In this document: positions 1-64,000 of the stretch, piece by piece
Layout of the letters: the number at the start of each line of letters is the position of its first letter
Numbering within the stretch: position 1 is the first letter of the stretch
Source: Bacteroidota bacterium
GTDB lineage: Bacteria; Bacteroidota; Bacteroidia; B-17B0; Aurantibacillaceae
Length of the DNA stretch: 64,000 nucleotides
Direction: 5' to 3'
Assembly: GCA_021323535.1 (NCBI GenBank)
Contig: JAJONO010000001.1
Location: forward strand, 79,535-143,534
The notes under the pieces: generated by a model
What the model saw: only the letters and a program-made list of their open reading frames with translations
What the model was told of the DNA's origin: nothing
The model's database searches: none
Program-made: the position numbers and the translations under genes

Positions 1-578
1 TCAACGAGTAACACTTCAAGGGCAAAAAGTATACCGGCAATAGGCGCATTAAAAGCTCCGGCGATACCACCCGCGGCTCCGGCGGCAAGAAGCAGGGTTC
101 TTTCCCTGTATGTTAACTTATAACGTTTCGCGTAATTGGATCCTATCGCAGAACCCGTACTAACGATAGGCGACTCTAAGCCTGAGGAACCTCCGAAGCC
201 AACCGTAATTCCACTCGTAAAAATATGCGAATACATCTGACTGAACGGAAGAAAACTTCCTTTTTTAGCAATGGCGAACAGGATACTGTCTGCACCCTTA
301 TTTAAATTTCCTTTGAAAAAACGTTGTGTAATAAAAACAGTAAGCGCGATCCCGAGTAACGGCAGTAAAAGATAAAGATATTTTATGTCAAAGCGAAGAA
401 GTTGTTCTTCCATCAAGTAATGGCGAATGGAGTGAACAAATAATTTAAGGATCACAGCGGCGAGTCCGGCGCTTACACCAACGAGAATACTCGAAAAGAT
501 AAGGAACTGTTTTTCGTTCAGCTTATCATGAATCCAGTCGATTCCCTTTTCGGCATAATTTAGTTTACGGAGATTCAT
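1..578 (-). CDS. ClC-family chloride channel/transporter, N-terminal part (runs off the window edge)
   Basis: Reverse-strand reading starts at CAT 576-578 (MNLRKLNYAEKGIDWI...) and continues to the window edge with GAFNAPIAGILFALEVLLV, typical of ClC channels. Confidence 0.85.
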   Translation of the reverse strand, partial: MNLRKLNYAEKGIDWIHDKLNEKQFLIFSSILVGVSAGLAAVILKLFVHSIRHYLMEEQLLRFDIKYLYLLLPLLGIALTVFITQRFFKGNLNKGADSILFAIAKKGSFLPFSQMYSHIFTSGITVGFGGSSGLESPIVSTGSAIGSNYAKRYKLTYRERTLLLAAGAAGGIAGAFNAPIAGILFALEVLLV

Positions 579-669
579 TATGAATAATAGTTCAAATTAG
601 ATTAAAGGGGGAATTGTAAAGTTAGCTTATTTGCTGAAATATTAACACCCTTATCTTTAGAAAAAAGAA

Positions 670-699
670 AGCCCCTTCTGATCACTACCAGAAAGGGCT
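670..699 (-). terminator. Rho-independent terminator-like hairpin downstream of the 728-1246 gene
   Basis: Stem agccccttctg / cagaaagggct with one mismatch; T-rich tract on the minus strand (rc of aaaaaagaaa at 661-670). Confidence 0.6.
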
Positions 700-727
700 G
701 TTCAGGGGACCTGGACATGAAAAAAAA

Positions 728-1246
728 CTATTTCAGAAACTTTTCGCCAAGATAGAGCTGGCGTTTAATGTTGGATGTATATTCTTCAGAATAGTAAAAA
801 CAACCCATCTGTTGGTTAAAAGAGATAAGGGCAATCGGAAAATCAAGAGCATCCTGGTCGAGATTTTTCGAAAAAGCAGTTTCTATTAATTCCGTGTCGA
901 ACTGAAAACGGAAGAACGCTTTTGCAAATTGCGGAAGAGAAGTATCAATACTGATAATACGGCTCACATATCCTTTTTTTGTAATACGAATACCGTAAAC
1001 CGTATTCTTTTTAAGATTGAATTTAAATTCATTTTTATCTTTTAGGGTCAATGAATCAACGATTTCTCCGTTATAAACCAGTTCTACTTTATATTCCCGG
1101 TCTTCTACGGCTTTTACTTTCAGTAATCTTCCGCTGATCTCGAGGCATAAAGAATCGCTACTTCTTTTTGGATTGTTTGCTTTGGCAGGGTTGCTTAAGA
1201 GGCTTAAACAAAGAACTGCGATAAGGGTTAAAATTTTATTTTTCAT
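728..1246 (-). CDS. Hypothetical secreted protein
   Basis: 172-aa ORF with signal peptide (MKNKILTLIAVLCLSLLSNPAKA). Confidence 0.75.
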   Translation of the reverse strand: MKNKILTLIAVLCLSLLSNPAKANNPKRSSDSLCLEISGRLLKVKAVEDREYKVELVYNGEIVDSLTLKDKNEFKFNLKKNTVYGIRITKKGYVSRIISIDTSLPQFAKAFFRFQFDTELIETAFSKNLDQDALDFPIALISFNQQMGCFYYSEEYTSNIKRQLYLGEKFLK

Positions 1247-1366
1247 GGTTGTTTGTTTTATAATGTAAAATTAGTTCAGGTTGCTTGCAGTTTATAGTTG
1301 AATTCCCGGTTAACCAAACAGATGTAAGATTTTTCGTGAATCCGTTATTTAATAGTTATTGTTATT

Positions 1367-2068
1367 TTAAAGAGGACAAATATGAATACCGGTTCCAAGT
1401 ACCAATGATGGGGAAACACGCTCGTGATACATACCGTTTATGTAGTTAACATGATAGTAAGCCGCGCCAGCTACATAGCTTTTCCAACTGATACGTTTTG
1501 TTAATTTCACGTATAACTCAAACCCAACTCCGATTTCAATAGTAGAAAGACGCACTTTGTTCCAATCACGTGCAGACTGATTTTCTTTCATTTCCACCAT
1601 ACTGTGTTCCACCTGTTCTTCGGTTTTTTGCGCCGCATAACTTAACGATGTTTCGTGCACGTATTGAGTAAAACCAAAACAGTTGAGCTGAAGAAGTTGT
1701 CTGTCGGGTGTTTTTGCATAATCTCCTGCAATGTTTCCTAACTCTTCTTCTTCCTCATCATAATCGATCTTATGTTTTTTTGTTCCTGAGAGATTATAAG
1801 AGTAAGATAGTTTACCTCCGCTTAGTTCCATTGAACGTTTTTGAAAGATGGGGCCGCCGCTGAAAGATTTTCTTCCTTTAGTGACATTGAGGTACGGTGA
1901 ATAAAATGCTCCGTGCCAGTTACCCGAAGAAAAGGTTTCTAAACCTCCTCCAAAATAAACAGGAGTTTTTCTCTTGTATGTTTGTGAGTAAGCCTGTCCA
2001 AGGGCTAACATCATCAGTAGTATTACAGCTACTGTTCTGATTGTGATTGTTTGTTTGTTTGTTTTCAT
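1367..2068 (-). CDS. Hypothetical secreted/outer-membrane protein
   Basis: 233-aa ORF with signal peptide and Gly/aromatic-rich beta-strand-like content. Confidence 0.7.
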   Translation of the reverse strand: MKTNKQTITIRTVAVILLMMLALGQAYSQTYKRKTPVYFGGGLETFSSGNWHGAFYSPYLNVTKGRKSFSGGPIFQKRSMELSGGKLSYSYNLSGTKKHKIDYDEEEEELGNIAGDYAKTPDRQLLQLNCFGFTQYVHETSLSYAAQKTEEQVEHSMVEMKENQSARDWNKVRLSTIEIGVGFELYVKLTKRISWKSYVAGAAYYHVNYINGMYHERVSPSLVLGTGIHICPL

Positions 2069-2262
2069 GTCCTTTGTTTTTTTATTTTATATTTTTTTTC
2101 GTGTTTTATTATTTGGTCCGTTTATGACATCAAAGTAACAGCAACTAAAAGCGGATATCATCTTGAATGAAGGCGTGTTATTTCATATGTAAGTTTTTTA
2201 TGAAAATGGTAAAATATTGATTCTGCCCCCTGGGAGCTATTGAGGCGCCAGAAGCCAGGTTT

Positions 2263-2540
2263 GACGCGGATTGTTCGAATTACGCTGATCTATTCAGAAA
2301 AGAAGTTCCGAATGCTATTTAGTAAAATGATCAGCATCAATTCGTGAATTTAGGGTCTTATTACTTTAAAACTGAACAAGAGTTTAACGCTAATGGGCGT
2401 GAATTTCGCCAATCTATTCCCGAAAGAAGTTCCGAATGCTGTTAATACACGATTAGGGTCAATTCGTGAAATCAGCGTCTTATTTACTTTAAGGTTTTAC
2501 ACGAATTGCGCGGATTACGCTAATCAATTCCTGATAAAGG
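2263..2540. repeat. Degenerate intergenic direct repeats (two copies plus partial third)
   Basis: aagaagttccgaatgct at 2300-2316 and 2424-2440; tcaattcgtgaa at 2337-2348 and 2459-2470; gtcttatt(t)actttaa after each; acgaattgcgcggattacgctaat follows. Confidence 0.75.
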
Positions 2541-2563
2541 ATAACAACTAAAAAGGTTTTAAT

Positions 2564-2590
2564 AAAAAAAACGCGATCATGTGAATCGCG
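2564..2590 (-). terminator. Rho-independent terminator-like hairpin downstream of 2665-2949
   Basis: cgcgat (2572-2577) / atcgcg (2585-2590) followed on the minus strand by a T tract. Confidence 0.55.
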
Positions 2591-2664
2591 CTTTTGTGTG
2601 TGTTCCTGAAGAATGGGGTTTCCAGGAATTTTGCAGCTTTATGGGCCGCTTTGTGGGGAACCGT

Positions 2665-2949
2665 TTAGTACGAAAACTTTGATGCAAGTACTTCCTTTAC
2701 TTCAAGGTAACTATCTATTTTATATCCTCTTCTGAAAGGAAGAATTTCAATTGTTTTATTATCACGAAGTGTTTCTTCTACAAAGAAGCCGTTCACATAG
2801 TATAAACGGGTTAACTGATCATTCTCTCTCTCTTCATCAATTACAATCCCTTTTTCTCTCAACAACTGAACCTGTTCTGCTTCATTCATTTTTGAAAATT
2901 CTAAAAAAGAACTCAGGTTTAATTCAGGTAATATTTGTCTCATTTTCAT
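2665..2949 (-). CDS. Hypothetical protein
   Basis: 94-aa ORF, followed on the minus strand by a terminator-like hairpin. Confidence 0.55.
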   Translation of the reverse strand: MKMRQILPELNLSSFLEFSKMNEAEQVQLLREKGIVIDEERENDQLTRLYYVNGFFVEETLRDNKTIEILPFRRGYKIDSYLEVKEVLASKFSY

Positions 2950-3047
2950 CTTCTGTGTTTATGGTACAAATTTCTTCACTTTAAGAGACCATTTCAATCT
3001 GTAAGTCTTAAACCATTTACATGTGTAAGTTTTTGTGTGTTTTTGTA

Positions 3048-5912
3048 TCATACCTCAAACTCCAGTAAGAATTCGGTCCCTTTGTTTACTTCGCTCTTTA
3101 CATCAATTTTTCCACCCAGTATTTCCACCTGTGTTTTCACCATGTAAAGTCCCATTCCTTTGCCTTCAATATGGTTATGGAACTTTTTATACAGGCCAAA
3201 AATCTTATTTCCGTTCGCTTCCATATCAATACCCAGACCATTATCTCTGAACGATAATTGTATCTTATTGTTAGTACGTGTGCTATTTATTTCAATCACC
3301 GGTTTCTGGTTGGGGTTACGGTATTTAATACTATTGGAAATAAGATTATAGAAAATACTATTAAGGTAACTCTTAATAGCGAAGAGTTCGTTGGCGTGCA
3401 TAAAATTAGTCTTAATAGTTATTTGTTCTTTTTCAATTATTGTATTAATACTTGTTTTTATGTCGCGTATTAGACCTGAAAAGCTTACTGCTTCTTTTTT
3501 CTCGTTGATCTCTCTTCTTACCTGCAGGATATAATTGAGGTCGATGATCACGTCGTCGAGTTTTTTTACAGAAAGTGCGAGTCCTTCCATACATTTTTTA
3601 AAATCATTTCCATTCATACTTGGAGAATTAAGAATGATATTCGATAAGCCAGTTATATTGGCAACCGGCGAACGGAGATTATGAGAAATGATGTATGCGA
3701 ACTGTTCGAGTGTTTTGTTCCTTTGAATCAGATCAGATGTGATCTTTTCTTTTTCAAGTTCTTCATATTTACGACTGGTAATATCTTCGGCCGCGATGAT
3801 GAGCCCTAGGATATTCTTAAGTTCATCATAAACTGGAAATGCATTAATACTGTACCAGTTCACAGTTCCGTCTTTCTGCGTAAAATCCTGTTCGTAGGTT
3901 ATTTTACTACCTCGTAATACAAGCTCATAACGGTTCCTTGATACGGCGTTCCTGTCTTTCGGAAGAAGCGAAATAAAATTACTTCCCTCTGCTAATTCTT
4001 TATGGAGCTCTTTTCTGAAAGTAATAGCGGCTTTTTGATTGTGAGATACCACTCTGAATTTTTTATCAAGAAGCACGTAAGAAATATCGGCGTTATCAAA
4101 AATGGTACGCAGGTTGGCTTCTGATTTACGAAGCATGTTCTCGGAGATTTTTCTTTCGGTAATATTTGTGGCGGCAACGCTCACTCCCATTATTCTTCCC
4201 TCAATATTCATAATAGGGTTTATTCTCACATGCAGCCATTTTGCCAGTCCGAATTCGTTATCGTATCTTATTTCGTAGTTCAGTGTTTTAGCTTCTGTAA
4301 GTACTTTACGAATGGCCTGTTTTACTTCTGTTTTACGGTGATTCGCCAACAGATCCACATAATTTTTTCCTTCCGCGATCGGTTCTTTAAGATCGCTTTG
4401 GGCAAGCATGACCGCGCTGCTGTTGAATGAAAGTATTTTAGCATTTTCATCGAGCAACACATAGGCAGTATCTGTATTTTCGAGAATATTCCTGAGATTG
4501 GCTTCGGATTTCTGATAGATCTCTTCGGCCTTTTTACGGTTGGTTATATCACTCATAGCCCCTACCATACGTATCGGAACCCTGTTTTCATTATAAACAA
4601 TGTAACCACGATCATACACATGCGCAATGTTGCCATCGGCCTTTATATACCTGTATTCTTCTTGCCAGAAACCTGCCTCAGGTTCGTTTATTTGTTTAAT
4701 AACCCCTTCCGTAACCCGTTTTACATCTTCGGGATGAATACGGCTGATCCAGGAATTAATATTAACTTCTTCTTCGGAGGTTTTATAGCCGAATAAAGTT
4801 TCATACCCTTCGCTCCAGTACAATTCGCTGTTAACAAGGTTCCAGTCCCAAACAGCATCATGTGTTGCGCGCATAGCCAGCTCATAGCGTTCGTTACTTA
4901 ATTTCAATTTCTTCTCCGCTACAAGACGTTCGGTAACATCATTGGCCAGTATTAAATGCGCGGGCATTCCTTCAAAATCAATATGGTCAAGGCTTATTTC
5001 CACATTAATAACAGTTCCGTCTTTTTTAACGTGTTCCCAGATGCCCCTGTTGCTTTGTGTTTCTGTTTTACTTCTGCTGTAATCCAGGAAACGTTGCCTT
5101 TCCGCATCCGGTCTTATATCCAGAGCCGACATGGAAAGAAATTCAGCGCGGGAATAACCATAATGACTTATCGCCGCAGTGTTTACATCAAGAAACTTAT
5201 AAGTATCTGCATCAATGAGCCACATTGGCATTGGATTACTCTGAAAAAGACTGCGGTACTTTTTTTCGTTAGAAACCAGTAATGTTTCATTTTGTTTTAT
5301 TTTTTGTTCCGTAATTATTCTCTCTGTAATATCATTTGTAATGCCGTCTATCCTTTCCAGTTTTCCATTTGCATTAACAGTAGGTATGATCTTATTTTCG
5401 ATCCATCTTATTCCATTATCCTTATGAATGATCCTGTAACGATTCAACACACGTTTTCCCAGTCGCAGGGATTCAAGCTGCAATTCCGCTATTACCTGGT
5501 CCTCGGGATGAATTACTTTTTTCCACAGACTTTTATCCGCAAAGAATTCAAAGGGTTCGTAGCCATATATTTTTTTACATCCGGCAGACATCTGGATCAG
5601 GTTGGAGCTAACCATATCCACTGAAAAAAGATGTTCATCCAGGTTCTCAAAAAGAATATTGAGTTCTTTATTAACAGCTTTGATCTTTTTTTCTGTTTTC
5701 TCACGTTCAAGAATATCTTTCTTTAACTGTTGGTTAAGCTCTATGAGTTCTTTTGAACTAAGATCGATCGATCTTTCAAGAAGTTTGTTCTCCCTTTCGT
5801 GATGATCGTAAGACTCGCTGATAACATTTAAGAGCGCTTTAAAATCAGGGGGAATATTGGCAGGGTCCTTAATGTGCTTTTGAATCTGCCGTTGAAGCAA
5901 TTTATTGATCAT
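3048..5912 (-). CDS. Multi-PAS sensor histidine kinase
   Basis: Repeated PAS/PAC modules (ITERK, DITNRKKAEE), H-box ISHNLRSPVANITGLS, N-box NLISNSIKYRNP, G-boxes DNGLGIDM / GKGMGLYMVKTQVEILGG. The upstream extension to 5966 overlaps the FIST gene; MINKLLQRQIQKHIK at 5912 is the likelier start. Confidence 0.95.
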   Translation of the reverse strand: MINKLLQRQIQKHIKDPANIPPDFKALLNVISESYDHHERENKLLERSIDLSSKELIELNQQLKKDILEREKTEKKIKAVNKELNILFENLDEHLFSVDMVSSNLIQMSAGCKKIYGYEPFEFFADKSLWKKVIHPEDQVIAELQLESLRLGKRVLNRYRIIHKDNGIRWIENKIIPTVNANGKLERIDGITNDITERIITEQKIKQNETLLVSNEKKYRSLFQSNPMPMWLIDADTYKFLDVNTAAISHYGYSRAEFLSMSALDIRPDAERQRFLDYSRSKTETQSNRGIWEHVKKDGTVINVEISLDHIDFEGMPAHLILANDVTERLVAEKKLKLSNERYELAMRATHDAVWDWNLVNSELYWSEGYETLFGYKTSEEEVNINSWISRIHPEDVKRVTEGVIKQINEPEAGFWQEEYRYIKADGNIAHVYDRGYIVYNENRVPIRMVGAMSDITNRKKAEEIYQKSEANLRNILENTDTAYVLLDENAKILSFNSSAVMLAQSDLKEPIAEGKNYVDLLANHRKTEVKQAIRKVLTEAKTLNYEIRYDNEFGLAKWLHVRINPIMNIEGRIMGVSVAATNITERKISENMLRKSEANLRTIFDNADISYVLLDKKFRVVSHNQKAAITFRKELHKELAEGSNFISLLPKDRNAVSRNRYELVLRGSKITYEQDFTQKDGTVNWYSINAFPVYDELKNILGLIIAAEDITSRKYEELEKEKITSDLIQRNKTLEQFAYIISHNLRSPVANITGLSNIILNSPSMNGNDFKKCMEGLALSVKKLDDVIIDLNYILQVRREINEKKEAVSFSGLIRDIKTSINTIIEKEQITIKTNFMHANELFAIKSYLNSIFYNLISNSIKYRNPNQKPVIEINSTRTNNKIQLSFRDNGLGIDMEANGNKIFGLYKKFHNHIEGKGMGLYMVKTQVEILGGKIDVKSEVNKGTEFLLEFEV

Positions 5913-5914
5913 AA

Positions 5915-7051
5915 CTATAATTCTGAAAATGTGGTAATGGTCATTGTCTGATTGTGAAGCTCGCATTTTGCAAAATTGAGCGTTGGGGCAATTTCACCAT
6001 ACGAGTAAAAACCGGTGATCGCTGTATTATTTCCATACGCCATTCTTATCGCTTCTACTTCTTCTTCCACGCGCTGGTTGAGTACCAGCTTTCTACCAAC
6101 ACAACTTATAAGCACAGCCAGTTCGGGTTTTTGCGACGACAGGAACAGGGAATTCTGCGCGGCGGTAAAGGCGCCTTCTATCAGTTTATCTGCGCTTGCC
6201 TGCATAAACCGGGTACTTACGCCCTGCGGCATATTTCCTGCAAAGGTGAGGCTCTTTTCGCTCTCATTTATTCCAAGAAGAGTTCTTACCGCAGTACTTC
6301 CCCATGTATTAAGTTTTATACTCATAGGGAACAATAGTCCTGAACCAGGTAATTCATTGGCATAATCGCCGAGATACATTTTATAAACATCGAGAGCTGG
6401 TTTATTGTCAAGTTCGTAAAGAACGTTTCCTTTTGAACGAGTAATTATGCGCTCAGGGCCAAAGGGTGTCCAGCCTCCCATGCTTCCATATGAAATATTG
6501 ATATCTCCGTAAAAACCGGTCACAACAATTTTTCCTTCAGAAGGAAGATCATTTAAACCAACCAGTGTTTTGTGAAAACGCGATCCGTCGCCGGCCATTC
6601 CGCCTGTAATCACCACCCCTTCCGGAAAATGCTCGCGGAGACCCTGAACCAGTTCGCTACCATTTACTTTCTGTCCGTCGGAAAGCACGAACACATATTT
6701 TAATCCTTTTGGATCGAAAGAAGATGCAAGTAATTTTCCCGCTGAAAAACTATTTTCAAGTTGATCTATATCTGCATGGGCCGTTTTTATTTTTGTTTTA
6801 TCGAAACGAATGGCTGTAAGTGAAATACTGTCGTCGTTCACTTCGGTGCCAATAATTTCGCCCGATGTTGAACTGGCTATAATCTGCGCGTTCGGAAAAT
6901 CACTTCTGATTTGTTCATGTAAACCTATTTCCCCTAGCATGGATGTTGAACCAAAAACAAGAACCAGTTCAAATTCCGAAGGGTGGAGACTGCTGCTTTT
7001 TAAAATTTCCCATCCTTTAGGACCGGAATATTTTTTTTGTAGAATGTTCAT
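5915..7051 (-). CDS. FIST N/C domain sensory protein
   Basis: 378 aa; SSTSGEIIGTEVNDDSISLTAIRF, FVLSDGQKVNGSELVQGL, AVLISCVGRKLVLNQRVEEEVEAI and ITGFYSYGEIAP match the FIST architecture. Confidence 0.88.
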   Translation of the reverse strand: MNILQKKYSGPKGWEILKSSSLHPSEFELVLVFGSTSMLGEIGLHEQIRSDFPNAQIIASSTSGEIIGTEVNDDSISLTAIRFDKTKIKTAHADIDQLENSFSAGKLLASSFDPKGLKYVFVLSDGQKVNGSELVQGLREHFPEGVVITGGMAGDGSRFHKTLVGLNDLPSEGKIVVTGFYGDINISYGSMGGWTPFGPERIITRSKGNVLYELDNKPALDVYKMYLGDYANELPGSGLLFPMSIKLNTWGSTAVRTLLGINESEKSLTFAGNMPQGVSTRFMQASADKLIEGAFTAAQNSLFLSSQKPELAVLISCVGRKLVLNQRVEEEVEAIRMAYGNNTAITGFYSYGEIAPTLNFAKCELHNQTMTITTFSEL

Positions 7052-7194
7052 GTTGTTTAAATAAATTATTACTTAGTGTAAAATTATCTAAACGTAGGGC
7101 GGATTTAAATCATACTATGACCTAAACCTTTAGCATGTAAGATTTTGGTGAAATTTGTAAAGCTTTTAAAAATACATAGGCCTTAAAATCAGTC

Positions 7195-9120
7195 TTATAA
7201 CGGAAATTCGATAGTGAATTGGGTTCCCTCGTTTACCTTACTTTGTACATTGATGGTGCCTCCCAGTATTTCAACCTGTGTTTTAACCATATATAATCCC
7301 ATGCCTTTGCCTTCGATGTGAGTGTGGAATTTTTTATACAGTCCGAATATCTTGTCTCGGTGTGCTCCCATATCAATACCCAATCCATTGTCTCTGAAAA
7401 TTAAACAGAGTTTATTTCCTTTCAGTTTACTTTCAATTTCAATAATACAGAGTTTGTCGGGATTACGGTATTTTATGCTATTTGATATGAGATTATAGAA
7501 AATACTGTTGAGATAGCTTTTAATGGTAAAAAATTCATTTACCTCCAGAAAACTTGTCTTCATGGTAATATTTTCCTTTTCGATGAGATTACTAATGCTT
7601 GTGCGGATGTCTTTTACCAACGCAGAAAAGCGCACCACTTCTTTTTTCTCGTTGATCTCTCTGCGCATTTGCAGAATGTAGTTAAGATCAATTATAGTAT
7701 CATCCAGTTTTTTCACCGAAAGCACAAGTCCATCCATACACCGGTCAAAATCGGCTTCGCTCATATCAGGCATGGTTTGTATCATGTTACTGAGCCCAAT
7801 GATATTTGCCACAGGCGAACGCAGATTGTGTGAAATAATATAGGCGAACTGTTCCAGGTTCTTATTGTGCTGTATCAGGTCGGTTGTCATTTTTTCGCGC
7901 TCCAGTTCCGTGTTTTTACGTTCGGTTATATCTTCGGTGGAGACAATGATTCCAAGAATATTCTGAGCCTCATCAAATACAGGAAGAATGCACACTTCGT
8001 ACCAGATCAATGAACCATTCACTGCAGGATAACTTTTTTCGAAGCCTTCTTTTACACCTTCTGCCAATACATTATTAACCACATCTGTCATAAAAGCCTG
8101 ATGCTCCACCGGAATATAATCAAGCAGGATTGTACCCTCCTTTAGTTTTTTACCGGTTTGCTCAAGGTAAACGCCAGTAGCGCGATGATTAAATGATACA
8201 ATATTGAGTTCTTTGCTTACAAGAACATATGCCATATCTGTATTATTAAAAACAGTGCTCAGGTTTGCTTCTGAGTCGCGCAGCATTTGTTCGGCAATTT
8301 TACGTTCTGTTATATCGCGGTAATTGATCACAAAACCATTCACACTTTCTTCCTGCAACAGATTGGTAATGGTTCCTTCCACCCAAACGTAGTTTCCATT
8401 CTTGTGTTTTACTCTGAACGATTCCCATAAAGGTGTTTCTGGCTGGCGGTTGGCTTCTTCAAAATTTAATTTCGCTTCTTCAACATCCGAAGGATGAAAA
8501 AAAGAGAATATGCTTCTGTTGATCGTTTCGTCGGGCAAAAATCCTAAAACGCGTGAAGCAGACGGACTCTGATATGTGATCTTTCCATCGGCGTTGATCA
8601 CTACAATAGCTTCTGAAATATTTTCAATGAGCGCCCTGAAGCGTTTCTCCTGATTGATGATCTCATTGTAGAATTTTTCTTTATCCTTTTCAGCGGAAAC
8701 TTTTTCGAGCGCGTTAAGTACTGCACTGGGTAAACGGGATAGCCTGTCCTTTAATATGTAATCATCGATCCCTTCTTTCATCATAGCCACCACAAATTCT
8801 TCCGAAACAGTTGCGGTAACAAGAATAAAAGGAATTCGTTTACCACTTTCCTTAAGGATCATTAAAGCATCGGTAGATGTGAATGACGGAAGTGAATGGT
8901 CACACAGTACAATATCAGGATCGAAATCCCTCAAGGCATTTTCATATTCGGCACGGTTGCTGGCCCATATGCCTTGAAAATTGATCTTTCCTTTTTTAAG
9001 TTCGCGTTTTACAAGTTCCGCATCAGTCTCAAGATCCTCGACATGCAGTATCTTTATAGTTTTATTCATGTTTAAAGGTGTTCCTGTTTTTACGGGAATT
9101 CTTTCAACCACCGAGGTCAT
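7195..9120 (-). CDS. Hybrid REC-PAS-PAS sensor histidine kinase
   Basis: REC at N-terminus (ILHVEDLETDAELVKREL...DIVLCDHSLPSF), PAS modules, H-box ISHNLRSPVANIIGLS, HATPase boxes. Start overlaps the upstream REC gene stop (ATGA). Confidence 0.93.
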   Translation of the reverse strand: MTSVVERIPVKTGTPLNMNKTIKILHVEDLETDAELVKRELKKGKINFQGIWASNRAEYENALRDFDPDIVLCDHSLPSFTSTDALMILKESGKRIPFILVTATVSEEFVVAMMKEGIDDYILKDRLSRLPSAVLNALEKVSAEKDKEKFYNEIINQEKRFRALIENISEAIVVINADGKITYQSPSASRVLGFLPDETINRSIFSFFHPSDVEEAKLNFEEANRQPETPLWESFRVKHKNGNYVWVEGTITNLLQEESVNGFVINYRDITERKIAEQMLRDSEANLSTVFNNTDMAYVLVSKELNIVSFNHRATGVYLEQTGKKLKEGTILLDYIPVEHQAFMTDVVNNVLAEGVKEGFEKSYPAVNGSLIWYEVCILPVFDEAQNILGIIVSTEDITERKNTELEREKMTTDLIQHNKNLEQFAYIISHNLRSPVANIIGLSNMIQTMPDMSEADFDRCMDGLVLSVKKLDDTIIDLNYILQMRREINEKKEVVRFSALVKDIRTSISNLIEKENITMKTSFLEVNEFFTIKSYLNSIFYNLISNSIKYRNPDKLCIIEIESKLKGNKLCLIFRDNGLGIDMGAHRDKIFGLYKKFHTHIEGKGMGLYMVKTQVEILGGTINVQSKVNEGTQFTIEFPL

Positions 9121-9533
9121 ATTTTATCAAGCATGGCCTGGGTCAGTGGTTTGTTAAGGAACACAATGTCTTTTGATATTTCGCCGGCCCTTTGTTTATC
9201 TTCATGATACACAGAAGATGTAAGGATCACCAGCTTTGGTTGTTTTACTTTTTGTTCGAAATTCTTTTTAAAATTCTCTATGAACTGAAAACCGTCCATG
9301 ATAGGCATGTTAATGTCTATGAAAAGTACTTCGGGATACACATGCGTGCATGTTTCGCCCATGGTAAGCATATTACCAAGAAACTCAAGAGCGCTCTTAG
9401 CGCTGGTATTCACATATATCTTTTTTGAAAAATGATTTGCTTCCAGGATCTTCTCATTGATAAAATTATCTAATTCGTTATCATCAAGAAGCATAACGTT
9501 ATTGTATTTATATTTAGGCTCTTTAATCTTCAT
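9117..9533 (-). CDS. Single-domain response regulator
   Basis: MLLDDNELDNFINEKIL, VLFIDINMPIMDGFQFIENF, LVILTSS, FLNKPLT. Confidence 0.92.
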   Translation of the reverse strand: MKIKEPKYKYNNVMLLDDNELDNFINEKILEANHFSKKIYVNTSAKSALEFLGNMLTMGETCTHVYPEVLFIDINMPIMDGFQFIENFKKNFEQKVKQPKLVILTSSVYHEDKQRAGEISKDIVFLNKPLTQAMLDKI

Positions 9534-9539
9534 AACACA

Positions 9540-10949
9540 TTAATTGTATTTTTTATTTAACTCGTAAACAAGATGCTTTAATATTTCACTTCCGTTTTTG
9601 TTTCGCGCCGTAAATAACATGTAACTGTCCTTTTGCTTGTCGCTTACCTTTCCATTACTTTGCTTAATATCCAGTTCAAATACTTTGATCAGATCCAGAA
9701 CGTTGGCATAATTTTCAATCTTTTCCGTTTTAATTTTCCTGTAAATACCTTTAATAATACTATCAGCAAGATCATACTCCTTAAGTTGTATATAAATAAA
9801 TGCCAATGTTAGTTTAATATCTGTATTTACATGAAAAAAGTCTTTAAAACTGTTTTCATTAATCAGGGTATTGAGTTTGTTGGCGGCCTCTTTGTATTTA
9901 TTCGAATAATAACTGATCATAGAGCTGTAAATTCCAAGAACCACTTTCGAATGTGTATCATCGGTATCGTAAACTATTTGCGAAGGGTCGTCGTTTAGCA
10001 ATTCATCTGCTTGCCCCTGCTCCTGTAAAAACGTGATTTTTGAGATCAGAAACTTTGATGTGGGAGCTATATGCGTCATCAGCAAAAGTGAATTAATGAG
10101 CACATTCGTTTTTTCATAATAGGATTTGGCGTATTTGGTTTGTCCTATTTTTAAATAATATTCAAAACTTAACTGGTCAAATACAGGCAACCATTTTTTA
10201 TGCGTAGAAGAATTGGGCAACTCATTAAGTAGTTTATATGTTTTATTGAGAAGGTCCTCTACGTTGGTTTCCTTACTTAAATCGCTGTGACAATAAATAC
10301 AAAGCTGCAGTTCAATAATGTTCTTCGTCACTTCGATCTGGCGGGATTGATTAAGAGCATAGTGATCATTGATCTCTTTCCTGAGGAAAAAAAGCGTTTC
10401 CAGTAATTTAGGTGATCTCGAAAAATTATATTGCCCAATTACCCTGTTGAAGTTCCCGAGTGTTTCCTCCGATTTCTCGAGCGAAAGACTAAAGGCTATG
10501 TGTTTATTGTATAATTGTGAGTAATGAAAATATTTTTCGGAGTAAAGGTGCATTTTTTTGAGCGCACTGTAAACAATAAGCAATTCACTATGCATATCAT
10601 ATTGCAAGAGATCCTTTTCCAGTTTCTGAAGGAAAGCTGTGGCTACTTCACGCGGTTCATTCATGCACATATCAGGAATCTGGTTGAGTTTTTTCAACAA
10701 CTCTTCCTGGTTTACATAAATGTCGCCCGACAAGTGATCCTGTATGCGATCATACAGTCTTGATTTAAGAACATAGAATGAATTCGAGTTAAGATTCAAT
10801 TGCTGGATAATGTCATTATCGGACACATCGTTGCGATACGATTTCAACAGATGAAGAAAATTATCAGCTTTGTTTTTAACCAGGGTTTCCTCCACGTTCT
10901 GAAAAGTATCCTTGTCAAGATGACTGATTATTTTTTTTAGTTTAATCAT
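9540..10949 (-). CDS. Hypothetical helical (TPR-like) protein
   Basis: 469-aa ORF, helix-rich, divergent from the 11193 response regulator. Confidence 0.75.
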   Translation of the reverse strand: MIKLKKIISHLDKDTFQNVEETLVKNKADNFLHLLKSYRNDVSDNDIIQQLNLNSNSFYVLKSRLYDRIQDHLSGDIYVNQEELLKKLNQIPDMCMNEPREVATAFLQKLEKDLLQYDMHSELLIVYSALKKMHLYSEKYFHYSQLYNKHIAFSLSLEKSEETLGNFNRVIGQYNFSRSPKLLETLFFLRKEINDHYALNQSRQIEVTKNIIELQLCIYCHSDLSKETNVEDLLNKTYKLLNELPNSSTHKKWLPVFDQLSFEYYLKIGQTKYAKSYYEKTNVLINSLLLMTHIAPTSKFLISKITFLQEQGQADELLNDDPSQIVYDTDDTHSKVVLGIYSSMISYYSNKYKEAANKLNTLINENSFKDFFHVNTDIKLTLAFIYIQLKEYDLADSIIKGIYRKIKTEKIENYANVLDLIKVFELDIKQSNGKVSDKQKDSYMLFTARNKNGSEILKHLVYELNKKYN

Positions 10950-11153
10950 TTAGTTATAAAATGAGACTATGATTTAATATATTTGCTACATAAATTAATA
11001 AAATCCGAATAGAAATGCAAGTATTAATGATCACTTATATCAAATATATAGTAAAATCAGGCGTTTCAGATAGTAGCGTATTTTCCACATATTTAACCTA
11101 TAATAAAACAAAATATTGAAAATCAATAGAATATTTAAATCCTAAAACAATTT

Positions 11154-11189
11154 ACCTAGGTAATTACCCAGTTAATTCTACCCATTATA
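11154..11189. promoter_or_regulatory. Candidate operator: tandem ~12-bp repeats upstream of the NarL-type regulator
   Basis: ACCTAGGTAATT (11154-11165), ACCCAGTTAATT (11166-11177), weaker ACCCATTATA (11180-11189); overlaps the palindromes TTACCTAGGTAA and GGTAATTACC. Confidence 0.4.
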
Positions 11190-11192
11190 TAA

Positions 11193-11861
11193 GTGAATAC
11201 GACACAAAAAAATAATATCAAGCTGATAATTGCAGAGGATCAGGAACTGATGCGGAAGTCTTTTATCGCTCTTCTTAAAGAAGATCAGGATTTTGAAATC
11301 ATTGCTGAAGCTTCGAACGGAAAAGAACTTCTTGAGATATTAAAACACACAACGCCTGATGTTGTTTTGCTTGATATTGAAATGCCGGTAATGAACGGAC
11401 GCGAAGCCCTTGAGATCATCAATAAACGTTTTCCTGATGTCAAAGTAATCATGCTGAGTATGCATGCAGGTCCGCATTTTATTTCAGAACTCATGGCCCG
11501 GGGCGCCCGTGCATTTCTTCCAAAGAACTGTGATCCGGATGCGCTCTTCGAAGCTATTCATACAGTTAGCAGCGAAGGGTATTATTTTGATAAGTCCATT
11601 TCAGAGGCCATGCTTCGTGGTTTACAAAGAGAAAAATCGATCAACCCGCTTCTCGAAGAATTGTCGCTGAGCGATCGCGAAACTGAGATCTTAAAAGAGA
11701 TCTGCGAAGGAAAAACAAACAGGCAAATTGCCGAAGCTTTAAATATTTCTATCGGCACCGTAGATTTTCACCGCGGAAACATTTACAAAAAAACGAGATC
11801 AAAAAATCTTGTCGAACTTCTTAAGTACGCCATTAAAAACGGCATCATTTCCCTCACTTAA
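11193..11861 (+). CDS. NarL/FixJ-type response regulator (REC + LuxR HTH)
   Basis: VVLLDIEMPVMNGREALEII; LSDRETEILKEICEGKTNRQIAEALNISIGTVDFHRGNIYKKT. GTG start at 11193. Confidence 0.95.
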   Translation: MNTTQKNNIKLIIAEDQELMRKSFIALLKEDQDFEIIAEASNGKELLEILKHTTPDVVLLDIEMPVMNGREALEIINKRFPDVKVIMLSMHAGPHFISELMARGARAFLPKNCDPDALFEAIHTVSSEGYYFDKSISEAMLRGLQREKSINPLLEELSLSDRETEILKEICEGKTNRQIAEALNISIGTVDFHRGNIYKKTRSKNLVELLKYAIKNGIISLT

Positions 11862-12256
11862 GATTTTTTCGAAAATACTTTTTTATACCCCCACGTCCAT
11901 TCCCCCTGGTTTTTCAGAGGCGTATCTGTTATCAGAGCCAACCCACTAATGAAAAACCCCATGACAACATGCGGCAAAACTATTTCATCGGCAAAATCGA
12001 AAAGCATAGGCGAAAACACCAGTGAAAATCCAGCAACCAGATCAAGAGCCAGGTGAAAACGAAACGATAATAGTTTTATAATTCCCATATCATACTTTGT
12101 AAACACCGTATACACCAGCATGCTTCCTCCAATGATCATGGGAACGTTCTGCGCGCTATCGCTATTATCAAATCCGAATAACCAAGGACTTATAACCAAT
12201 ATGGTTCCAATAAAATAGTCCAATATGCCGTGAAATTTTGACCGAACAATATTCAT
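11858..12256 (-). CDS. SPW-repeat-like membrane protein
   Basis: HGILDYFIGTILVISPWLFGFDNSD and a second SPM module FHLALDLVAGFSLVFSPMLFDFAD. Confidence 0.8.
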   Translation of the reverse strand: MNIVRSKFHGILDYFIGTILVISPWLFGFDNSDSAQNVPMIIGGSMLVYTVFTKYDMGIIKLLSFRFHLALDLVAGFSLVFSPMLFDFADEIVLPHVVMGFFISGLALITDTPLKNQGEWTWGYKKVFSKKS

Positions 12257-12444
12257 GGTTTTAGTCGCGGGAATTTTGTGCCAGCTTTTCTGATAATAAA
12301 GAGATTGTTATGTGTGGACATATTATCCCATTAGTGAACATTAATCCTCTATTCTATTTTAAAAGACGGGAGAAGATGCGGGTACACTCTTTTATATAAA
12401 CTGATTCGATAAAGCAATCATTAACCTCAAAAAGAGTAATACCT

Positions 12445-13017
12445 ATGAAAACTACGAACAAGACATCCGCTAAAGCTTCGAACAGTGAATACGGAATGGA
12501 AGAAAGCACATTGATGAAATTATTTGAAGAAGAATTAAAAGACATTTACTGGGCTGAGAAAGCGCTCACGAAAGCAATTCCAAAAATGATAAAGAAAGCT
12601 ACTTCGGAAGAACTTATTGAAGCGCTCGAAAATCATCTCGAAGAAACAGAGAGCCAGGTAAAACGTGTTGAACGTGTTTTTGAATCGATTGGAAAAAAAG
12701 CCACTGCTAAAAAATGTGAAGCCATGGATGGTCTTATCAAAGAAGCTGAAGAAATTATGAAAGACTCGGAAGAAGGGGCCATGCGCGACGCGGGAATCAT
12801 TTCGGCTGCACAAAAAGTAGAACACTATGAAATCGCGTCTTACGGAACCCTTCGCACATTCGCGCAAACTCTTGGATTAGATGAAGCCGTTACCCTTCTC
12901 GAAGAAATTCTTGAAGAAGAAAAAGGAGCGGATGCGAAGCTTAGCGAAATCGCCGAATCTACTATCAACATACAGGCGGCCATGGAAGAAGAAGATGCCG
13001 AAGAGGAAGAAGAATAA
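12445..13017 (+). CDS. DUF892 / YciE-YciF-like ferritin-like protein
   Basis: LMKLFEEELKDIYWAEKALTKAIPKMIKKATS...HLEETESQVKRVERVFE...AQKVEHYEIASYGTLRTFA. Confidence 0.92.
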   Translation: MKTTNKTSAKASNSEYGMEESTLMKLFEEELKDIYWAEKALTKAIPKMIKKATSEELIEALENHLEETESQVKRVERVFESIGKKATAKKCEAMDGLIKEAEEIMKDSEEGAMRDAGIISAAQKVEHYEIASYGTLRTFAQTLGLDEAVTLLEEILEEEKGADAKLSEIAESTINIQAAMEEEDAEEEEE

Positions 13018-13040
13018 TTTTACATATAGGAACTAATTAT

Positions 13041-13069
13041 AAAAGGCAACTCGTCAGTTGCCTTTTTTT
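13041..13069 (+). terminator. Rho-independent terminator
   Basis: aggcaact-cgtc-agttgcct followed by a T tract, just before cphA copy 1. Confidence 0.8.
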
Positions 13070-13086
13070 ATCTTTTTTAATGATGC

Positions 13087-15678
13087 ATGGAGATTAAAGA
13101 AATAAAAGTGATGCGTGGCCCCAACTATTGGTCACAGGAACAGAAAAACCTCATAGTACTTGTTGTGCGTCTTGATGAATTGCCTGAAAGCATAGTAAAG
13201 ATGATATCACAACAGGCTATCCGCGAATTACCTGGTCTTTCCTCAAAATACCACATCGAAGATTGCGTATGCACCGGCGCGGTTCAGCTCATAAAATACA
13301 TTGCGCTCGAACTTCAGTGTCTCGCAGGAATGGAGTGTAATTACTCCCGTTCAAAGGCTGGTCACGAGAAAGGCGAATACTTTATTACATTTTCCTATAC
13401 GGTTGAAGAAGCCGGACTTATTGCCGCTGAAGAAGCATTCAATATTACCGAAGCATTGATCAATAACGAGCCTTACGACACAGATAAAATTATTGAAACG
13501 CTCGCGCGAATTAAAACAAGAAATCAATACGGCGCCACGAGCGCGTACCTTCTTAACGAAGTTGAAAAAAGAGGAATACCTTACCGACGCTTTGATAATG
13601 GTTCGCTTATTACATTAGGCTACGGAAACAAACAGAAAAAAATACGTACAGCGGTAACCGACAGTACAAGCGGACTCGGAATTGAGTTAGCCGGAGATAA
13701 AGATGAAACAAAAAAAATTCTTAATGAAGCCGGACTTCCCGTGCCAAAAGGAATTGTGGTATACTCTGAAAAAGAACTCGAAGAACGAATCAGAGAAGTG
13801 AAATTTCCATTGGTTACCAAACCTCTCGACGGGAACCAGGGACGCGGCGTAACCATTAATATCAGGGATCTTGAAAAAGCCATGTACGGATTACAGATCG
13901 CTCAGAAAATATCGAGAGGTGTCATTATAGAAGAATTTATTGAGGGACACGATTATCGTTTCCTGGTTGTAGATTTTAAACTTGTTGCCGTTACAAAACG
14001 CATACCCGCTATGATCGTTGGTAACGGCACATCCACCATAGAACAACTCATTGAAGAAGAAAATAAAAACCCTCAACGCGGAAAAGAATCCAAACACGTT
14101 CTCGCTCTTATTAAAATAGATGACGTGACAAAAAACATTCTTTCAGAAAAAAATCTTGAGCTTCACTCTATACTTCCCCGGGGAGAGGAACTGAAGCTTA
14201 AACTCATTGCCAATATAAGCGCCGGCGGTACGGCCGAAGATGTTACTGATACCGTTCATCCCGAAAATATTTTTATGGCCGAACATGTTGCCCGCATTTT
14301 TAATCTCAACATTTGTGGCATTGATATCATGACAAAAGGGGTGGATCAACCAATCACAAGAGAAACAGGTGCTATTATCGAAGTAAACGCTGGTCCGGGT
14401 TTACGAATGCACTCTAACCCACAGAAAGGAACCTCAAGAAATGTAGCGGCACCTGTTATCGACATGCTTTTCCCTTCGAACAACAATGCCCGTATTCCCA
14501 TTGTTGCCATAACAGGTACCAATGGAAAGACCACTACAACCAGGCTCATAGCGCATCTCGCCAAACAGGCCGGATTCAAACCCGGATTTTGTACAACAGA
14601 AGGAATTTACATCGATGGACATTTAACACACCAGGGCGATTGCACAGGATTCATCAGCGCGCAGGATGTACTCTTCGATCCGCTTGTTGATTTTGCAGTA
14701 CTGGAATGCGCCCGTGGAGGAATTCTTAAATCGGGATTAGGGTTTACTAACTGCGATGTCAGCATTATCACAAACATTACCGAGGATCATCTTGGATTAA
14801 AACACATTCACACATTAGATGAGATGGCCAAAGTAAAAAGTGTTGTCGCTAAAAGTACTTTCCCGCATGGATACTGTATACTGAATGCTGATAATGACCT
14901 GTGCTATAAAATTAAAGATGACCTGGATTGCAAAATAGCATTGTTCAGTCTTAAATCCGATAATGAAAGAATCATGAAACATCGCAATGAAGGCGGATTA
15001 GCGGTTGCTGTTGAAGAAGGCTATGTTACTGTTTACAATGGTCACAGCGGCATACGCATTGAACACATAGAGAACATACCTTTAAGTTTCAGAGGAAAAG
15101 CCAACTACATGGTGAAAAATATTTTACCCGCCGTACTTGCCTCTGTTATGAGTGGCTTCAGTATTACTGATATACAAACAGGCTTAAGAACTTTTATACC
15201 TTCTCCAACACACACACCGGGACGAATGAATCTTTTCGATTTTCACAATTTTAAAGTGATGGTGGATTACGCTCATAATATGGATGGTTTCTTTGAACTT
15301 AAACGCATGCTAGACCAGGTAGAAGATACCCCAAAAATTGGTGTAATTGCCGTTGCAGGAGACCGGAGAGACGACGACATAAGACATGTTGGATTACTCG
15401 CGGCCACTATATTTGATAAGCTCATTATTAAACATGATAAAGATCTGAGAGGAAGAACCGCCCAGGAGATCACGGACCTTCTTAAACAGGGTATCGCGCA
15501 AATGAACAAGCACGTTCCTACAGAAGTTATCCCGGATGAAAAAGAAGCGATTGATTATGCCGTAGGACACGCCGAGAAAGGTTCGTTCATTTTAATCTGC
15601 GCCGGAACCGTTTTTGAAACCATTGAGTATGTGGGCCAGCTTCAGCGCATAAATAATTTAACTTCTCATATCCTGTAA
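13087..15678 (+). CDS. cphA: Cyanophycin synthetase, copy 1
   Basis: 863 aa: N-domain, ATP-grasp (KPLDGNQGRGVTINI, IIEVNAGPGLRMH) and Mur ligase-like domain with GTNGKTTTTRLIAHLAK, LECARGGILKSGLGF, TNITEDHLGL, DYAHN; followed by cyanophycinase. Confidence 0.95.
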   Translation: MEIKEIKVMRGPNYWSQEQKNLIVLVVRLDELPESIVKMISQQAIRELPGLSSKYHIEDCVCTGAVQLIKYIALELQCLAGMECNYSRSKAGHEKGEYFITFSYTVEEAGLIAAEEAFNITEALINNEPYDTDKIIETLARIKTRNQYGATSAYLLNEVEKRGIPYRRFDNGSLITLGYGNKQKKIRTAVTDSTSGLGIELAGDKDETKKILNEAGLPVPKGIVVYSEKELEERIREVKFPLVTKPLDGNQGRGVTINIRDLEKAMYGLQIAQKISRGVIIEEFIEGHDYRFLVVDFKLVAVTKRIPAMIVGNGTSTIEQLIEEENKNPQRGKESKHVLALIKIDDVTKNILSEKNLELHSILPRGEELKLKLIANISAGGTAEDVTDTVHPENIFMAEHVARIFNLNICGIDIMTKGVDQPITRETGAIIEVNAGPGLRMHSNPQKGTSRNVAAPVIDMLFPSNNNARIPIVAITGTNGKTTTTRLIAHLAKQAGFKPGFCTTEGIYIDGHLTHQGDCTGFISAQDVLFDPLVDFAVLECARGGILKSGLGFTNCDVSIITNITEDHLGLKHIHTLDEMAKVKSVVAKSTFPHGYCILNADNDLCYKIKDDLDCKIALFSLKSDNERIMKHRNEGGLAVAVEEGYVTVYNGHSGIRIEHIENIPLSFRGKANYMVKNILPAVLASVMSGFSITDIQTGLRTFIPSPTHTPGRMNLFDFHNFKVMVDYAHNMDGFFELKRMLDQVEDTPKIGVIAVAGDRRDDDIRHVGLLAATIFDKLIIKHDKDLRGRTAQEITDLLKQGIAQMNKHVPTEVIPDEKEAIDYAVGHAEKGSFILICAGTVFETIEYVGQLQRINNLTSHIL

Positions 15679-15679
15679 T

Positions 15680-16567
15680 ATGCCTTCAAAGATACCAAAA
15701 GGAAAATTGCTCATCATTGGAGGCGCCGAAGATAAAGGCAAAGGTGAAGAGCCCGATATTGTAAACAAGAACAAAAACTTCAGGCATCACGAAATCCTGA
15801 AGCAACTTGTACCCAAAAACAAAAAAAAAACTATAGAGATAGTTACAACAGCCTCTTCGGAACCTGATAAAGTAAGCAAACGCTACAAAAAAGTGTTTAT
15901 CGAAATGGGAGCGAAAAATATCGGGTTCATCAACATGGGAAATAATTATGAAACCAGGAACCCCCTTTTTACTAAACGAATAAAAAAAGCGTACGCTGTA
16001 TTATTCAGTGGCGGCGATCAGTTCAGACTCTCCAGCATTTTAGGAAACACCGATGTGCTCAGGGTTATTCTTGAAAGATACATGAACGATAAAGACTTTA
16101 TTGTTGCCGGAACCAGCGCAGGAGCAGCTGCAGCCGGAGTACTCATGATGTATGAAGGAGAAAACAATGAGGCCATTCTGAAAGGCGCGGTAAAAGTAAG
16201 CTCAGGACTCGGCTTTATAGATTTCTGTATTATCGATACTCATTTTATAAAACGTGGAAGATTTGGACGATTGTCAGAAGCCATTGTCATGAACCCAACC
16301 TGCATCGGTATCGGACTCGGTGAAGATACAGCATTGCTGATAACAAAAGGAAAAGAAGCTAAATGCCTTGGCTCAGGAATGGTGATTATCATTGACGGAA
16401 AAGATGTTGGCCATACTAACATAGCATACGCCGAAAACGATACGCCGCTTTGCATTGAAAGTCTGAAAATTCATGTATTATGCAATGGTTGCGGATTCAG
16501 GTTCAGCGATCGGAAATTTATACCATCGAAGGAAAATCTGAGAATTGAAAAAAAATTAAAAGGCTGA
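15680..16567 (+). CDS. cphB: Cyanophycinase, copy 1 (peptidase S51-like)
   Basis: LLIIGGAEDKG, FSGGDQFRLS, GTSAGAAAAG, DTHFIKRGRFGRL, GIGLGEDTALLI. Confidence 0.94.
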   Translation: MPSKIPKGKLLIIGGAEDKGKGEEPDIVNKNKNFRHHEILKQLVPKNKKKTIEIVTTASSEPDKVSKRYKKVFIEMGAKNIGFINMGNNYETRNPLFTKRIKKAYAVLFSGGDQFRLSSILGNTDVLRVILERYMNDKDFIVAGTSAGAAAAGVLMMYEGENNEAILKGAVKVSSGLGFIDFCIIDTHFIKRGRFGRLSEAIVMNPTCIGIGLGEDTALLITKGKEAKCLGSGMVIIIDGKDVGHTNIAYAENDTPLCIESLKIHVLCNGCGFRFSDRKFIPSKENLRIEKKLKG

Positions 16568-17484
16568 TGTCTAAAATTTCACTTGTTATTCATGGAGGCG
16601 CAAGAAAAGATTCGGAATTCATTCGCGAATACCGTGACGACTACAAAGCGGCCCTCACCGAAGTTTCTCAGCTTACCTACGCCATTCTGAAAAAAGGAAA
16701 ACACGCGCTCGACGCTGTTGAGGCCGCCGTTGTGTATATGGAGGATCATATTCTTTTTAACGCCGGCAGGGGATCTGCCATTAACTCGGTTGGAGAAACA
16801 GAAATGGAAGCCGCCATTATGGAAGGAAAAGAACTACGCTCGGGCGCGGTAACTCTTCTTAAGAAAGTTAAAAATCCCGTCAGCCTGGCACGGCATATTC
16901 TTGAGGATAGTAAACATATTCTTCTCGGAGCAGAAGGAGCGTTAGAGTATGCTAAATATAAAAAAGTACAACTGGAGTACGACTCGTATTTTATTACTCC
17001 GCACCAGTACGATGTTTTTATGGAGGAACGTGATTCAAAAACCGAGAAGGAAAAAGAAAATATTCTTAATCATGGAACGGTAGGAGCCGTTGCGTTTGAT
17101 TCTAAAGGAAATATTGCAGCCGCCACTTCTACTGGTGGGCTTGCTTTTAACCGAAAAGGACGGGTCGGCGATGCCTGCATGATCGGGATAGGTTGTTATG
17201 CCAATAATAAAACCTGTGGAGTTTGCTCAACCGGTGATGGAGAGATCAATATAAGAAACACTTCCGCAGCATACATTTCAATGCTTCTTGAACACACCTC
17301 TCTTTCTATACAGGAGGCGTGCAACTATCTTATTCACTCCAGAAATAAGGATACAACAAGTGATATGGGATTAATTGCCATTGATAAATCCGGTAATATC
17401 GGGATCTCGTATAATACAGAATTAATGCATCGGGCCTGGATAAGTTCTGAAAGGGGGCTACAGGTTAAAATTTACGAACCCTGA
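16567..17484 (+). CDS. iaaA: Isoaspartyl peptidase / L-asparaginase (Ntn-hydrolase), copy 1
   Basis: VIHGGA, DAVEAAVVYMED, FNAGRGSAIN, NHGTVGAVAFDSKGNIAAATSTGG (predicted nucleophile Thr). Confidence 0.94.
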   Translation: MSKISLVIHGGARKDSEFIREYRDDYKAALTEVSQLTYAILKKGKHALDAVEAAVVYMEDHILFNAGRGSAINSVGETEMEAAIMEGKELRSGAVTLLKKVKNPVSLARHILEDSKHILLGAEGALEYAKYKKVQLEYDSYFITPHQYDVFMEERDSKTEKEKENILNHGTVGAVAFDSKGNIAAATSTGGLAFNRKGRVGDACMIGIGCYANNKTCGVCSTGDGEINIRNTSAAYISMLLEHTSLSIQEACNYLIHSRNKDTTSDMGLIAIDKSGNIGISYNTELMHRAWISSERGLQVKIYEP

Positions 17485-17518
17485 GGCACATTTTTTGGCT
17501 TGATCTTTAAGTCTTAAT

Positions 17519-18565
17519 ATGAATTACGATACTAAAAAACTGGTTCTTGCAATCGGGAGCATTGTTGGTATGGTCATTATCTACCAGCTTGTATTTTTTA
17601 TTCTTAAAAGATGGTCGCGTAAACAAAAAAGAATTATTCCCGAATTACTTAACGAGCATATTTATTTTCCCGGACTATTCTTCGTTCTTGTTGTAGCGCT
17701 TTTCTTTGTGCTTCTGTTACTGGAAGAGTATGTTAATCTGAAATTTTTCAGGGTGGCCCGTCATATACTTACTATATCAGGAATTATAACCTCGGGGATC
17801 CTTGTCATTAAAACAATAACCGTATTCAGGGAAATCACATTCAATCAATACAAGGTCCGCAATCCGCTCGATTACTCTTTAAGAAAAACAAAAACAAAGT
17901 TTCAGCTTATACAGCGCATCTTAAATTTCTTAATTGTATTTGCAATGTTCGCCATTATCTTAATGACATTTGACAGCATCAGGCAGATAGGTGGAACGCT
18001 TCTCGCCTCTGCCGGCGTTGTGGGACTTGTAATAGGTTTTGCCGCACAAAAAAGTCTGGGTACTTTATTCGCCGGAATTCAAATCGCTATTTCGCAGCCA
18101 ATACGTATTGATGATGTTGTAGTTGTAGAAGAACAATTCGGAACCATTGGCGAAATTACGCTTACATATGTTATCGTTAATTCATGGGATGGACGAAGAC
18201 TGGTTGTGCCAATCAGTTATTTTCTTGAAAAACCTTTCGAGAACTGGACAAGGGTATCTCCCGAAATTGTAGCTAAAGTTAAAATACATGCCGATTATAC
18301 CTTACCCATTGAAGAAATAAGACAGGAATTTAAAAAGTGGATCGAAACATCAGAGTTGTGGGATAAACGTCGTTGTAATTTTCTTGTAACGGGCGCCAAC
18401 GATAAAACAATTGAAGTACGTGGAACAGCAACTGCAAGAAATTCGGACGACGCGTATGATCTTGAATGTATTATCAGGGAAAAACTGATCACCTATATCA
18501 GGGAGCACCATCCAACCTGTTTACCAACTACGCGGATCTCAAAAATAGAATCGCCTAAAACATAA
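17519..18565 (+). CDS. MscS-family mechanosensitive ion channel
   Basis: GGTLLASAGVVGLVIGFAAQKSLGTLFAGIQIAISQPIRIDDVVVVEEQFGTIGEITLTYVIV. Confidence 0.93.
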   Translation: MNYDTKKLVLAIGSIVGMVIIYQLVFFILKRWSRKQKRIIPELLNEHIYFPGLFFVLVVALFFVLLLLEEYVNLKFFRVARHILTISGIITSGILVIKTITVFREITFNQYKVRNPLDYSLRKTKTKFQLIQRILNFLIVFAMFAIILMTFDSIRQIGGTLLASAGVVGLVIGFAAQKSLGTLFAGIQIAISQPIRIDDVVVVEEQFGTIGEITLTYVIVNSWDGRRLVVPISYFLEKPFENWTRVSPEIVAKVKIHADYTLPIEEIRQEFKKWIETSELWDKRRCNFLVTGANDKTIEVRGTATARNSDDAYDLECIIREKLITYIREHHPTCLPTTRISKIESPKT

Positions 18566-18822
18566 AAGGTGGTGCATATTACACAAACTGCGTAAAACTG
18601 TCACGTGAGGCTCCTTGTTCTGAGATTTTTTAACATATTCATAGCTGGCACGCTTCTTTTATCTATAAAATCGAAACTATCTATAATTTATTTTGTAGCG
18701 GTTGTTAAAACGTACAATTAACTATGTTTACATGTTTAATTCTACGTACCATCAAAACTATTTGAGGTTTATCTAATTAAAAAAGTTGGCCGGTTCATTG
18801 TTCTAATAAAGAGCCGGCACAC

Positions 18823-18862
18823 AAAAACCGCCGAACTTTTGAATAAAAAGCCGGCGGTTTTT
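18823..18862 (+). terminator. Rho-independent terminator-like hairpin before cphA copy 2
   Basis: aaaaaccgccg (18823-18833) / cggcggttttt (18852-18862), perfect 11-bp stem. Confidence 0.75.
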
Positions 18863-18986
18863 CGTTTACCATCCTCACTTCTACACTGTGTAGAAAATAA
18901 TCTCGGTCATGCTATTTTGCTAAAACTGATTTTCAGTGATTTAGACTTGGTACAGTTTTTAATACTCATCATTAAATTCTCTTTCT

Positions 18987-21641
18987 ATGAAGATCATAAG
19001 TATTAAAGTGATGAGAGGGCCGAACTACTGGTCGAACTACCGCAAAAATATTATAGTAATGAAGCTCGATATCGGAGAGCTTGAACAATATCCGACCAAT
19101 AAGATCGAAGGGTTTTCCGCTCGTCTTGAAAAACTTATCCCATCTATGTACACACACCGCTGTTCCGAAAGTCATGACGGTGGTTTTTTTGAAAGAGTAA
19201 AAGAAGGAACCTGGATGGGGCACGTGATAGAACACATTGCCCTCGAAATACAAACTCTCGCGGGAATGGATGTAGGATACGGACGCACGCGTTCCGATAA
19301 AAAAGAAGGTGTGTACAATGTTGTATTCTCTTACATTCTTGAGCGCGCCGGACTTTACGCGGCAAAAGCGGCAATAAGAGTTGCCGAAGCATTGATTGAA
19401 GGCAAGGAATACAACATTACCGAAGACATTGAGGCTCTCAAGAAAATAAAAGCAAGCGATGCCTTTGGCCCAAGCACACAATCTATTATTGACGAAGCCG
19501 TAAAAAAAGGAATTCCTTATAAAAGATTAAACAATAGCTCTTTTGTTTTATTGGGACATGGTATTCACCAGAAGAAGATCCGCGCCACCATGACAAGCAA
19601 CACCAGCGCCATGGGAGTTGAAATGGCCTGTGATAAAAATGAAACCAAAGAAACACTGAGATGTGCCCACATACCAACACCGGCATCGGTGCTCATTGAA
19701 AATAAAAAAGAACTTAACGAAGCTATTAAAGATATTGGATATCCGATTGTGATAAAACCTATTAATGGAAATCACGGAAGAGGAATCACCACCAATATCA
19801 GATCGCTTGAAGAAGCGAAAACAGCATTCGCAATTGCAAAGGAAATTTCGGATGAAATACTTGTAGAAAAATTTGTAGAAGGATACGACTTCCGTTTTCT
19901 GCTCATCAATTTTAAACTGGTTGCTGTTGCAAAACGCACACCGGCAATGGTAACCGGTAATGGAAAAATGACCATACAGCAACTCATCGATGAAACCAAT
20001 AAAGATCCCAACCGGGGGGATGGACATGAAAAAATTCTTACAAAGATCAAAGTGGATAAAATCACCCAGGAAATTCTTGTGAAAAAAAATTACACGCTGG
20101 ATTCCGTTCTGGAAAAAGATGAGACCCTGTTTCTAAAAGACACAGCCAACATTAGCACCGGAGGAACTTCCACCGACGTAACTGACCGCGTTCATCCTGC
20201 AAACATTATTATGGCCGAGCGTATTGCAAGGCTTCTTAACCTGGATATTTGCGGTATTGACATTGTTGCCAATTCCGTTGAAACTCCAATCACAGAAAAA
20301 AACGGAGGCGTACTCGAAGTAAATGCCTGCCCTGGTTTCAGAATGCACCTCTTCCCTTCACATGGAAATCCTGTAAATGTGGCCAAACATGTAGTGGATA
20401 TGCTTTACCCGAAAGGTTCCGAATTCCGTATACCCGTGGTAGCTGTAACAGGCACCAACGGAAAAACTACCACTACGCGTTTAATTGCTCATCTTGCAAA
20501 AGAGGCCGGACATAAAGTAGGTTACACAACAACTGATGGAATTTATATTCAGGATCAGATCATTCATTACGGTGACTGCACCGGACCAAACAGCTCACAA
20601 ACTATATTGCACGACCCAATGGTTGACTTCGCTGTACTGGAATGCGCTCGCGGCGGTATTCTCCGTTCGGGTTTAGGATTCGACAATTGCGACATCAGTG
20701 TTATTACCAATATTTCGGAAGATCATTTATCACTTGACGGCATCGACTCCATAAGAGAAATGGCTATTGTGAAATCAGTGGTGGCACACAGTACGTTTAA
20801 ACATGGCTATTCAATTCTGAACGCCGATGATGATACGGTATATGAAATTTCAAGGGACCTTCATTGTAATATTGCCTTATTCAGTGTAGAAGAAAATAAC
20901 CCGAGGATCATGGAGCATTGCGAAAAAGGAGGAATCGCGATTAGCATTGAAAATGATTTTATTGTCATTCATTCGGGACAGACTAAAATTCCTGTTGAAA
21001 AAATTAACGACGTACCTTTAAGTTTTGATGGCAGAGCCGGTTTCATGATCAAAAATATTTTACCGGCGGTTTTAGCGGCTTACCTGAAAAATGTAAGCAT
21101 CAATACCATTCGCATGGGGTTACGCACTTTTATTCCCTCTCCGAAATTTACTCCAGGCAGAATGAACATATTTAATTTCAGAAATTTTGATGTCATGATC
21201 GATTATGCTCATAACAGCGGTGGACTTATGGAGTTGAAAAAATTTATGGATAAAACCAGTGCGCCGCATAAGGTGGGAATAATCGCTGCTGTTGGCGACA
21301 GGAGAGAAGAAGACATCAGGAACATCGGAGCTTTCTCTGCACAGATGTTTGATGAACTCATTATCCGACATGACGAAGATCTGAGGGGAAGAACACGTGA
21401 AGAGCTCAATGAATTACTTATAGAAGGAATCAAAAAACAAAACCCGGATATTCCTATTAAAATAATTTCAGATGAACAGGATGCCATAACTCACGCTATG
21501 CAAAACGCAAAGCAGGGAGCCTTTATTACCGTATTTACGGATTCTGTTATGGAAAGCATTGAGTTTTTAACCACTGCCCAGCAAAAAGAAGAAATGCAGT
21601 ATTCAACTTCTCCCAAACAAATATTACTTAAGGCATCATAA
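18987..21641 (+). CDS. cphA: Cyanophycin synthetase, copy 2
   Basis: 884 aa: N-domain with TWMGHVIEHIALEIQTLAGM, ATP-grasp (KPINGNHGRGITTNI, LEVNACPGFRMH), Mur domain GTNGKTTTTRLIAHLAK and GDCTGPNSSQ; followed by cyanophycinase. Confidence 0.96.
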   Translation: MKIISIKVMRGPNYWSNYRKNIIVMKLDIGELEQYPTNKIEGFSARLEKLIPSMYTHRCSESHDGGFFERVKEGTWMGHVIEHIALEIQTLAGMDVGYGRTRSDKKEGVYNVVFSYILERAGLYAAKAAIRVAEALIEGKEYNITEDIEALKKIKASDAFGPSTQSIIDEAVKKGIPYKRLNNSSFVLLGHGIHQKKIRATMTSNTSAMGVEMACDKNETKETLRCAHIPTPASVLIENKKELNEAIKDIGYPIVIKPINGNHGRGITTNIRSLEEAKTAFAIAKEISDEILVEKFVEGYDFRFLLINFKLVAVAKRTPAMVTGNGKMTIQQLIDETNKDPNRGDGHEKILTKIKVDKITQEILVKKNYTLDSVLEKDETLFLKDTANISTGGTSTDVTDRVHPANIIMAERIARLLNLDICGIDIVANSVETPITEKNGGVLEVNACPGFRMHLFPSHGNPVNVAKHVVDMLYPKGSEFRIPVVAVTGTNGKTTTTRLIAHLAKEAGHKVGYTTTDGIYIQDQIIHYGDCTGPNSSQTILHDPMVDFAVLECARGGILRSGLGFDNCDISVITNISEDHLSLDGIDSIREMAIVKSVVAHSTFKHGYSILNADDDTVYEISRDLHCNIALFSVEENNPRIMEHCEKGGIAISIENDFIVIHSGQTKIPVEKINDVPLSFDGRAGFMIKNILPAVLAAYLKNVSINTIRMGLRTFIPSPKFTPGRMNIFNFRNFDVMIDYAHNSGGLMELKKFMDKTSAPHKVGIIAAVGDRREEDIRNIGAFSAQMFDELIIRHDEDLRGRTREELNELLIEGIKKQNPDIPIKIISDEQDAITHAMQNAKQGAFITVFTDSVMESIEFLTTAQQKEEMQYSTSPKQILLKAS

Positions 21642-21650
21642 TACAGAAGT

Positions 21651-22535
21651 ATGACACCAAAAGGAAAACTTTTGATCATCGGAGGCGCCGAAGATAAAGG
21701 GCCCATCAGGATAAGACCACAGATCAAATTAAAAAATAAAAGCTATGTGGACTACGAGATCCTTCAACGACTTATTCCTGAAGCCGGATCAAAATTCAAT
21801 CGTATAGAGATTATTACAACGGCTTCGCAGCAGCCTTTCAAAACGGGCAACATGTACATTCGCTCATTTAAAAAAGCGGGATTTTTAAATGTGAATCATA
21901 TGAGCATTGAAAATAAGGAGGAACTTAAAAATCCGGATCTTATTCAGAGAATTGAAAACGCAGATACCGTTTTTTTTAGCGGCGGTGATCAGTTCAGGTT
22001 ATCCACCATTCTTGGCGGTTCTGAATTAATGGAGGTGATCAGAAGAAGATATTTTGAAGATGAACATTTTTTACTGGCAGGTACGAGCGCTGGCGCCATG
22101 GCTATGGGACATCTTATGATCTATCATGCCGAAAATAATGAAGCCATGTTAAAGGGTCACGTTAAAATCACGAACGGACTCGAGATAATGGACAATGCCA
22201 TGGTAGATACACATTTTGTAAAACGCGGACGTTTTGGAAGACTCGCCCAGGCTATTATCATGAATCCTGATTGTCTTGGTATTGGCCTTGGTGAAGACAC
22301 TGCTTTATTAATCACCAATGGAAATGAAGCAGTTTGCATGGGCTCGGGAATGGTTGTTATCATCGACGGTTCACAGATCTGTTATAACAACCTGCAAGAA
22401 GTGGAAGAGGATTTTCCTTTATGCGTAGAAGGCTTGCGCGTTCATCTTCTTGTAAGAAACAATGGCTATCTTCTTCATGAAAAACAATTCATTCCTAAAG
22501 CCACAAAGGTTTTAAAGGAAGAGGGTCATTTATAA
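21651..22535 (+). CDS. cphB: Cyanophycinase, copy 2
   Basis: LLIIGGAEDKG, FSGGDQFRLS, GTSAGAMAMG, DTHFVKRGRFGRL, GIGLGEDTALLI. Confidence 0.95.
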   Translation: MTPKGKLLIIGGAEDKGPIRIRPQIKLKNKSYVDYEILQRLIPEAGSKFNRIEIITTASQQPFKTGNMYIRSFKKAGFLNVNHMSIENKEELKNPDLIQRIENADTVFFSGGDQFRLSTILGGSELMEVIRRRYFEDEHFLLAGTSAGAMAMGHLMIYHAENNEAMLKGHVKITNGLEIMDNAMVDTHFVKRGRFGRLAQAIIMNPDCLGIGLGEDTALLITNGNEAVCMGSGMVVIIDGSQICYNNLQEVEEDFPLCVEGLRVHLLVRNNGYLLHEKQFIPKATKVLKEEGHL

Positions 22536-23467
22536 ATCCCTATTATCAATTCACTGTCGCTTGCTTTACCGGCACGGTACATTCCTTCGGTATTGAATAA
22601 CATTTCAATATTTCCATTCGGATCCACTGCAATTAATCCACCTTCGCCCCCCATTTCAGCCAGTTTTTTATGTACAACAAATGTACAGGCTTCTTTTAAT
22701 GTCAGTCCTTTATATTCTATCAGGCAGGAGATGTCGTACGCCACAACAGCTCTCATAAAATACTCGCCATGTCCTGTACAGGATACGGCACATGTTTTAT
22801 TGTTTGCATAAGTTCCCGCTCCAATGATGGGGCTATCGCCTATCCTGCCATGCTGTTTATTTGTCATTCCCCCGGTGGATGTGGCGGCAGCAAGATTACC
22901 ATAAGCATCAAGGGCCACAGCTCCTACGGTCCCGAATTTTTTATTGTCAGCATTTTTTACACTCGTATGATCAAGAATGATGACATCATTTTCTCTTGCT
23001 TTCTGCAACTGATCATATCGGTATTGCACAAAAAAATAATCATCTGACTCAAGCGGGATCCCCATTTTTTTTGCAAAATCAACTGCGCCTCCTCCTGAAA
23101 GGAAGACATGTTCGCTGTTTTCCATAACGGTGCGTGCCAGCGTAATTGGATTTTTTACATTATAAACACCACTTATAGCGCCAGCCATAAGGCTTTTTCC
23201 TTCCATGATAGAAGCATCCATTTCGTTACGTCCCTCATGAGTAAACACAGAGCCTTTTCCTGCGTTAAAGAGCGGGGTATCTTCAAGCTGACGTACCACC
23301 GCTTCAACGGCGTCAATAGCAAGGCCCTTATCCAGAAGGATTTTATCCCCAACAAGCAGGGCGTCTTTCAGAGCTCCCGCATATTGAGCTTCTTTGGCTT
23401 CACTCATCTGCGAGCGAAGGATGGTTCCTGCTCCACCATGAATCGCTATTGCTGTTTTGGTTGTCAT
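22526..23467 (-). CDS. iaaA: Isoaspartyl peptidase / L-asparaginase, copy 2
   Basis: AIHGGAG, DAVEAVVRQLEDTPLFNAGKGSV, KFGTVGAVALDAYGNLAAATSTGG, YANNKTCAVSCTGHGE. Confidence 0.95.
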   Translation of the reverse strand: MTTKTAIAIHGGAGTILRSQMSEAKEAQYAGALKDALLVGDKILLDKGLAIDAVEAVVRQLEDTPLFNAGKGSVFTHEGRNEMDASIMEGKSLMAGAISGVYNVKNPITLARTVMENSEHVFLSGGGAVDFAKKMGIPLESDDYFFVQYRYDQLQKARENDVIILDHTSVKNADNKKFGTVGAVALDAYGNLAAATSTGGMTNKQHGRIGDSPIIGAGTYANNKTCAVSCTGHGEYFMRAVVAYDISCLIEYKGLTLKEACTFVVHKKLAEMGGEGGLIAVDPNGNIEMLFNTEGMYRAGKASDSELIIGIYK

Positions 23468-23488
23468 ATAAATGCAAAGATAATAATA

Positions 23489-23857
23489 CTATGAATTTCT
23501 TTCTCTTACAAAGTAAAAGACCCACAGTAAAATAAAAATAAGTTGTATCAATCCGTCAATAAGATATATGTCTGAAATAATTCCTTTAAAATTGTAATAA
23601 ACATCTATAAAAAGCAGGGCGCCAGCTACACTTGTGACTAAGACCCTTATCGATGTTGTAAGTTGTTTTTCCCTGGCTGAAATAAGATACGTGATGCCAA
23701 CAGTTGTAAGAAGAAGGCTTACGGTTTTTACAAGCCAGATATCTGTCTTGGGCCCTGATACGATCTCAAAACTGCGGATATCCACAATGGGCCATAGGCC
23801 TGTCATCACATAATATAAACCCTGAAGCAGGAGGATATATTGAACAAATTTAGGCAT
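23489..23857 (-). CDS. Small membrane protein of unknown function
   Basis: 122 aa, several hydrophobic segments. Confidence 0.65.
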   Translation of the reverse strand: MPKFVQYILLLQGLYYVMTGLWPIVDIRSFEIVSGPKTDIWLVKTVSLLLTTVGITYLISAREKQLTTSIRVLVTSVAGALLFIDVYYNFKGIISDIYLIDGLIQLIFILLWVFYFVRERNS

Positions 23858-23883
23858 GATCTTTTCTTAAAAGTTAAATCTTT

Positions 23884-24562
23884 ATGCCAGTAAGCAACTC
23901 AGGGAAAAAACATTCTTTCATCTACAAAAATTCTTTGTCCCTGTTCTTCCTGTTACTGTTTCTGCCTATCGCTGGCAGGACAAATCTTTTACGGCCACAG
24001 AGAACACAATGAATTTTTGAGCGACTATAACGTTCCTGCTCAAACCATGAAGGAATACCTGGCGAGTGGACATTTTCTGCAGGCCACCTTCGAAAACTGG
24101 GAAAGTGAATTCTTTCAGATGGCGTTGTTTGTTGTTTTCACCGCCTGCCTGAAGCAAAAGGGATCCTCCGAATCTAATCCCATTGAGGAGACGGACGCGG
24201 AAGACGAATGCGAAGCCAAAGAAGACTCACCCCCTGCGGTTAAAAAAGGAGGAATTTACCTCACGTTCTATAAATATTCTTTATCCATCGTTCTTTCTTT
24301 TCTTTTTATAATTTCCTTTGTTCTACATTGGTACGGCAGTTGGATCGATTTCAATGAAAAACAATTTCTGGAAGGAAAGATCCGAAAAACATTTACAGTG
24401 TTTATCTCCAACGACAAATTCTGGTTCGAATCTTTTCAAAACTGGCAAAGTGAATTCTTATCCGTATTGGCAATTGTGTTTTTATCCATCTATCTCAGGC
24501 AGGTTGGTTCTTCCCAATCTAAACCTGTTAATGCACCGCATAAACAAACAGGACCAGATTAA
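23884..24562 (+). pseudogene. DUF6766-like membrane protein, apparently frameshifted near its N-terminus
   Basis: 23884-24012 encodes MPVSNSGKKHSFIYKNSLSLFFLLLFLPIAG..., then TGA. The next frame encodes ...SLAGQIFYGHREHNEFLSDYNVPAQTMKEYLASGHFLQATFENWESEF... Removing one nt near 23966-23970 joins the two halves. Confidence 0.65.
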
Positions 24563-26010
24563 TCACATTGCCATAATACTTCCGGATCCGGTTTTGAATA
24601 ATGATAGTCGGGCAAAGTGAATTCACTCATGTAAATGATCTGTAACTCTTTTATTTTACGTTGTGGATTTTTTTCATTCCACACACGTTTGTAATAATTG
24701 CAGAAGTATCCTCGCATGAATGAATGATAAGTAAGGATCATATTCTCGGTATATTTCCGCCAGCGATCGTTTTTAAAAAGAGCAACAATGCTTTCAGGTT
24801 TTCGTGTATCCACTTCTTTTCCTCCCTGGAAAACATTGAGACGTTCATTCTTATCGGTGATCCCTTCGAAAATATACCAGCCATCGTCTTTAAACACGCC
24901 AGGCGCAAACATGCCCCAGTTCTGATCAAGACGCAGGACGTAGCCAAGTGGACGCAAACCATCTGATAATTTTGACTTTATAAACGTGAGATTACTGAAA
25001 TTCCAATCGAACACAAAAACAAGAAGAAATACCAATACCGCCGTGCGTGCATTTTTCAACCAATCAGGAATTGTACTTATCTTCTGAGGTGGAATTACGA
25101 AACTAATCGCATTACCGATCCCTTCAAATGAATTAGCTATTCTGTATTTTATTTTAGAGGTGGCTCTCTCAAACCAGTCCATAAACGCCGTGGGTAAAAG
25201 GCCAATACTGGTTGCAATTCCAATGAGGGGAAACATGCCGATAAAAAGTGTGAATCCGTTCAGAGTATGAAATAAAACGATAAAGAATACCCCGGCAAAC
25301 CGGAACCATTGATGTTTTACCGGCACAAAAAATAAAAGCGGCACCAGCAACTCAAAGTAATACGCCATGAACGTGAGCTTCTTTAAAAATTCGGGATAAT
25401 AAAAGAAAGATTTTGTTACTGGAAAAGTTACCTGGTCAAGTCCGTATACATAATACATGGCTGTAAAATCACGGTTCCATTCTGGTCCTTTGAGCAAAGC
25501 AGAACCTGTATAGATGTAACATATCTGTAACAGATACGCGAATAGTGCTACACTGTATACTGTTGAACCTTCTTCTGTTTTTCTGTTTATGAGAGCATCG
25601 CAGGAATACCTTTCGCCCCAGGGCATAAATATTCCCCAGAAGAGCACCATGCGAAGCAGATCATCACCGCCTTGTAAGATAAGACTGTTCCTGTTATGCA
25701 ATGAAAGCAGCATAAACCAGGATAACACAGTGAACAGCCTGGTGCGGTAACCAAGCAGCAACATAATGGCGAAGAAATAAGCCATGAGAAACAAAACGAG
25801 TTGCACCTGCCACAAACCACTGATGGTATGTATGGAAACAAAGTAATCGTTCCATGAATGTTCAAACAACATGGTGAGAGGCACTGCACCTGTGTTGGAA
25901 TAAAAAGCCTCAAGATCGCTTATGCGTACACTAAGATCAAGAAGGATGACCACCGCAATGCAGACACGCATTAACGCAAGGGCACGGAGATCAAAAGAAA
26001 GATATTTCAC
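24559..26010 (-). CDS. HTTM-domain membrane protein (vitamin K-dependent gamma-carboxylase-like)
   Basis: RALALMRVCIAVVILLDLSVRISDLEAFYSNTGAVPLTMLF, LLLGYRTRLFTVLSWFMLLSLHNRNSLILQGGDDLLRMVLFWGIFMPWG. Confidence 0.88.
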   Translation of the reverse strand: MKYLSFDLRALALMRVCIAVVILLDLSVRISDLEAFYSNTGAVPLTMLFEHSWNDYFVSIHTISGLWQVQLVLFLMAYFFAIMLLLGYRTRLFTVLSWFMLLSLHNRNSLILQGGDDLLRMVLFWGIFMPWGERYSCDALINRKTEEGSTVYSVALFAYLLQICYIYTGSALLKGPEWNRDFTAMYYVYGLDQVTFPVTKSFFYYPEFLKKLTFMAYYFELLVPLLFFVPVKHQWFRFAGVFFIVLFHTLNGFTLFIGMFPLIGIATSIGLLPTAFMDWFERATSKIKYRIANSFEGIGNAISFVIPPQKISTIPDWLKNARTAVLVFLLVFVFDWNFSNLTFIKSKLSDGLRPLGYVLRLDQNWGMFAPGVFKDDGWYIFEGITDKNERLNVFQGGKEVDTRKPESIVALFKNDRWRKYTENMILTYHSFMRGYFCNYYKRVWNEKNPQRKIKELQIIYMSEFTLPDYHYSKPDPEVLWQCD

Positions 26011-26022
26011 AGGTATAAACTT

Positions 26023-26055
26023 AAAAAAGAGTCATTCCTGGAAATGACCCTTTTT
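26023..26055 (-). terminator. Terminator-like hairpin
   Basis: gtcatt (26031-26036) / aatgac (26043-26048) flanked by A/T tracts. Confidence 0.5.
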
Positions 26056-26075
26056 CTGATTGAAAAATTAATGCT

Positions 26076-26690
26076 TTATTTTTTGGGCGACATAGTTGAA
26101 CCGGTACCCGAAGTACTGCTGGTTGAACCTGTTGAACCCGTTCCATGAGTTGAGTTGGTTGAATTTGTTGAATTTGTTGAGTTGGTTGAATTAGTACTTC
26201 CTGTAGTGGTGCCTTTTTTGCCTTTACCTTTTGTTGATTTTGTACTGGAAGTGGAACTTGTGCCCATTGTTGTTTCTGTGCTGCGTGTGGTTTCGGTTGA
26301 ATATGTTGAGCCGGTACTCTTGGTGCTTTCAGTTGAATGGGTACCGTTGGTTGAACTGGTGGATCCTGTTGAACCAGTGTTGTTAGTTGAACCTGTTGAT
26401 CCGGTATTAAATGTTGACTGGGTTGAACCGGTTGAGCCTGTGTTGTTTGTTGAACCAGTTGATCCGGTATTGTTTGTTGAGTTGGTGGACCCGGTTGAAC
26501 CAGTGTTATATGTTGAAGCGGTTGACATCGTTGAGTTGGTGTTCCCCGTAGTCGCCCCGCTTGAATCCGGCCATGTGTTGGAAGTTGTTGTGTCGCTACC
26601 CGTTGATGTGATAACAGCCTTAGTTCGTGTAAATGCAAGTATGGCAATTGAAGAAGCAATGCATACAGTTAAAAAAATAGTCTTTTTCAT
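26076..26690 (-). CDS. Secreted low-complexity Ser/Thr/Gly/Asn tripeptide-repeat protein
   Basis: Signal peptide MKKTIFLTVCIASSIAILAFT, then GST/NST/NNT triplets over ~170 aa. Confidence 0.75.
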   Translation of the reverse strand: MKKTIFLTVCIASSIAILAFTRTKAVITSTGSDTTTSNTWPDSSGATTGNTNSTMSTASTYNTGSTGSTNSTNNTGSTGSTNNTGSTGSTQSTFNTGSTGSTNNTGSTGSTSSTNGTHSTESTKSTGSTYSTETTRSTETTMGTSSTSSTKSTKGKGKKGTTTGSTNSTNSTNSTNSTNSTHGTGSTGSTSSTSGTGSTMSPKK

Positions 26691-26923
26691 ATTGTTTGGT
26701 TTTAGAATTTATATTTTCCAATAGCTAAAACTTTATACCATAAGCCCCCCTCTGAAATGAGAAAAAGATTTCCCTCAACACTATTGCCTCAAATTGTTTA
26801 AAGTGATTTAAACTTGTTCAAACTACATCTCCGTTTGAACCATTTTGAACTTTAAACCATTTAATCGATTTTAAATTTTGATGATTTTGGAAAATTGGAA
26901 CTTTTTGTTATATTTAAATTCAA

Positions 26924-29089
26924 ATGAGTTTAAAGGCCCCCATTACTCTTTTACTGATTCTTGCATGCGTTATTCTATCCGCGCAAAAGACTGTTGTTGA
27001 CTCTCTCGAAAATTCTCTCAGAAAAACCCGGCATGATACGTCAAAGGCCCGCACGCTCCTGGTGCTTTCACGTTATCTGTATGGAAAAGATGGCCGACGG
27101 GCGCTCGATCGGTCAAAAGAAGCGTTGCTTATAAGCCTCGCTGAAAAAAATAATGACCTTATTCACGATTCTTATATTCAGGTAGGAAGCTCCTTTAGTT
27201 CCATTTCACAAAGTGATTCCGCTATCCGTTATTTTGAAAGAGCACTCGAAATTGCTCAGAAACAAAACAACCTGTATCGCCTTGGGAGATGTTACAATAA
27301 TCTGGGCAACGAATATTACACCCTTGGTAATCTCAAGAAAACACTGGATTGCTACCTGAACGCTGCAAAAATGTCGGAGAAGGCTGACCATAAGGTTGGA
27401 CTCTGCAACATTTATAACAACATCGGGCTGGTGAACGTTGATCTTCATAATTACAAAGCCGCTTTCGATTATTATACTAAAGCGCGCGAGATCGCCGAAA
27501 CATTAAAGGACGTACAACTTATCACCATGGTTCTTACCAACACAGCCGAAATGTATGTTCTTACCAATCGCCCTGATACAGCATTGGTGCTTCTTGCACG
27601 TGGCCTCAGATTTGCCGAAGAACAGGGTGATCTCATTGCCATGGCTAATCTCAATAATGGAATGGGAAGAATGTACAGGTCGTTGAAAAAATTTGACGAG
27701 GCCGAAAAACATTTCGAACGTTCTATTAAATACTCGCTGGAAGCCGGAGATGAATTGACCAGCGCTTTAACCTATAATTCGCTCAGTATTGTGTACAGGG
27801 CAAAAAAACAATTTGATCGCGCCCTTGAAATGATCAATAAAGCCATGGTCATTGCAGAAAAGTACAGGGCATTGGAAGCGCAGCTTGTCATTTACGGAAA
27901 CAAAGCTGAAGTAATGTTTGAAAAAGGCGATTATAAACAAGCCTATGAATGTGAAAGAAAATATGTTGAGCTCAATGATTCGTTAATGAACAGCAACGGA
28001 CTTGAGCAACTCAACGAACTCCAGGCAAAATACGACAGCGAAAAAAGAGAAAACGAAATAAAACTTCTTAATAAAGAGAACGAGTTAAACGAAACCGAAC
28101 TTAATAAACAGAAACAAAGATTGTGGTTTCTTGTTATTGTAGTGGGCCTGGTGACTTTGATAGCTCTTTTTGTATACAGGAATTACAAAGAAAAACAAAA
28201 AGCGAATCATCTTCTTGAATCAAAGAACTCGGAAATAAAACAGCAAAAGGAACTGGTAGAAAAACAAAAAGAAATTGTTGAAGAAAAACAAAAGGAAATT
28301 GTGGACTCTATCAATTACGCCAAACGTATACAACACACTTTATTGGCGAACGACCAATTATTAAAAAAACATTTACCAGAATATTTTATTCTATTTGATC
28401 CTAAAGATATTGTAAGCGGAGATTTTTACTGGGCCGCTGAAGCAGAACGAAGTTCGCTTCAGGGCCAGCATGACTATAAACAATCGGCTATAGACCATAA
28501 ACTATTTTACCTCGCCGTATGCGATTCCACCGGCCACGGTGTTCCGGGAGCTTTTATGAGTTTACTCAACATTGGTTTTCTGAGCGAAGCCATTAACGAA
28601 AAAGGAATTCATGAACCGCACAAAGTTTTTGATTACGCGCGAACGCGATTATCGGACAGTATAAGCAGAGAAGGGCAACGCGACGGGTTTGACGGAATTC
28701 TTCTTGAGATTATAAAAAAAGAAAACGGCATCACGTTGAATTACGCTTCTGCTAATAATTTACCCGTTCTTATTTCTAATGGCAGAATGCGGGATTTAAA
28801 AAAAGATAAAATGCCGGTTGGCAGAAGTGAAAATGAAAGTCCGTTCTCGTTATATTCCGTAGATGTAGAAAAAGGAGATACGCTGTATCTTTACACAGAT
28901 GGTTATGCCGATCAGTTTGGCGGAAGTAAAGGAAAGAAATTCAAATACAGGCAACTGAACGATCTTCTTCTCGAAATAAACCGCGAACCCATGGCGGAAC
29001 AAAAACGTATTCTAAAACAAAAATTTACAGAATGGAAGGGCCCTCTTGAGCAGGTAGACGACGTGTGTATAATAGGAATCCGTTTCTGA
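26924..29089 (+). CDS. TPR - TM - SpoIIE/PP2C-type phosphatase (paralog P1)
   Basis: TPR array, TM segment (LWFLVIVVGLVTLIALFVY), DSINYAKRIQHTLL, DPKDIVSGDFYW, CDSTGHGVPGAFMSLLNIGFL, YTDGYADQFGG, EQVDDVCIIGI. Confidence 0.94.
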   Translation: MSLKAPITLLLILACVILSAQKTVVDSLENSLRKTRHDTSKARTLLVLSRYLYGKDGRRALDRSKEALLISLAEKNNDLIHDSYIQVGSSFSSISQSDSAIRYFERALEIAQKQNNLYRLGRCYNNLGNEYYTLGNLKKTLDCYLNAAKMSEKADHKVGLCNIYNNIGLVNVDLHNYKAAFDYYTKAREIAETLKDVQLITMVLTNTAEMYVLTNRPDTALVLLARGLRFAEEQGDLIAMANLNNGMGRMYRSLKKFDEAEKHFERSIKYSLEAGDELTSALTYNSLSIVYRAKKQFDRALEMINKAMVIAEKYRALEAQLVIYGNKAEVMFEKGDYKQAYECERKYVELNDSLMNSNGLEQLNELQAKYDSEKRENEIKLLNKENELNETELNKQKQRLWFLVIVVGLVTLIALFVYRNYKEKQKANHLLESKNSEIKQQKELVEKQKEIVEEKQKEIVDSINYAKRIQHTLLANDQLLKKHLPEYFILFDPKDIVSGDFYWAAEAERSSLQGQHDYKQSAIDHKLFYLAVCDSTGHGVPGAFMSLLNIGFLSEAINEKGIHEPHKVFDYARTRLSDSISREGQRDGFDGILLEIIKKENGITLNYASANNLPVLISNGRMRDLKKDKMPVGRSENESPFSLYSVDVEKGDTLYLYTDGYADQFGGSKGKKFKYRQLNDLLLEINREPMAEQKRILKQKFTEWKGPLEQVDDVCIIGIRF
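28433..28503 (+). repeat. Palindrome-bearing in-frame insert in the SpoIIE domain of P1
   Basis: ggcc-g-ctgaagc-a-gaac (28432-28448), loop gaa, gttc-gcttcag-ggcc (28452-28466). Encodes AAEAERSSLQGQ..., absent from paralog P2. Confidence 0.6.
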
Positions 29090-29127
29090 TGAGCCTTTAA
29101 AATACTAAACATATAAAACATAACAAC

Positions 29128-29235
29128 ATGAAAGCAAAAACAATCCTTATCCTGACCCTTTCAGTATTCACTTTATCGCTGTTAACTACTTCCTGTAAAT
29201 CGCACGAACCTTGCCCGGCCTACAAGAACAGGTAA
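29128..29235 (+). CDS. Micro-lipoprotein, 35 aa (not in ORF track)
   Basis: MKAKTILILTLSVFTLSLLTTSCKSHEPCPAYKNR*; signal peptide + lipobox Cys; shares SCKSHExCPAYK with 34715-34825. Confidence 0.7.
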   Translation: MKAKTILILTLSVFTLSLLTTSCKSHEPCPAYKNR

Positions 29236-29326
29236 TTGGAGATAATTGTGCCGTTGGAATACGGCCAGAAAAATGTTACAAAATTGTTATTTACAACTGA
29301 AGTGCCTTCAGCGTGTAATTATTTTT

Positions 29327-29800
29327 ATGAAAAAAATTATTTTTCTGCAACTTTTCTTTTATCCTGTCCTTCTGTTTTCACAGGTGAAGTTTACCGTAAA
29401 CGAAACCAATTACAGCGTTGAAGGCACAAAAATTTATGACCATCGCTCCTACTCCAGAACCGAAGCATACCTTGAGACAACCAACGACAGCATCGTTTAT
29501 CATGAAATTGTATGGGAAGAAAAAGATGTTGCCGTTTCTGAAGCGCGGACCTATAAAAGAATGAGCTTTGCAAAAAAAGATTGTAAAAAGCCTAAATCCG
29601 TTGACATCACTGAACTCCCTGAGAAAAAATCTTCGTCCTATCTTCTTTCCGTATTTTTTAAATCAGGCATTCAGATCTGGATGCTTCATGCAAAGGGTAT
29701 CAAACCTGTGGTCAACAGGAAAAGTATCGATTTCCAGGCGAAATTCGACTCGAAGGAAACAGTTGATAAACTCGTTGACGATTACTTTAAGAAGAAATAG
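29327..29800 (+). CDS. Hypothetical secreted protein
   Basis: Likely start MKKIIFLQLFFYPVLLFSQVKF at 29327, inside ORF 29246-29800. Confidence 0.7.
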   Translation: MKKIIFLQLFFYPVLLFSQVKFTVNETNYSVEGTKIYDHRSYSRTEAYLETTNDSIVYHEIVWEEKDVAVSEARTYKRMSFAKKDCKKPKSVDITELPEKKSSSYLLSVFFKSGIQIWMLHAKGIKPVVNRKSIDFQAKFDSKETVDKLVDDYFKKK

Positions 29801-29927
29801 ATTGTCTTTTCTGTATTCCTTTCCTTAATAGCACAGACCATAAAGAATAAAACTTTGTAACCTTTTTCATTTCCCTTCATTTATATCTTTAAAGTTCTTT
29901 TTATTAATCTAAAAAAAGGAGGAGAAG

Positions 29928-30794
29928 ATGAGACTATTAACTTATTTGGGAATTGGAATTCTTTGCTTTGGAATTCATTCTTTTACCAACGCACCAACAG
30001 AAGCCATGTCGTTGAAAGATGCGCTGGCAAAAGGATTAGTGAAGTTAAACGTCACAGGGCTTGGCGGCCATTCGGGCGAATGTATTGAAGCAGGTTTTCA
30101 GAATGTGAGCGCTAAAAAAGTATCGGTGAAAATAGAACCCGGACTTGTGTTTAAACCAGAGGACCCGGGAATGCAGGACATTCTTGTTGTGAAAGAACAG
30201 ATCATTGTACTTAACGGAAAAGCTTCTAAGAAAAGTAACCTCCTTGGTTTTTGTTGCATCTCCAGCAATCGCTCACCTAAAAAAGGAACAAAATTTACAG
30301 TAGCCAAAGAAGTGGATCCAAAGCTGGTTGATATTGCCAGACATATCAACAAAAATAAATACAGCGAAGATGCCATGCAAAATGCGGTTTGGAGTGTTTC
30401 CGACAACCAGGAGGTATCAGAGATCTATGACGAAGTTCCTGAAACCGTAAAACCATTAAGAGAAGAAGTATGCAGGTTAACCGGACAAAAAAACGATTGG
30501 TTCAACCGACAAGTGAACCGAAGTATTGACGAAGAAGGTTACATTCAAAGCGAACCAACAAAAATTGATGGTAATCTTGTCATTGACATTGATAAACCAA
30601 CTTCCATTTATCAGACAGTTTATAAAGAGAACGGAGAAGTGGCCTGGGCGCCCGAAAAAGCGCTGGACATTAATTTCACAGGAAAGATCTCTATGAAATT
30701 CAATATCACCATTCGTGGCTGGGCCAAAGGGAAATACTATGTAAAAATTACCAGGCCCGGAAAAGAATTACTAAAACAGGATTTTACTGTGTAA
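29928..30794 (+). CDS. Hypothetical secreted protein
   Basis: 288 aa with signal peptide (MRLLTYLGIGILCFGIHSFTNA). Confidence 0.75.
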   Translation: MRLLTYLGIGILCFGIHSFTNAPTEAMSLKDALAKGLVKLNVTGLGGHSGECIEAGFQNVSAKKVSVKIEPGLVFKPEDPGMQDILVVKEQIIVLNGKASKKSNLLGFCCISSNRSPKKGTKFTVAKEVDPKLVDIARHINKNKYSEDAMQNAVWSVSDNQEVSEIYDEVPETVKPLREEVCRLTGQKNDWFNRQVNRSIDEEGYIQSEPTKIDGNLVIDIDKPTSIYQTVYKENGEVAWAPEKALDINFTGKISMKFNITIRGWAKGKYYVKITRPGKELLKQDFTV

Positions 30795-30826
30795 AAGAAT
30801 TTGCCGCATGTTGTTATGACGTGCGG

Positions 30827-32386
30827 CTAACTTTTAACCGAACTTGTTTTATTTACCACTTTCTTTATGACATCGTCTAATTCTATTGCAGAATTTTCCA
30901 CGTACCTGATAATATCCCTGTTAATTTCCGCCGATGCATCTTCATGGTTAAAAAGCTGTATCAGGCCAAGAATCCGCGCCAATGGCGCCCTTACCTGGTG
31001 AGACTGAATATTAGCAATATCCGACATTATCTTTTTATGTTCTTTAGAGTTTAATTTGTAAATCCTGTATAAAAGAAAAATAATTATTAATAATATTGTA
31101 ATTCCAAAAAGGTAAATAACCCGTTCCTTCATACGATTAGTGGCCTGCAGTTTTTCAATCTCAATTTGCTGATCTTTTAAAGTTATATTCTTATTTTTTA
31201 ATTCAAGTTCCCGCTGTGTTTCCAGGTTAATTATTTTTGTTTTGGTTTCAAGAGAAAAAATAGAGTCTCTTGCCGAAACATATTCTTTATGCATCTCGAA
31301 AGCGTTTTTATAATCGCCCAAAAGTGTGTAGGTATCTGTCAGGTATTTTGAGAACTCCACAAAGGGTCCTCTAAAATTTATTTCCGAACAAATTAAAGTC
31401 GCTTCCTTCAGATATTGAACTGCTTTTAAAAGATTCTCATTTCTTTCTTCAGTACCTGATGCCTCCTTCGCTATTAAAAAATAAATCTCTCCAATATTAC
31501 CCGAGTTAATGGCAATACTTCTTTTATCATCAATATCTTTACTTATCTTCAAGGCTCTTGAATGATATTCGAGTGATTTCTGAAAATCTTTAAGAAGCGA
31601 GTACGTATTTCCAATATTTGAAAGATTAATTTGTACAGAGTTCATTTCCCCGAAGCTCTCATTGATCTTTAAGGCGGCGGTATGATGCTCCAGGGCCTTC
31701 ATAAAATTACCCTGCTCATTGTAAATGATCCCTTGGTTTCCGAGACTCCTGGCCATTCCTCTTTTATTATTGCTTACTTTATAATATCCATAAGCTTTTG
31801 AATAATATAAAAGTGTTTTAGCATGATCTTTTTGCTCAAGATAACATGTACCGATATTTTCGAGAACTATTGCCGCCTGCTGAAAGTTTTGCAGGTGTTC
31901 ATATACAGACAAGGCTTTAAAGCCATACTCCAGCGCTTTTACATAATTACTTTTAGCGAGGTATAACTGGCTCATATTTGCAAGAACACCAGCGTTACCG
32001 GATTGATCCCCTAATTCAGAATAGATCTTCATGGCCTCTGTGTTATGAAACACGGCTTTATCGTAATCGCACTTCCTGTTATAGTTAAGGCCCAGGCAAG
32101 CATTCGCAGAAGCAATTCCTCGTCTCCATTTAATTTTAGAAGATGAGCTTTCTGCTTCCAGTCCATATTTAATTCCTTCATCAGGATTTATCAAGGAATA
32201 ACTGAAAGATAATTCTTCCAGTATGCTTATTTTGTTTGTATCAATTTCAGCAAATTGCAGAAGCCTGTCTTTGAGTGAATCGATTCTTAACTGATTTCTG
32301 TTCACCTGGGAACTACACAGAAGAGAAATGAGAACGAAAAAACAAGAAAAACCTGACTTTATCATTGTTGAATAATCTAAGATCAA
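30827..32386 (-). CDS. TPR protein with TM segment and C-terminal HisKA-like H-box, no ATPase domain
   Basis: TPR array, TM VIYLFGITILLIIIFLLY, H-box SHQVRAPLARILGLIQLF; stop ~50 aa after the H-box. Confidence 0.85.
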   Translation of the reverse strand: MILDYSTMIKSGFSCFFVLISLLCSSQVNRNQLRIDSLKDRLLQFAEIDTNKISILEELSFSYSLINPDEGIKYGLEAESSSSKIKWRRGIASANACLGLNYNRKCDYDKAVFHNTEAMKIYSELGDQSGNAGVLANMSQLYLAKSNYVKALEYGFKALSVYEHLQNFQQAAIVLENIGTCYLEQKDHAKTLLYYSKAYGYYKVSNNKRGMARSLGNQGIIYNEQGNFMKALEHHTAALKINESFGEMNSVQINLSNIGNTYSLLKDFQKSLEYHSRALKISKDIDDKRSIAINSGNIGEIYFLIAKEASGTEERNENLLKAVQYLKEATLICSEINFRGPFVEFSKYLTDTYTLLGDYKNAFEMHKEYVSARDSIFSLETKTKIINLETQRELELKNKNITLKDQQIEIEKLQATNRMKERVIYLFGITILLIIIFLLYRIYKLNSKEHKKIMSDIANIQSHQVRAPLARILGLIQLFNHEDASAEINRDIIRYVENSAIELDDVIKKVVNKTSSVKS

Positions 32387-32622
32387 AGTTATCTCTAATT
32401 TAAAAAACAGGCATACAGAAATCGGTCGAAATCCATCACGTGTAAGATTTTTTCGAAAACTGAAACAGGAAAAAATATTCGGCGAATTATTTTTGCGTTA
32501 AATAACAAAAATAGAGGTTGGAAAATAAAAAACAGCAGAGTCAACCGCTATGCTTTTATTAAAACGGAACCAGAGAGAAACTTATTTTCGTTGAAGAATA
32601 CTCAATTAAAACTGGTTATTCA

Positions 32623-33447
32623 TTAGAATACAATCTTTTTATTGAATACATTTTTGTTGTCTGAGACCCTGAGATTATAAATCCCGGTCGGAACATCACT
32701 CAAATCGACTTCCAGTTGCGGGTCAGTTGAGCTTTCTTTCTTGTAGATAGTTCGTCCTTCCATTGATATAACTTCAACTATAAAAGATGATTTATCATTT
32801 GTTTGTTGTATGGTCAGCTTCTTAATATTACTCCCGTCATGTAGTATCTTATAGCAATCATTCATTACACTTTCTGTTTTAATAGAAGTAGCAAGTCCGG
32901 TTGATACATTAATATCATCGAGATAAAACCTGAGATTATTATAAGAACTCGAATAATTTAAAACGTGGAAGTTGACGCTGTAATTACTTCCGGAATATCC
33001 TGCAGGGATATTTATCGAGTAAAAATTCCACGCGCTTACATTCGTAAAGGTTCCAAGTGATAGATCCGGATTTCCGTTTTGATAAAGATCAACTTCAATA
33101 GAGAACGATAAAAAACTATATGGGTTATAACTATTCATCTGGAAAGAAACATTTTTGGAACCTGCCGGCAATGTAAAATAAGGGGATTCAAGGTTCTCGT
33201 TTATTTCCATAGATAACATTCCTGCTCCTGCATAGGGTACTTTCCCGTTTTCAGAACCTGTTACTGTCCCTTCATTGTACCATCCGGTAAGAGGGCCCTC
33301 AAAATCCTGTGAAATGAGTGTTTGCGCGTTTATATGTAATACAAAAACCGAAAACAATATTATTAGAATAGCACCTGCTTTTTTCATTTGGTAAATTGGT
33401 TTTATTATTACGCTAAAATATAGTTTTATCGCGAATATCATTACCAT
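32623..33447 (-). CDS. Secreted protein with T9SS-type C-terminal sorting tail
   Basis: Signal-like segment AGAILIILFSVFVLHINAQ; C-terminus VDLSDVPTGIYNLRVSDNKNVFNKKIVF. Confidence 0.8.
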   Translation of the reverse strand: MVMIFAIKLYFSVIIKPIYQMKKAGAILIILFSVFVLHINAQTLISQDFEGPLTGWYNEGTVTGSENGKVPYAGAGMLSMEINENLESPYFTLPAGSKNVSFQMNSYNPYSFLSFSIEVDLYQNGNPDLSLGTFTNVSAWNFYSINIPAGYSGSNYSVNFHVLNYSSSYNNLRFYLDDINVSTGLATSIKTESVMNDCYKILHDGSNIKKLTIQQTNDKSSFIVEVISMEGRTIYKKESSTDPQLEVDLSDVPTGIYNLRVSDNKNVFNKKIVF

Positions 33448-33545
33448 AGGGAACGTTTTTCACGCAAAAAACAATTCATTAAAAAAGAAAACACAGAGGA
33501 CCCCCCTGTGTTTTTGTTAAAACAGAACAGAGAACAAAGCTATTA

Positions 33546-34718
33546 TCAGTTAAAAATACTATCCTCTAAAGGCTTGGTTACGATCTCAGGCTTTGGTCCA
33601 CTACGTCCCGATCTTCCGGCGTGACCCTGGTGTCCATCAGACGCTTTTTTACTACCACTACCGTTATTACCTCCGTGATAACCACCGCTCCCACCCGATC
33701 CGGGATAACCTGCATGTCCGCCACTATTATCAAATTTGATATTCACATTTGCAATATTTACACTTGGGTCCACAAACACTTTAAGTGTTCCGCCGTTGCC
33801 CCCACTACCACCGTTGCCTCCATTGCCACCAACGCCTCCTGAACATTTAGAGATAATTGTTCCTCCTTTCTGAACCTTTCCACCATCGCGTCCCATTCCT
33901 CCGGTACCGCCATATCCGCCATGTCCGCCGGAAGCATACACAGTAAGAGATGCTGCCGATGAAAGATCCAGATAACTGAATTTGATTTCACCGGTGCTTT
34001 CATTCACACATTTTACAATCACCACATCTTTGTTCATTTGTTTTTGTTGAGTTTTTTTAATGTAGACGGTTACATCCGGACCATCCTGTCCGTCGCCGCC
34101 ATCACCGGCGTCGCCACCCTGTTGGCCGTCTGTACATTGGGTATCTCCGCTACTTCCTGTAAATCCATGGGCACCGGTATGACCATGATCCCCCGGCTTG
34201 CCACCAAATCCTGTCCATGAAGATTTATTTGCAAAAAGATCAAGTGTAAAAGTGGTGTCAATTCCAGCTTTTAATTTATATACAGCATGTATTTTTACCT
34301 TACCGCTTGGGCACTGAGAAATTTTATCGCTTACTGATAATGTATTCTGATTAATAGCAGCTCCATCAGCAGTAATGTCAAAATCTTCCCACTTCACAAC
34401 GCCATCTTTTTCGGGATAATACGGATATTTTTTTCCAAGGGAATCAGTAAGAGTTACTTTAAGATTGAGAATGCGCTTACTTCCGTAGGTAACAAAGCCA
34501 GGCTCAGGACAGGTTACAAGAAGTCCGCTTACCTTACGTGGAGTAAAACGTGCTTTTTCCTTCGCCAACTTTTTTTCTTCCTTCTTTTCTTTCATCTTTT
34601 CAATACCCAACACAATTAATACACAGGAAGAAAATGAAAAACAGATACACAGAAGTAAAACTGCCTTCCCTACTCTTTTAAAAAAATTATTTTTTATACT
34701 GTACATTTTCATAATCAT
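33546..34718 (-). CDS. Glycine-rich, collagen-like surface lipoprotein
   Basis: N-terminal CFSFSSC lipobox; GGKPGDHGHTGAHGFTGSSGD, GGDAGDGGDGQDGPD, GGVGGNGGNGGSGGNGG repeats. Confidence 0.8.
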   Translation of the reverse strand: MIMKMYSIKNNFFKRVGKAVLLLCICFSFSSCVLIVLGIEKMKEKKEEKKLAKEKARFTPRKVSGLLVTCPEPGFVTYGSKRILNLKVTLTDSLGKKYPYYPEKDGVVKWEDFDITADGAAINQNTLSVSDKISQCPSGKVKIHAVYKLKAGIDTTFTLDLFANKSSWTGFGGKPGDHGHTGAHGFTGSSGDTQCTDGQQGGDAGDGGDGQDGPDVTVYIKKTQQKQMNKDVVIVKCVNESTGEIKFSYLDLSSAASLTVYASGGHGGYGGTGGMGRDGGKVQKGGTIISKCSGGVGGNGGNGGSGGNGGTLKVFVDPSVNIANVNIKFDNSGGHAGYPGSGGSGGYHGGNNGSGSKKASDGHQGHAGRSGRSGPKPEIVTKPLEDSIFN

Positions 34719-34825
34719 TGATTTTTGTGTTTATAAGCAGGACAAAGTTCATGAGACTTGCAGGAAGACATGCCGCAAGCAATAAGCAAAGTCAGAATGA
34801 CTACGATAAAAAATTTTGATTTCAT
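34715..34825 (-). CDS. Micro-lipoprotein, 36 aa (not in ORF track)
   Basis: MKSKFFIVVILTLLIACGMSSCKSHELCPAYKHKNQ*; same SCKSHExCPAYK motif as 29128-29235. Confidence 0.7.
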   Translation of the reverse strand: MKSKFFIVVILTLLIACGMSSCKSHELCPAYKHKNQ

Positions 34826-34948
34826 CTTGTTTGGTTTAATAAGGCTAAATTATTATTTGGGACTGGTGATACCTCGCCGTTTACAAGGATTATTACACAT
34901 TTTATCAGAGCAGTCCCCCGGTATAACATAATTATTACATTTGTGTAA

Positions 34949-36730
34949 GTGAATCGTACGCCTATATTTATTCTTTGCCTTATTGCGACTTGCCTGAACA
35001 TTTTTTGTCAGTCATCCAACAAAATCGATAGTCTTAAAAAAGCCGGAAATTATGAGCAGGCATTGAACATTTATCTTGATTTAATTAAAAAAGATAGCCT
35101 CAATGGAAACCTCAAAGAATTAAGCAAAGATTACATCAACAGCGCCTACATTTACAGAGATATAGGTAATTATAACAAGAGCCTGGAACTATTGTTCAAA
35201 GCTCTGAAAATTTCAGAAAAACTAAATGACAAAACCACCCAGGGTTATGGTAATTATGGAATAGCGTTGGTTTATATGACTATTGGTCAAAAAGAAAATG
35301 GAGCCGTATATATAAACAGGGCCATAGAATCTTTTTCATCCGAGCCACAGAACATTGTTCTTGCCAATAGTTACAATATACTTGCATCCATACTCTCCTC
35401 AGAAGGCCGGCATGACAAAGCCCTTGAAACATTTGTGAAAGCCGCGAAAATTTTTGAAAACAAGGATGAAAAGGAAAATCTGGCTGATGTATATAATAAC
35501 ATTTCGTTTATGGAACTGGAACGGGGCAATAATCCAGACGCATTTAAATACGCTCAAAAGGCTCTTGGCTTATACAAAACCATGAACTCGGCAAAAGGCA
35601 TGGCGGCTTCTTACGTAAACCTGCAGGCAATCATTTATAACACGCACGTTAATCCTTTAAAGAGAGTATTCAAAAAAGAAATTCTCTACTGTATCAATTA
35701 TCTCGACTCGGCCCATCTGGCAATTGAACCTTATAAGGATCCCGAATATCTGTTAATGATCTATAAGAATAAATCAGGAGTTTACGATTATCTCAACCGG
35801 TCGGACAGCGCCTTTGTTTACCTGCAAAAGTATCAGGCCTTACACGACAGTATAAACAGTCTCGAAAACAAAAAACAAATTGAAGAACTTAAGATCAGCT
35901 ATGAATCAGAAAAAAAAGAACAGGATATAAAATTACTTGAAAAAGAAAACGCTCTATTACATGAAAAGGAAAAGAAGCGCTGGTTATATGCCGCATTTTT
36001 TATTGGAGGCTCTGTCATTCTTATTGTCATCATTTTAGTGACCGTTCAATACCGCAGGAAAAAACAGCAGGCCGAATCGGCACGGGATAAAGCTGTATTT
36101 GAACTACAGGCATTGATGGCGCAGATGAATCCGCATTTTTTATTCAACGCTCTTAATAGCATACAGGATTTTATCTTAGAAAAAAGTAAACATGAGGCCT
36201 ATGATTATCTTGCCCGTTTCAGCAAACTGGTGAGAATGGTACTCAATAATTCTGAAGATAAAATGGTTCCGCTTCAGCGTGAGCTTGAACTTATTAGATT
36301 ATACGTTGAACTTGAACAATTGAGATTTACGAACGGGTTTGATTTCACACTTGATATTTCTTCCGGCATAAATTCCGATACGGTTGAAGTGCCAACCATG
36401 CTCATTCAGCCCTATGTAGAAAATGCCATCTGGCACGGACTCATGAATCTGAACAATGAACGAAAAGGAGAACTTTCCATCAGGATAGAAAAAAACAGCA
36501 GTCTTCTGAAAATAATTATTCAGGATAATGGCGTGGGAAGAAAAAACGCGGCTCAATACCGTAAAGAGGAAATGCATAAACCTGTTGGAATGAAACTGAC
36601 AGAGCGCCGCCTTCAAATGATCAATAAAATGCAGGGTTACGAAAACGCCTCCGTTTCTGTTTCTGATCTTTATGATAAAGAACAAAAAGCTATTGGTACC
36701 AGAGTAGAAATAAATCTTCCATTATTATGA
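34949..36730 (+). CDS. TPR - TM - LytS-type sensor histidine kinase
   Basis: ALMAQMNPHFLFNALNSIQDFILEKSKHEAYDYLARFSKLVRMVLNNS...MLIQPYVENAIWHGL...DNGVGRKNA. TTG/GTG-type start region. Confidence 0.94.
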   Translation: MNRTPIFILCLIATCLNIFCQSSNKIDSLKKAGNYEQALNIYLDLIKKDSLNGNLKELSKDYINSAYIYRDIGNYNKSLELLFKALKISEKLNDKTTQGYGNYGIALVYMTIGQKENGAVYINRAIESFSSEPQNIVLANSYNILASILSSEGRHDKALETFVKAAKIFENKDEKENLADVYNNISFMELERGNNPDAFKYAQKALGLYKTMNSAKGMAASYVNLQAIIYNTHVNPLKRVFKKEILYCINYLDSAHLAIEPYKDPEYLLMIYKNKSGVYDYLNRSDSAFVYLQKYQALHDSINSLENKKQIEELKISYESEKKEQDIKLLEKENALLHEKEKKRWLYAAFFIGGSVILIVIILVTVQYRRKKQQAESARDKAVFELQALMAQMNPHFLFNALNSIQDFILEKSKHEAYDYLARFSKLVRMVLNNSEDKMVPLQRELELIRLYVELEQLRFTNGFDFTLDISSGINSDTVEVPTMLIQPYVENAIWHGLMNLNNERKGELSIRIEKNSSLLKIIIQDNGVGRKNAAQYRKEEMHKPVGMKLTERRLQMINKMQGYENASVSVSDLYDKEQKAIGTRVEINLPLL

Positions 36731-37482
36731 CGAAGAGAACGGCGATAATTGTAGATGACGAAGAAAGAAGCAGGCGCGTACTGAAAAGTCTGCTTTCGAG
36801 TTTTTTTCCGGAGACGGAAGTTCTTGGAGAAGCTTCGAATGTGGACGAGGCCTACGAACTCATCAACAAAAAAAATCCCCAACTTGTTTTCCTGGATATA
36901 CAAATGCCACGCGCCAATGGATTTAGTCTTTTAAAGAAATACGAAGTCGTTCCCTTTGAAGTTATTTTTGTTACAAGCTACGACAAGTATGCCATCAATG
37001 CTATTAAATTCAGCGCGCTGGATTATTTAATGAAACCGGTAGAAGTAAAAGATCTGACAGAAGCTATGGACAAAGCCGGAAAGATAATTGATCTTAAAGC
37101 GAACAGGAACATACAAATGATCAATCTTCTCAACGCTGTTGGTCACGAAGAAAAATTACGTAAGATCGCTATTCATGAAGGTGATTTTGTAAAATTGGTG
37201 GATTGCGATCATGTTGTATCCATTGAAGCCGACGGAAGCTACTGCCATATCATCACCGACCAGAACGACCGTTTTACATTAGCAAAATATTTAAAGGACT
37301 TTGAAGATTACTTTGGCGAGAGCAGTAATTTCATCCGCATTCACAAGAGTTGTCTTCTTAATCTAAAACACATTATCAAATACAGTAAAGGTGAACCCTG
37401 CATCATTGAAATGAGCAACGGACAAAACTTTGAAGTATCGCGAAGAAAAAAACAGGAAGTGCTTGAACGATTAAAAAAGTAA
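36727..37482 (+). CDS. LytTR-family response regulator
   Basis: TAIIVDDEERSRRVLKSLL, LVFLDIQMPRANGFSLL, LytTR domain (VVSIEADGSYCHIIT...FIRIHKSCLLNLKHI); overlaps the kinase gene by 4 nt. Confidence 0.95.
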   Translation: MTKRTAIIVDDEERSRRVLKSLLSSFFPETEVLGEASNVDEAYELINKKNPQLVFLDIQMPRANGFSLLKKYEVVPFEVIFVTSYDKYAINAIKFSALDYLMKPVEVKDLTEAMDKAGKIIDLKANRNIQMINLLNAVGHEEKLRKIAIHEGDFVKLVDCDHVVSIEADGSYCHIITDQNDRFTLAKYLKDFEDYFGESSNFIRIHKSCLLNLKHIIKYSKGEPCIIEMSNGQNFEVSRRKKQEVLERLKK

Positions 37483-37779
37483 TTTCTATTTTTATGCTTA
37501 CACGTCCACGTTCCCTTTAGATTCATTGTTTCAGGTCTTGTCTTTTCCTTTAGCTCTGATCGTTTCTCTGAACAGAACAGGTCGTTAAAATAATACTGTT
37601 AAAACGCGGAGCATAGGTATAAAACGCAGTTTTTATTTTCAGGATACATGTATCTTCAACTTTAATTGTGCATTGTAAAGTTAATCCGGGGCTATTCTTC
37701 GCTTAAAACCGTTCGCCGGATTTTTAGCACATGTTTCATAAGCGGAAAAAGGCTTCGTTGTAATTAATACATTTAAATA

Positions 37780-38502
37780 ATGAAATACATTTTACTTATT
37801 CCGATCGTGTTGCTCCTGTTTTCGTGTAGTAATCAACCAGGCGTTGAGAAAAAGCTACCATCCGTATTTGAAAAGATAAAAGACAAACATATTTTATGCT
37901 ATGATCTTAAGGAATTATTGAGGAACCTGGACACAACCGTTGCGGAAGACAAAGAATTCTGGTTGTCGATCATCAACGATACAAATTATGTTACCATGCA
38001 AAGGGGCGCCTGTGTCTTAAAATTATTTGAACGTTTTGCCAGGCCCGGCTCAAAGATAAACGATATTGGCCCGGTATTTACCAGTAACTATCCTGGTCTC
38101 CTTCTTCAGGGTCCTGCTGATACAGCTTTAAGAAAGCGCGGGATATTTCCACGCTCAGGCGGAAGCTGGAAAGACGTGGGTTTTTATTTACGTGGCGGGG
38201 ATGCTATTTCTATGGACTCGCTTACTTCACTTGCAAGATTTGTTGCAGAAAAAAAAGGGAAATTATTTACCATATCAGTTTACAGCACCTATCTGAATGA
38301 TGTAAAAGCAAGTACCTGTAACCAATGTCATGAGCGAGATTATCTGGCCCTGCATATTGCCTTATCAGGAAACATGACTAAGGAACAATTAAAAGAATTT
38401 CTTTACTCAGGAAAATCAGCCGGTCTTGAAGACATAACTGTACTTGGCGTTTATCCGGAATGGGGAACTCCTTCAAAAAACAAAAGCGAAGATGACCTTT
38501 AG
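37780..38502 (+). CDS. Lipoprotein with a single CxxCH motif
   Basis: MKYILLIPIVLLLFSCSNQ lipobox; STCNQCHERDYLALHIALSG. Confidence 0.75.
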   Translation: MKYILLIPIVLLLFSCSNQPGVEKKLPSVFEKIKDKHILCYDLKELLRNLDTTVAEDKEFWLSIINDTNYVTMQRGACVLKLFERFARPGSKINDIGPVFTSNYPGLLLQGPADTALRKRGIFPRSGGSWKDVGFYLRGGDAISMDSLTSLARFVAEKKGKLFTISVYSTYLNDVKASTCNQCHERDYLALHIALSGNMTKEQLKEFLYSGKSAGLEDITVLGVYPEWGTPSKNKSEDDL

Positions 38503-38580
38503 ATTTTTGTAACCTCATTCCTATTCTATTGTTATAAGTCGGATGATCTATAACTATCTGATTTCTGTTCCATATACCCA

Positions 38581-38982
38581 ATGAAATATCTTCTTTTTAT
38601 AATTACTGCTTTTCTTTGTTCGTGTATCTATGAACGACGGTCATATAATTTAGCTGATAGAATGGAGCAATGGCAAAAGGATCTTATTAAAGATGTTAAC
38701 GGATTACACAAAGTGTATCTATGCGCTGAAAATAAATTTATACTTAAGGGGAAAGTCAGAATCAAATTAAAAAAAGATTCTGTTTTTTTAATGAAGATCA
38801 AAAAACGGAAAGGATATTTTTTCCCTTATCAGAAAAAAGTCAAAGGAAAATGGAATGACAATATTTGGGATGGACGTATTGAAGCAGAAACAACATATTA
38901 TGATGATATACCTCTATCCATCTGGCTCTATCCTTTTCCAAATAAAACAGACAGTTGCAAACCCGGCTTTTATTTAAAATAA
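38581..38982 (+). CDS. Hypothetical lipoprotein
   Basis: MKYLLFIITAFLCSCIYERRSYN lipobox. Confidence 0.7.
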   Translation: MKYLLFIITAFLCSCIYERRSYNLADRMEQWQKDLIKDVNGLHKVYLCAENKFILKGKVRIKLKKDSVFLMKIKKRKGYFFPYQKKVKGKWNDNIWDGRIEAETTYYDDIPLSIWLYPFPNKTDSCKPGFYLK

Positions 38983-38983
38983 C

Positions 38984-39427
38984 ATGCAAAAGAAAATACA
39001 CATCTTCATTACATTATGTCTCATTCACTCGGCACTATTATTCTCTCAGAAGTTGAACAGCGATTCACTTATTTCTGTTATTAAAAATTCAAAGTGTATA
39101 GAGATGGAACGAATTGGCATTACTGCAGTAAAAAGTTACATTTACAGAGCTGCTTCTGTATTATGGGAGCAAAGCTCAACAGAAGACCTGATTAAATTCT
39201 GTGAGGATAAAAATGCAAACGTTCGTTGCTACGCGTTTCTTGGTTTGATTATATATCGGGACGAGAGAAAAATAGCGGAACAGATCGCCGATCGGCATAA
39301 AAATGATTGTTCAAGGGTTATTAAATGGGGGAGTTGTATTCAATGGGGATGCACTGTGAGCGAATTTATGGAAATGAAACTGAGAGAATTTTATTCGGGC
39401 GACACATTTTACAGGAGGTTAAATTGA
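38984..39427 (+). CDS. Hypothetical secreted protein
   Basis: 147 aa with signal peptide; starts 1 nt after the previous stop. Confidence 0.7.
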   Translation: MQKKIHIFITLCLIHSALLFSQKLNSDSLISVIKNSKCIEMERIGITAVKSYIYRAASVLWEQSSTEDLIKFCEDKNANVRCYAFLGLIIYRDERKIAEQIADRHKNDCSRVIKWGSCIQWGCTVSEFMEMKLREFYSGDTFYRRLN

Positions 39428-39534
39428 TGTATCTCTGCAGAAAGAATACGCTGTTTAAATACGTACACCAATCAAACAAATATCTCTTCTTACCATAGCT
39501 ATCGTGTCGCTCAGAGCAGGCTACTTCATTTGCA

Positions 39535-41547
39535 TTAAACTTTAACGCCAATAATGCAAACATCATCAACCTGTTCAAGATCGCCCTTCCAGTTATCCAA
39601 AGCGGTTTTCAATGCTTCCTTCTGCTCATTCATTTGTAAAAGGGAAATACTTATCAGCAACTCCTTTAGTTGCTTATACATAAATTTCTTCCCACGCTGC
39701 CCGCCGAACTGATCCGGCATTCCGTCTGTTAACGCGTAAACAACATCGTTCTTTTGCAGTTCAACATTATGCTTCGTAAACGGAACAGTGTCTTTATCGT
39801 GTTTTCCAACCGGCATTTTATCCGGGGGAAGTTCAAGGATCTGGTTTCCTCTTACGATCCAGATCGGATTATTAGCAGCGGCGTAGGAGAGCTTATTATT
39901 TTTAAAATCAAAACAAATAATACTGCAATCCATTCCATCCTTGCCCCCATCAGGACTTCCATCCTTTTTCAGTCGCTCAATTATTTTTTTACGGGAATGA
40001 TTTAAGATCTGGTCCGGCTCTATCAGTTTTTCCTCTTCAACAGACTTCTCGAGGCAGGAAATATTCAGAATGCTCATAATTGCTCCGGGAACGCCATGGC
40101 CCGTGCTATCAGCTGTTGCCAAAGCAAAATCGCCGTTGTTTAATTTACCTGCCCAGTAAAAATCTCCGCTTACAACATCCTTTGGCTGAAAGAACACGAA
40201 ATAATCATTCAGGTTATTGTCTAATAATTCTTTTGTTGCCAAAAAACTCCGTTGTATTCTTTCCGCATAATTAATACTGTCGGTTATCTCTTTATGTTTC
40301 TCTTCCAGAATATGTTTTTGTTTGTCAACAATTTCTTTTTGCTTTTCTACTTCCTTCTTCTGCAATGCAATGATCTTGTTGGCCTTTTGTTTCTGACGGT
40401 AACTCCTGAACACAAGTATTGCCACAATGAGCATTAGCATCAAACCAATAATAAGATAATTGCGCTGCGTTTTCTGCTGCTTCATTTCTTCCGCAACGAT
40501 AGCATCTCTTTTTTCCTGTTCTATTTTCTGTACGGTTTGCTTTTTATCAAACTCAAAATTCATTTCATTTCTTACCAGTTCTTTTGTCTTCTTTGCGTTA
40601 AAGATCGTGTCCTTCAGTAAAGTATAATTCTTATAGTATTTATAGGAAAGTTGCCAGTTCTTTTGCCGGACATATAATTCGCTTAGTTTTTGATTAAGTT
40701 CACTTTGATTACTGAGGTCTCCTATTTCTTCAGAAATTTTTAAGGCGCTTATCAGGAGTTCTTCAGCTTGCTTGTATTTACTTTGTTGAATATAAATGGC
40801 TGCGATCTTCCCTTTCCCGCTTGGGATCAAAACCTTGTCTCCGCATTCTTCTGAGGCTTTTAACGCTTCAACATAACTTGCGAGGGCCTTCATGGTATCA
40901 CTCTGCAACTCATATATCGTTCCGATCTCAATAAGACTGAGTCCGATCATTCCGGGATTTTTATTTGCTCTGGCTTTGGCCAGGGATTGTTTATAATGAT
41001 CCAGGGCGTTTCCATATTCCTTTTGCTCTTTATAACAATTGCCAATATTGCTCAGTATGGCTGTTATTCCAGCTTCATCTTTCAGCTCTTCTTTCAGGTG
41101 CAGGGCCTTAAAATAATATTCCAGTGCTTTTGCATGTTCACCATTGCTGAAAAAAATGAGTCCAACATTAGCCATGGCTCTTGAGATGAGGGACTTGCTA
41201 TTCGTTTCTTCAGCGATCTTTAATGCTTTTAAATAATATTGAAGGGCCACCGGAAAATTATCCTGGTAATAATAAATAACGCCAAAATTAGTGACTGAAT
41301 TAAAAACTCCTCTTTTAAAATTAAGGTCCTCACCCGATTTCAACGCAAGGCGCAGAACAGAATCAGCGCTCAGAAATTCGCTTTTGAGTATAAGCTCCCT
41401 GGCAAAACGGTTCAGGCCATTTACGTAAGTAGTATCCGGTTTCCCGCTTGCAGGAATTGAAGAAGAATGAATGTGTTGGGCACAGTAGTTACTTTGATTT
41501 AAAAAAAACACACATAGTACCACAATTATCCTTTTAGTTTTTTTCAC
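39535..41547 (-). CDS. TPR - TM - SpoIIE/PP2C-type phosphatase (paralog P2)
   Basis: TPR array; QPKDVVSGDFYWAGKLNNGDFALATADSTGHGVPG; KDGMDCSIICF; DGMPDQFGG; EQVDDVCIIGV. Confidence 0.94.
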   Translation of the reverse strand: MKKTKRIIVVLCVFFLNQSNYCAQHIHSSSIPASGKPDTTYVNGLNRFARELILKSEFLSADSVLRLALKSGEDLNFKRGVFNSVTNFGVIYYYQDNFPVALQYYLKALKIAEETNSKSLISRAMANVGLIFFSNGEHAKALEYYFKALHLKEELKDEAGITAILSNIGNCYKEQKEYGNALDHYKQSLAKARANKNPGMIGLSLIEIGTIYELQSDTMKALASYVEALKASEECGDKVLIPSGKGKIAAIYIQQSKYKQAEELLISALKISEEIGDLSNQSELNQKLSELYVRQKNWQLSYKYYKNYTLLKDTIFNAKKTKELVRNEMNFEFDKKQTVQKIEQEKRDAIVAEEMKQQKTQRNYLIIGLMLMLIVAILVFRSYRQKQKANKIIALQKKEVEKQKEIVDKQKHILEEKHKEITDSINYAERIQRSFLATKELLDNNLNDYFVFFQPKDVVSGDFYWAGKLNNGDFALATADSTGHGVPGAIMSILNISCLEKSVEEEKLIEPDQILNHSRKKIIERLKKDGSPDGGKDGMDCSIICFDFKNNKLSYAAANNPIWIVRGNQILELPPDKMPVGKHDKDTVPFTKHNVELQKNDVVYALTDGMPDQFGGQRGKKFMYKQLKELLISISLLQMNEQKEALKTALDNWKGDLEQVDDVCIIGVKV

Positions 41548-41630
41548 TTTAAGAAGAGGCTTTTATTTTATGAAAATAAGGATAATATTGGTTGGAGACA
41601 ATCGGGTTTGAATTTGTCAGAAAATAAAAA

Positions 41631-41653
41631 AGTCCCGGTTTTTCGCCGGGACT
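41631..41653 (-). terminator. Terminator hairpin
   Basis: agtcccgg (41631-41638) / ccgggact (41646-41653) with flanking A and T tracts. Confidence 0.75.
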
Positions 41654-41675
41654 TTTTTTATGAAGTGAAATTATT

Positions 41676-44039
41676 TTATTTACTGATCAGCTTCTGAACA
41701 GAAACTACTTTTCCATTCTCAATAAAACTGATAAAGTACATTCCCTGTGAAAGGTTTGCTTTTACATTTTGTTTCTCATAAACAATAGTTTGTTTGTAAA
41801 CCAGCTTACCAATTCCATCATGAATTTCAATTGAAGGATTCTCTGATAAAGAAGAAACCGAAACTACAAATTCGCCATTATTAGGATTCGGATAAATGCT
41901 CATGAAAGAATTATTTCCTGCCGCTTTATCAATTCCGGTACATGGCGAAACTGTTAATGCAACAGTTGCCGTTCCTGTACAGCCGCTTGCATTGGCTCCT
42001 GTTACAGTGTAAGTAATGGCACCTGTTCCAGTTGGTGTAAATGCTGTTCCGTCTGTTACACCGTTCGACCAGGTATAAGTTGTAGCGCCTGATCCATTCA
42101 ATGTTACCGTTGATCCTGTACAGATCATTGAAGAAGATGATGTGGCTGATACTGTTGGATTTGATCCAACGTTCACTGTCACCGCGGCGCTTCCCGAACA
42201 GGCACCTGTGCTTCCGGTTACTGTATATGTTGCCGTTGATGTAGGTGTGATAGAAGCTCCGTTAGAAATTCCGTTCGACCATGTATACGTTGTTGCTCCT
42301 GTTCCTGTTAAAGAAACATTTCCTCCTGAACATGCTGACGAAGGCGATGCCGATGCAACTAATGTCGGAGTGGGATTTACATTTAATGCGGCAATGGCTG
42401 TGGCAGTACATCCGTTAGCAGCAGTTCCTGTTACTGTGTAATTAGTTGTTGAAGCCGCAGCAAAAGGTGTTCCGTCAGTGATACCGCCACTCCATGCATA
42501 CGTTGAAGCGCCGCCACCAGCGAATGAAACATTCACGCCGCTGCAAACTGTAGTTGAACCCGGACTAGCAGTTACAACAGGATTTGTATTTACTGTGATT
42601 GAAACTGAAGCCGCTGCAGTACAACTGTTCGCAGCAGTTCCTGTTACAGTATAAGATCCTGATGAAGCTGGCGCAAATGCTGTTCCGTTGGTCACGCCGC
42701 CGGTCCATACATAAGTCGCAGCTCCGCCACCTGTTAATGTAATATTATTTCCTGCACAAACTGTATTTGTTGTTGTATTTGCTGTAACGTTCGGGTTTGC
42801 ATTCACATTCACAGCTGAAACTGCAGTGGCTGTACATCCATTGGCCGCAGTACCTGTTACGGTATAATTGATTGAAGATGTCGCAGCAAAAGGTGTTCCA
42901 TTCGTGATTCCACCTGTCCATGCGTAAGTTGACGCTCCGCCACCGTTTAAGGTAATGTTTGTTCCGTTACAAACTGTGGTTGATGGTGGTGTTGCTGTTA
43001 CTGTAGGATTTGGTTTTACTAAAACTGTTTTTGTAGCTATACCGAATGAACCACAGGCATCTTCAACAACCATAAGCGTAGTGAATGTTCCCGCTGTAGG
43101 ATATGTAGCCATGGTTGTGGCGCCTGTCGCCGTTGGAGAAGGTATTGATCCAAAATCCCATTCGTAGGTTCCGGCTGTAGATCCTGTTGTACTGTAGGTT
43201 ACATTTTGTCCCGCACAGATCGTATTCGTTGAGTTCGAAATATTGGCTACAATCGGAGCCTGTGTAAGGAATGGATGGATCAATAATGAAATATTTAAAC
43301 CCCACGACGTATTAATATAATTCCAGCTGTTATCGCTCCATTTTTCGCGTGCTGTTGAAGCCGGTGTCTGAGTATTTGAGTTACTCACAATACTTAATGA
43401 ATCTTTTGCTCCAACTGCCGGCCATGACAATCCGGACACATCCACGCTCACGAAAAATTGTTTCGAGACAGGAAGATTGATCGGTGTTGGAAACATCACT
43501 AATGAGTATTGATTATTATTTACGTCATTCATAATGGTTGCCATAGTAATTGTACCCTGACCCAGAGCAGCGCCAACGACGTTACCTGTACCATTGTAAA
43601 CTTTAATAGCAACAGTTTTTGTTGGAACAGCGCTATACGCGATTCCAAAACCAACGTATACCTGTGTGATCATTGTGTTTGCACTCGAAGAAACATCAAA
43701 GTACATGGCTTTTTCACGATCACCATATGTATTCGGACCATTTACGAATCCATCCGCCGCGAAAGGTGTTCCGGTTCCATAGTTTACCAGCGACCATGTT
43801 GCAGGTACCGGAAGGTTAACAGACATACACGTTGTTGTGGTTGGCATGTTAACAGCCAATGGAACAAAAGCGGTTTTATTCGCTGAATTAGAATTCTGAT
43901 TTGATTTTGGTTTACCGTAAGAAAGTTGTTCGGCATTCTTTCCGGAAACATTAGAGGATCTGTTCTGTTGTGCGGTACTGAAATTAGCAAAGAGCATCAT
44001 CAGGGCAGTAAGAGAACCAAAGAGTAATGATTTTTTCAT
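41676..44039 (-). CDS. T9SS-exported repetitive adhesin-like protein (PKD + Ig-like repeats)
   Basis: Repeated units (VTATPPSTTVCNGTNITLNGGGASTYAWTGGITNGTPFAATSSINYTVTGTAANGCTATA...); C-terminal sorting tail MSIYPNPNNGEFVVSVSSL...KANLSQGMYFISFIENGKVVSVQKLISK. Confidence 0.9.
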   Translation of the reverse strand: MKKSLLFGSLTALMMLFANFSTAQQNRSSNVSGKNAEQLSYGKPKSNQNSNSANKTAFVPLAVNMPTTTTCMSVNLPVPATWSLVNYGTGTPFAADGFVNGPNTYGDREKAMYFDVSSSANTMITQVYVGFGIAYSAVPTKTVAIKVYNGTGNVVGAALGQGTITMATIMNDVNNNQYSLVMFPTPINLPVSKQFFVSVDVSGLSWPAVGAKDSLSIVSNSNTQTPASTAREKWSDNSWNYINTSWGLNISLLIHPFLTQAPIVANISNSTNTICAGQNVTYSTTGSTAGTYEWDFGSIPSPTATGATTMATYPTAGTFTTLMVVEDACGSFGIATKTVLVKPNPTVTATPPSTTVCNGTNITLNGGGASTYAWTGGITNGTPFAATSSINYTVTGTAANGCTATAVSAVNVNANPNVTANTTTNTVCAGNNITLTGGGAATYVWTGGVTNGTAFAPASSGSYTVTGTAANSCTAAASVSITVNTNPVVTASPGSTTVCSGVNVSFAGGGASTYAWSGGITDGTPFAAASTTNYTVTGTAANGCTATAIAALNVNPTPTLVASASPSSACSGGNVSLTGTGATTYTWSNGISNGASITPTSTATYTVTGSTGACSGSAAVTVNVGSNPTVSATSSSSMICTGSTVTLNGSGATTYTWSNGVTDGTAFTPTGTGAITYTVTGANASGCTGTATVALTVSPCTGIDKAAGNNSFMSIYPNPNNGEFVVSVSSLSENPSIEIHDGIGKLVYKQTIVYEKQNVKANLSQGMYFISFIENGKVVSVQKLISK

Positions 44040-44278
44040 GAGTTAAGTTATTATGATCACCTAAGATATAACTTTTTTCGTGGAATCTAAATTTTTCAGC
44101 ACTACCAACCGATAATTTTACTCAACCAGGCTGCATATTTATTGTTTGAAACATAATGCCTGCGCGTCAACAGGCTCAAGGGATACATACGTTTCCGGCA
44201 GAATATTTTAACAATACGAATTTTAACATTTTTAATAGTCTCCCCAACTGATAAGAGTCGTTTTTGACATTCGGGAAA

Positions 44279-44692
44279 TTACGACTTTTTTTTCTTCGTG
44301 GCTTTGGGTTTTAATGTTTTCGCGTACTCAACACTTAACAGAACATAAGGTTTTAACTCTTTTGTCTTTTTAAGAAGTGCGGGTGAAATCGTAACGTATT
44401 CTTTCATCACCGTTCCATACGTTTCAAATAATTTACTCTTAAATTTTTTAATGAACTCATCTCTTTCCTTCTCCGGTAACCGAAGTGCGACCATTCCTTC
44501 CTTAAGAAAAGAATACATATTGCCGTTCATGGATGTGTAAGGCATAGTTGCTCCTTTGATTTCTTCTCCGGTAATTGAACTAATCAATGTTTCATATGAT
44601 TTGAAATTCTCGGGTTCGGGTGTGTTCGCTTTTTTGGCCATGATGTAAAGATAAAAAGTCCTGGTAATTTTTATAAACATAGAGAATTTCAA
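44279..44692 (-). CDS. Hypothetical protein
   Basis: 137-aa ORF; likely start MAKKANTPEPENF a little downstream. Confidence 0.65.
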   Translation of the reverse strand: MKFSMFIKITRTFYLYIMAKKANTPEPENFKSYETLISSITGEEIKGATMPYTSMNGNMYSFLKEGMVALRLPEKERDEFIKKFKSKLFETYGTVMKEYVTISPALLKKTKELKPYVLLSVEYAKTLKPKATKKKKS

Positions 44693-44736
44693 ATTATTAT
44701 CTTCGGATCATAGTTTATACTCTTAAAGCACGCACC

Positions 44737-45105
44737 ATGAAAAAACTGATTGTTATAACGTTGTTTCTGATCTCCATAAACAGCTTTGCTCAAAATAAAA
44801 CTACTTCAAACAATTATTACGTCGTTTTGTATACCATTGGCGAAACATGGGACACTACCAAACACTATCACGAACAAAAATATTTCAACGAACACTCTGC
44901 TCACATGAGTTCGCTTCGAAAAAATAAAACAATAACCATAGGCGCGCGTTACGGCAACACCGGCATGATCGTGATTGAAGCGAAAGATGAGAGTGCGGCA
45001 AAAGCTCTTGTGAACAAAGACATTGCCATTCAGAATAAATTATTTAAAGCGGAGGTTTTTTTGTTTGAGCCTTTTTACGGAGGTTGTGTGAAGGAAACAC
45101 CATAA
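44737..45105 (+). CDS. Secreted YCII-like protein
   Basis: Signal peptide; YYVVLYTIGETWD...FNEHSAHMSSLRKNKTITIGARYG resembles YCII domains. Confidence 0.6.
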   Translation: MKKLIVITLFLISINSFAQNKTTSNNYYVVLYTIGETWDTTKHYHEQKYFNEHSAHMSSLRKNKTITIGARYGNTGMIVIEAKDESAAKALVNKDIAIQNKLFKAEVFLFEPFYGGCVKETP

Positions 45106-45186
45106 TATCCTTTCAGAAATTAATTTAACAGCATTCTTAGTTCTTTTAAAGATAGTCTGCATAACTTTAACCAAAAATACAAGCAC

Positions 45187-45639
45187 ATGGAAGCAACTCT
45201 CAAAATCTGGGAAACCAACAGAAACAATTATTTAAAGCATTTTAATTATAGTCTTGAACAACTCAATCATATTCCGCAGGGATTCAGCAACAATCTCATC
45301 TGGAACCTTGGACATATAGTCGCTATTCAGCAAAGATTACTTTATAGAGGATCGGGGTTGCCTATGAATATCAGCGATGAATTTTTCGAAACATACAAAC
45401 CTGGTTCAAAACCTACTGGTAAGACTACACAAGCCGAAGCGGATGAAATAAAAACACTTCTTACATCTATGATCGATGTTACAAAACGTGATCTCGCTGC
45501 AGGGAAATTCACAAATTACACAGCCTTCACAAGTCTTACCGGTTTTCATATCGGTAATTTGAACGATGCCATACAATTCAACAATTACCATGAAGCGATG
45601 CATCTTGGATTTATGGCGAATATCAGGAAGTTTGTGTAA
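45187..45639 (+). CDS. DinB-family protein
   Basis: HFNYSLEQLNHIPQGFSNNLIWNLGHIVAIQQRLLY...NNYHEAMHLGFMANIRKFV. Confidence 0.85.
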   Translation: MEATLKIWETNRNNYLKHFNYSLEQLNHIPQGFSNNLIWNLGHIVAIQQRLLYRGSGLPMNISDEFFETYKPGSKPTGKTTQAEADEIKTLLTSMIDVTKRDLAAGKFTNYTAFTSLTGFHIGNLNDAIQFNNYHEAMHLGFMANIRKFV

Positions 45640-45691
45640 AGGATCTTGTCATTTTTTGTATCATAATTTTTCGTTAGTATCTTTACCTGCT

Positions 45692-48091
45692 ATGACGAAA
45701 TTCAGAATCTCCCTGCTGTTCTTATTACTTTCACATGCTTTTATTTGCCAGGTTCCATCTTATCTCTGGGCCAATGGTATAGGCAATTCAAATAATGTTT
45801 TTGGAGATCAGGGCATGTCAGTCAGTGTAGACGCTTCTGGAAATTCCTATGTTACAGGAGCGTTTTATTATGTTATGGACGCAGACCCCTCTCCTGCAAC
45901 GTTTACTCTTAATGGAGGAAGTAATGGTGCATGTTTTGTAACAAAGTACGATTCGAATGGGAATTTCCTTTGGGCATTCAGTCTTTCGGCAGGCTACGGA
46001 TCTACCCGTATAACCTGCGACTCTGTTGGAAATTTTTATTTAATGGGTTATTTTGGCGGGGGAAGCATCGATCTTGACCCTTCTCCGGCAGGAGCAGTTT
46101 TAACCGGTGGCGGCGGTTTTATTGCAAAGTATAACACATCGGGTAACTTTCTCTGGGGAAAATATATTATGGGATCGTGGGTCTATCCTTTACAAATAAG
46201 GCTTGATAAAAATTACGATCTTGTTGTCGGGGGAGATTTTCAGCTGAACTGTGATTTTGATGTAACATCCCCTTCAGGAACGGTCACTTCGATCGGACAG
46301 CCAGATGCATTTCTTGCAAAATATGATACATCGGGAAATTTCCAGTGGGTAAAATCATTCGGAAGCAAATTGATAGACAATGTATGGTCGGTTGACTTTG
46401 ACAGTGCAAACAACATTGTTATTTCAGGTATGTTTGGTGACACCTGTGACTTCGATCCTAGTCCTGCGACTGCTATCCAGTTAAAACATCCTTCCAGTAG
46501 TGGTAATGGTTTTATCGCAAAATACTCGCCATTGGGAAATTACCTATGGGCGAAAAATGTAACCTATGGGCCGGGTGGGTATAAACGCTGTAAATTCGTG
46601 AATGTTGATATTAATGACAATATTGTTGTTACAGGGAATTGTGATGGCGTAACGGATTTTGACCCGAGCGCGGCTGCTTATACTGTTGCACCAATCGGTC
46701 CATTATGGGACCTGTTCTTTTGCAAATACAATAGCTCAGGGAATTTCATATGGGCTAGAAGACTGGGATCGACAAATTCAAATTCTGAAGGTAATTGTAT
46801 AAAGACAGACAAAGCCGGTAATGTCATTCTGTGTGGAGCTATCAGTGGTACGGTTGACATGGATCCATCAGCTGTTATAAATAATCTGAATTCTATCGGG
46901 GCATCTGATATAGTTGCTGCCGGTTATGATCCATCCGGAAATTATAAATGGGCCTTTAATGTGGGGAGTTCACAAGTGGATGTCGTACAGAACTTTGATA
47001 TGGACAGCTTATCGAACTTATACCTTACCGGTTGTTATCAATACACAACTGATTTTGATCCGTCTCCTTCTACAGCAACCCTAATATCAAATGGGAACCT
47101 CGATTTCTTTGTTGCAAAATACAACGCTTGCTTCAGTCCGGAAATACCAATGATAGCATCAACTTCATCAACTATTTGTGCGAATACTACCACAACCTTA
47201 ACAATTACCTCCGGCAATTTAAATAGTGCAGTTAACTGGCAATGGTATTCGGGAAATTGCGGCACAAATGCGGTAGGATCCGGAACTGCTATTATGATCA
47301 CGCCGTCTGTAACAACAAACTATTTTGTTCGGGGTGAAGGTGGCTGTATTGGAAATGCAGGAAACTGCCAGTCACTTACTATTGTGGTTCTTCCGTCTCC
47401 ATCAGTAAATATCACCAGCAGCAACACACAACTTTGTACAGGAGATTCGGCAACATTGACTGCTCAGGGGGCTCTCAGTTACACATGGAACAATGGCGCT
47501 ACAAGCTTTTCCATTATTGTAACTCCTACCATCACTTCAACTTATACCATAACCGGAACAGGAATCAACGCCTGTGAAGGAACTGCTGTTATAAGTCAGA
47601 GTGTAAATGCTCTCCCTTTAATAGGTATAACGAGTACACATTCTACATTGTGTATTAATCAGTCTGCAACGTTAACTGCTACTGGTGGAATTACATATAC
47701 CTGGAGCACAGGAGCGAACAATACATCGATTGTTGTGACACCCAGCATATCCACAACCTATACAGTTTATGGAACGGATAATAACGGTTGCGTTAATTCA
47801 AATATCTACATGCAGCAAATTGACCCTTGCGCAGGTCTCAATGAACCGTTCTCAGAATTTTCTTTTGGATTGTTTCCTAATCCTGCAAATGAATACGTTC
47901 ATATAAATTGTTCATTAAAGACATTTATATTTGAGTTAACCGATAACATTGGAAGAATACTTCTTAAAAAAGAAATACACAACTCTACTAGCCTGGATGT
48001 TCATTGGGTTGATCCGGGAATTTACTTTTATAAAATATTCAGTAAAGAAAATACCGAACTGAAGCAAGGTAAGTTAATTTTAAGTAGGTGA
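45692..48091 (+). CDS. T9SS-exported beta-propeller (SBBP-like) and Ig-like surface protein
   Basis: Likely start MTKFRISLLFLLLSHAFICQ at 45692; repeated AKYDSNGNFLWA... / FDPSPA motifs; sorting tail FGLFPNPANEYVHINC...KLILSR. Confidence 0.88.
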   Translation: MTKFRISLLFLLLSHAFICQVPSYLWANGIGNSNNVFGDQGMSVSVDASGNSYVTGAFYYVMDADPSPATFTLNGGSNGACFVTKYDSNGNFLWAFSLSAGYGSTRITCDSVGNFYLMGYFGGGSIDLDPSPAGAVLTGGGGFIAKYNTSGNFLWGKYIMGSWVYPLQIRLDKNYDLVVGGDFQLNCDFDVTSPSGTVTSIGQPDAFLAKYDTSGNFQWVKSFGSKLIDNVWSVDFDSANNIVISGMFGDTCDFDPSPATAIQLKHPSSSGNGFIAKYSPLGNYLWAKNVTYGPGGYKRCKFVNVDINDNIVVTGNCDGVTDFDPSAAAYTVAPIGPLWDLFFCKYNSSGNFIWARRLGSTNSNSEGNCIKTDKAGNVILCGAISGTVDMDPSAVINNLNSIGASDIVAAGYDPSGNYKWAFNVGSSQVDVVQNFDMDSLSNLYLTGCYQYTTDFDPSPSTATLISNGNLDFFVAKYNACFSPEIPMIASTSSTICANTTTTLTITSGNLNSAVNWQWYSGNCGTNAVGSGTAIMITPSVTTNYFVRGEGGCIGNAGNCQSLTIVVLPSPSVNITSSNTQLCTGDSATLTAQGALSYTWNNGATSFSIIVTPTITSTYTITGTGINACEGTAVISQSVNALPLIGITSTHSTLCINQSATLTATGGITYTWSTGANNTSIVVTPSISTTYTVYGTDNNGCVNSNIYMQQIDPCAGLNEPFSEFSFGLFPNPANEYVHINCSLKTFIFELTDNIGRILLKKEIHNSTSLDVHWVDPGIYFYKIFSKENTELKQGKLILSR

Positions 48092-48184
48092 TTCACATAT
48101 TCAGTAGTCAAAAAAACACAAAGCAGTTCTTTAAGTCTTATTTATTTCCAAGCATCCATTTTTAAAAACAAACTTTTAACCTAA

Positions 48185-48239
48185 AGATTAGCTTCGCTAA
48201 TCTCCCCTTTCCAGTAGTCAATCCCGATAATTATCGGGA
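48185..48239. repeat. Two intergenic palindromes
   Basis: agattagc-ttc-gctaatct (48185-48203) and perfect palindrome tcccgataattatcggga (48222-48239). Confidence 0.8.
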
Positions 48240-48353
48240 ACAAAAGCCGCTGCTGTGCATCGGTTTTTCGTTTCATGTCATCGCTTTTGAAAGTAAACTT
48301 AAAAGTATGAGTCAGTGAGAGATTAACTGCGTTGATCTTGCCTAACCAGAGTC

Positions 48354-48480
48354 GAAAATGCAAAAGTAAAAGCAATGCTTTGATTCTTTATTTTACACTT
48401 CCTCTAATGAAAGCCTTGCTTTCAACGCGTCAGTGTAAAATAAAAAAGCCCCACCTTTCAGGTGGGGCCTTTGCATTTTC
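48354..48480. repeat. Nested inverted repeats downstream of the tmRNA
   Basis: gaaaatgcaaa (48354-48364) / tttgcattttc (48470-48480); ttattttacact (48388-48399) / agtgtaaaataa (48432-48443). Confidence 0.7.
48441..48468 (-). terminator. tmRNA terminator
   Basis: gccccacct (48448-48456) / aggtggggc (48460-48468) followed on the minus strand by TTTTTTA. Confidence 0.85.
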
Positions 48481-48483
48481 TCG

Positions 48484-48848
48484 TGGATCCGGAGAGATTC
48501 GAACTCTCGTCCAAATAAGGAAAAAATAAGCTTTCTACATGTTTAAAATTAACTTGATTTTCGATCAGAGCCAGGCGTTAATTCATACCAAACTCTGACT
48601 TATTTGCTAATATTGTTTTACCTAGCAACGTCAGCAAAACAAACTACACATTTATGATGCTTTACCCGAGGCGCAGAGCAGTTTAGCTCCCCGGAAAGCA
48701 AAGGTCACTTAATTCTAAATTAAGCAGCCATAGCGTAAGAGTTATCTTCGCCAAATAAAAGTTTTGAAAGTTCCGTTTTAAGAGCTCTTCTTACAACGCT
48801 CTACATGCTTACATATCTAGTCACCTACTGTCAAAACCGGTCGGACCC
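48484..48848 (-). ncRNA. ssrA: tmRNA
   Basis: Minus strand 5' GGGTCCGACCGGTTTTGACAGTAGG...; 3' GAGAGTTCGAATCTCTCCGGATCCA; acceptor pairing GGGUCCG/CGGAUCC; tag reading frame GGCGAAGATAACTCTTACGCTATGGCTGCTTAA = GEDNSYAMAA*. Confidence 0.95.
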
Positions 48849-48989
48849 ATTTTGAAATTATAAATTGTAAATGTTGAATGATAAATTAAACACCAAAAAA
48901 TAATTTCTTTAAAGAACTAATGCAAAGTTAGTAAATTTTTATGGCTTTCAGCTTCGTTTTTAATTATATTTAACCATAAAACCTGACTT

Positions 48990-49508
48990 ATGAAAAAACT
49001 AATATTTCTTCTGATGGTGTGCCTTTCAGCCTCCCTCACCGCTCAAACGATTAAATCAAAAGCACTAAAAATAAAATATACCCTTCCCGCCGGATGGAAC
49101 GCCGAAGAGTTTGGCGGAAAAACTTCCTGGGAAGAAAGCGGAAATACCCTATGCAAATGTTCAGGAGTTTCATTTACAAAACAACATAAAGACGGTAAAA
49201 TGAATGTGCTTGTTTATCCAAGCACTCAATCCGGACTCGATTCCTTAAAACGCAATTTCGCAGGTCCGCTTCGTTTCGAAAACGTCGAAAAATTTGACAA
49301 AACACGTAACAAAAATTTTTCCTTCGAAAAAAAGAGATCCAATTTCACCGATAAAACAGGAAAGAAATCCTTTGAAGTAATTCGCTATTTCGCAAAAGTA
49401 GACGATCATTTTTATATCATCTACACATGGCAGGAAAACATGGGCGCCATGAGTCCGAATGCCGAGAAAGAATTGTATGAAATGGTGAACGCCATCGAAC
49501 CTAATTAA
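48990..49508 (+). CDS. Hypothetical secreted protein
   Basis: 172 aa; signal peptide MKKLIFLLMVCLSASLTAQ. Confidence 0.75.
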   Translation: MKKLIFLLMVCLSASLTAQTIKSKALKIKYTLPAGWNAEEFGGKTSWEESGNTLCKCSGVSFTKQHKDGKMNVLVYPSTQSGLDSLKRNFAGPLRFENVEKFDKTRNKNFSFEKKRSNFTDKTGKKSFEVIRYFAKVDDHFYIIYTWQENMGAMSPNAEKELYEMVNAIEPN

Positions 49509-49575
49509 ACAATAAACCGTTCTTATTTACGTTCCTGGTAAAAACACCATGAAAATCTTTGATAAAATAAACATC

Positions 49576-49788
49576 ATGAAGCTAACTCTGTTCTGCTTCA
49601 TGACCGTTTCTCTCATGTTTATATCCTGCGGAAGAAAAAATAGTTGTGTGGAAAAAGCAGCTTCACCCGATTGTGTATGTACCATGCAATACGACCCGGT
49701 TTGCGGTTGCAACAAAAAGACTTACAGCAATGCCTGCGTAGCTGAATGCCATGGTATAAAAGAATACACAAAGGGAGAATGTAAGTAA
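49576..49788 (+). CDS. Kazal-type serine protease inhibitor-like lipoprotein
   Basis: Start MKLTLFCFMTVSLMFISCGRKN (lipobox); Kazal core CVCTMQYDPVCGCNKKTYSNACVAECHGIKEYTKGEC. Confidence 0.85.
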   Translation: MKLTLFCFMTVSLMFISCGRKNSCVEKAASPDCVCTMQYDPVCGCNKKTYSNACVAECHGIKEYTKGECK

Positions 49789-49797
49789 AGAATGATT

Positions 49798-51255
49798 TTA
49801 CTTCCTGATTAATTCCTTCACCTTCTCTACTTCCAGATCCCTTTTCATTAACAGGTCATTGAACGTATATTCGATTTTATAATCAGGAATGATACCATGT
49901 CCGGTTGTTTTCGGACAAACATCATGAATGATCCTGAACGCGGGCATCCTTAATCTTATTTTAGTATTAGGGAGTTTGTACAGTGGCGTTATGCCGGCAT
50001 TACATCCTTCCAACGTGCCAGCTGTTTCTTCTCCTACAAAAGTGGCGCGGTTATTAAACTTAAGATAAGCCGATACAAGGCACGATGCCGAAAACGATCC
50101 TCCATTGATAAGCACATACAGTTTTTTATCGTAGTGATTTTTCTTCATCGGTTTTATCGTGTAAGAGTAATAGTCAGTGTCGTTAACTGTTTTCTTTTTT
50201 GCAATGAGTTTAAATCCTGTCCTCATCAACTTAAAGAAAATATTTCCTCTTGTATATTTTTTATACGGATAAGATCTGATACCTGTTTTCAATGTTTGTG
50301 TTCTTGCCGAATCGATAAGATAACTTAACAGCCTGTAACTGTTCTCCAAACTTCCACCGCCATTGTTACGCAGGTCTATCACCAGGTTTTCGGATTTATT
50401 GTTTTTTAATTCTTTGAAAATTTTCCGGTAGCTGCTCTTGAATTTTCTTCTCGAAAACGCGTCAACCTTCAGTAACATTGTTTTTTTATCATTATCAAGA
50501 TAACGGTATTTCATTTTCGATTTTTTAAAAAATGTATACAGACTATCATCTTTTGCCGACAACTGATAAGCCGGGACGTTCTTTGCCTTAAAGGCTGCGA
50601 AATGAATTTTCTTTATCGAATCTCCCTGTTTAAATTCTACATAAAATGTATCTGGCCTCCCAAACAGTGAAAGGTAATACGTATTGAATCCGAGTTTTGT
50701 GTAATGGTCCTTTCCTGAAACATTATAACCATCGGTGCTTATGAAACGCCGGGTGTGGCGCAATATAGAATCAATGCCTACGCCATTAATGCTCACAATC
50801 TCATTTCCTTTTTTCATGAGAGTATCTTTTCGCTTATTGAGACTGGCCAGCATATACACTTTGTTTTGAGCGGGAATAAAATAGTATGGCGCATAATTGA
50901 ATTTTGCTTTTTCGCTATCCTTATAATATTCTTCGGAGTACATCACTTCGGTGTGACCGCAGTGCAGGTTGTCTATCACCAGTTTCATTTTTATTCTGAA
51001 TTGCTTTTCGGTAAGACTATCTTTAACTGTTGTGCTAACACTATCGAAATAAGCTTTGTAAAAAGCGCGATCCTTAAAAATTCCAATGACAGGGTGCATG
51101 GCAAGAACAACATCGCTCACAACCTTCACATCTTCCTTCAGGGCGGCAGGAGGATATTTTCTTGTAAAGACGCTTTCCTTCTTAAGTTTTGTCTGCGAAA
51201 AAAACTGAAGTGGGATTACAAGAAGTATCAATAAAAATCTTTTTAAACCACTCAT
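49798..51255 (-). CDS. S41-family peptidase
   Basis: NLVIDLRNNGGGSLENSYRLLSYL; YVLINGGSFSASCLVSAYLKFNNRATFVGEETAGT. Confidence 0.9.
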   Translation of the reverse strand: MSGLKRFLLILLVIPLQFFSQTKLKKESVFTRKYPPAALKEDVKVVSDVVLAMHPVIGIFKDRAFYKAYFDSVSTTVKDSLTEKQFRIKMKLVIDNLHCGHTEVMYSEEYYKDSEKAKFNYAPYYFIPAQNKVYMLASLNKRKDTLMKKGNEIVSINGVGIDSILRHTRRFISTDGYNVSGKDHYTKLGFNTYYLSLFGRPDTFYVEFKQGDSIKKIHFAAFKAKNVPAYQLSAKDDSLYTFFKKSKMKYRYLDNDKKTMLLKVDAFSRRKFKSSYRKIFKELKNNKSENLVIDLRNNGGGSLENSYRLLSYLIDSARTQTLKTGIRSYPYKKYTRGNIFFKLMRTGFKLIAKKKTVNDTDYYSYTIKPMKKNHYDKKLYVLINGGSFSASCLVSAYLKFNNRATFVGEETAGTLEGCNAGITPLYKLPNTKIRLRMPAFRIIHDVCPKTTGHGIIPDYKIEYTFNDLLMKRDLEVEKVKELIRK

Positions 51256-51296
51256 AAATACTATCTTTGTAAAGTTACGAATTAAACCGGCGTTTT

Positions 51297-52502
51297 ATGC
51301 AAAAGCTAAAGATAGGCGTTCTTCGCGAAGAAAAAAGTCCACCAGACAAACGTGTTCCTCTTACCCCATTGATCTGCTCAGAACTTACCAGGCGATATAC
51401 GCATCTTGAGATCGTTGTACAACCCAGCCAGATCCGCTGTTATTCGGATTCGGAATATACTTCATTTGGTATTCCACTGCAGGAGGATCTTTCGGACTGC
51501 GATGTTTTAATGGGAGTTAAAGAAGTGCCGGTTGAAAAGCTGATTCCTAATAAAAAATATTTTTTCTTTTCTCATACCATAAAAAAACAGCCTCATAACC
51601 AGAAGCTGATGAAGGCCCTGATTGAAAAGAAAATACAAATGATCGATTATGAAACTTTAACAGATAAGAACCATAACCGCATCATTGGCTTTGGGCGCTA
51701 CGCAGGCGTTGTAGGGGCCTATAACGGTATTCTCGGGTACGGATTAAAATACGATCTCTTCCGCTTAAAGCCCGCTCATCTTTGCCGCGACCGTGCCGAA
51801 ATGGAAGAAGAGCTTAAACGCGTGAAGCTTCCTAATATTAAAATTGCACTCACAGGTGGCGGACGTGTGGCCAACGGCGTTATTGAAACACTGAGCGCTT
51901 TGAGGATCCGTAAGGTTACAGCCGACGAATTTCTTAGCGCGAGTTTTCGCGAACCCGTGTATTGCCAACTCAATCCACGTGATTATGTGGAGCGCCCCGA
52001 CGATCATAACTTTGACCTGAATGATTTCTTCAAACATCCCGAACATTTTATTTCGAAGTTTGCCGAATTCACAAAAATAACTGACCTCTATTTATCGGCG
52101 CATTACTGGGATCCCCGTTCTCCTAAAATGTTTACACGACAAGACATGGAAGCACCCGATTTTCACATCTCCGTAATTGCCGATATTACCTGCGATATAG
52201 ACGGTTCTGTTCCCACCACCATTCGTGCGAGCAGCATTGCCAACCCATTCTACGGGTATAATATCTTAAATCATCACGAAGATCTTCCATTCAACAAAGA
52301 CACTATTTGTGTGATGGCAGTTGACAACCTCCCATGCGAACTGCCCCGCGATGCAAGCGATGATTTTGGAAAAGATCTTACAGAACGCGTGCTCCCATTC
52401 GTGTTTCAGCAAGACGAAGACAGGGTAATTGAACGCGCCAGCATTTGTATTAACGGAAAGCTTACGCCTCCTTACGAATACCTGAAGGATTACGCATATT
52501 AA
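51297..52502 (+). CDS. Saccharopine dehydrogenase-like / AlaDH-PNT N-domain oxidoreductase
   Basis: IGVLREEKSPPDKRVPLTP, CDVLMGVKEVPVEKLIPNKKYFFFSHTIKKQ, IALTGGGRVANGVIETL, VIADITCDIDGSVPTTIRASSI. Confidence 0.85.
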   Translation: MQKLKIGVLREEKSPPDKRVPLTPLICSELTRRYTHLEIVVQPSQIRCYSDSEYTSFGIPLQEDLSDCDVLMGVKEVPVEKLIPNKKYFFFSHTIKKQPHNQKLMKALIEKKIQMIDYETLTDKNHNRIIGFGRYAGVVGAYNGILGYGLKYDLFRLKPAHLCRDRAEMEEELKRVKLPNIKIALTGGGRVANGVIETLSALRIRKVTADEFLSASFREPVYCQLNPRDYVERPDDHNFDLNDFFKHPEHFISKFAEFTKITDLYLSAHYWDPRSPKMFTRQDMEAPDFHISVIADITCDIDGSVPTTIRASSIANPFYGYNILNHHEDLPFNKDTICVMAVDNLPCELPRDASDDFGKDLTERVLPFVFQQDEDRVIERASICINGKLTPPYEYLKDYAY

Positions 52503-52521
52503 CAAAATAACATTCCCCCGA

Positions 52522-54597
52522 ATGAAAATAAAACGCCTGCTCATATTTCTGGCCCTCTTTTGTTTTGCGCAAACGAAAGCGCAGAACAGAGATTCTATAC
52601 GTAATGTCAGTAATGATCTTACACAGCCCGACACTATGCGTCTGAAAGCTATGTACAAGCTGGCATGGTCTTACATCTTTGAAATACCTGATTCTTCCCT
52701 GGCTATTAGTGAAAAGCTCTATAGTTTTGCTCTGGAGTGCAACAGTAAAAAATACCAGGCACAGGCGTTAAAGATCATTACGAAAGCCTTATACTTTAAA
52801 GGAAATTTTCCACTCGCGCTCGAATACACATTTAAAAACCTGAAAGTAAACGAAGAAATCAAGGACAAACGTGGCATTGCTGATTCTTACAATATGCTTG
52901 GAAACATTAACCACATGCAGGGCGAATCGGAAAAGGCCCTCGAATTTCACCGTAAAAGCTTAAAGATAAAACAGGAAATAAATTACCGTGAAGGAATTGC
53001 CGGAACCTATAACAACATTGGCAATGTTTATTTACAGGATGGTAAAAAAGAAGAGGCTCTGGATAATTTTCTTAAAGGATTAAAAGTATTTGAGGAACTC
53101 GGGCAACCACACAACATTGCCGGGGCCAACATTAACATTGCCGAAGTATATGCCTCGATGGGCAACACTGAAAAAGCTATGGAACATTACACCATTACAA
53201 AAAAGATCGCGGAAGAAATAAAGGAAAATAATTTAATGTCGAACGTGCTTGCAGGAATTGGTCTTATTTATCTGAAGCAAGGCGATCTTAACAAAGCAAA
53301 ATCGTTTTGTGAAGAAGGTTATAAAATGGCCAGCGAAATGAATGTGCTCGGTCAGATAGAAGCTAACTGCGACTGCCTTTACAAAGTGTACTCGCAGTTA
53401 GGCGATTTCAGGAAAGCGTTTCAATACCACCAGGAATTTATTGCCTCACGTGATAGCCTGAGAAATGAAGACAGGAGCCGCGAAATTACAAGCAAGATGT
53501 TCCAGTTTACCTATGAGAAAAAAGCCGCGGCAGACAGTGTTCGTAATGCCGATCTTCAGAAAGTAAAAGACACGCAACAACAGGCAGAACTGAAACAGGA
53601 AGCAACGCAACGTTACGCTCTTTATGTCATTCTCGTATTAGTGGGGATTTTTGCAGTGTTCATGTTCAACAGGTTTAAATTTTCACAGAAACAGAACAAG
53701 ATCATTGAATCACAAAAAGCCGAAGTGGAAAACCAGAAACACATCATCGAAGAAAAGAACAAAGAGGTGATGGACTCTATTCATTATGCCAAACGTATCC
53801 AGCAAACACTTCTCGCCGGTGATGTCATGCTTAAAAGTAATCTGGCGGAATATTTTATTTTCTTTCAGCCGAAAGATATTGTGAGCGGCGATTTCTATTG
53901 GAGTACAGTTGTTCAAAGTAGTTTAAATAATTTAAAAATTGATCGAAGCGATCCTGCCACTTTAAACAATTTTAAACCATCTTTAAATCATGAACATTTC
54001 TACTTTGCGGTTTGTGATAGTACAGGCCACGGCGTTCCCGGAGCATTCATGAGTTTATTGAATATTTCTTTTCTCAACGAAGCCATCAACGAAAAAATAC
54101 TTCGTCAGCCAAATGATATTCTTGACCATGTCAGAAAAAGATTAATTGAATCTCTTCACAGCGACAATAACGACCAGGGCTCTAAAGACGGAATGGATTG
54201 TTCTTTACTTTGTTTTGAAAAAGAGGGAAACAAAACCATGCTTCATTTTTCATGCGCAAACAATCCTCTTATTTTTATACGTGATGGTAAATTAATTGAT
54301 TTTTCGTTCGACAGAATGTCGGTTGGACAATCGCCCAAAGAAGACCAACCATTTACTATGAACAGCATCGAATTACAAAAAGGAGATGTGATCTATGCCT
54401 TTACCGACGGATACTCCGACCAGTTTGGTGGCGCCAAGGGCAAAAAATTCAAATACAAAAAGCTGGTAGAGACTTTACAGGCTAACGCATCACTGAACAT
54501 GCAACAACAAAAAGAAATTTTCGCTTCAACGTTTAATGAATGGAAAGGAAACCTGGAGCAATTGGATGATGTTTTGCTAGTTGGAATAAAAGTCTAA
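52522..54597 (+). CDS. TPR - TM - SpoIIE/PP2C-type phosphatase (paralog P3)
   Basis: TPR array; QPKDIVSGDFYW...VCDSTGHGVPGAFMSLLNISFL; KDGMDCSLLCF; TDGYSDQFGG; EQLDDVLLVGI. Confidence 0.94.
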   Translation: MKIKRLLIFLALFCFAQTKAQNRDSIRNVSNDLTQPDTMRLKAMYKLAWSYIFEIPDSSLAISEKLYSFALECNSKKYQAQALKIITKALYFKGNFPLALEYTFKNLKVNEEIKDKRGIADSYNMLGNINHMQGESEKALEFHRKSLKIKQEINYREGIAGTYNNIGNVYLQDGKKEEALDNFLKGLKVFEELGQPHNIAGANINIAEVYASMGNTEKAMEHYTITKKIAEEIKENNLMSNVLAGIGLIYLKQGDLNKAKSFCEEGYKMASEMNVLGQIEANCDCLYKVYSQLGDFRKAFQYHQEFIASRDSLRNEDRSREITSKMFQFTYEKKAAADSVRNADLQKVKDTQQQAELKQEATQRYALYVILVLVGIFAVFMFNRFKFSQKQNKIIESQKAEVENQKHIIEEKNKEVMDSIHYAKRIQQTLLAGDVMLKSNLAEYFIFFQPKDIVSGDFYWSTVVQSSLNNLKIDRSDPATLNNFKPSLNHEHFYFAVCDSTGHGVPGAFMSLLNISFLNEAINEKILRQPNDILDHVRKRLIESLHSDNNDQGSKDGMDCSLLCFEKEGNKTMLHFSCANNPLIFIRDGKLIDFSFDRMSVGQSPKEDQPFTMNSIELQKGDVIYAFTDGYSDQFGGAKGKKFKYKKLVETLQANASLNMQQQKEIFASTFNEWKGNLEQLDDVLLVGIKV
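53902..53997 (+). repeat. TTTAAA-rich palindromic in-frame insert in the SpoIIE domain of P3
   Basis: gttcaaagtagtttaaataatttaaaaatt-gatcgaagcgatc-ctgccactttaaacaattttaaaccatctttaaatcatgaac; encodes STVVQSSLNNLKIDRSDPATLNNFKPSLNHEH, absent from P2. Confidence 0.65.
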
Positions 54598-54637
54598 TGG
54601 AAAATGTAAGAGGGAAAATGGAAAATGTATTACCGCA

Positions 54638-55054
54638 TTAGATATTGGTTCTTATTTCATTTACTTTTTCTTTTAATCCCACATAAAGTTCATTGATATC
54701 AACGGTTTCATTTGCTTCGATTCTCTTTGATATCATTGTTAAAGGAAAAAGTATTATAGTTGTATCGGGTAATTGAATCGCCGGATCTGTGCCATACTCA
54801 TCTTCAACCTGAACCCAAATAAAATTCATGTCCTGAATAAGTGTATCTCCTAAAGTTATTCCCAGGCACTGCAATTTAACTTTGTCTTTTTTGTCAATCC
54901 AATTTGATTTCAAAATAGTGTCCAATAAAGTTAATTTACCTTTAACAGAATCATATTCATTTAAATTCTCCGGAGTATAGTGATTTCTAACCCAATCTCT
55001 TTTTGCTTTAATAGATTGAGCCATTTCGTCTGTCAACTCTGAAATTTTCTGCAT
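54638..55054 (-). CDS. Hypothetical protein
   Basis: 138-aa ORF. Confidence 0.65.
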   Translation of the reverse strand: MQKISELTDEMAQSIKAKRDWVRNHYTPENLNEYDSVKGKLTLLDTILKSNWIDKKDKVKLQCLGITLGDTLIQDMNFIWVQVEDEYGTDPAIQLPDTTIILFPLTMISKRIEANETVDINELYVGLKEKVNEIRTNI

Positions 55055-55130
55055 GAGTGAATGTTATTAATAAAACCAGGATAAACCTCTGCGTTTTCTG
55101 CCCTCTTCTGCGACCTCTGCGAGAACCTAT

Positions 55131-56492
55131 CTACGGTTTCATCTTGCTTTCCTTCACCTCGCTAAACGAAGGCCAGTTATTATGATGCCAGTTGGCGATC
55201 ACCGTTCCGTCTTTCATCAGCATCAACCCCGGGTTACTGCGGATCATGGTTTTAAGAACGATCATGTCAACCGTTACGAAATCACATTCGATACCCGTTT
55301 TCTTTTTGAACGCATTAATATCAGATTTGCCGCTTGCCGACATGGCAATTACTTTATACTTCTCACCCGTTGCGAGTTTGATAAAGTCCTTGATCTTGGC
55401 GCAAAGTTCAGGGTCTGTTTCTGTCTTTTTAATATCGTACATAATGAGCCAGAAACTGTAATTCTTTTCATTTAAAACAAGATCCGAAATATTATTCCCT
55501 GAAGTATCATTTACAGTGAAATCAGTTATTCTCGGAGGATTCACGGCCTCACTGATGAGTTTATTTTCAGTCGCCTTCCATTTCCAGTTCAGAGTATCTT
55601 CCCATATTTTGGACTTCATATACTCGTCCTGTTTCATTTCTCTTAATTTGGTAGTGTCTTTTAAATTCATGTATACCAGAACAGATTCGTAGACGGGATC
55701 TTTATAGCCAGCCCCCTTCTCCATGTTCTTCTTAATATTATCCCCAGGCGCATAAGCTCTGAAATCGAGTGGTGGTAAATTTCTGTAAGCATAGACCGGG
55801 AACCCAATCGAGAAAATTGTCCCTAAAAGGAACAGTAGACTCACAATCATTGGTGGTAAAAACTCTTTGATATTTTCTTTTCCTGCAAAAAGAATAGCGA
55901 TGGCTATCATTAAGATGACATCCTTCCAAAAACTTTCCCATGGCCTTAGTTTTAAAAAATCGCCAAAACAACCACAGTGTGTTACTTTATTATAACACGC
56001 CGAATAAAAAGTTAAGAACGTGAAGAAAGCGATCTGGGCTAACAGTAACCATAAAGTGAGATTCTTTTTCATGCCGAGAAGAAGCATCACACCTAAAATA
56101 ATTTCACTGGCGCAGATGATAATGGCCAATGGCAACGAAATATGCGCGAACCATTCAAAGAATCCCCAACCTGTGTCAAGCTTAAAAACCTCGAAATATT
56201 CTTCCAGCTTATAGGAAAACCCGAGTGGATCGTTGGCCTTAATGAATCCTGAGAAAATAAATAATCCACCCACAAAAATCCTGACGATCTGGGTGAACCA
56301 GTTAAAGATAGTACTCATGGAACCCTTAGCTGTGGCCAGCCACGGGAAAATGTTAATGATCACCAGCATGGTGGCGAGGAGGATGCCAAGTGTTTGCTTA
56401 CTGAAACATGGCGGACAGGTAAGATATAACAAAGCCGCCAGTCCTGCCGACCAGATCAGCTTGAAGAGTTTGGAGGATAAAAAGTTTTTCAT
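55131..56492 (-). CDS. DoxX/MauE-like membrane protein with C-terminal thioredoxin-like region (BT_3928-like)
   Basis: IFVGGLFIFSGFIKANDPLGFSYKLEEYFEVF; CYNKVTHCGCFGDFLKLRPWESFWKDV; C-terminal VTVDMIVLKTMIRSNPGLMLMKDGTVIANWHH. Confidence 0.85.
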   Translation of the reverse strand: MKNFLSSKLFKLIWSAGLAALLYLTCPPCFSKQTLGILLATMLVIINIFPWLATAKGSMSTIFNWFTQIVRIFVGGLFIFSGFIKANDPLGFSYKLEEYFEVFKLDTGWGFFEWFAHISLPLAIIICASEIILGVMLLLGMKKNLTLWLLLAQIAFFTFLTFYSACYNKVTHCGCFGDFLKLRPWESFWKDVILMIAIAILFAGKENIKEFLPPMIVSLLFLLGTIFSIGFPVYAYRNLPPLDFRAYAPGDNIKKNMEKGAGYKDPVYESVLVYMNLKDTTKLREMKQDEYMKSKIWEDTLNWKWKATENKLISEAVNPPRITDFTVNDTSGNNISDLVLNEKNYSFWLIMYDIKKTETDPELCAKIKDFIKLATGEKYKVIAMSASGKSDINAFKKKTGIECDFVTVDMIVLKTMIRSNPGLMLMKDGTVIANWHHNNWPSFSEVKESKMKP

Positions 56493-56579
56493 GACGTTAT
56501 GCTTTGCAGCTAATTTAGTAGAGATATTCTCTGTATGGCCGCAAGTTAAATATTTTTAACTAAGATCGGACTGTTAATT

Positions 56580-58541
56580 TCAGATTCTGACCCCCAATAC
56601 AAGGATGTCGTCGATTTGCTCGTTCTTGCCCTTCCAGTCTTCCATCTCCTTCTCAAGATGTTGTTTTAACTCGGCAAGAGGAAGATGACTCTTTTCAAGG
56701 ATAAGTGTCTCCAACCTCTTGTATTTATACTTCTTGTTTTTTGGTCCTCCGAACTGATCGGCATATCCATCAGTAAACATAATAATGAGATCGTTTTCGG
56801 CTAATTCAAAACTATTAAGCGAAAAAGGTTGTATTTCGCCATGATGTTTCCCGACCGGAAATTTATTTGGCTTAAGTACTATGTTGGTTTTATCGCGAAT
56901 GATCCATACAGGATTATTTGCCGCCGCCATCTCCAGGTGTTTTCCTTTGATTTTGATCAGCGCGGCATCCATACCGTCTTTATTATTACTCAGGCTGAAA
57001 TTATCAATGAGCTGGGTTCTGAGTTCGTTAAGAATAAGATCAGGCCTGGTTATCTGTTTATATGAAATGGTTTCTTTGAGAAATGTAATTCCAAGAAGAC
57101 TCATGAACGCGCCCGGAACACCATGGCCCGTACAATCGGCGCACATGATCATAAATTCCTTTTGGCCTGCGGCCGCCGTGGTCCCGGTAGTTGCCGGGAC
57201 GGAGGAGGCCCAGAAAAAGTCGCCACTCACAATGTCCTTTGGCTTATACAAAATGAAATGATCCTTTAAATTAGAACTGAAGACCTGTTCGCTGGTAAGC
57301 AAGCTCTGCTGAATGTTTCTCGCGTAATTGATGCTGTCGGTAATCTCTTTATTTTTTTCTTCGATCACTTTATTTTTATGGCTAAGCACAACGCCGGTTC
57401 GTTTACTTACCCTGTAACTCCTGAAAATAACAATAGCCGCAATGATTGCCATCAGCAAAGCGATTCCTGAAAAAAGAATGAAACCATTTTTCTTAGAGTT
57501 TTCAGCTTCGGCTATCTTGAGATTATTTTCTTTTTGTTTTAATTCAGCATCCTTTTTATCACTCTCATATTTCGATTGAAGTTCTTTGTATTCCGATGTC
57601 AGCTCTTCTTTTCCTATGGAATCTTCGGCAGCTCTGAGACGTTTGTAATAATGAAGTGCCAGCACCGTGTTCTTTTTAGCGTCGTATACTTCGGCTAATT
57701 GAGATAAACCCTCCTTAAACGTTTTTCCGTTCCTGGTTCTTATTCCCTCATCTAAAACTCTATTTGAATAGAAGACCGCGCTGTCGAACTGGCCCATGTG
57801 TTTAAATACAATGCTTATGTTATTGTAAGAGGAGCCTAACGTTTTGTCTTTTACCTTGATTTTAAGTGCGAGCGATTTTCTCAGAAAAGAAAGCGCCTTA
57901 TCGAATTCTTTTTTGTTCTTGTAAGTAAGACCCAGATTATTATACGTAAGAGCTGTATGCTGAAGATCCAGTTTTGTTTCACTGATCGTGAGAGCATTCT
58001 CATGATAGAACAGGGCCGAGTCGAGAAGCAGATCGGTTTTATACATGTTACCCAGAAGTGTATAATTTTCCCATAATACTGTTGGATCCTGTAGCTGACG
58101 GGCATATTTAAGGGAAATGTGGCAGTGATTAATGGCCACTTTAAAATTTTCATTGATCTTGTTCACATAAGCCATTTTGTATCTCACATACATGATAGCT
58201 GTTTTATCATTGCAACTGTCGGCAACTCTAAGTGCAACAATTAAATGATCCAGGGCTTTTTGCGGACTTTCTTTCTGTGCGTGAAACGACCCTACTTTAT
58301 AATAACAGAAAGAACGGATAAAACAATCTTTGCTGTTTCTGAAATTAAGAATTTCGTTGAGAAGAGAATCAGAACTGGTACTGGTGAGTTTTTTATTGGC
58401 TGATGCTTTATAAAGCAACTCAATTTTAGCGCTGTCGTTTTTTGTCCTCGCTAATCTTACGCGGAGAGAATCGAGCACCGAGCTAAAAGCGTGTGAACAT
58501 GTTAAGAGAAAAAATATAGATAATATCCCTTTTTTAAGCAT
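56580..58541 (-). CDS. TPR - TM - SpoIIE/PP2C-type phosphatase (paralog P4)
   Basis: TPR array; KPKDIVSGDFFW...CADCTGHGVPGAFMSLLGITFL; KDGMDAALIKI; TDGYADQFGG; EQIDDILVLGV. Confidence 0.94.
   Translation of the reverse strand: MLKKGILSIFFLLTCSHAFSSVLDSLRVRLARTKNDSAKIELLYKASANKKLTSTSSDSLLNEILNFRNSKDCFIRSFCYYKVGSFHAQKESPQKALDHLIVALRVADSCNDKTAIMYVRYKMAYVNKINENFKVAINHCHISLKYARQLQDPTVLWENYTLLGNMYKTDLLLDSALFYHENALTISETKLDLQHTALTYNNLGLTYKNKKEFDKALSFLRKSLALKIKVKDKTLGSSYNNISIVFKHMGQFDSAVFYSNRVLDEGIRTRNGKTFKEGLSQLAEVYDAKKNTVLALHYYKRLRAAEDSIGKEELTSEYKELQSKYESDKKDAELKQKENNLKIAEAENSKKNGFILFSGIALLMAIIAAIVIFRSYRVSKRTGVVLSHKNKVIEEKNKEITDSINYARNIQQSLLTSEQVFSSNLKDHFILYKPKDIVSGDFFWASSVPATTGTTAAAGQKEFMIMCADCTGHGVPGAFMSLLGITFLKETISYKQITRPDLILNELRTQLIDNFSLSNNKDGMDAALIKIKGKHLEMAAANNPVWIIRDKTNIVLKPNKFPVGKHHGEIQPFSLNSFELAENDLIIMFTDGYADQFGGPKNKKYKYKRLETLILEKSHLPLAELKQHLEKEMEDWKGKNEQIDDILVLGVRI
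57160..57209 (-). repeat. Palindrome-bearing in-frame insert in the SpoIIE domain of P4
   Basis: gtcccgg-tagttg-ccgggac at 57181-57200; encodes ASSVPATTGTTAAAGQK, largely absent from P2. Confidence 0.6.
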
Positions 58542-59079
58542 CTCCGGTATTAAGTTTTATCAACGCAAATACTGAATAATTGATCATATCCATGTAGTTG
58601 GCATCGACTCCTTCGCTGATAATGGTCTGGCCTTTATTATCCTCGATCTGCTTTACCCTGAAGATCTTCATGAGTATAAGATCGGTAAGTGAACTCATTC
58701 TCATATCCCTCCAGGCCTCGCCGTAATCGTGGTTTTTATCCAACATTAATTGTCTTGTAATACCAATGTGTTTGTTATAAAGCGCCTCTACTTCGGCATA
58801 AGGAAGATCGACCCTGGTATCGTCTTTCAGCTCAAGTTGTATGAGCGCAATGGCGCAATAGTTAATAATTCCTATATATTCACCTTTAATATCGTCTCCC
58901 ACTTTCTGGGTTCCTTTTTCTTCTATACTTTTAATGCGCTGTGCTTTGATAAAGATCTGGTCGGTTAAAGAAGTGGGCCTTAAATTGCGCCATGCAGTTC
59001 CATAGTCCTTCATCTTTTTTAAAAAGATATCTTTGCATTGAGAAATGGCTGCGTCGTATTGTTGAGATGTAGTTTGCAT
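58534..59079 (-). CDS. DUF1599-like protein with two repeats
   Basis: CKDIFLKKMKDYGTAWRNLRPTSLTDQIFIKAQRIKSIEE and TRQLMLDKNHDYGEAWRDMRMSSLTDLILMKIFRVKQIED; start MQTTSQQYDAA at 59079. Confidence 0.88.
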   Translation of the reverse strand: MQTTSQQYDAAISQCKDIFLKKMKDYGTAWRNLRPTSLTDQIFIKAQRIKSIEEKGTQKVGDDIKGEYIGIINYCAIALIQLELKDDTRVDLPYAEVEALYNKHIGITRQLMLDKNHDYGEAWRDMRMSSLTDLILMKIFRVKQIEDNKGQTIISEGVDANYMDMINYSVFALIKLNTGDA

Positions 59080-59085
59080 AAAATT

Positions 59086-59943
59086 ATGAGCAATAAAATT
59101 AACGAAATAAAACAAACTGAATATAATTGCAACGGTAAATCATTAACATTTATTAAACCTTTGTTAATGGGCATTGTGAATGTAACTCCCGATAGTTTTT
59201 ACGACGGCGGCAAATACGATACAGTCACGGATATTTTGCGTGATGTGGAAGAAAAAGTAAAGAACGGTGCCGATATCATTGACATTGGCGCGGCTTCTTC
59301 CCGTCCGGGCTCCACCGAAATTACAGAAGATGAAGAATGGAAACGCCTTGAACCTGTGATCAGGGAAGTAAGAAAGAATTTTCCATCCTCCTTTATAAGC
59401 ATTGATACCTATCGCAGCAGCATTGCTAAAAGAAGTGTTTCGGAAGGAGCAGACATTATTAACGACATCAGCGCCGGGGATCTTGATGAAAACATGTTTT
59501 TTACAGTGGCAAAGCTCAACGTTCCGTACATTCTCATGCACATGCAGGGAACACCAAAAACCATGCAAGTATATCCTGATTACGAAAATGTCGTTACAGA
59601 AGTCGTGGAAAATTTCAGGATAAAACTATCTAAACTTCAGGATTTAGATTTTGACAAGATCATACTTGATCCTGGCTTCGGTTTCGGAAAAAATACCGGA
59701 CATAATTTTAGTCTTCTGAAACATTTAAATGCGATCGTTAGCCTTGGGTATCCAGTACTGGCAGGTATTTCAAGAAAAAGTATGATCAACAAAGTGATTG
59801 GTACCAATCCGGTAACCTCGCTCAATGGGACCACTGTTCTTAATACGATAGCGTTAATGAACGGGGCCTCCATTCTCAGGGTTCACGATATTACCGAAGC
59901 AAAACAAGCTATTGAATTAGTAGAATTTTATAAAAATATTTAA
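59086..59943 (+). CDS. folP: Dihydropteroate synthase
   Basis: LMGIVNVTPDSFYDGGKYD, GADIIDIGAASSRPGSTEI, IILDPGFGFGKNTGHNFSLL, PVLAGISRKSMI. Start MSNKINEIKQTEYNC at 59086. Confidence 0.95.
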   Translation: MSNKINEIKQTEYNCNGKSLTFIKPLLMGIVNVTPDSFYDGGKYDTVTDILRDVEEKVKNGADIIDIGAASSRPGSTEITEDEEWKRLEPVIREVRKNFPSSFISIDTYRSSIAKRSVSEGADIINDISAGDLDENMFFTVAKLNVPYILMHMQGTPKTMQVYPDYENVVTEVVENFRIKLSKLQDLDFDKIILDPGFGFGKNTGHNFSLLKHLNAIVSLGYPVLAGISRKSMINKVIGTNPVTSLNGTTVLNTIALMNGASILRVHDITEAKQAIELVEFYKNI

Positions 59944-59949
59944 TTTTAG

Positions 59950-60654
59950 ATGATGAGTTTCTCTGCACATAGATCCAAACTAAAGAAGTTCTTTTTATTT
60001 TCTCTGGTTGTTATTCTGTTTTCGTCCTTTAAAACCAATCCGCCTCCATCCTACCAGATCGCCCTTTTAAAATACAATGGTGGTGGCGATTGGTACGCTA
60101 ATCTTGAAACTTCACTTCCTAACCTGATCAAATTCTGCAACGATAATCTTAAAATGAATATCCATCCCGAACAGGCCATTGTGGATGCGGGAAGTTCTGA
60201 AATTTATAATTACCCTTTCATTCACATGACAGGCCATGGCAACGTGATCTTCTCCAACAGTGAAGCCGAAAATCTGCGAAATTATATGCTTGGGGGAGGT
60301 TTTCTTCACATCAGCGATAATTACGGTATGGATAAATTCATCCGTACCCAGATGAAAAAAGTATTTCCTGAACTCGATTTTGTTGAACTTCCTTTCGAAC
60401 ATCCCATCTATCATCAGAAGTTTGATTTTTCGGCCGGACTACCAAAAATTCACGAACACGATAACAAACCACCTCAGGGTTTTGGCCTGATCTATAAAGG
60501 CAGGCTGGTTTGCTTTTATGATTTCGAATGCGACCTAGGCGATGGTTGGGAAAGCGCTGAAATACATAAGAACAGCGAGGAAACACGCACTAAAGCTCTG
60601 AGAATGGGCGCTAATATTCTTACCTATGCCTTTCTTGGCTTCGATAAAAAATAA
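59950..60654 (+). CDS. DUF4159-like protein
   Basis: LLKYNGGGDWYANLETSLPNLIKFCNDNLKM, FIHMTGHGNVIFSNSEAENLRNYMLGGGFLHISDNYGMD. Confidence 0.85.
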   Translation: MMSFSAHRSKLKKFFLFSLVVILFSSFKTNPPPSYQIALLKYNGGGDWYANLETSLPNLIKFCNDNLKMNIHPEQAIVDAGSSEIYNYPFIHMTGHGNVIFSNSEAENLRNYMLGGGFLHISDNYGMDKFIRTQMKKVFPELDFVELPFEHPIYHQKFDFSAGLPKIHEHDNKPPQGFGLIYKGRLVCFYDFECDLGDGWESAEIHKNSEETRTKALRMGANILTYAFLGFDKK

Positions 60655-60693
60655 CATGACTGTAACTTTTGCTAATACACAAACGTCTTTGTT

Positions 60694-63153
60694 GTGATGA
60701 AAAAGATACTTTTCATTTTACTCGCACTTGTTACTAAAGGAATTTTCCCTCAGACATTTATTCTTTCCGGAAAAATTACCGATGGAAAGGAGCCTCTTCC
60801 TTTTGCCAACATTTACATTAAAGGAACCACGCAGGGCGTTAACAGCAACGATGAAGGAAAGTATACTCTTAAATTAGCCGCAGGTCAGCATACCATCGTT
60901 TATCAATATGTTGGTTACAGCAAGCAGGAAATTCCTGTAGATATTACTTCGAATAAAACGGTGAACGTGGATATGAAGGGCGACGCCATTTCGCTGAAAG
61001 AAGTAGAAGTGAAAGCCGGTGAAGATCCCGCCTACCCCATCATGCGCAAGGCAATAAAAAAACGGAAATATTATTCAAACCAGGTAAACGAGTACTCCTG
61101 CCAGGCTTACATCAAGAACATTCAGCGACTCACAAACATTCCGGAAAAATTCAAAAAACTCATAAAAGCTATGAGTGGCGAAACCATTGATTCTACTGAT
61201 CTTGGTGTGATTTACCTCAGCGAAAGCGAAAGCAACTATTTTTTCAAAAAGCCGAATAAGCACAAAGAAATCATGTATAGCAGCCGCGTGAGTGGATCAA
61301 GTAAAACTTTTAGTTATAATCAGCTGAGTCAGCTTAAAATGAATTTCTACGAAAACCTGATGAATCTTCGTGGTGTAAGCGATCGTCCTTTTGTTTCGCC
61401 TCTCAATGGTAACGCCTTTTTTTATTACCGTTTTATTTTGTTAGGGACTATTACTGAAGACGGTTATATCTTCAATAAAATCAAAGTGATCCCCAAACGA
61501 AAAAATGATCCTTGTTTTACCGGTATTATTTATATCCAGGAAAATGCATGGCGCTTAACCGGCGTTGAACTTAACCTGACCAAGAACCAGAAAATTAATT
61601 TCGTGGATACTTTAACATTCCGTCAGCTCTACGCTCCTGTTATTGGAGATAGCATCTGGATGCCCGTGAACTACAACATCAGTTTCAATTTTAATTTTAT
61701 GGGCATACAAGGCGCAGGTTACAATAACGCCATTGTAAAAAACTACAATCTACAGCCGGAGATCAAAGAAGGATTTTTTAATAACGAAATTCTTGTGATT
61801 GAAGATGGTGCCAATAAAAAAGATTCGGTTTACTGGAATGCCAACAGACCTGTTCCCCTCACACATGAAGAAACCATCGATTATAAGAAAAAGGACAGTA
61901 CGGAAAAAATTACAGAAACGGACAGGTATAAAGATTCCGTAGATAAAAGAGGGAACAGGTTCCGATTCAATGATATTTTCTTCGGATACAATTATTCCAA
62001 AACTAAAAACAGGTTAAGCATTGATATTCCGGGAATCATTACCAACGGCGTGCAATACAACACTGTTGAAGGTTTGAACCTGAGTTACAACTTCGGATTA
62101 ACAAAACGATATGAAGATTACAGGGCTCACCAGGTGAATGGAAAATTACGTTATGGTTTCAGTAATTATTTATGGGGCGGAGAATTGTCTTACAATTATT
62201 TTTACAATCCAAAAAAGTTTTCGAGAATAGGAATCAAAGCAAAATCCATAGCAGAACAATATAATCAACTGGACCCCATTTCACCTCTCGTGAATTCGCT
62301 TTACAGTTTATTGATGAACGAGAACTACATGAAAATATTCAAGGAAACCGGTGTTGAAGGAAGTTATTTTACTGAGATCACCAATGGTGTTTTCGCGAAT
62401 TCAATTATCCGTTACATGCAGCGCGACGGCCTTAAAAACACAAGCGACCTGCTCTTGATCGACGATCGTAAAAAACTCTTCTCAAGTAACGATCCGTTAA
62501 ACTCATTCAACCACGATTCTCTCTTTACAACCAACCAGGCTTTTACCGCGGAACTTAATTTCTCGTTTCGTTTCAGGCAGAAATATGTCACCGCGCCCAA
62601 CCAGAAAATTATTACAGGAAGTAAATATCCACGCTTAAGTGTTTCATATAAAAAAGCGTTTCCTGTTTTAGGAACAACAGCCGATTACGATCTGGCCAGT
62701 GCTATGATTTACGACGAAGTTAATTTAGGATTATTCGGACGGTTAGGTTACAGGATCAGAGGTGGAGGATTTCTGAATACAAAACAATTGTACTTCATGG
62801 ACTTCAAATATTTTTTAGGGAACCAGACTATTTTCAATACGAGTGATTATCTCAGTAGTTTCCGCCTCTTACCATATTATACGTTCAGCGCCGATCAGTG
62901 GTTTGGCGAGGCTCATGCCGAACATCACTTCAATGGATTTATCATCAATAAAATTCCTTTACTTAAAAAATTAAAAGTACAGGAAGTGGCAGGTATTCAT
63001 TTTCTTACCAGCAATCGCCTCAAAGATTATTACGAAATCAATTTCGGGCTCGAAAATCTTTTCCGTGTTATGCGAATTGATTATGTGCTTGGGTACGGCA
63101 TCAATAACCAGGTACGTTCAGGGTTTACTATTGGGATTAATACTAGGCTTTAG
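60694..63153 (+). CDS. DUF5686-like outer membrane protein with carboxypeptidase-like regulatory domain
   Basis: LSGKITDGKEPLPFANIYIKGTTQGVNSNDEGKYTL; C-terminal beta-barrel-like region. Confidence 0.88.
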   Translation: MMKKILFILLALVTKGIFPQTFILSGKITDGKEPLPFANIYIKGTTQGVNSNDEGKYTLKLAAGQHTIVYQYVGYSKQEIPVDITSNKTVNVDMKGDAISLKEVEVKAGEDPAYPIMRKAIKKRKYYSNQVNEYSCQAYIKNIQRLTNIPEKFKKLIKAMSGETIDSTDLGVIYLSESESNYFFKKPNKHKEIMYSSRVSGSSKTFSYNQLSQLKMNFYENLMNLRGVSDRPFVSPLNGNAFFYYRFILLGTITEDGYIFNKIKVIPKRKNDPCFTGIIYIQENAWRLTGVELNLTKNQKINFVDTLTFRQLYAPVIGDSIWMPVNYNISFNFNFMGIQGAGYNNAIVKNYNLQPEIKEGFFNNEILVIEDGANKKDSVYWNANRPVPLTHEETIDYKKKDSTEKITETDRYKDSVDKRGNRFRFNDIFFGYNYSKTKNRLSIDIPGIITNGVQYNTVEGLNLSYNFGLTKRYEDYRAHQVNGKLRYGFSNYLWGGELSYNYFYNPKKFSRIGIKAKSIAEQYNQLDPISPLVNSLYSLLMNENYMKIFKETGVEGSYFTEITNGVFANSIIRYMQRDGLKNTSDLLLIDDRKKLFSSNDPLNSFNHDSLFTTNQAFTAELNFSFRFRQKYVTAPNQKIITGSKYPRLSVSYKKAFPVLGTTADYDLASAMIYDEVNLGLFGRLGYRIRGGGFLNTKQLYFMDFKYFLGNQTIFNTSDYLSSFRLLPYYTFSADQWFGEAHAEHHFNGFIINKIPLLKKLKVQEVAGIHFLTSNRLKDYYEINFGLENLFRVMRIDYVLGYGINNQVRSGFTIGINTRL

Positions 63154-63253
63154 TTCTCGCAAAGTTGGCTAAGTTTCGCAAAGACACGCAAAGCTGCGTG
63201 AATGAGAGTTTTCTTTGCGCGGCTTCGCGTTATTCTTTGAAACTTTGCGAGAA
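63154..63253. repeat. Inverted repeat, REP-like spacer
   Basis: ttctcgcaaagtt (63154-63166) / aactttgcgagaa (63241-63253), perfect 13 bp, with internal cgcaaag/ctttgcg units. Confidence 0.8.
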
Positions 63254-63270
63254 AAAATGGAGTCAAAAAA

Positions 63271-64000
63271 CTATCTTATCACAGCAATTCTTTTCTCCAC
63301 TCGTTTCCCATCAACGGTTACAGAAATAAAATAAATTCCTTCATCAAACTCCTTTAAAGAAATTTCCGTTTTTGGTTCAGTAATGATTTCCTCTTTTATA
63401 ATTCTTCCAACAATATTCATAATTATGTACGAAGTATTCACAGGAAAATCATTAAGCTCTATTGTTACTTTTTCTTTAACAGGATTAGGATACAACCTAT
63501 ATAAATCTGTTTTTGATTTTTCATTTAATCCTGTTGAAGCATCTTTCACACAACGACAGGCAAATCCATTATATTTCTGAACATTTAATCGCTCAATGGT
63601 ATCTTTCTCGGCCCATAAAGTATAATGGTAAGCATTCATAGCGTTTGTCTGCGTGGATGTCCAGAAAATAGAGCGCAAAGTTAATCCGTAAAATATTCCG
63701 AACGCATCCCTGTCGCCCGCCGCTTTAGCAGAGAAACCCGACGTGTTTGTTCCTGCACCTCCGCCGAAGCCTTCTCCCAATGCTTTGAGTTTATTCCCTC
63801 CCGCTCCGGGAATAACTGTTCCTCCCGCTGCCACGATCATAGCCTGAAACTCAGCATCAGTTGGCACATGCCAGCCGCCTGGACATAAACCTTGTCCTCC
63901 CGCTGTGGAATTGTATTGCATCAATTCATCCCATTCGTACAATGCGCCATAAGCAGGAAGTTTAGAAGGATCGCCATTGGGCGCGTACTTTTCAGCAATG
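63271..64000 (-). CDS. FISUMP-like secreted protein with T9SS sorting tail, N-terminus off window
   Basis: LYEWDELMQYNSTAGGQGLCPGGWHVPTDAEF...; tail LYRLYPNPVKEKVTIEL...EGIYFISVTVDGKRVEKRIAVIR; frame stays open to the window edge. Confidence 0.88.
   Translation of the reverse strand, partial: IAEKYAPNGDPSKLPAYGALYEWDELMQYNSTAGGQGLCPGGWHVPTDAEFQAMIVAAGGTVIPGAGGNKLKALGEGFGGGAGTNTSGFSAKAAGDRDAFGIFYGLTLRSIFWTSTQTNAMNAYHYTLWAEKDTIERLNVQKYNGFACRCVKDASTGLNEKSKTDLYRLYPNPVKEKVTIELNDFPVNTSYIIMNIVGRIIKEEIITEPKTEISLKEFDEGIYFISVTVDGKRVEKRIAVIR

Follow-up and report, generated by a model that had tools for sequence, protein, structure and literature searches.

A cyanophycin synthetase predicted to have lost its primer-generating site is encoded beside an intact paralogue in a clade of Bacteroidota

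We analyzed a stretch of 64,000 nucleotides (hereinafter the window) from the contig JAJONO010000001.1 of a Bacteroidota bacterium, which contains two genes for cyanophycin synthetases. The first of these, cphA copy 1 (13087..15678, + strand), codes for a protein of 863 aa and the second, cphA copy 2 (18987..21641, +), for one of 884 aa; the two proteins are 51% identical and both are full-length synthetases, scoring 1018.6 and 1216.7 bits, respectively, with the TIGR02068 profile (cut-off 850). Pfam searches resolve copy 1 into an N domain, an ATP-grasp G domain and a MurE-like M domain, and its TIGR02068 score marks it as a CphA1. Directly downstream of copy 1 are cphB1 (15680..16567, +), which codes for a cyanophycinase (TIGR02069, 208.3 bits) with the GTSAGA nucleophile and DTHF motifs, and a gene for an IaaA-like isoaspartyl peptidase, iaaA1 (16567..17484, +; PF01112, E 6e-90), with the GTVGAVA nucleophile motif. 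A gene for an MscS-type channel (17519..18565, +; PF00924) divides the cluster into two halves, and copy 2 is followed by a second cyanophycinase gene, cphB2 (21651..22535, +; TIGR02069, 207.2 bits), and by iaaA2 for a second isoaspartyl peptidase on the opposite strand (22526..23467, -). Alignments show the catalytic motifs to be intact in both CphBs and both IaaAs. Upstream of copy 1 are a gene for a DUF892 protein (12445..13017, +; PF05974, E 4e-58) and a terminator-like hairpin with an 11 bp stem and a U run (13041..13066, +; z -3.2 in the window), which ends 20 bases before the start codon of copy 1. A search of the window genome, which is 97.5% complete, recovered no CphA or cyanophycinase beyond these two of each.

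In CphA1 the N domain may bear a Zn metallopeptidase-like site with the signature Cx19HxxEH, which cuts cyanophycin into primers (PMC9262961), and the hydrolytic, primer-making N-domain site to which the original prediction referred is a published one. At 70% non-redundancy, 83% of CphA1s have the complete site, while about 17% are without it (PMC9262961); hence, a CphA1 with a silent N domain is in itself not new, because both the site and its absence have already been reported. A residue-level alignment with SuCphA1 of Synechocystis sp. UTEX2470 revealed that copy 2 has the identical three-domain layout and possesses every residue of the N site (H57, C59, F67, R70, H79, E82, H83 and E87) at the same numbering. 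Its HxxEH helix, TWMGHVIEHIALEIQTLAGM, spans residues 75-94 (19209..19268, +), with C59 and H57 just upstream. Thus, Cx19HxxEH, the mark of primer-independent CphA1s, is complete in copy 2 along with H57, F67 and R70. Copy 1 differs from SuCphA1 in missing the N site as a whole, in addition to having Q at position 267: in its degenerate active-site helix, CTGAVQLIKYIALELQCLAGM (residues 62-82; 13270..13332, +), Q67, K70 and Y71 stand in place of H79, E82 and H83, and the equivalent of E87 is the sole N-site residue that is kept. The loop bearing metal ligands before this helix is about 10 residues shorter, so that C59, F67 and R70 have no counterparts. These results bear out the loss of HxxEH in copy 1, its retention in copy 2 and the shortening just before the motif, as originally proposed from a comparison of the two copies, with both stretches placed correctly to within 1-3 bases. 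The changes are concentrated in the N domain, where copy 1 departs from 21 of the 45 positions conserved in related intact CphAs, versus 13 of the 90 G-domain and 4 of the 92 M-domain positions; judged by these residues, the change at the N site exceeds general drift. Consistently, the Pfam model of the N domain matches copy 1 with 47.8 bits, over positions 52-115 only, versus 158.1 bits for copy 2.

We modeled the N domain of copy 1 (13087..13536, +) on its own, as the G domain was of low quality in the full-length AlphaFold2 model (overall pLDDT 58.5). The N-domain model, built from a 27-row alignment, attains a pLDDT of 88.6, and a Foldseek comparison with published structures returned SuCphA1 as its best PDB match (TMq 0.85, E 1e-9), followed by TeCphA1, TmCphA1 and the A. 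baylyi CphA, with CphA2 matching more weakly. The helix that formerly bore HxxEH is still predicted at residues 65-79. Thus, copy 1 is predicted to keep the CphA1 fold in its N domain, while the metal site is, from the residues present, absent. Among characterized enzymes a close parallel in this regard is TmCphA1 of Tatumella morbirosei, which like copy 1 is without all four residues of Cx19HxxEH and whose loop preceding the helix is likewise shortened; copy 1 differs in belonging to a Bacteroidota clade with an independent loss and in being encoded beside an N-intact paralogue.

To place the two copies among their relatives, we searched 88 genomes of the family of the window organism (a search of the order yielded the same 88), together with 392 from its class and 36 from a second genus, and additionally scanned one genome per GTDB species with two peptide patterns. 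Two families, here labeled f1 and f22, were found to contain four classes of CphA: A, the usual CphA1; B, the copy 2 type; C, the copy 1 type; and D. Wherever the N domain of an A- or B-type protein is readable, the N site is present, whereas it is absent in all members of C and D. Clade C is found in at least eight genomes, four from f1 (G000, G013, G014 and G030) and four from f22 (G433, G469, G474 and G476), a count that is a minimum because the scan used two peptide patterns; seven of these genomes, all MAGs of Bacteroidetes/Bacteroidota, were matched again in the species-level scan. Another genome, G468, contains a truncated relative. As the N-silent state is common to eight genomes with intact reading frames, a sequencing or frameshift artefact is excluded. 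In a tree computed from the columns of the G and M domains, with the N domain left out, clade C is monophyletic (support 100) and nested in the B lineage, while clade D (100) falls outside B. This separation points to two separate losses of the N site, and a single loss event for all N-silent copies is unsupported. A D-type N-silent CphA is also encoded on a 66-kb plasmid of Chryseobacterium sp. SNU WT5, where it adjoins a gene for a DUF3891 protein (L289, 4977-7550), suggesting that clade D may move between hosts.

We then compared the constraint on the domains of the C- and B-type proteins. In the four f1 genomes, the mean pairwise identity of the C-type proteins is 0.59 for the N domain, 0.78 for G and 0.78 for M, versus 0.79, 0.75 and 0.76 for the B-type proteins; the corresponding values in f22 are 0.53, 0.87 and 0.84 for C and 0.82, 0.885 and 0.84 for B. 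Only in the pair G433-G474 are synonymous sites clearly short of saturation in both copies; here the C-type proteins have a dN/dS of 0.15 for N and 0.047 for G+M, and the B-type proteins one of 0.072 for N and 0.053 for G+M. Over the pairs compared, dividing the dN of the N domain by that of G+M gives values from 1.9 to 4.3 for C and from 0.7 to 1.3 for B. In the window genome, the G+M branch of copy 1 (0.25) is not longer than that of copy 2 (0.37). Constraint on the N domain of clade C is thus, by these comparisons, relaxed, yet present. Since the G+M portion of clade C is constrained like that of its partner, with the N domain evolving about 2-4 times faster, the clade is under purifying selection and copy 1 is maintained; its G+M conservation and dN/dS rule out a pseudogene.

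The G domain of copy 1 displays R309, R323, N394, S396, D431, E450 and R458, together with K499, and its M domain keeps the P-loop (TGTNGKT), D585/H586 and the Mur ligase C-terminal domain. In this it resembles, and departs from, the cyanobacterial CphA2: both are second synthetases without the N-site motif alongside an N-active CphA1, but CphA2, which polymerizes dipeptides, has lost the P-loop and lid of its M domain (PMC9427784), and the intact M domain of copy 1 rules out its being a CphA2. The G-domain exception in copy 1 is Q251 (codon 13837..13839, +), which corresponds to H267 in the G-domain P-loop of SuCphA1. A role in stabilizing the G-domain acylphosphate has been proposed for H267, and the H267A mutation abolishes G-domain activity in SuCphA1 and makes TeCphA1 less active (PMC9262961, PMC9427784). 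Within clade C this substitution is confined to copy 1, the other seven proteins having H. More widely, Q267 was found in 9 of 22 N-silent versus 1 of about 190 N-intact CphAs, counts for which the N-silent set was corrected by eye, with L125 (masked), L293 and L294 (both with longer spacing) taken as intact, L045 as N-silent and L288 as a Mur-ligase homologue. Besides copy 1, it is carried by five of the seven proteins of clade D, by the D-type copy of Chryseobacterium and by the second copies of Ralstonia; counted by lineage, Q267 is found in about three that are N-silent and one that is N-intact. The latter is represented by an N-intact Parafilimonas copy (L224/L301), and H267Q therefore does not strictly mark N-silent copies. 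It is conceivable that Q267 tunes the reaction, rather than abolishing it. Changes common to clade C are found in the G-omega module, where DGH is replaced, and at D523 (D523E). As the G-omega module takes part in aspartate recognition, the substrate or kinetics of clade C may differ.

Copies with a silent N domain keep distinctive company. Among the genomes of f1 and f22 they occur in 12 of the 28 that have multiple cphA copies versus none of the 61 that have one, and all 12 also encode an N-intact partner. The association with multiple copies is significant by Fisher's test (p 1.3e-7) when relatedness is ignored; as the pairing rests on only two loss events, the 12 genomes are not 12 independent tests. 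Beyond these families we considered selected cases, namely Ralstonia, Deinococcus deserti and the Pleurocapsales cyanobacterium LEGE 10410. In D. deserti the copy on plasmid 1 is N-silent and that on plasmid 2 N-intact, while the LEGE 10410 genome encodes a three-domain protein without the N-site motif (L304) and an N-intact one (L298). Adjoining cphA copies are known from Burkholderiales and other non-cyanobacteria, according to PMC10687191, which cites Fuser and Steinbuchel 2007. The tandem pairs of Ralstonia (L290, 2287-4947 and 5001-7568; L287, 2255-7565) parallel that of the window in being adjoining genes, the first N-intact and the second N-silent. The first Ralstonia copy is without the G-domain residues R323, S396 and R458, whereas the second keeps these and has H267Q; the losses in the two copies are therefore complementary, unlike the situation in the window, where copy 2 keeps everything. 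Elsewhere, on plasmids of Ruegeria and Shinella, a shorter Mur ligase gene directly follows an N-intact cphA (L293, 6817-8553; L294, 6818-8623).

The gene neighborhoods of clade C show two arrangements. In f1 the order is DUF892-C-cphB1-iaaA1-B-cphB2-iaaA2, with iaaA2 on the opposite strand and an MscS gene before B in G000; in f22 it is B-iaaA2-DUF892-C-cphB1, again with iaaA2 inverted. The C and B genes are adjacent in seven of the eight genomes. In the eighth, G030, the C gene ends near the end of its contig, and B lies on another contig, starting 725 bases in. The DUF892 gene is found directly 5' of the C-type cphA in all eight genomes; a further DUF892 gene occurs near the D-type cphA of G476. 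Between DUF892 and C there is a terminator-like hairpin in all eight loci (the window and L039, L043, L044, L146, L188, L189 and L190), with stem sequences that are unrelated between f1 and f22. Its presence just upstream of every C-type cphA suggests that expression of C may depend on read-through from DUF892. G014 and G030 have no cphB1 gene beside C and G013 has a split one, whereas the cphB2 beside B is kept; the disrupted cphB1 sites are at L044 7591-8474, L043 7586-7615 and L039 9586-9793.

Taken together, we favor, with a probability of about 0.6, a division of labor in which copy 2 makes both primers and polymer, while copy 1 only elongates. Copy 2 would be a self-sufficient three-site enzyme, with the Zn site of its N domain cutting nascent chains into short primers. 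The N domain of copy 1 would survive as a scaffold; being without the metal site, copy 1 could only lengthen existing chains and would most likely draw on primers that copy 2 sets free, whether by diffusion through the cell or by transfer within mixed assemblies. It is very likely that copy 1 lacks hydrolysis and likely that it has synthetase activity. Priming of copy 1 by copy 2 in trans is more likely than not, and is plausible because TmCphA1, which is without the N site and needs a primer, was rendered primer-independent by the isolated N domain of SuCphA1 supplied in trans (PMC9262961). A caution against the division of labor is the H267Q substitution of copy 1, at a position where Ala inactivates or impairs characterized CphA1s; the G-omega changes of clade C also speak against it.

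It also counts against this account that TmCphA1 is, according to the literature, devoid of the N site, so that an N-silent CphA is able to function in the absence of such a partner. The strongest contender, albeit a rather unlikely one, is that copy 1 is a primer-dependent synthetase using chains from incomplete cyanophycin breakdown, independently of the N domain of copy 2. Such leftover chains, or other small molecules, are what PMC9262961 itself suggests as primers for N-inactive CphA1s, and both CphBs of the window keep their catalytic motifs. The original prediction had likewise named CphB as a possible source besides copy 2; in its simple form this is less likely, since cyanophycinase is an exo-enzyme releasing β-Asp-Arg dipeptides (PMC9262961; PMC10206079), which do not prime TmCphA1, the minimum primer being β-Asp-Arg-Asp (PMC9262961), and only incompletely degraded chains could serve. 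Priming by leftover chains leaves unexplained both the N-intact partner of every N-silent copy in f1 and f22 and the linkage of C with B, and the cphB beside C is missing or broken in three of the clade C genomes.

Slightly less probable again is a drift of copy 1 to a different reaction or product, for instance with another amino acid or acceptor, the N-site loss being a side effect. The G-omega changes and D523E of clade C would be in keeping with this, as would Q267 in copy 1, most of clade D and the second copies of Ralstonia; however, R309, R323, N394, S396, R458, K499, D585 and H586 are all kept, and clade C genes stay beside those for cyanophycinases and isoaspartyl peptidases. It is improbable that copy 1 is catalytically weak or inactive, serving mainly as a structural partner of copy 2 or being on its way out: H267Q in the G-domain P-loop and the hairpin directly upstream, which suggests low expression, could be so understood, but the clade has a G+M dN/dS of about 0.05 and no stops, and the G+M branch of copy 1 is no longer than that of copy 2. 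Hydrolysis through an alternative metal site in copy 1 is most improbable, since, although every clade C protein has H56 and copy 1 has Cys60/Cys62 close to it, these cysteines are not conserved in the clade, only E5, H56, E107 and E122 are invariant among the possible ligands of its eight N domains, no conserved ligand set thus being found, and the general base E82 is replaced by Lys in copy 1 and by either Lys or Arg in the other clade C proteins.

To judge from the open literature, the conserved pairing of N-intact and N-silent synthetases with a measured domain-specific relaxation, as read from these sequences, appears to be new. More tentatively, and with less confidence than for the division of labor in the window, we suggest that two-component machines comprising a primer maker and an elongator, possibly as mixed tetramers, might have evolved repeatedly when one of two synthetases encoded together lost its N site. 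At least two clades of Bacteroidota would have taken this route independently of each other, as apparently did Ralstonia, Deinococcus deserti and a cyanobacterium of the Pleurocapsales, and H267Q would often accompany the loss in the elongator. Natural pairs of this kind make trans-priming directly testable by point mutants and might allow primer supply and chain growth to be tuned separately in cyanophycin production; they also bear on how CphA1s without the N-domain site obtain their primers in cells.
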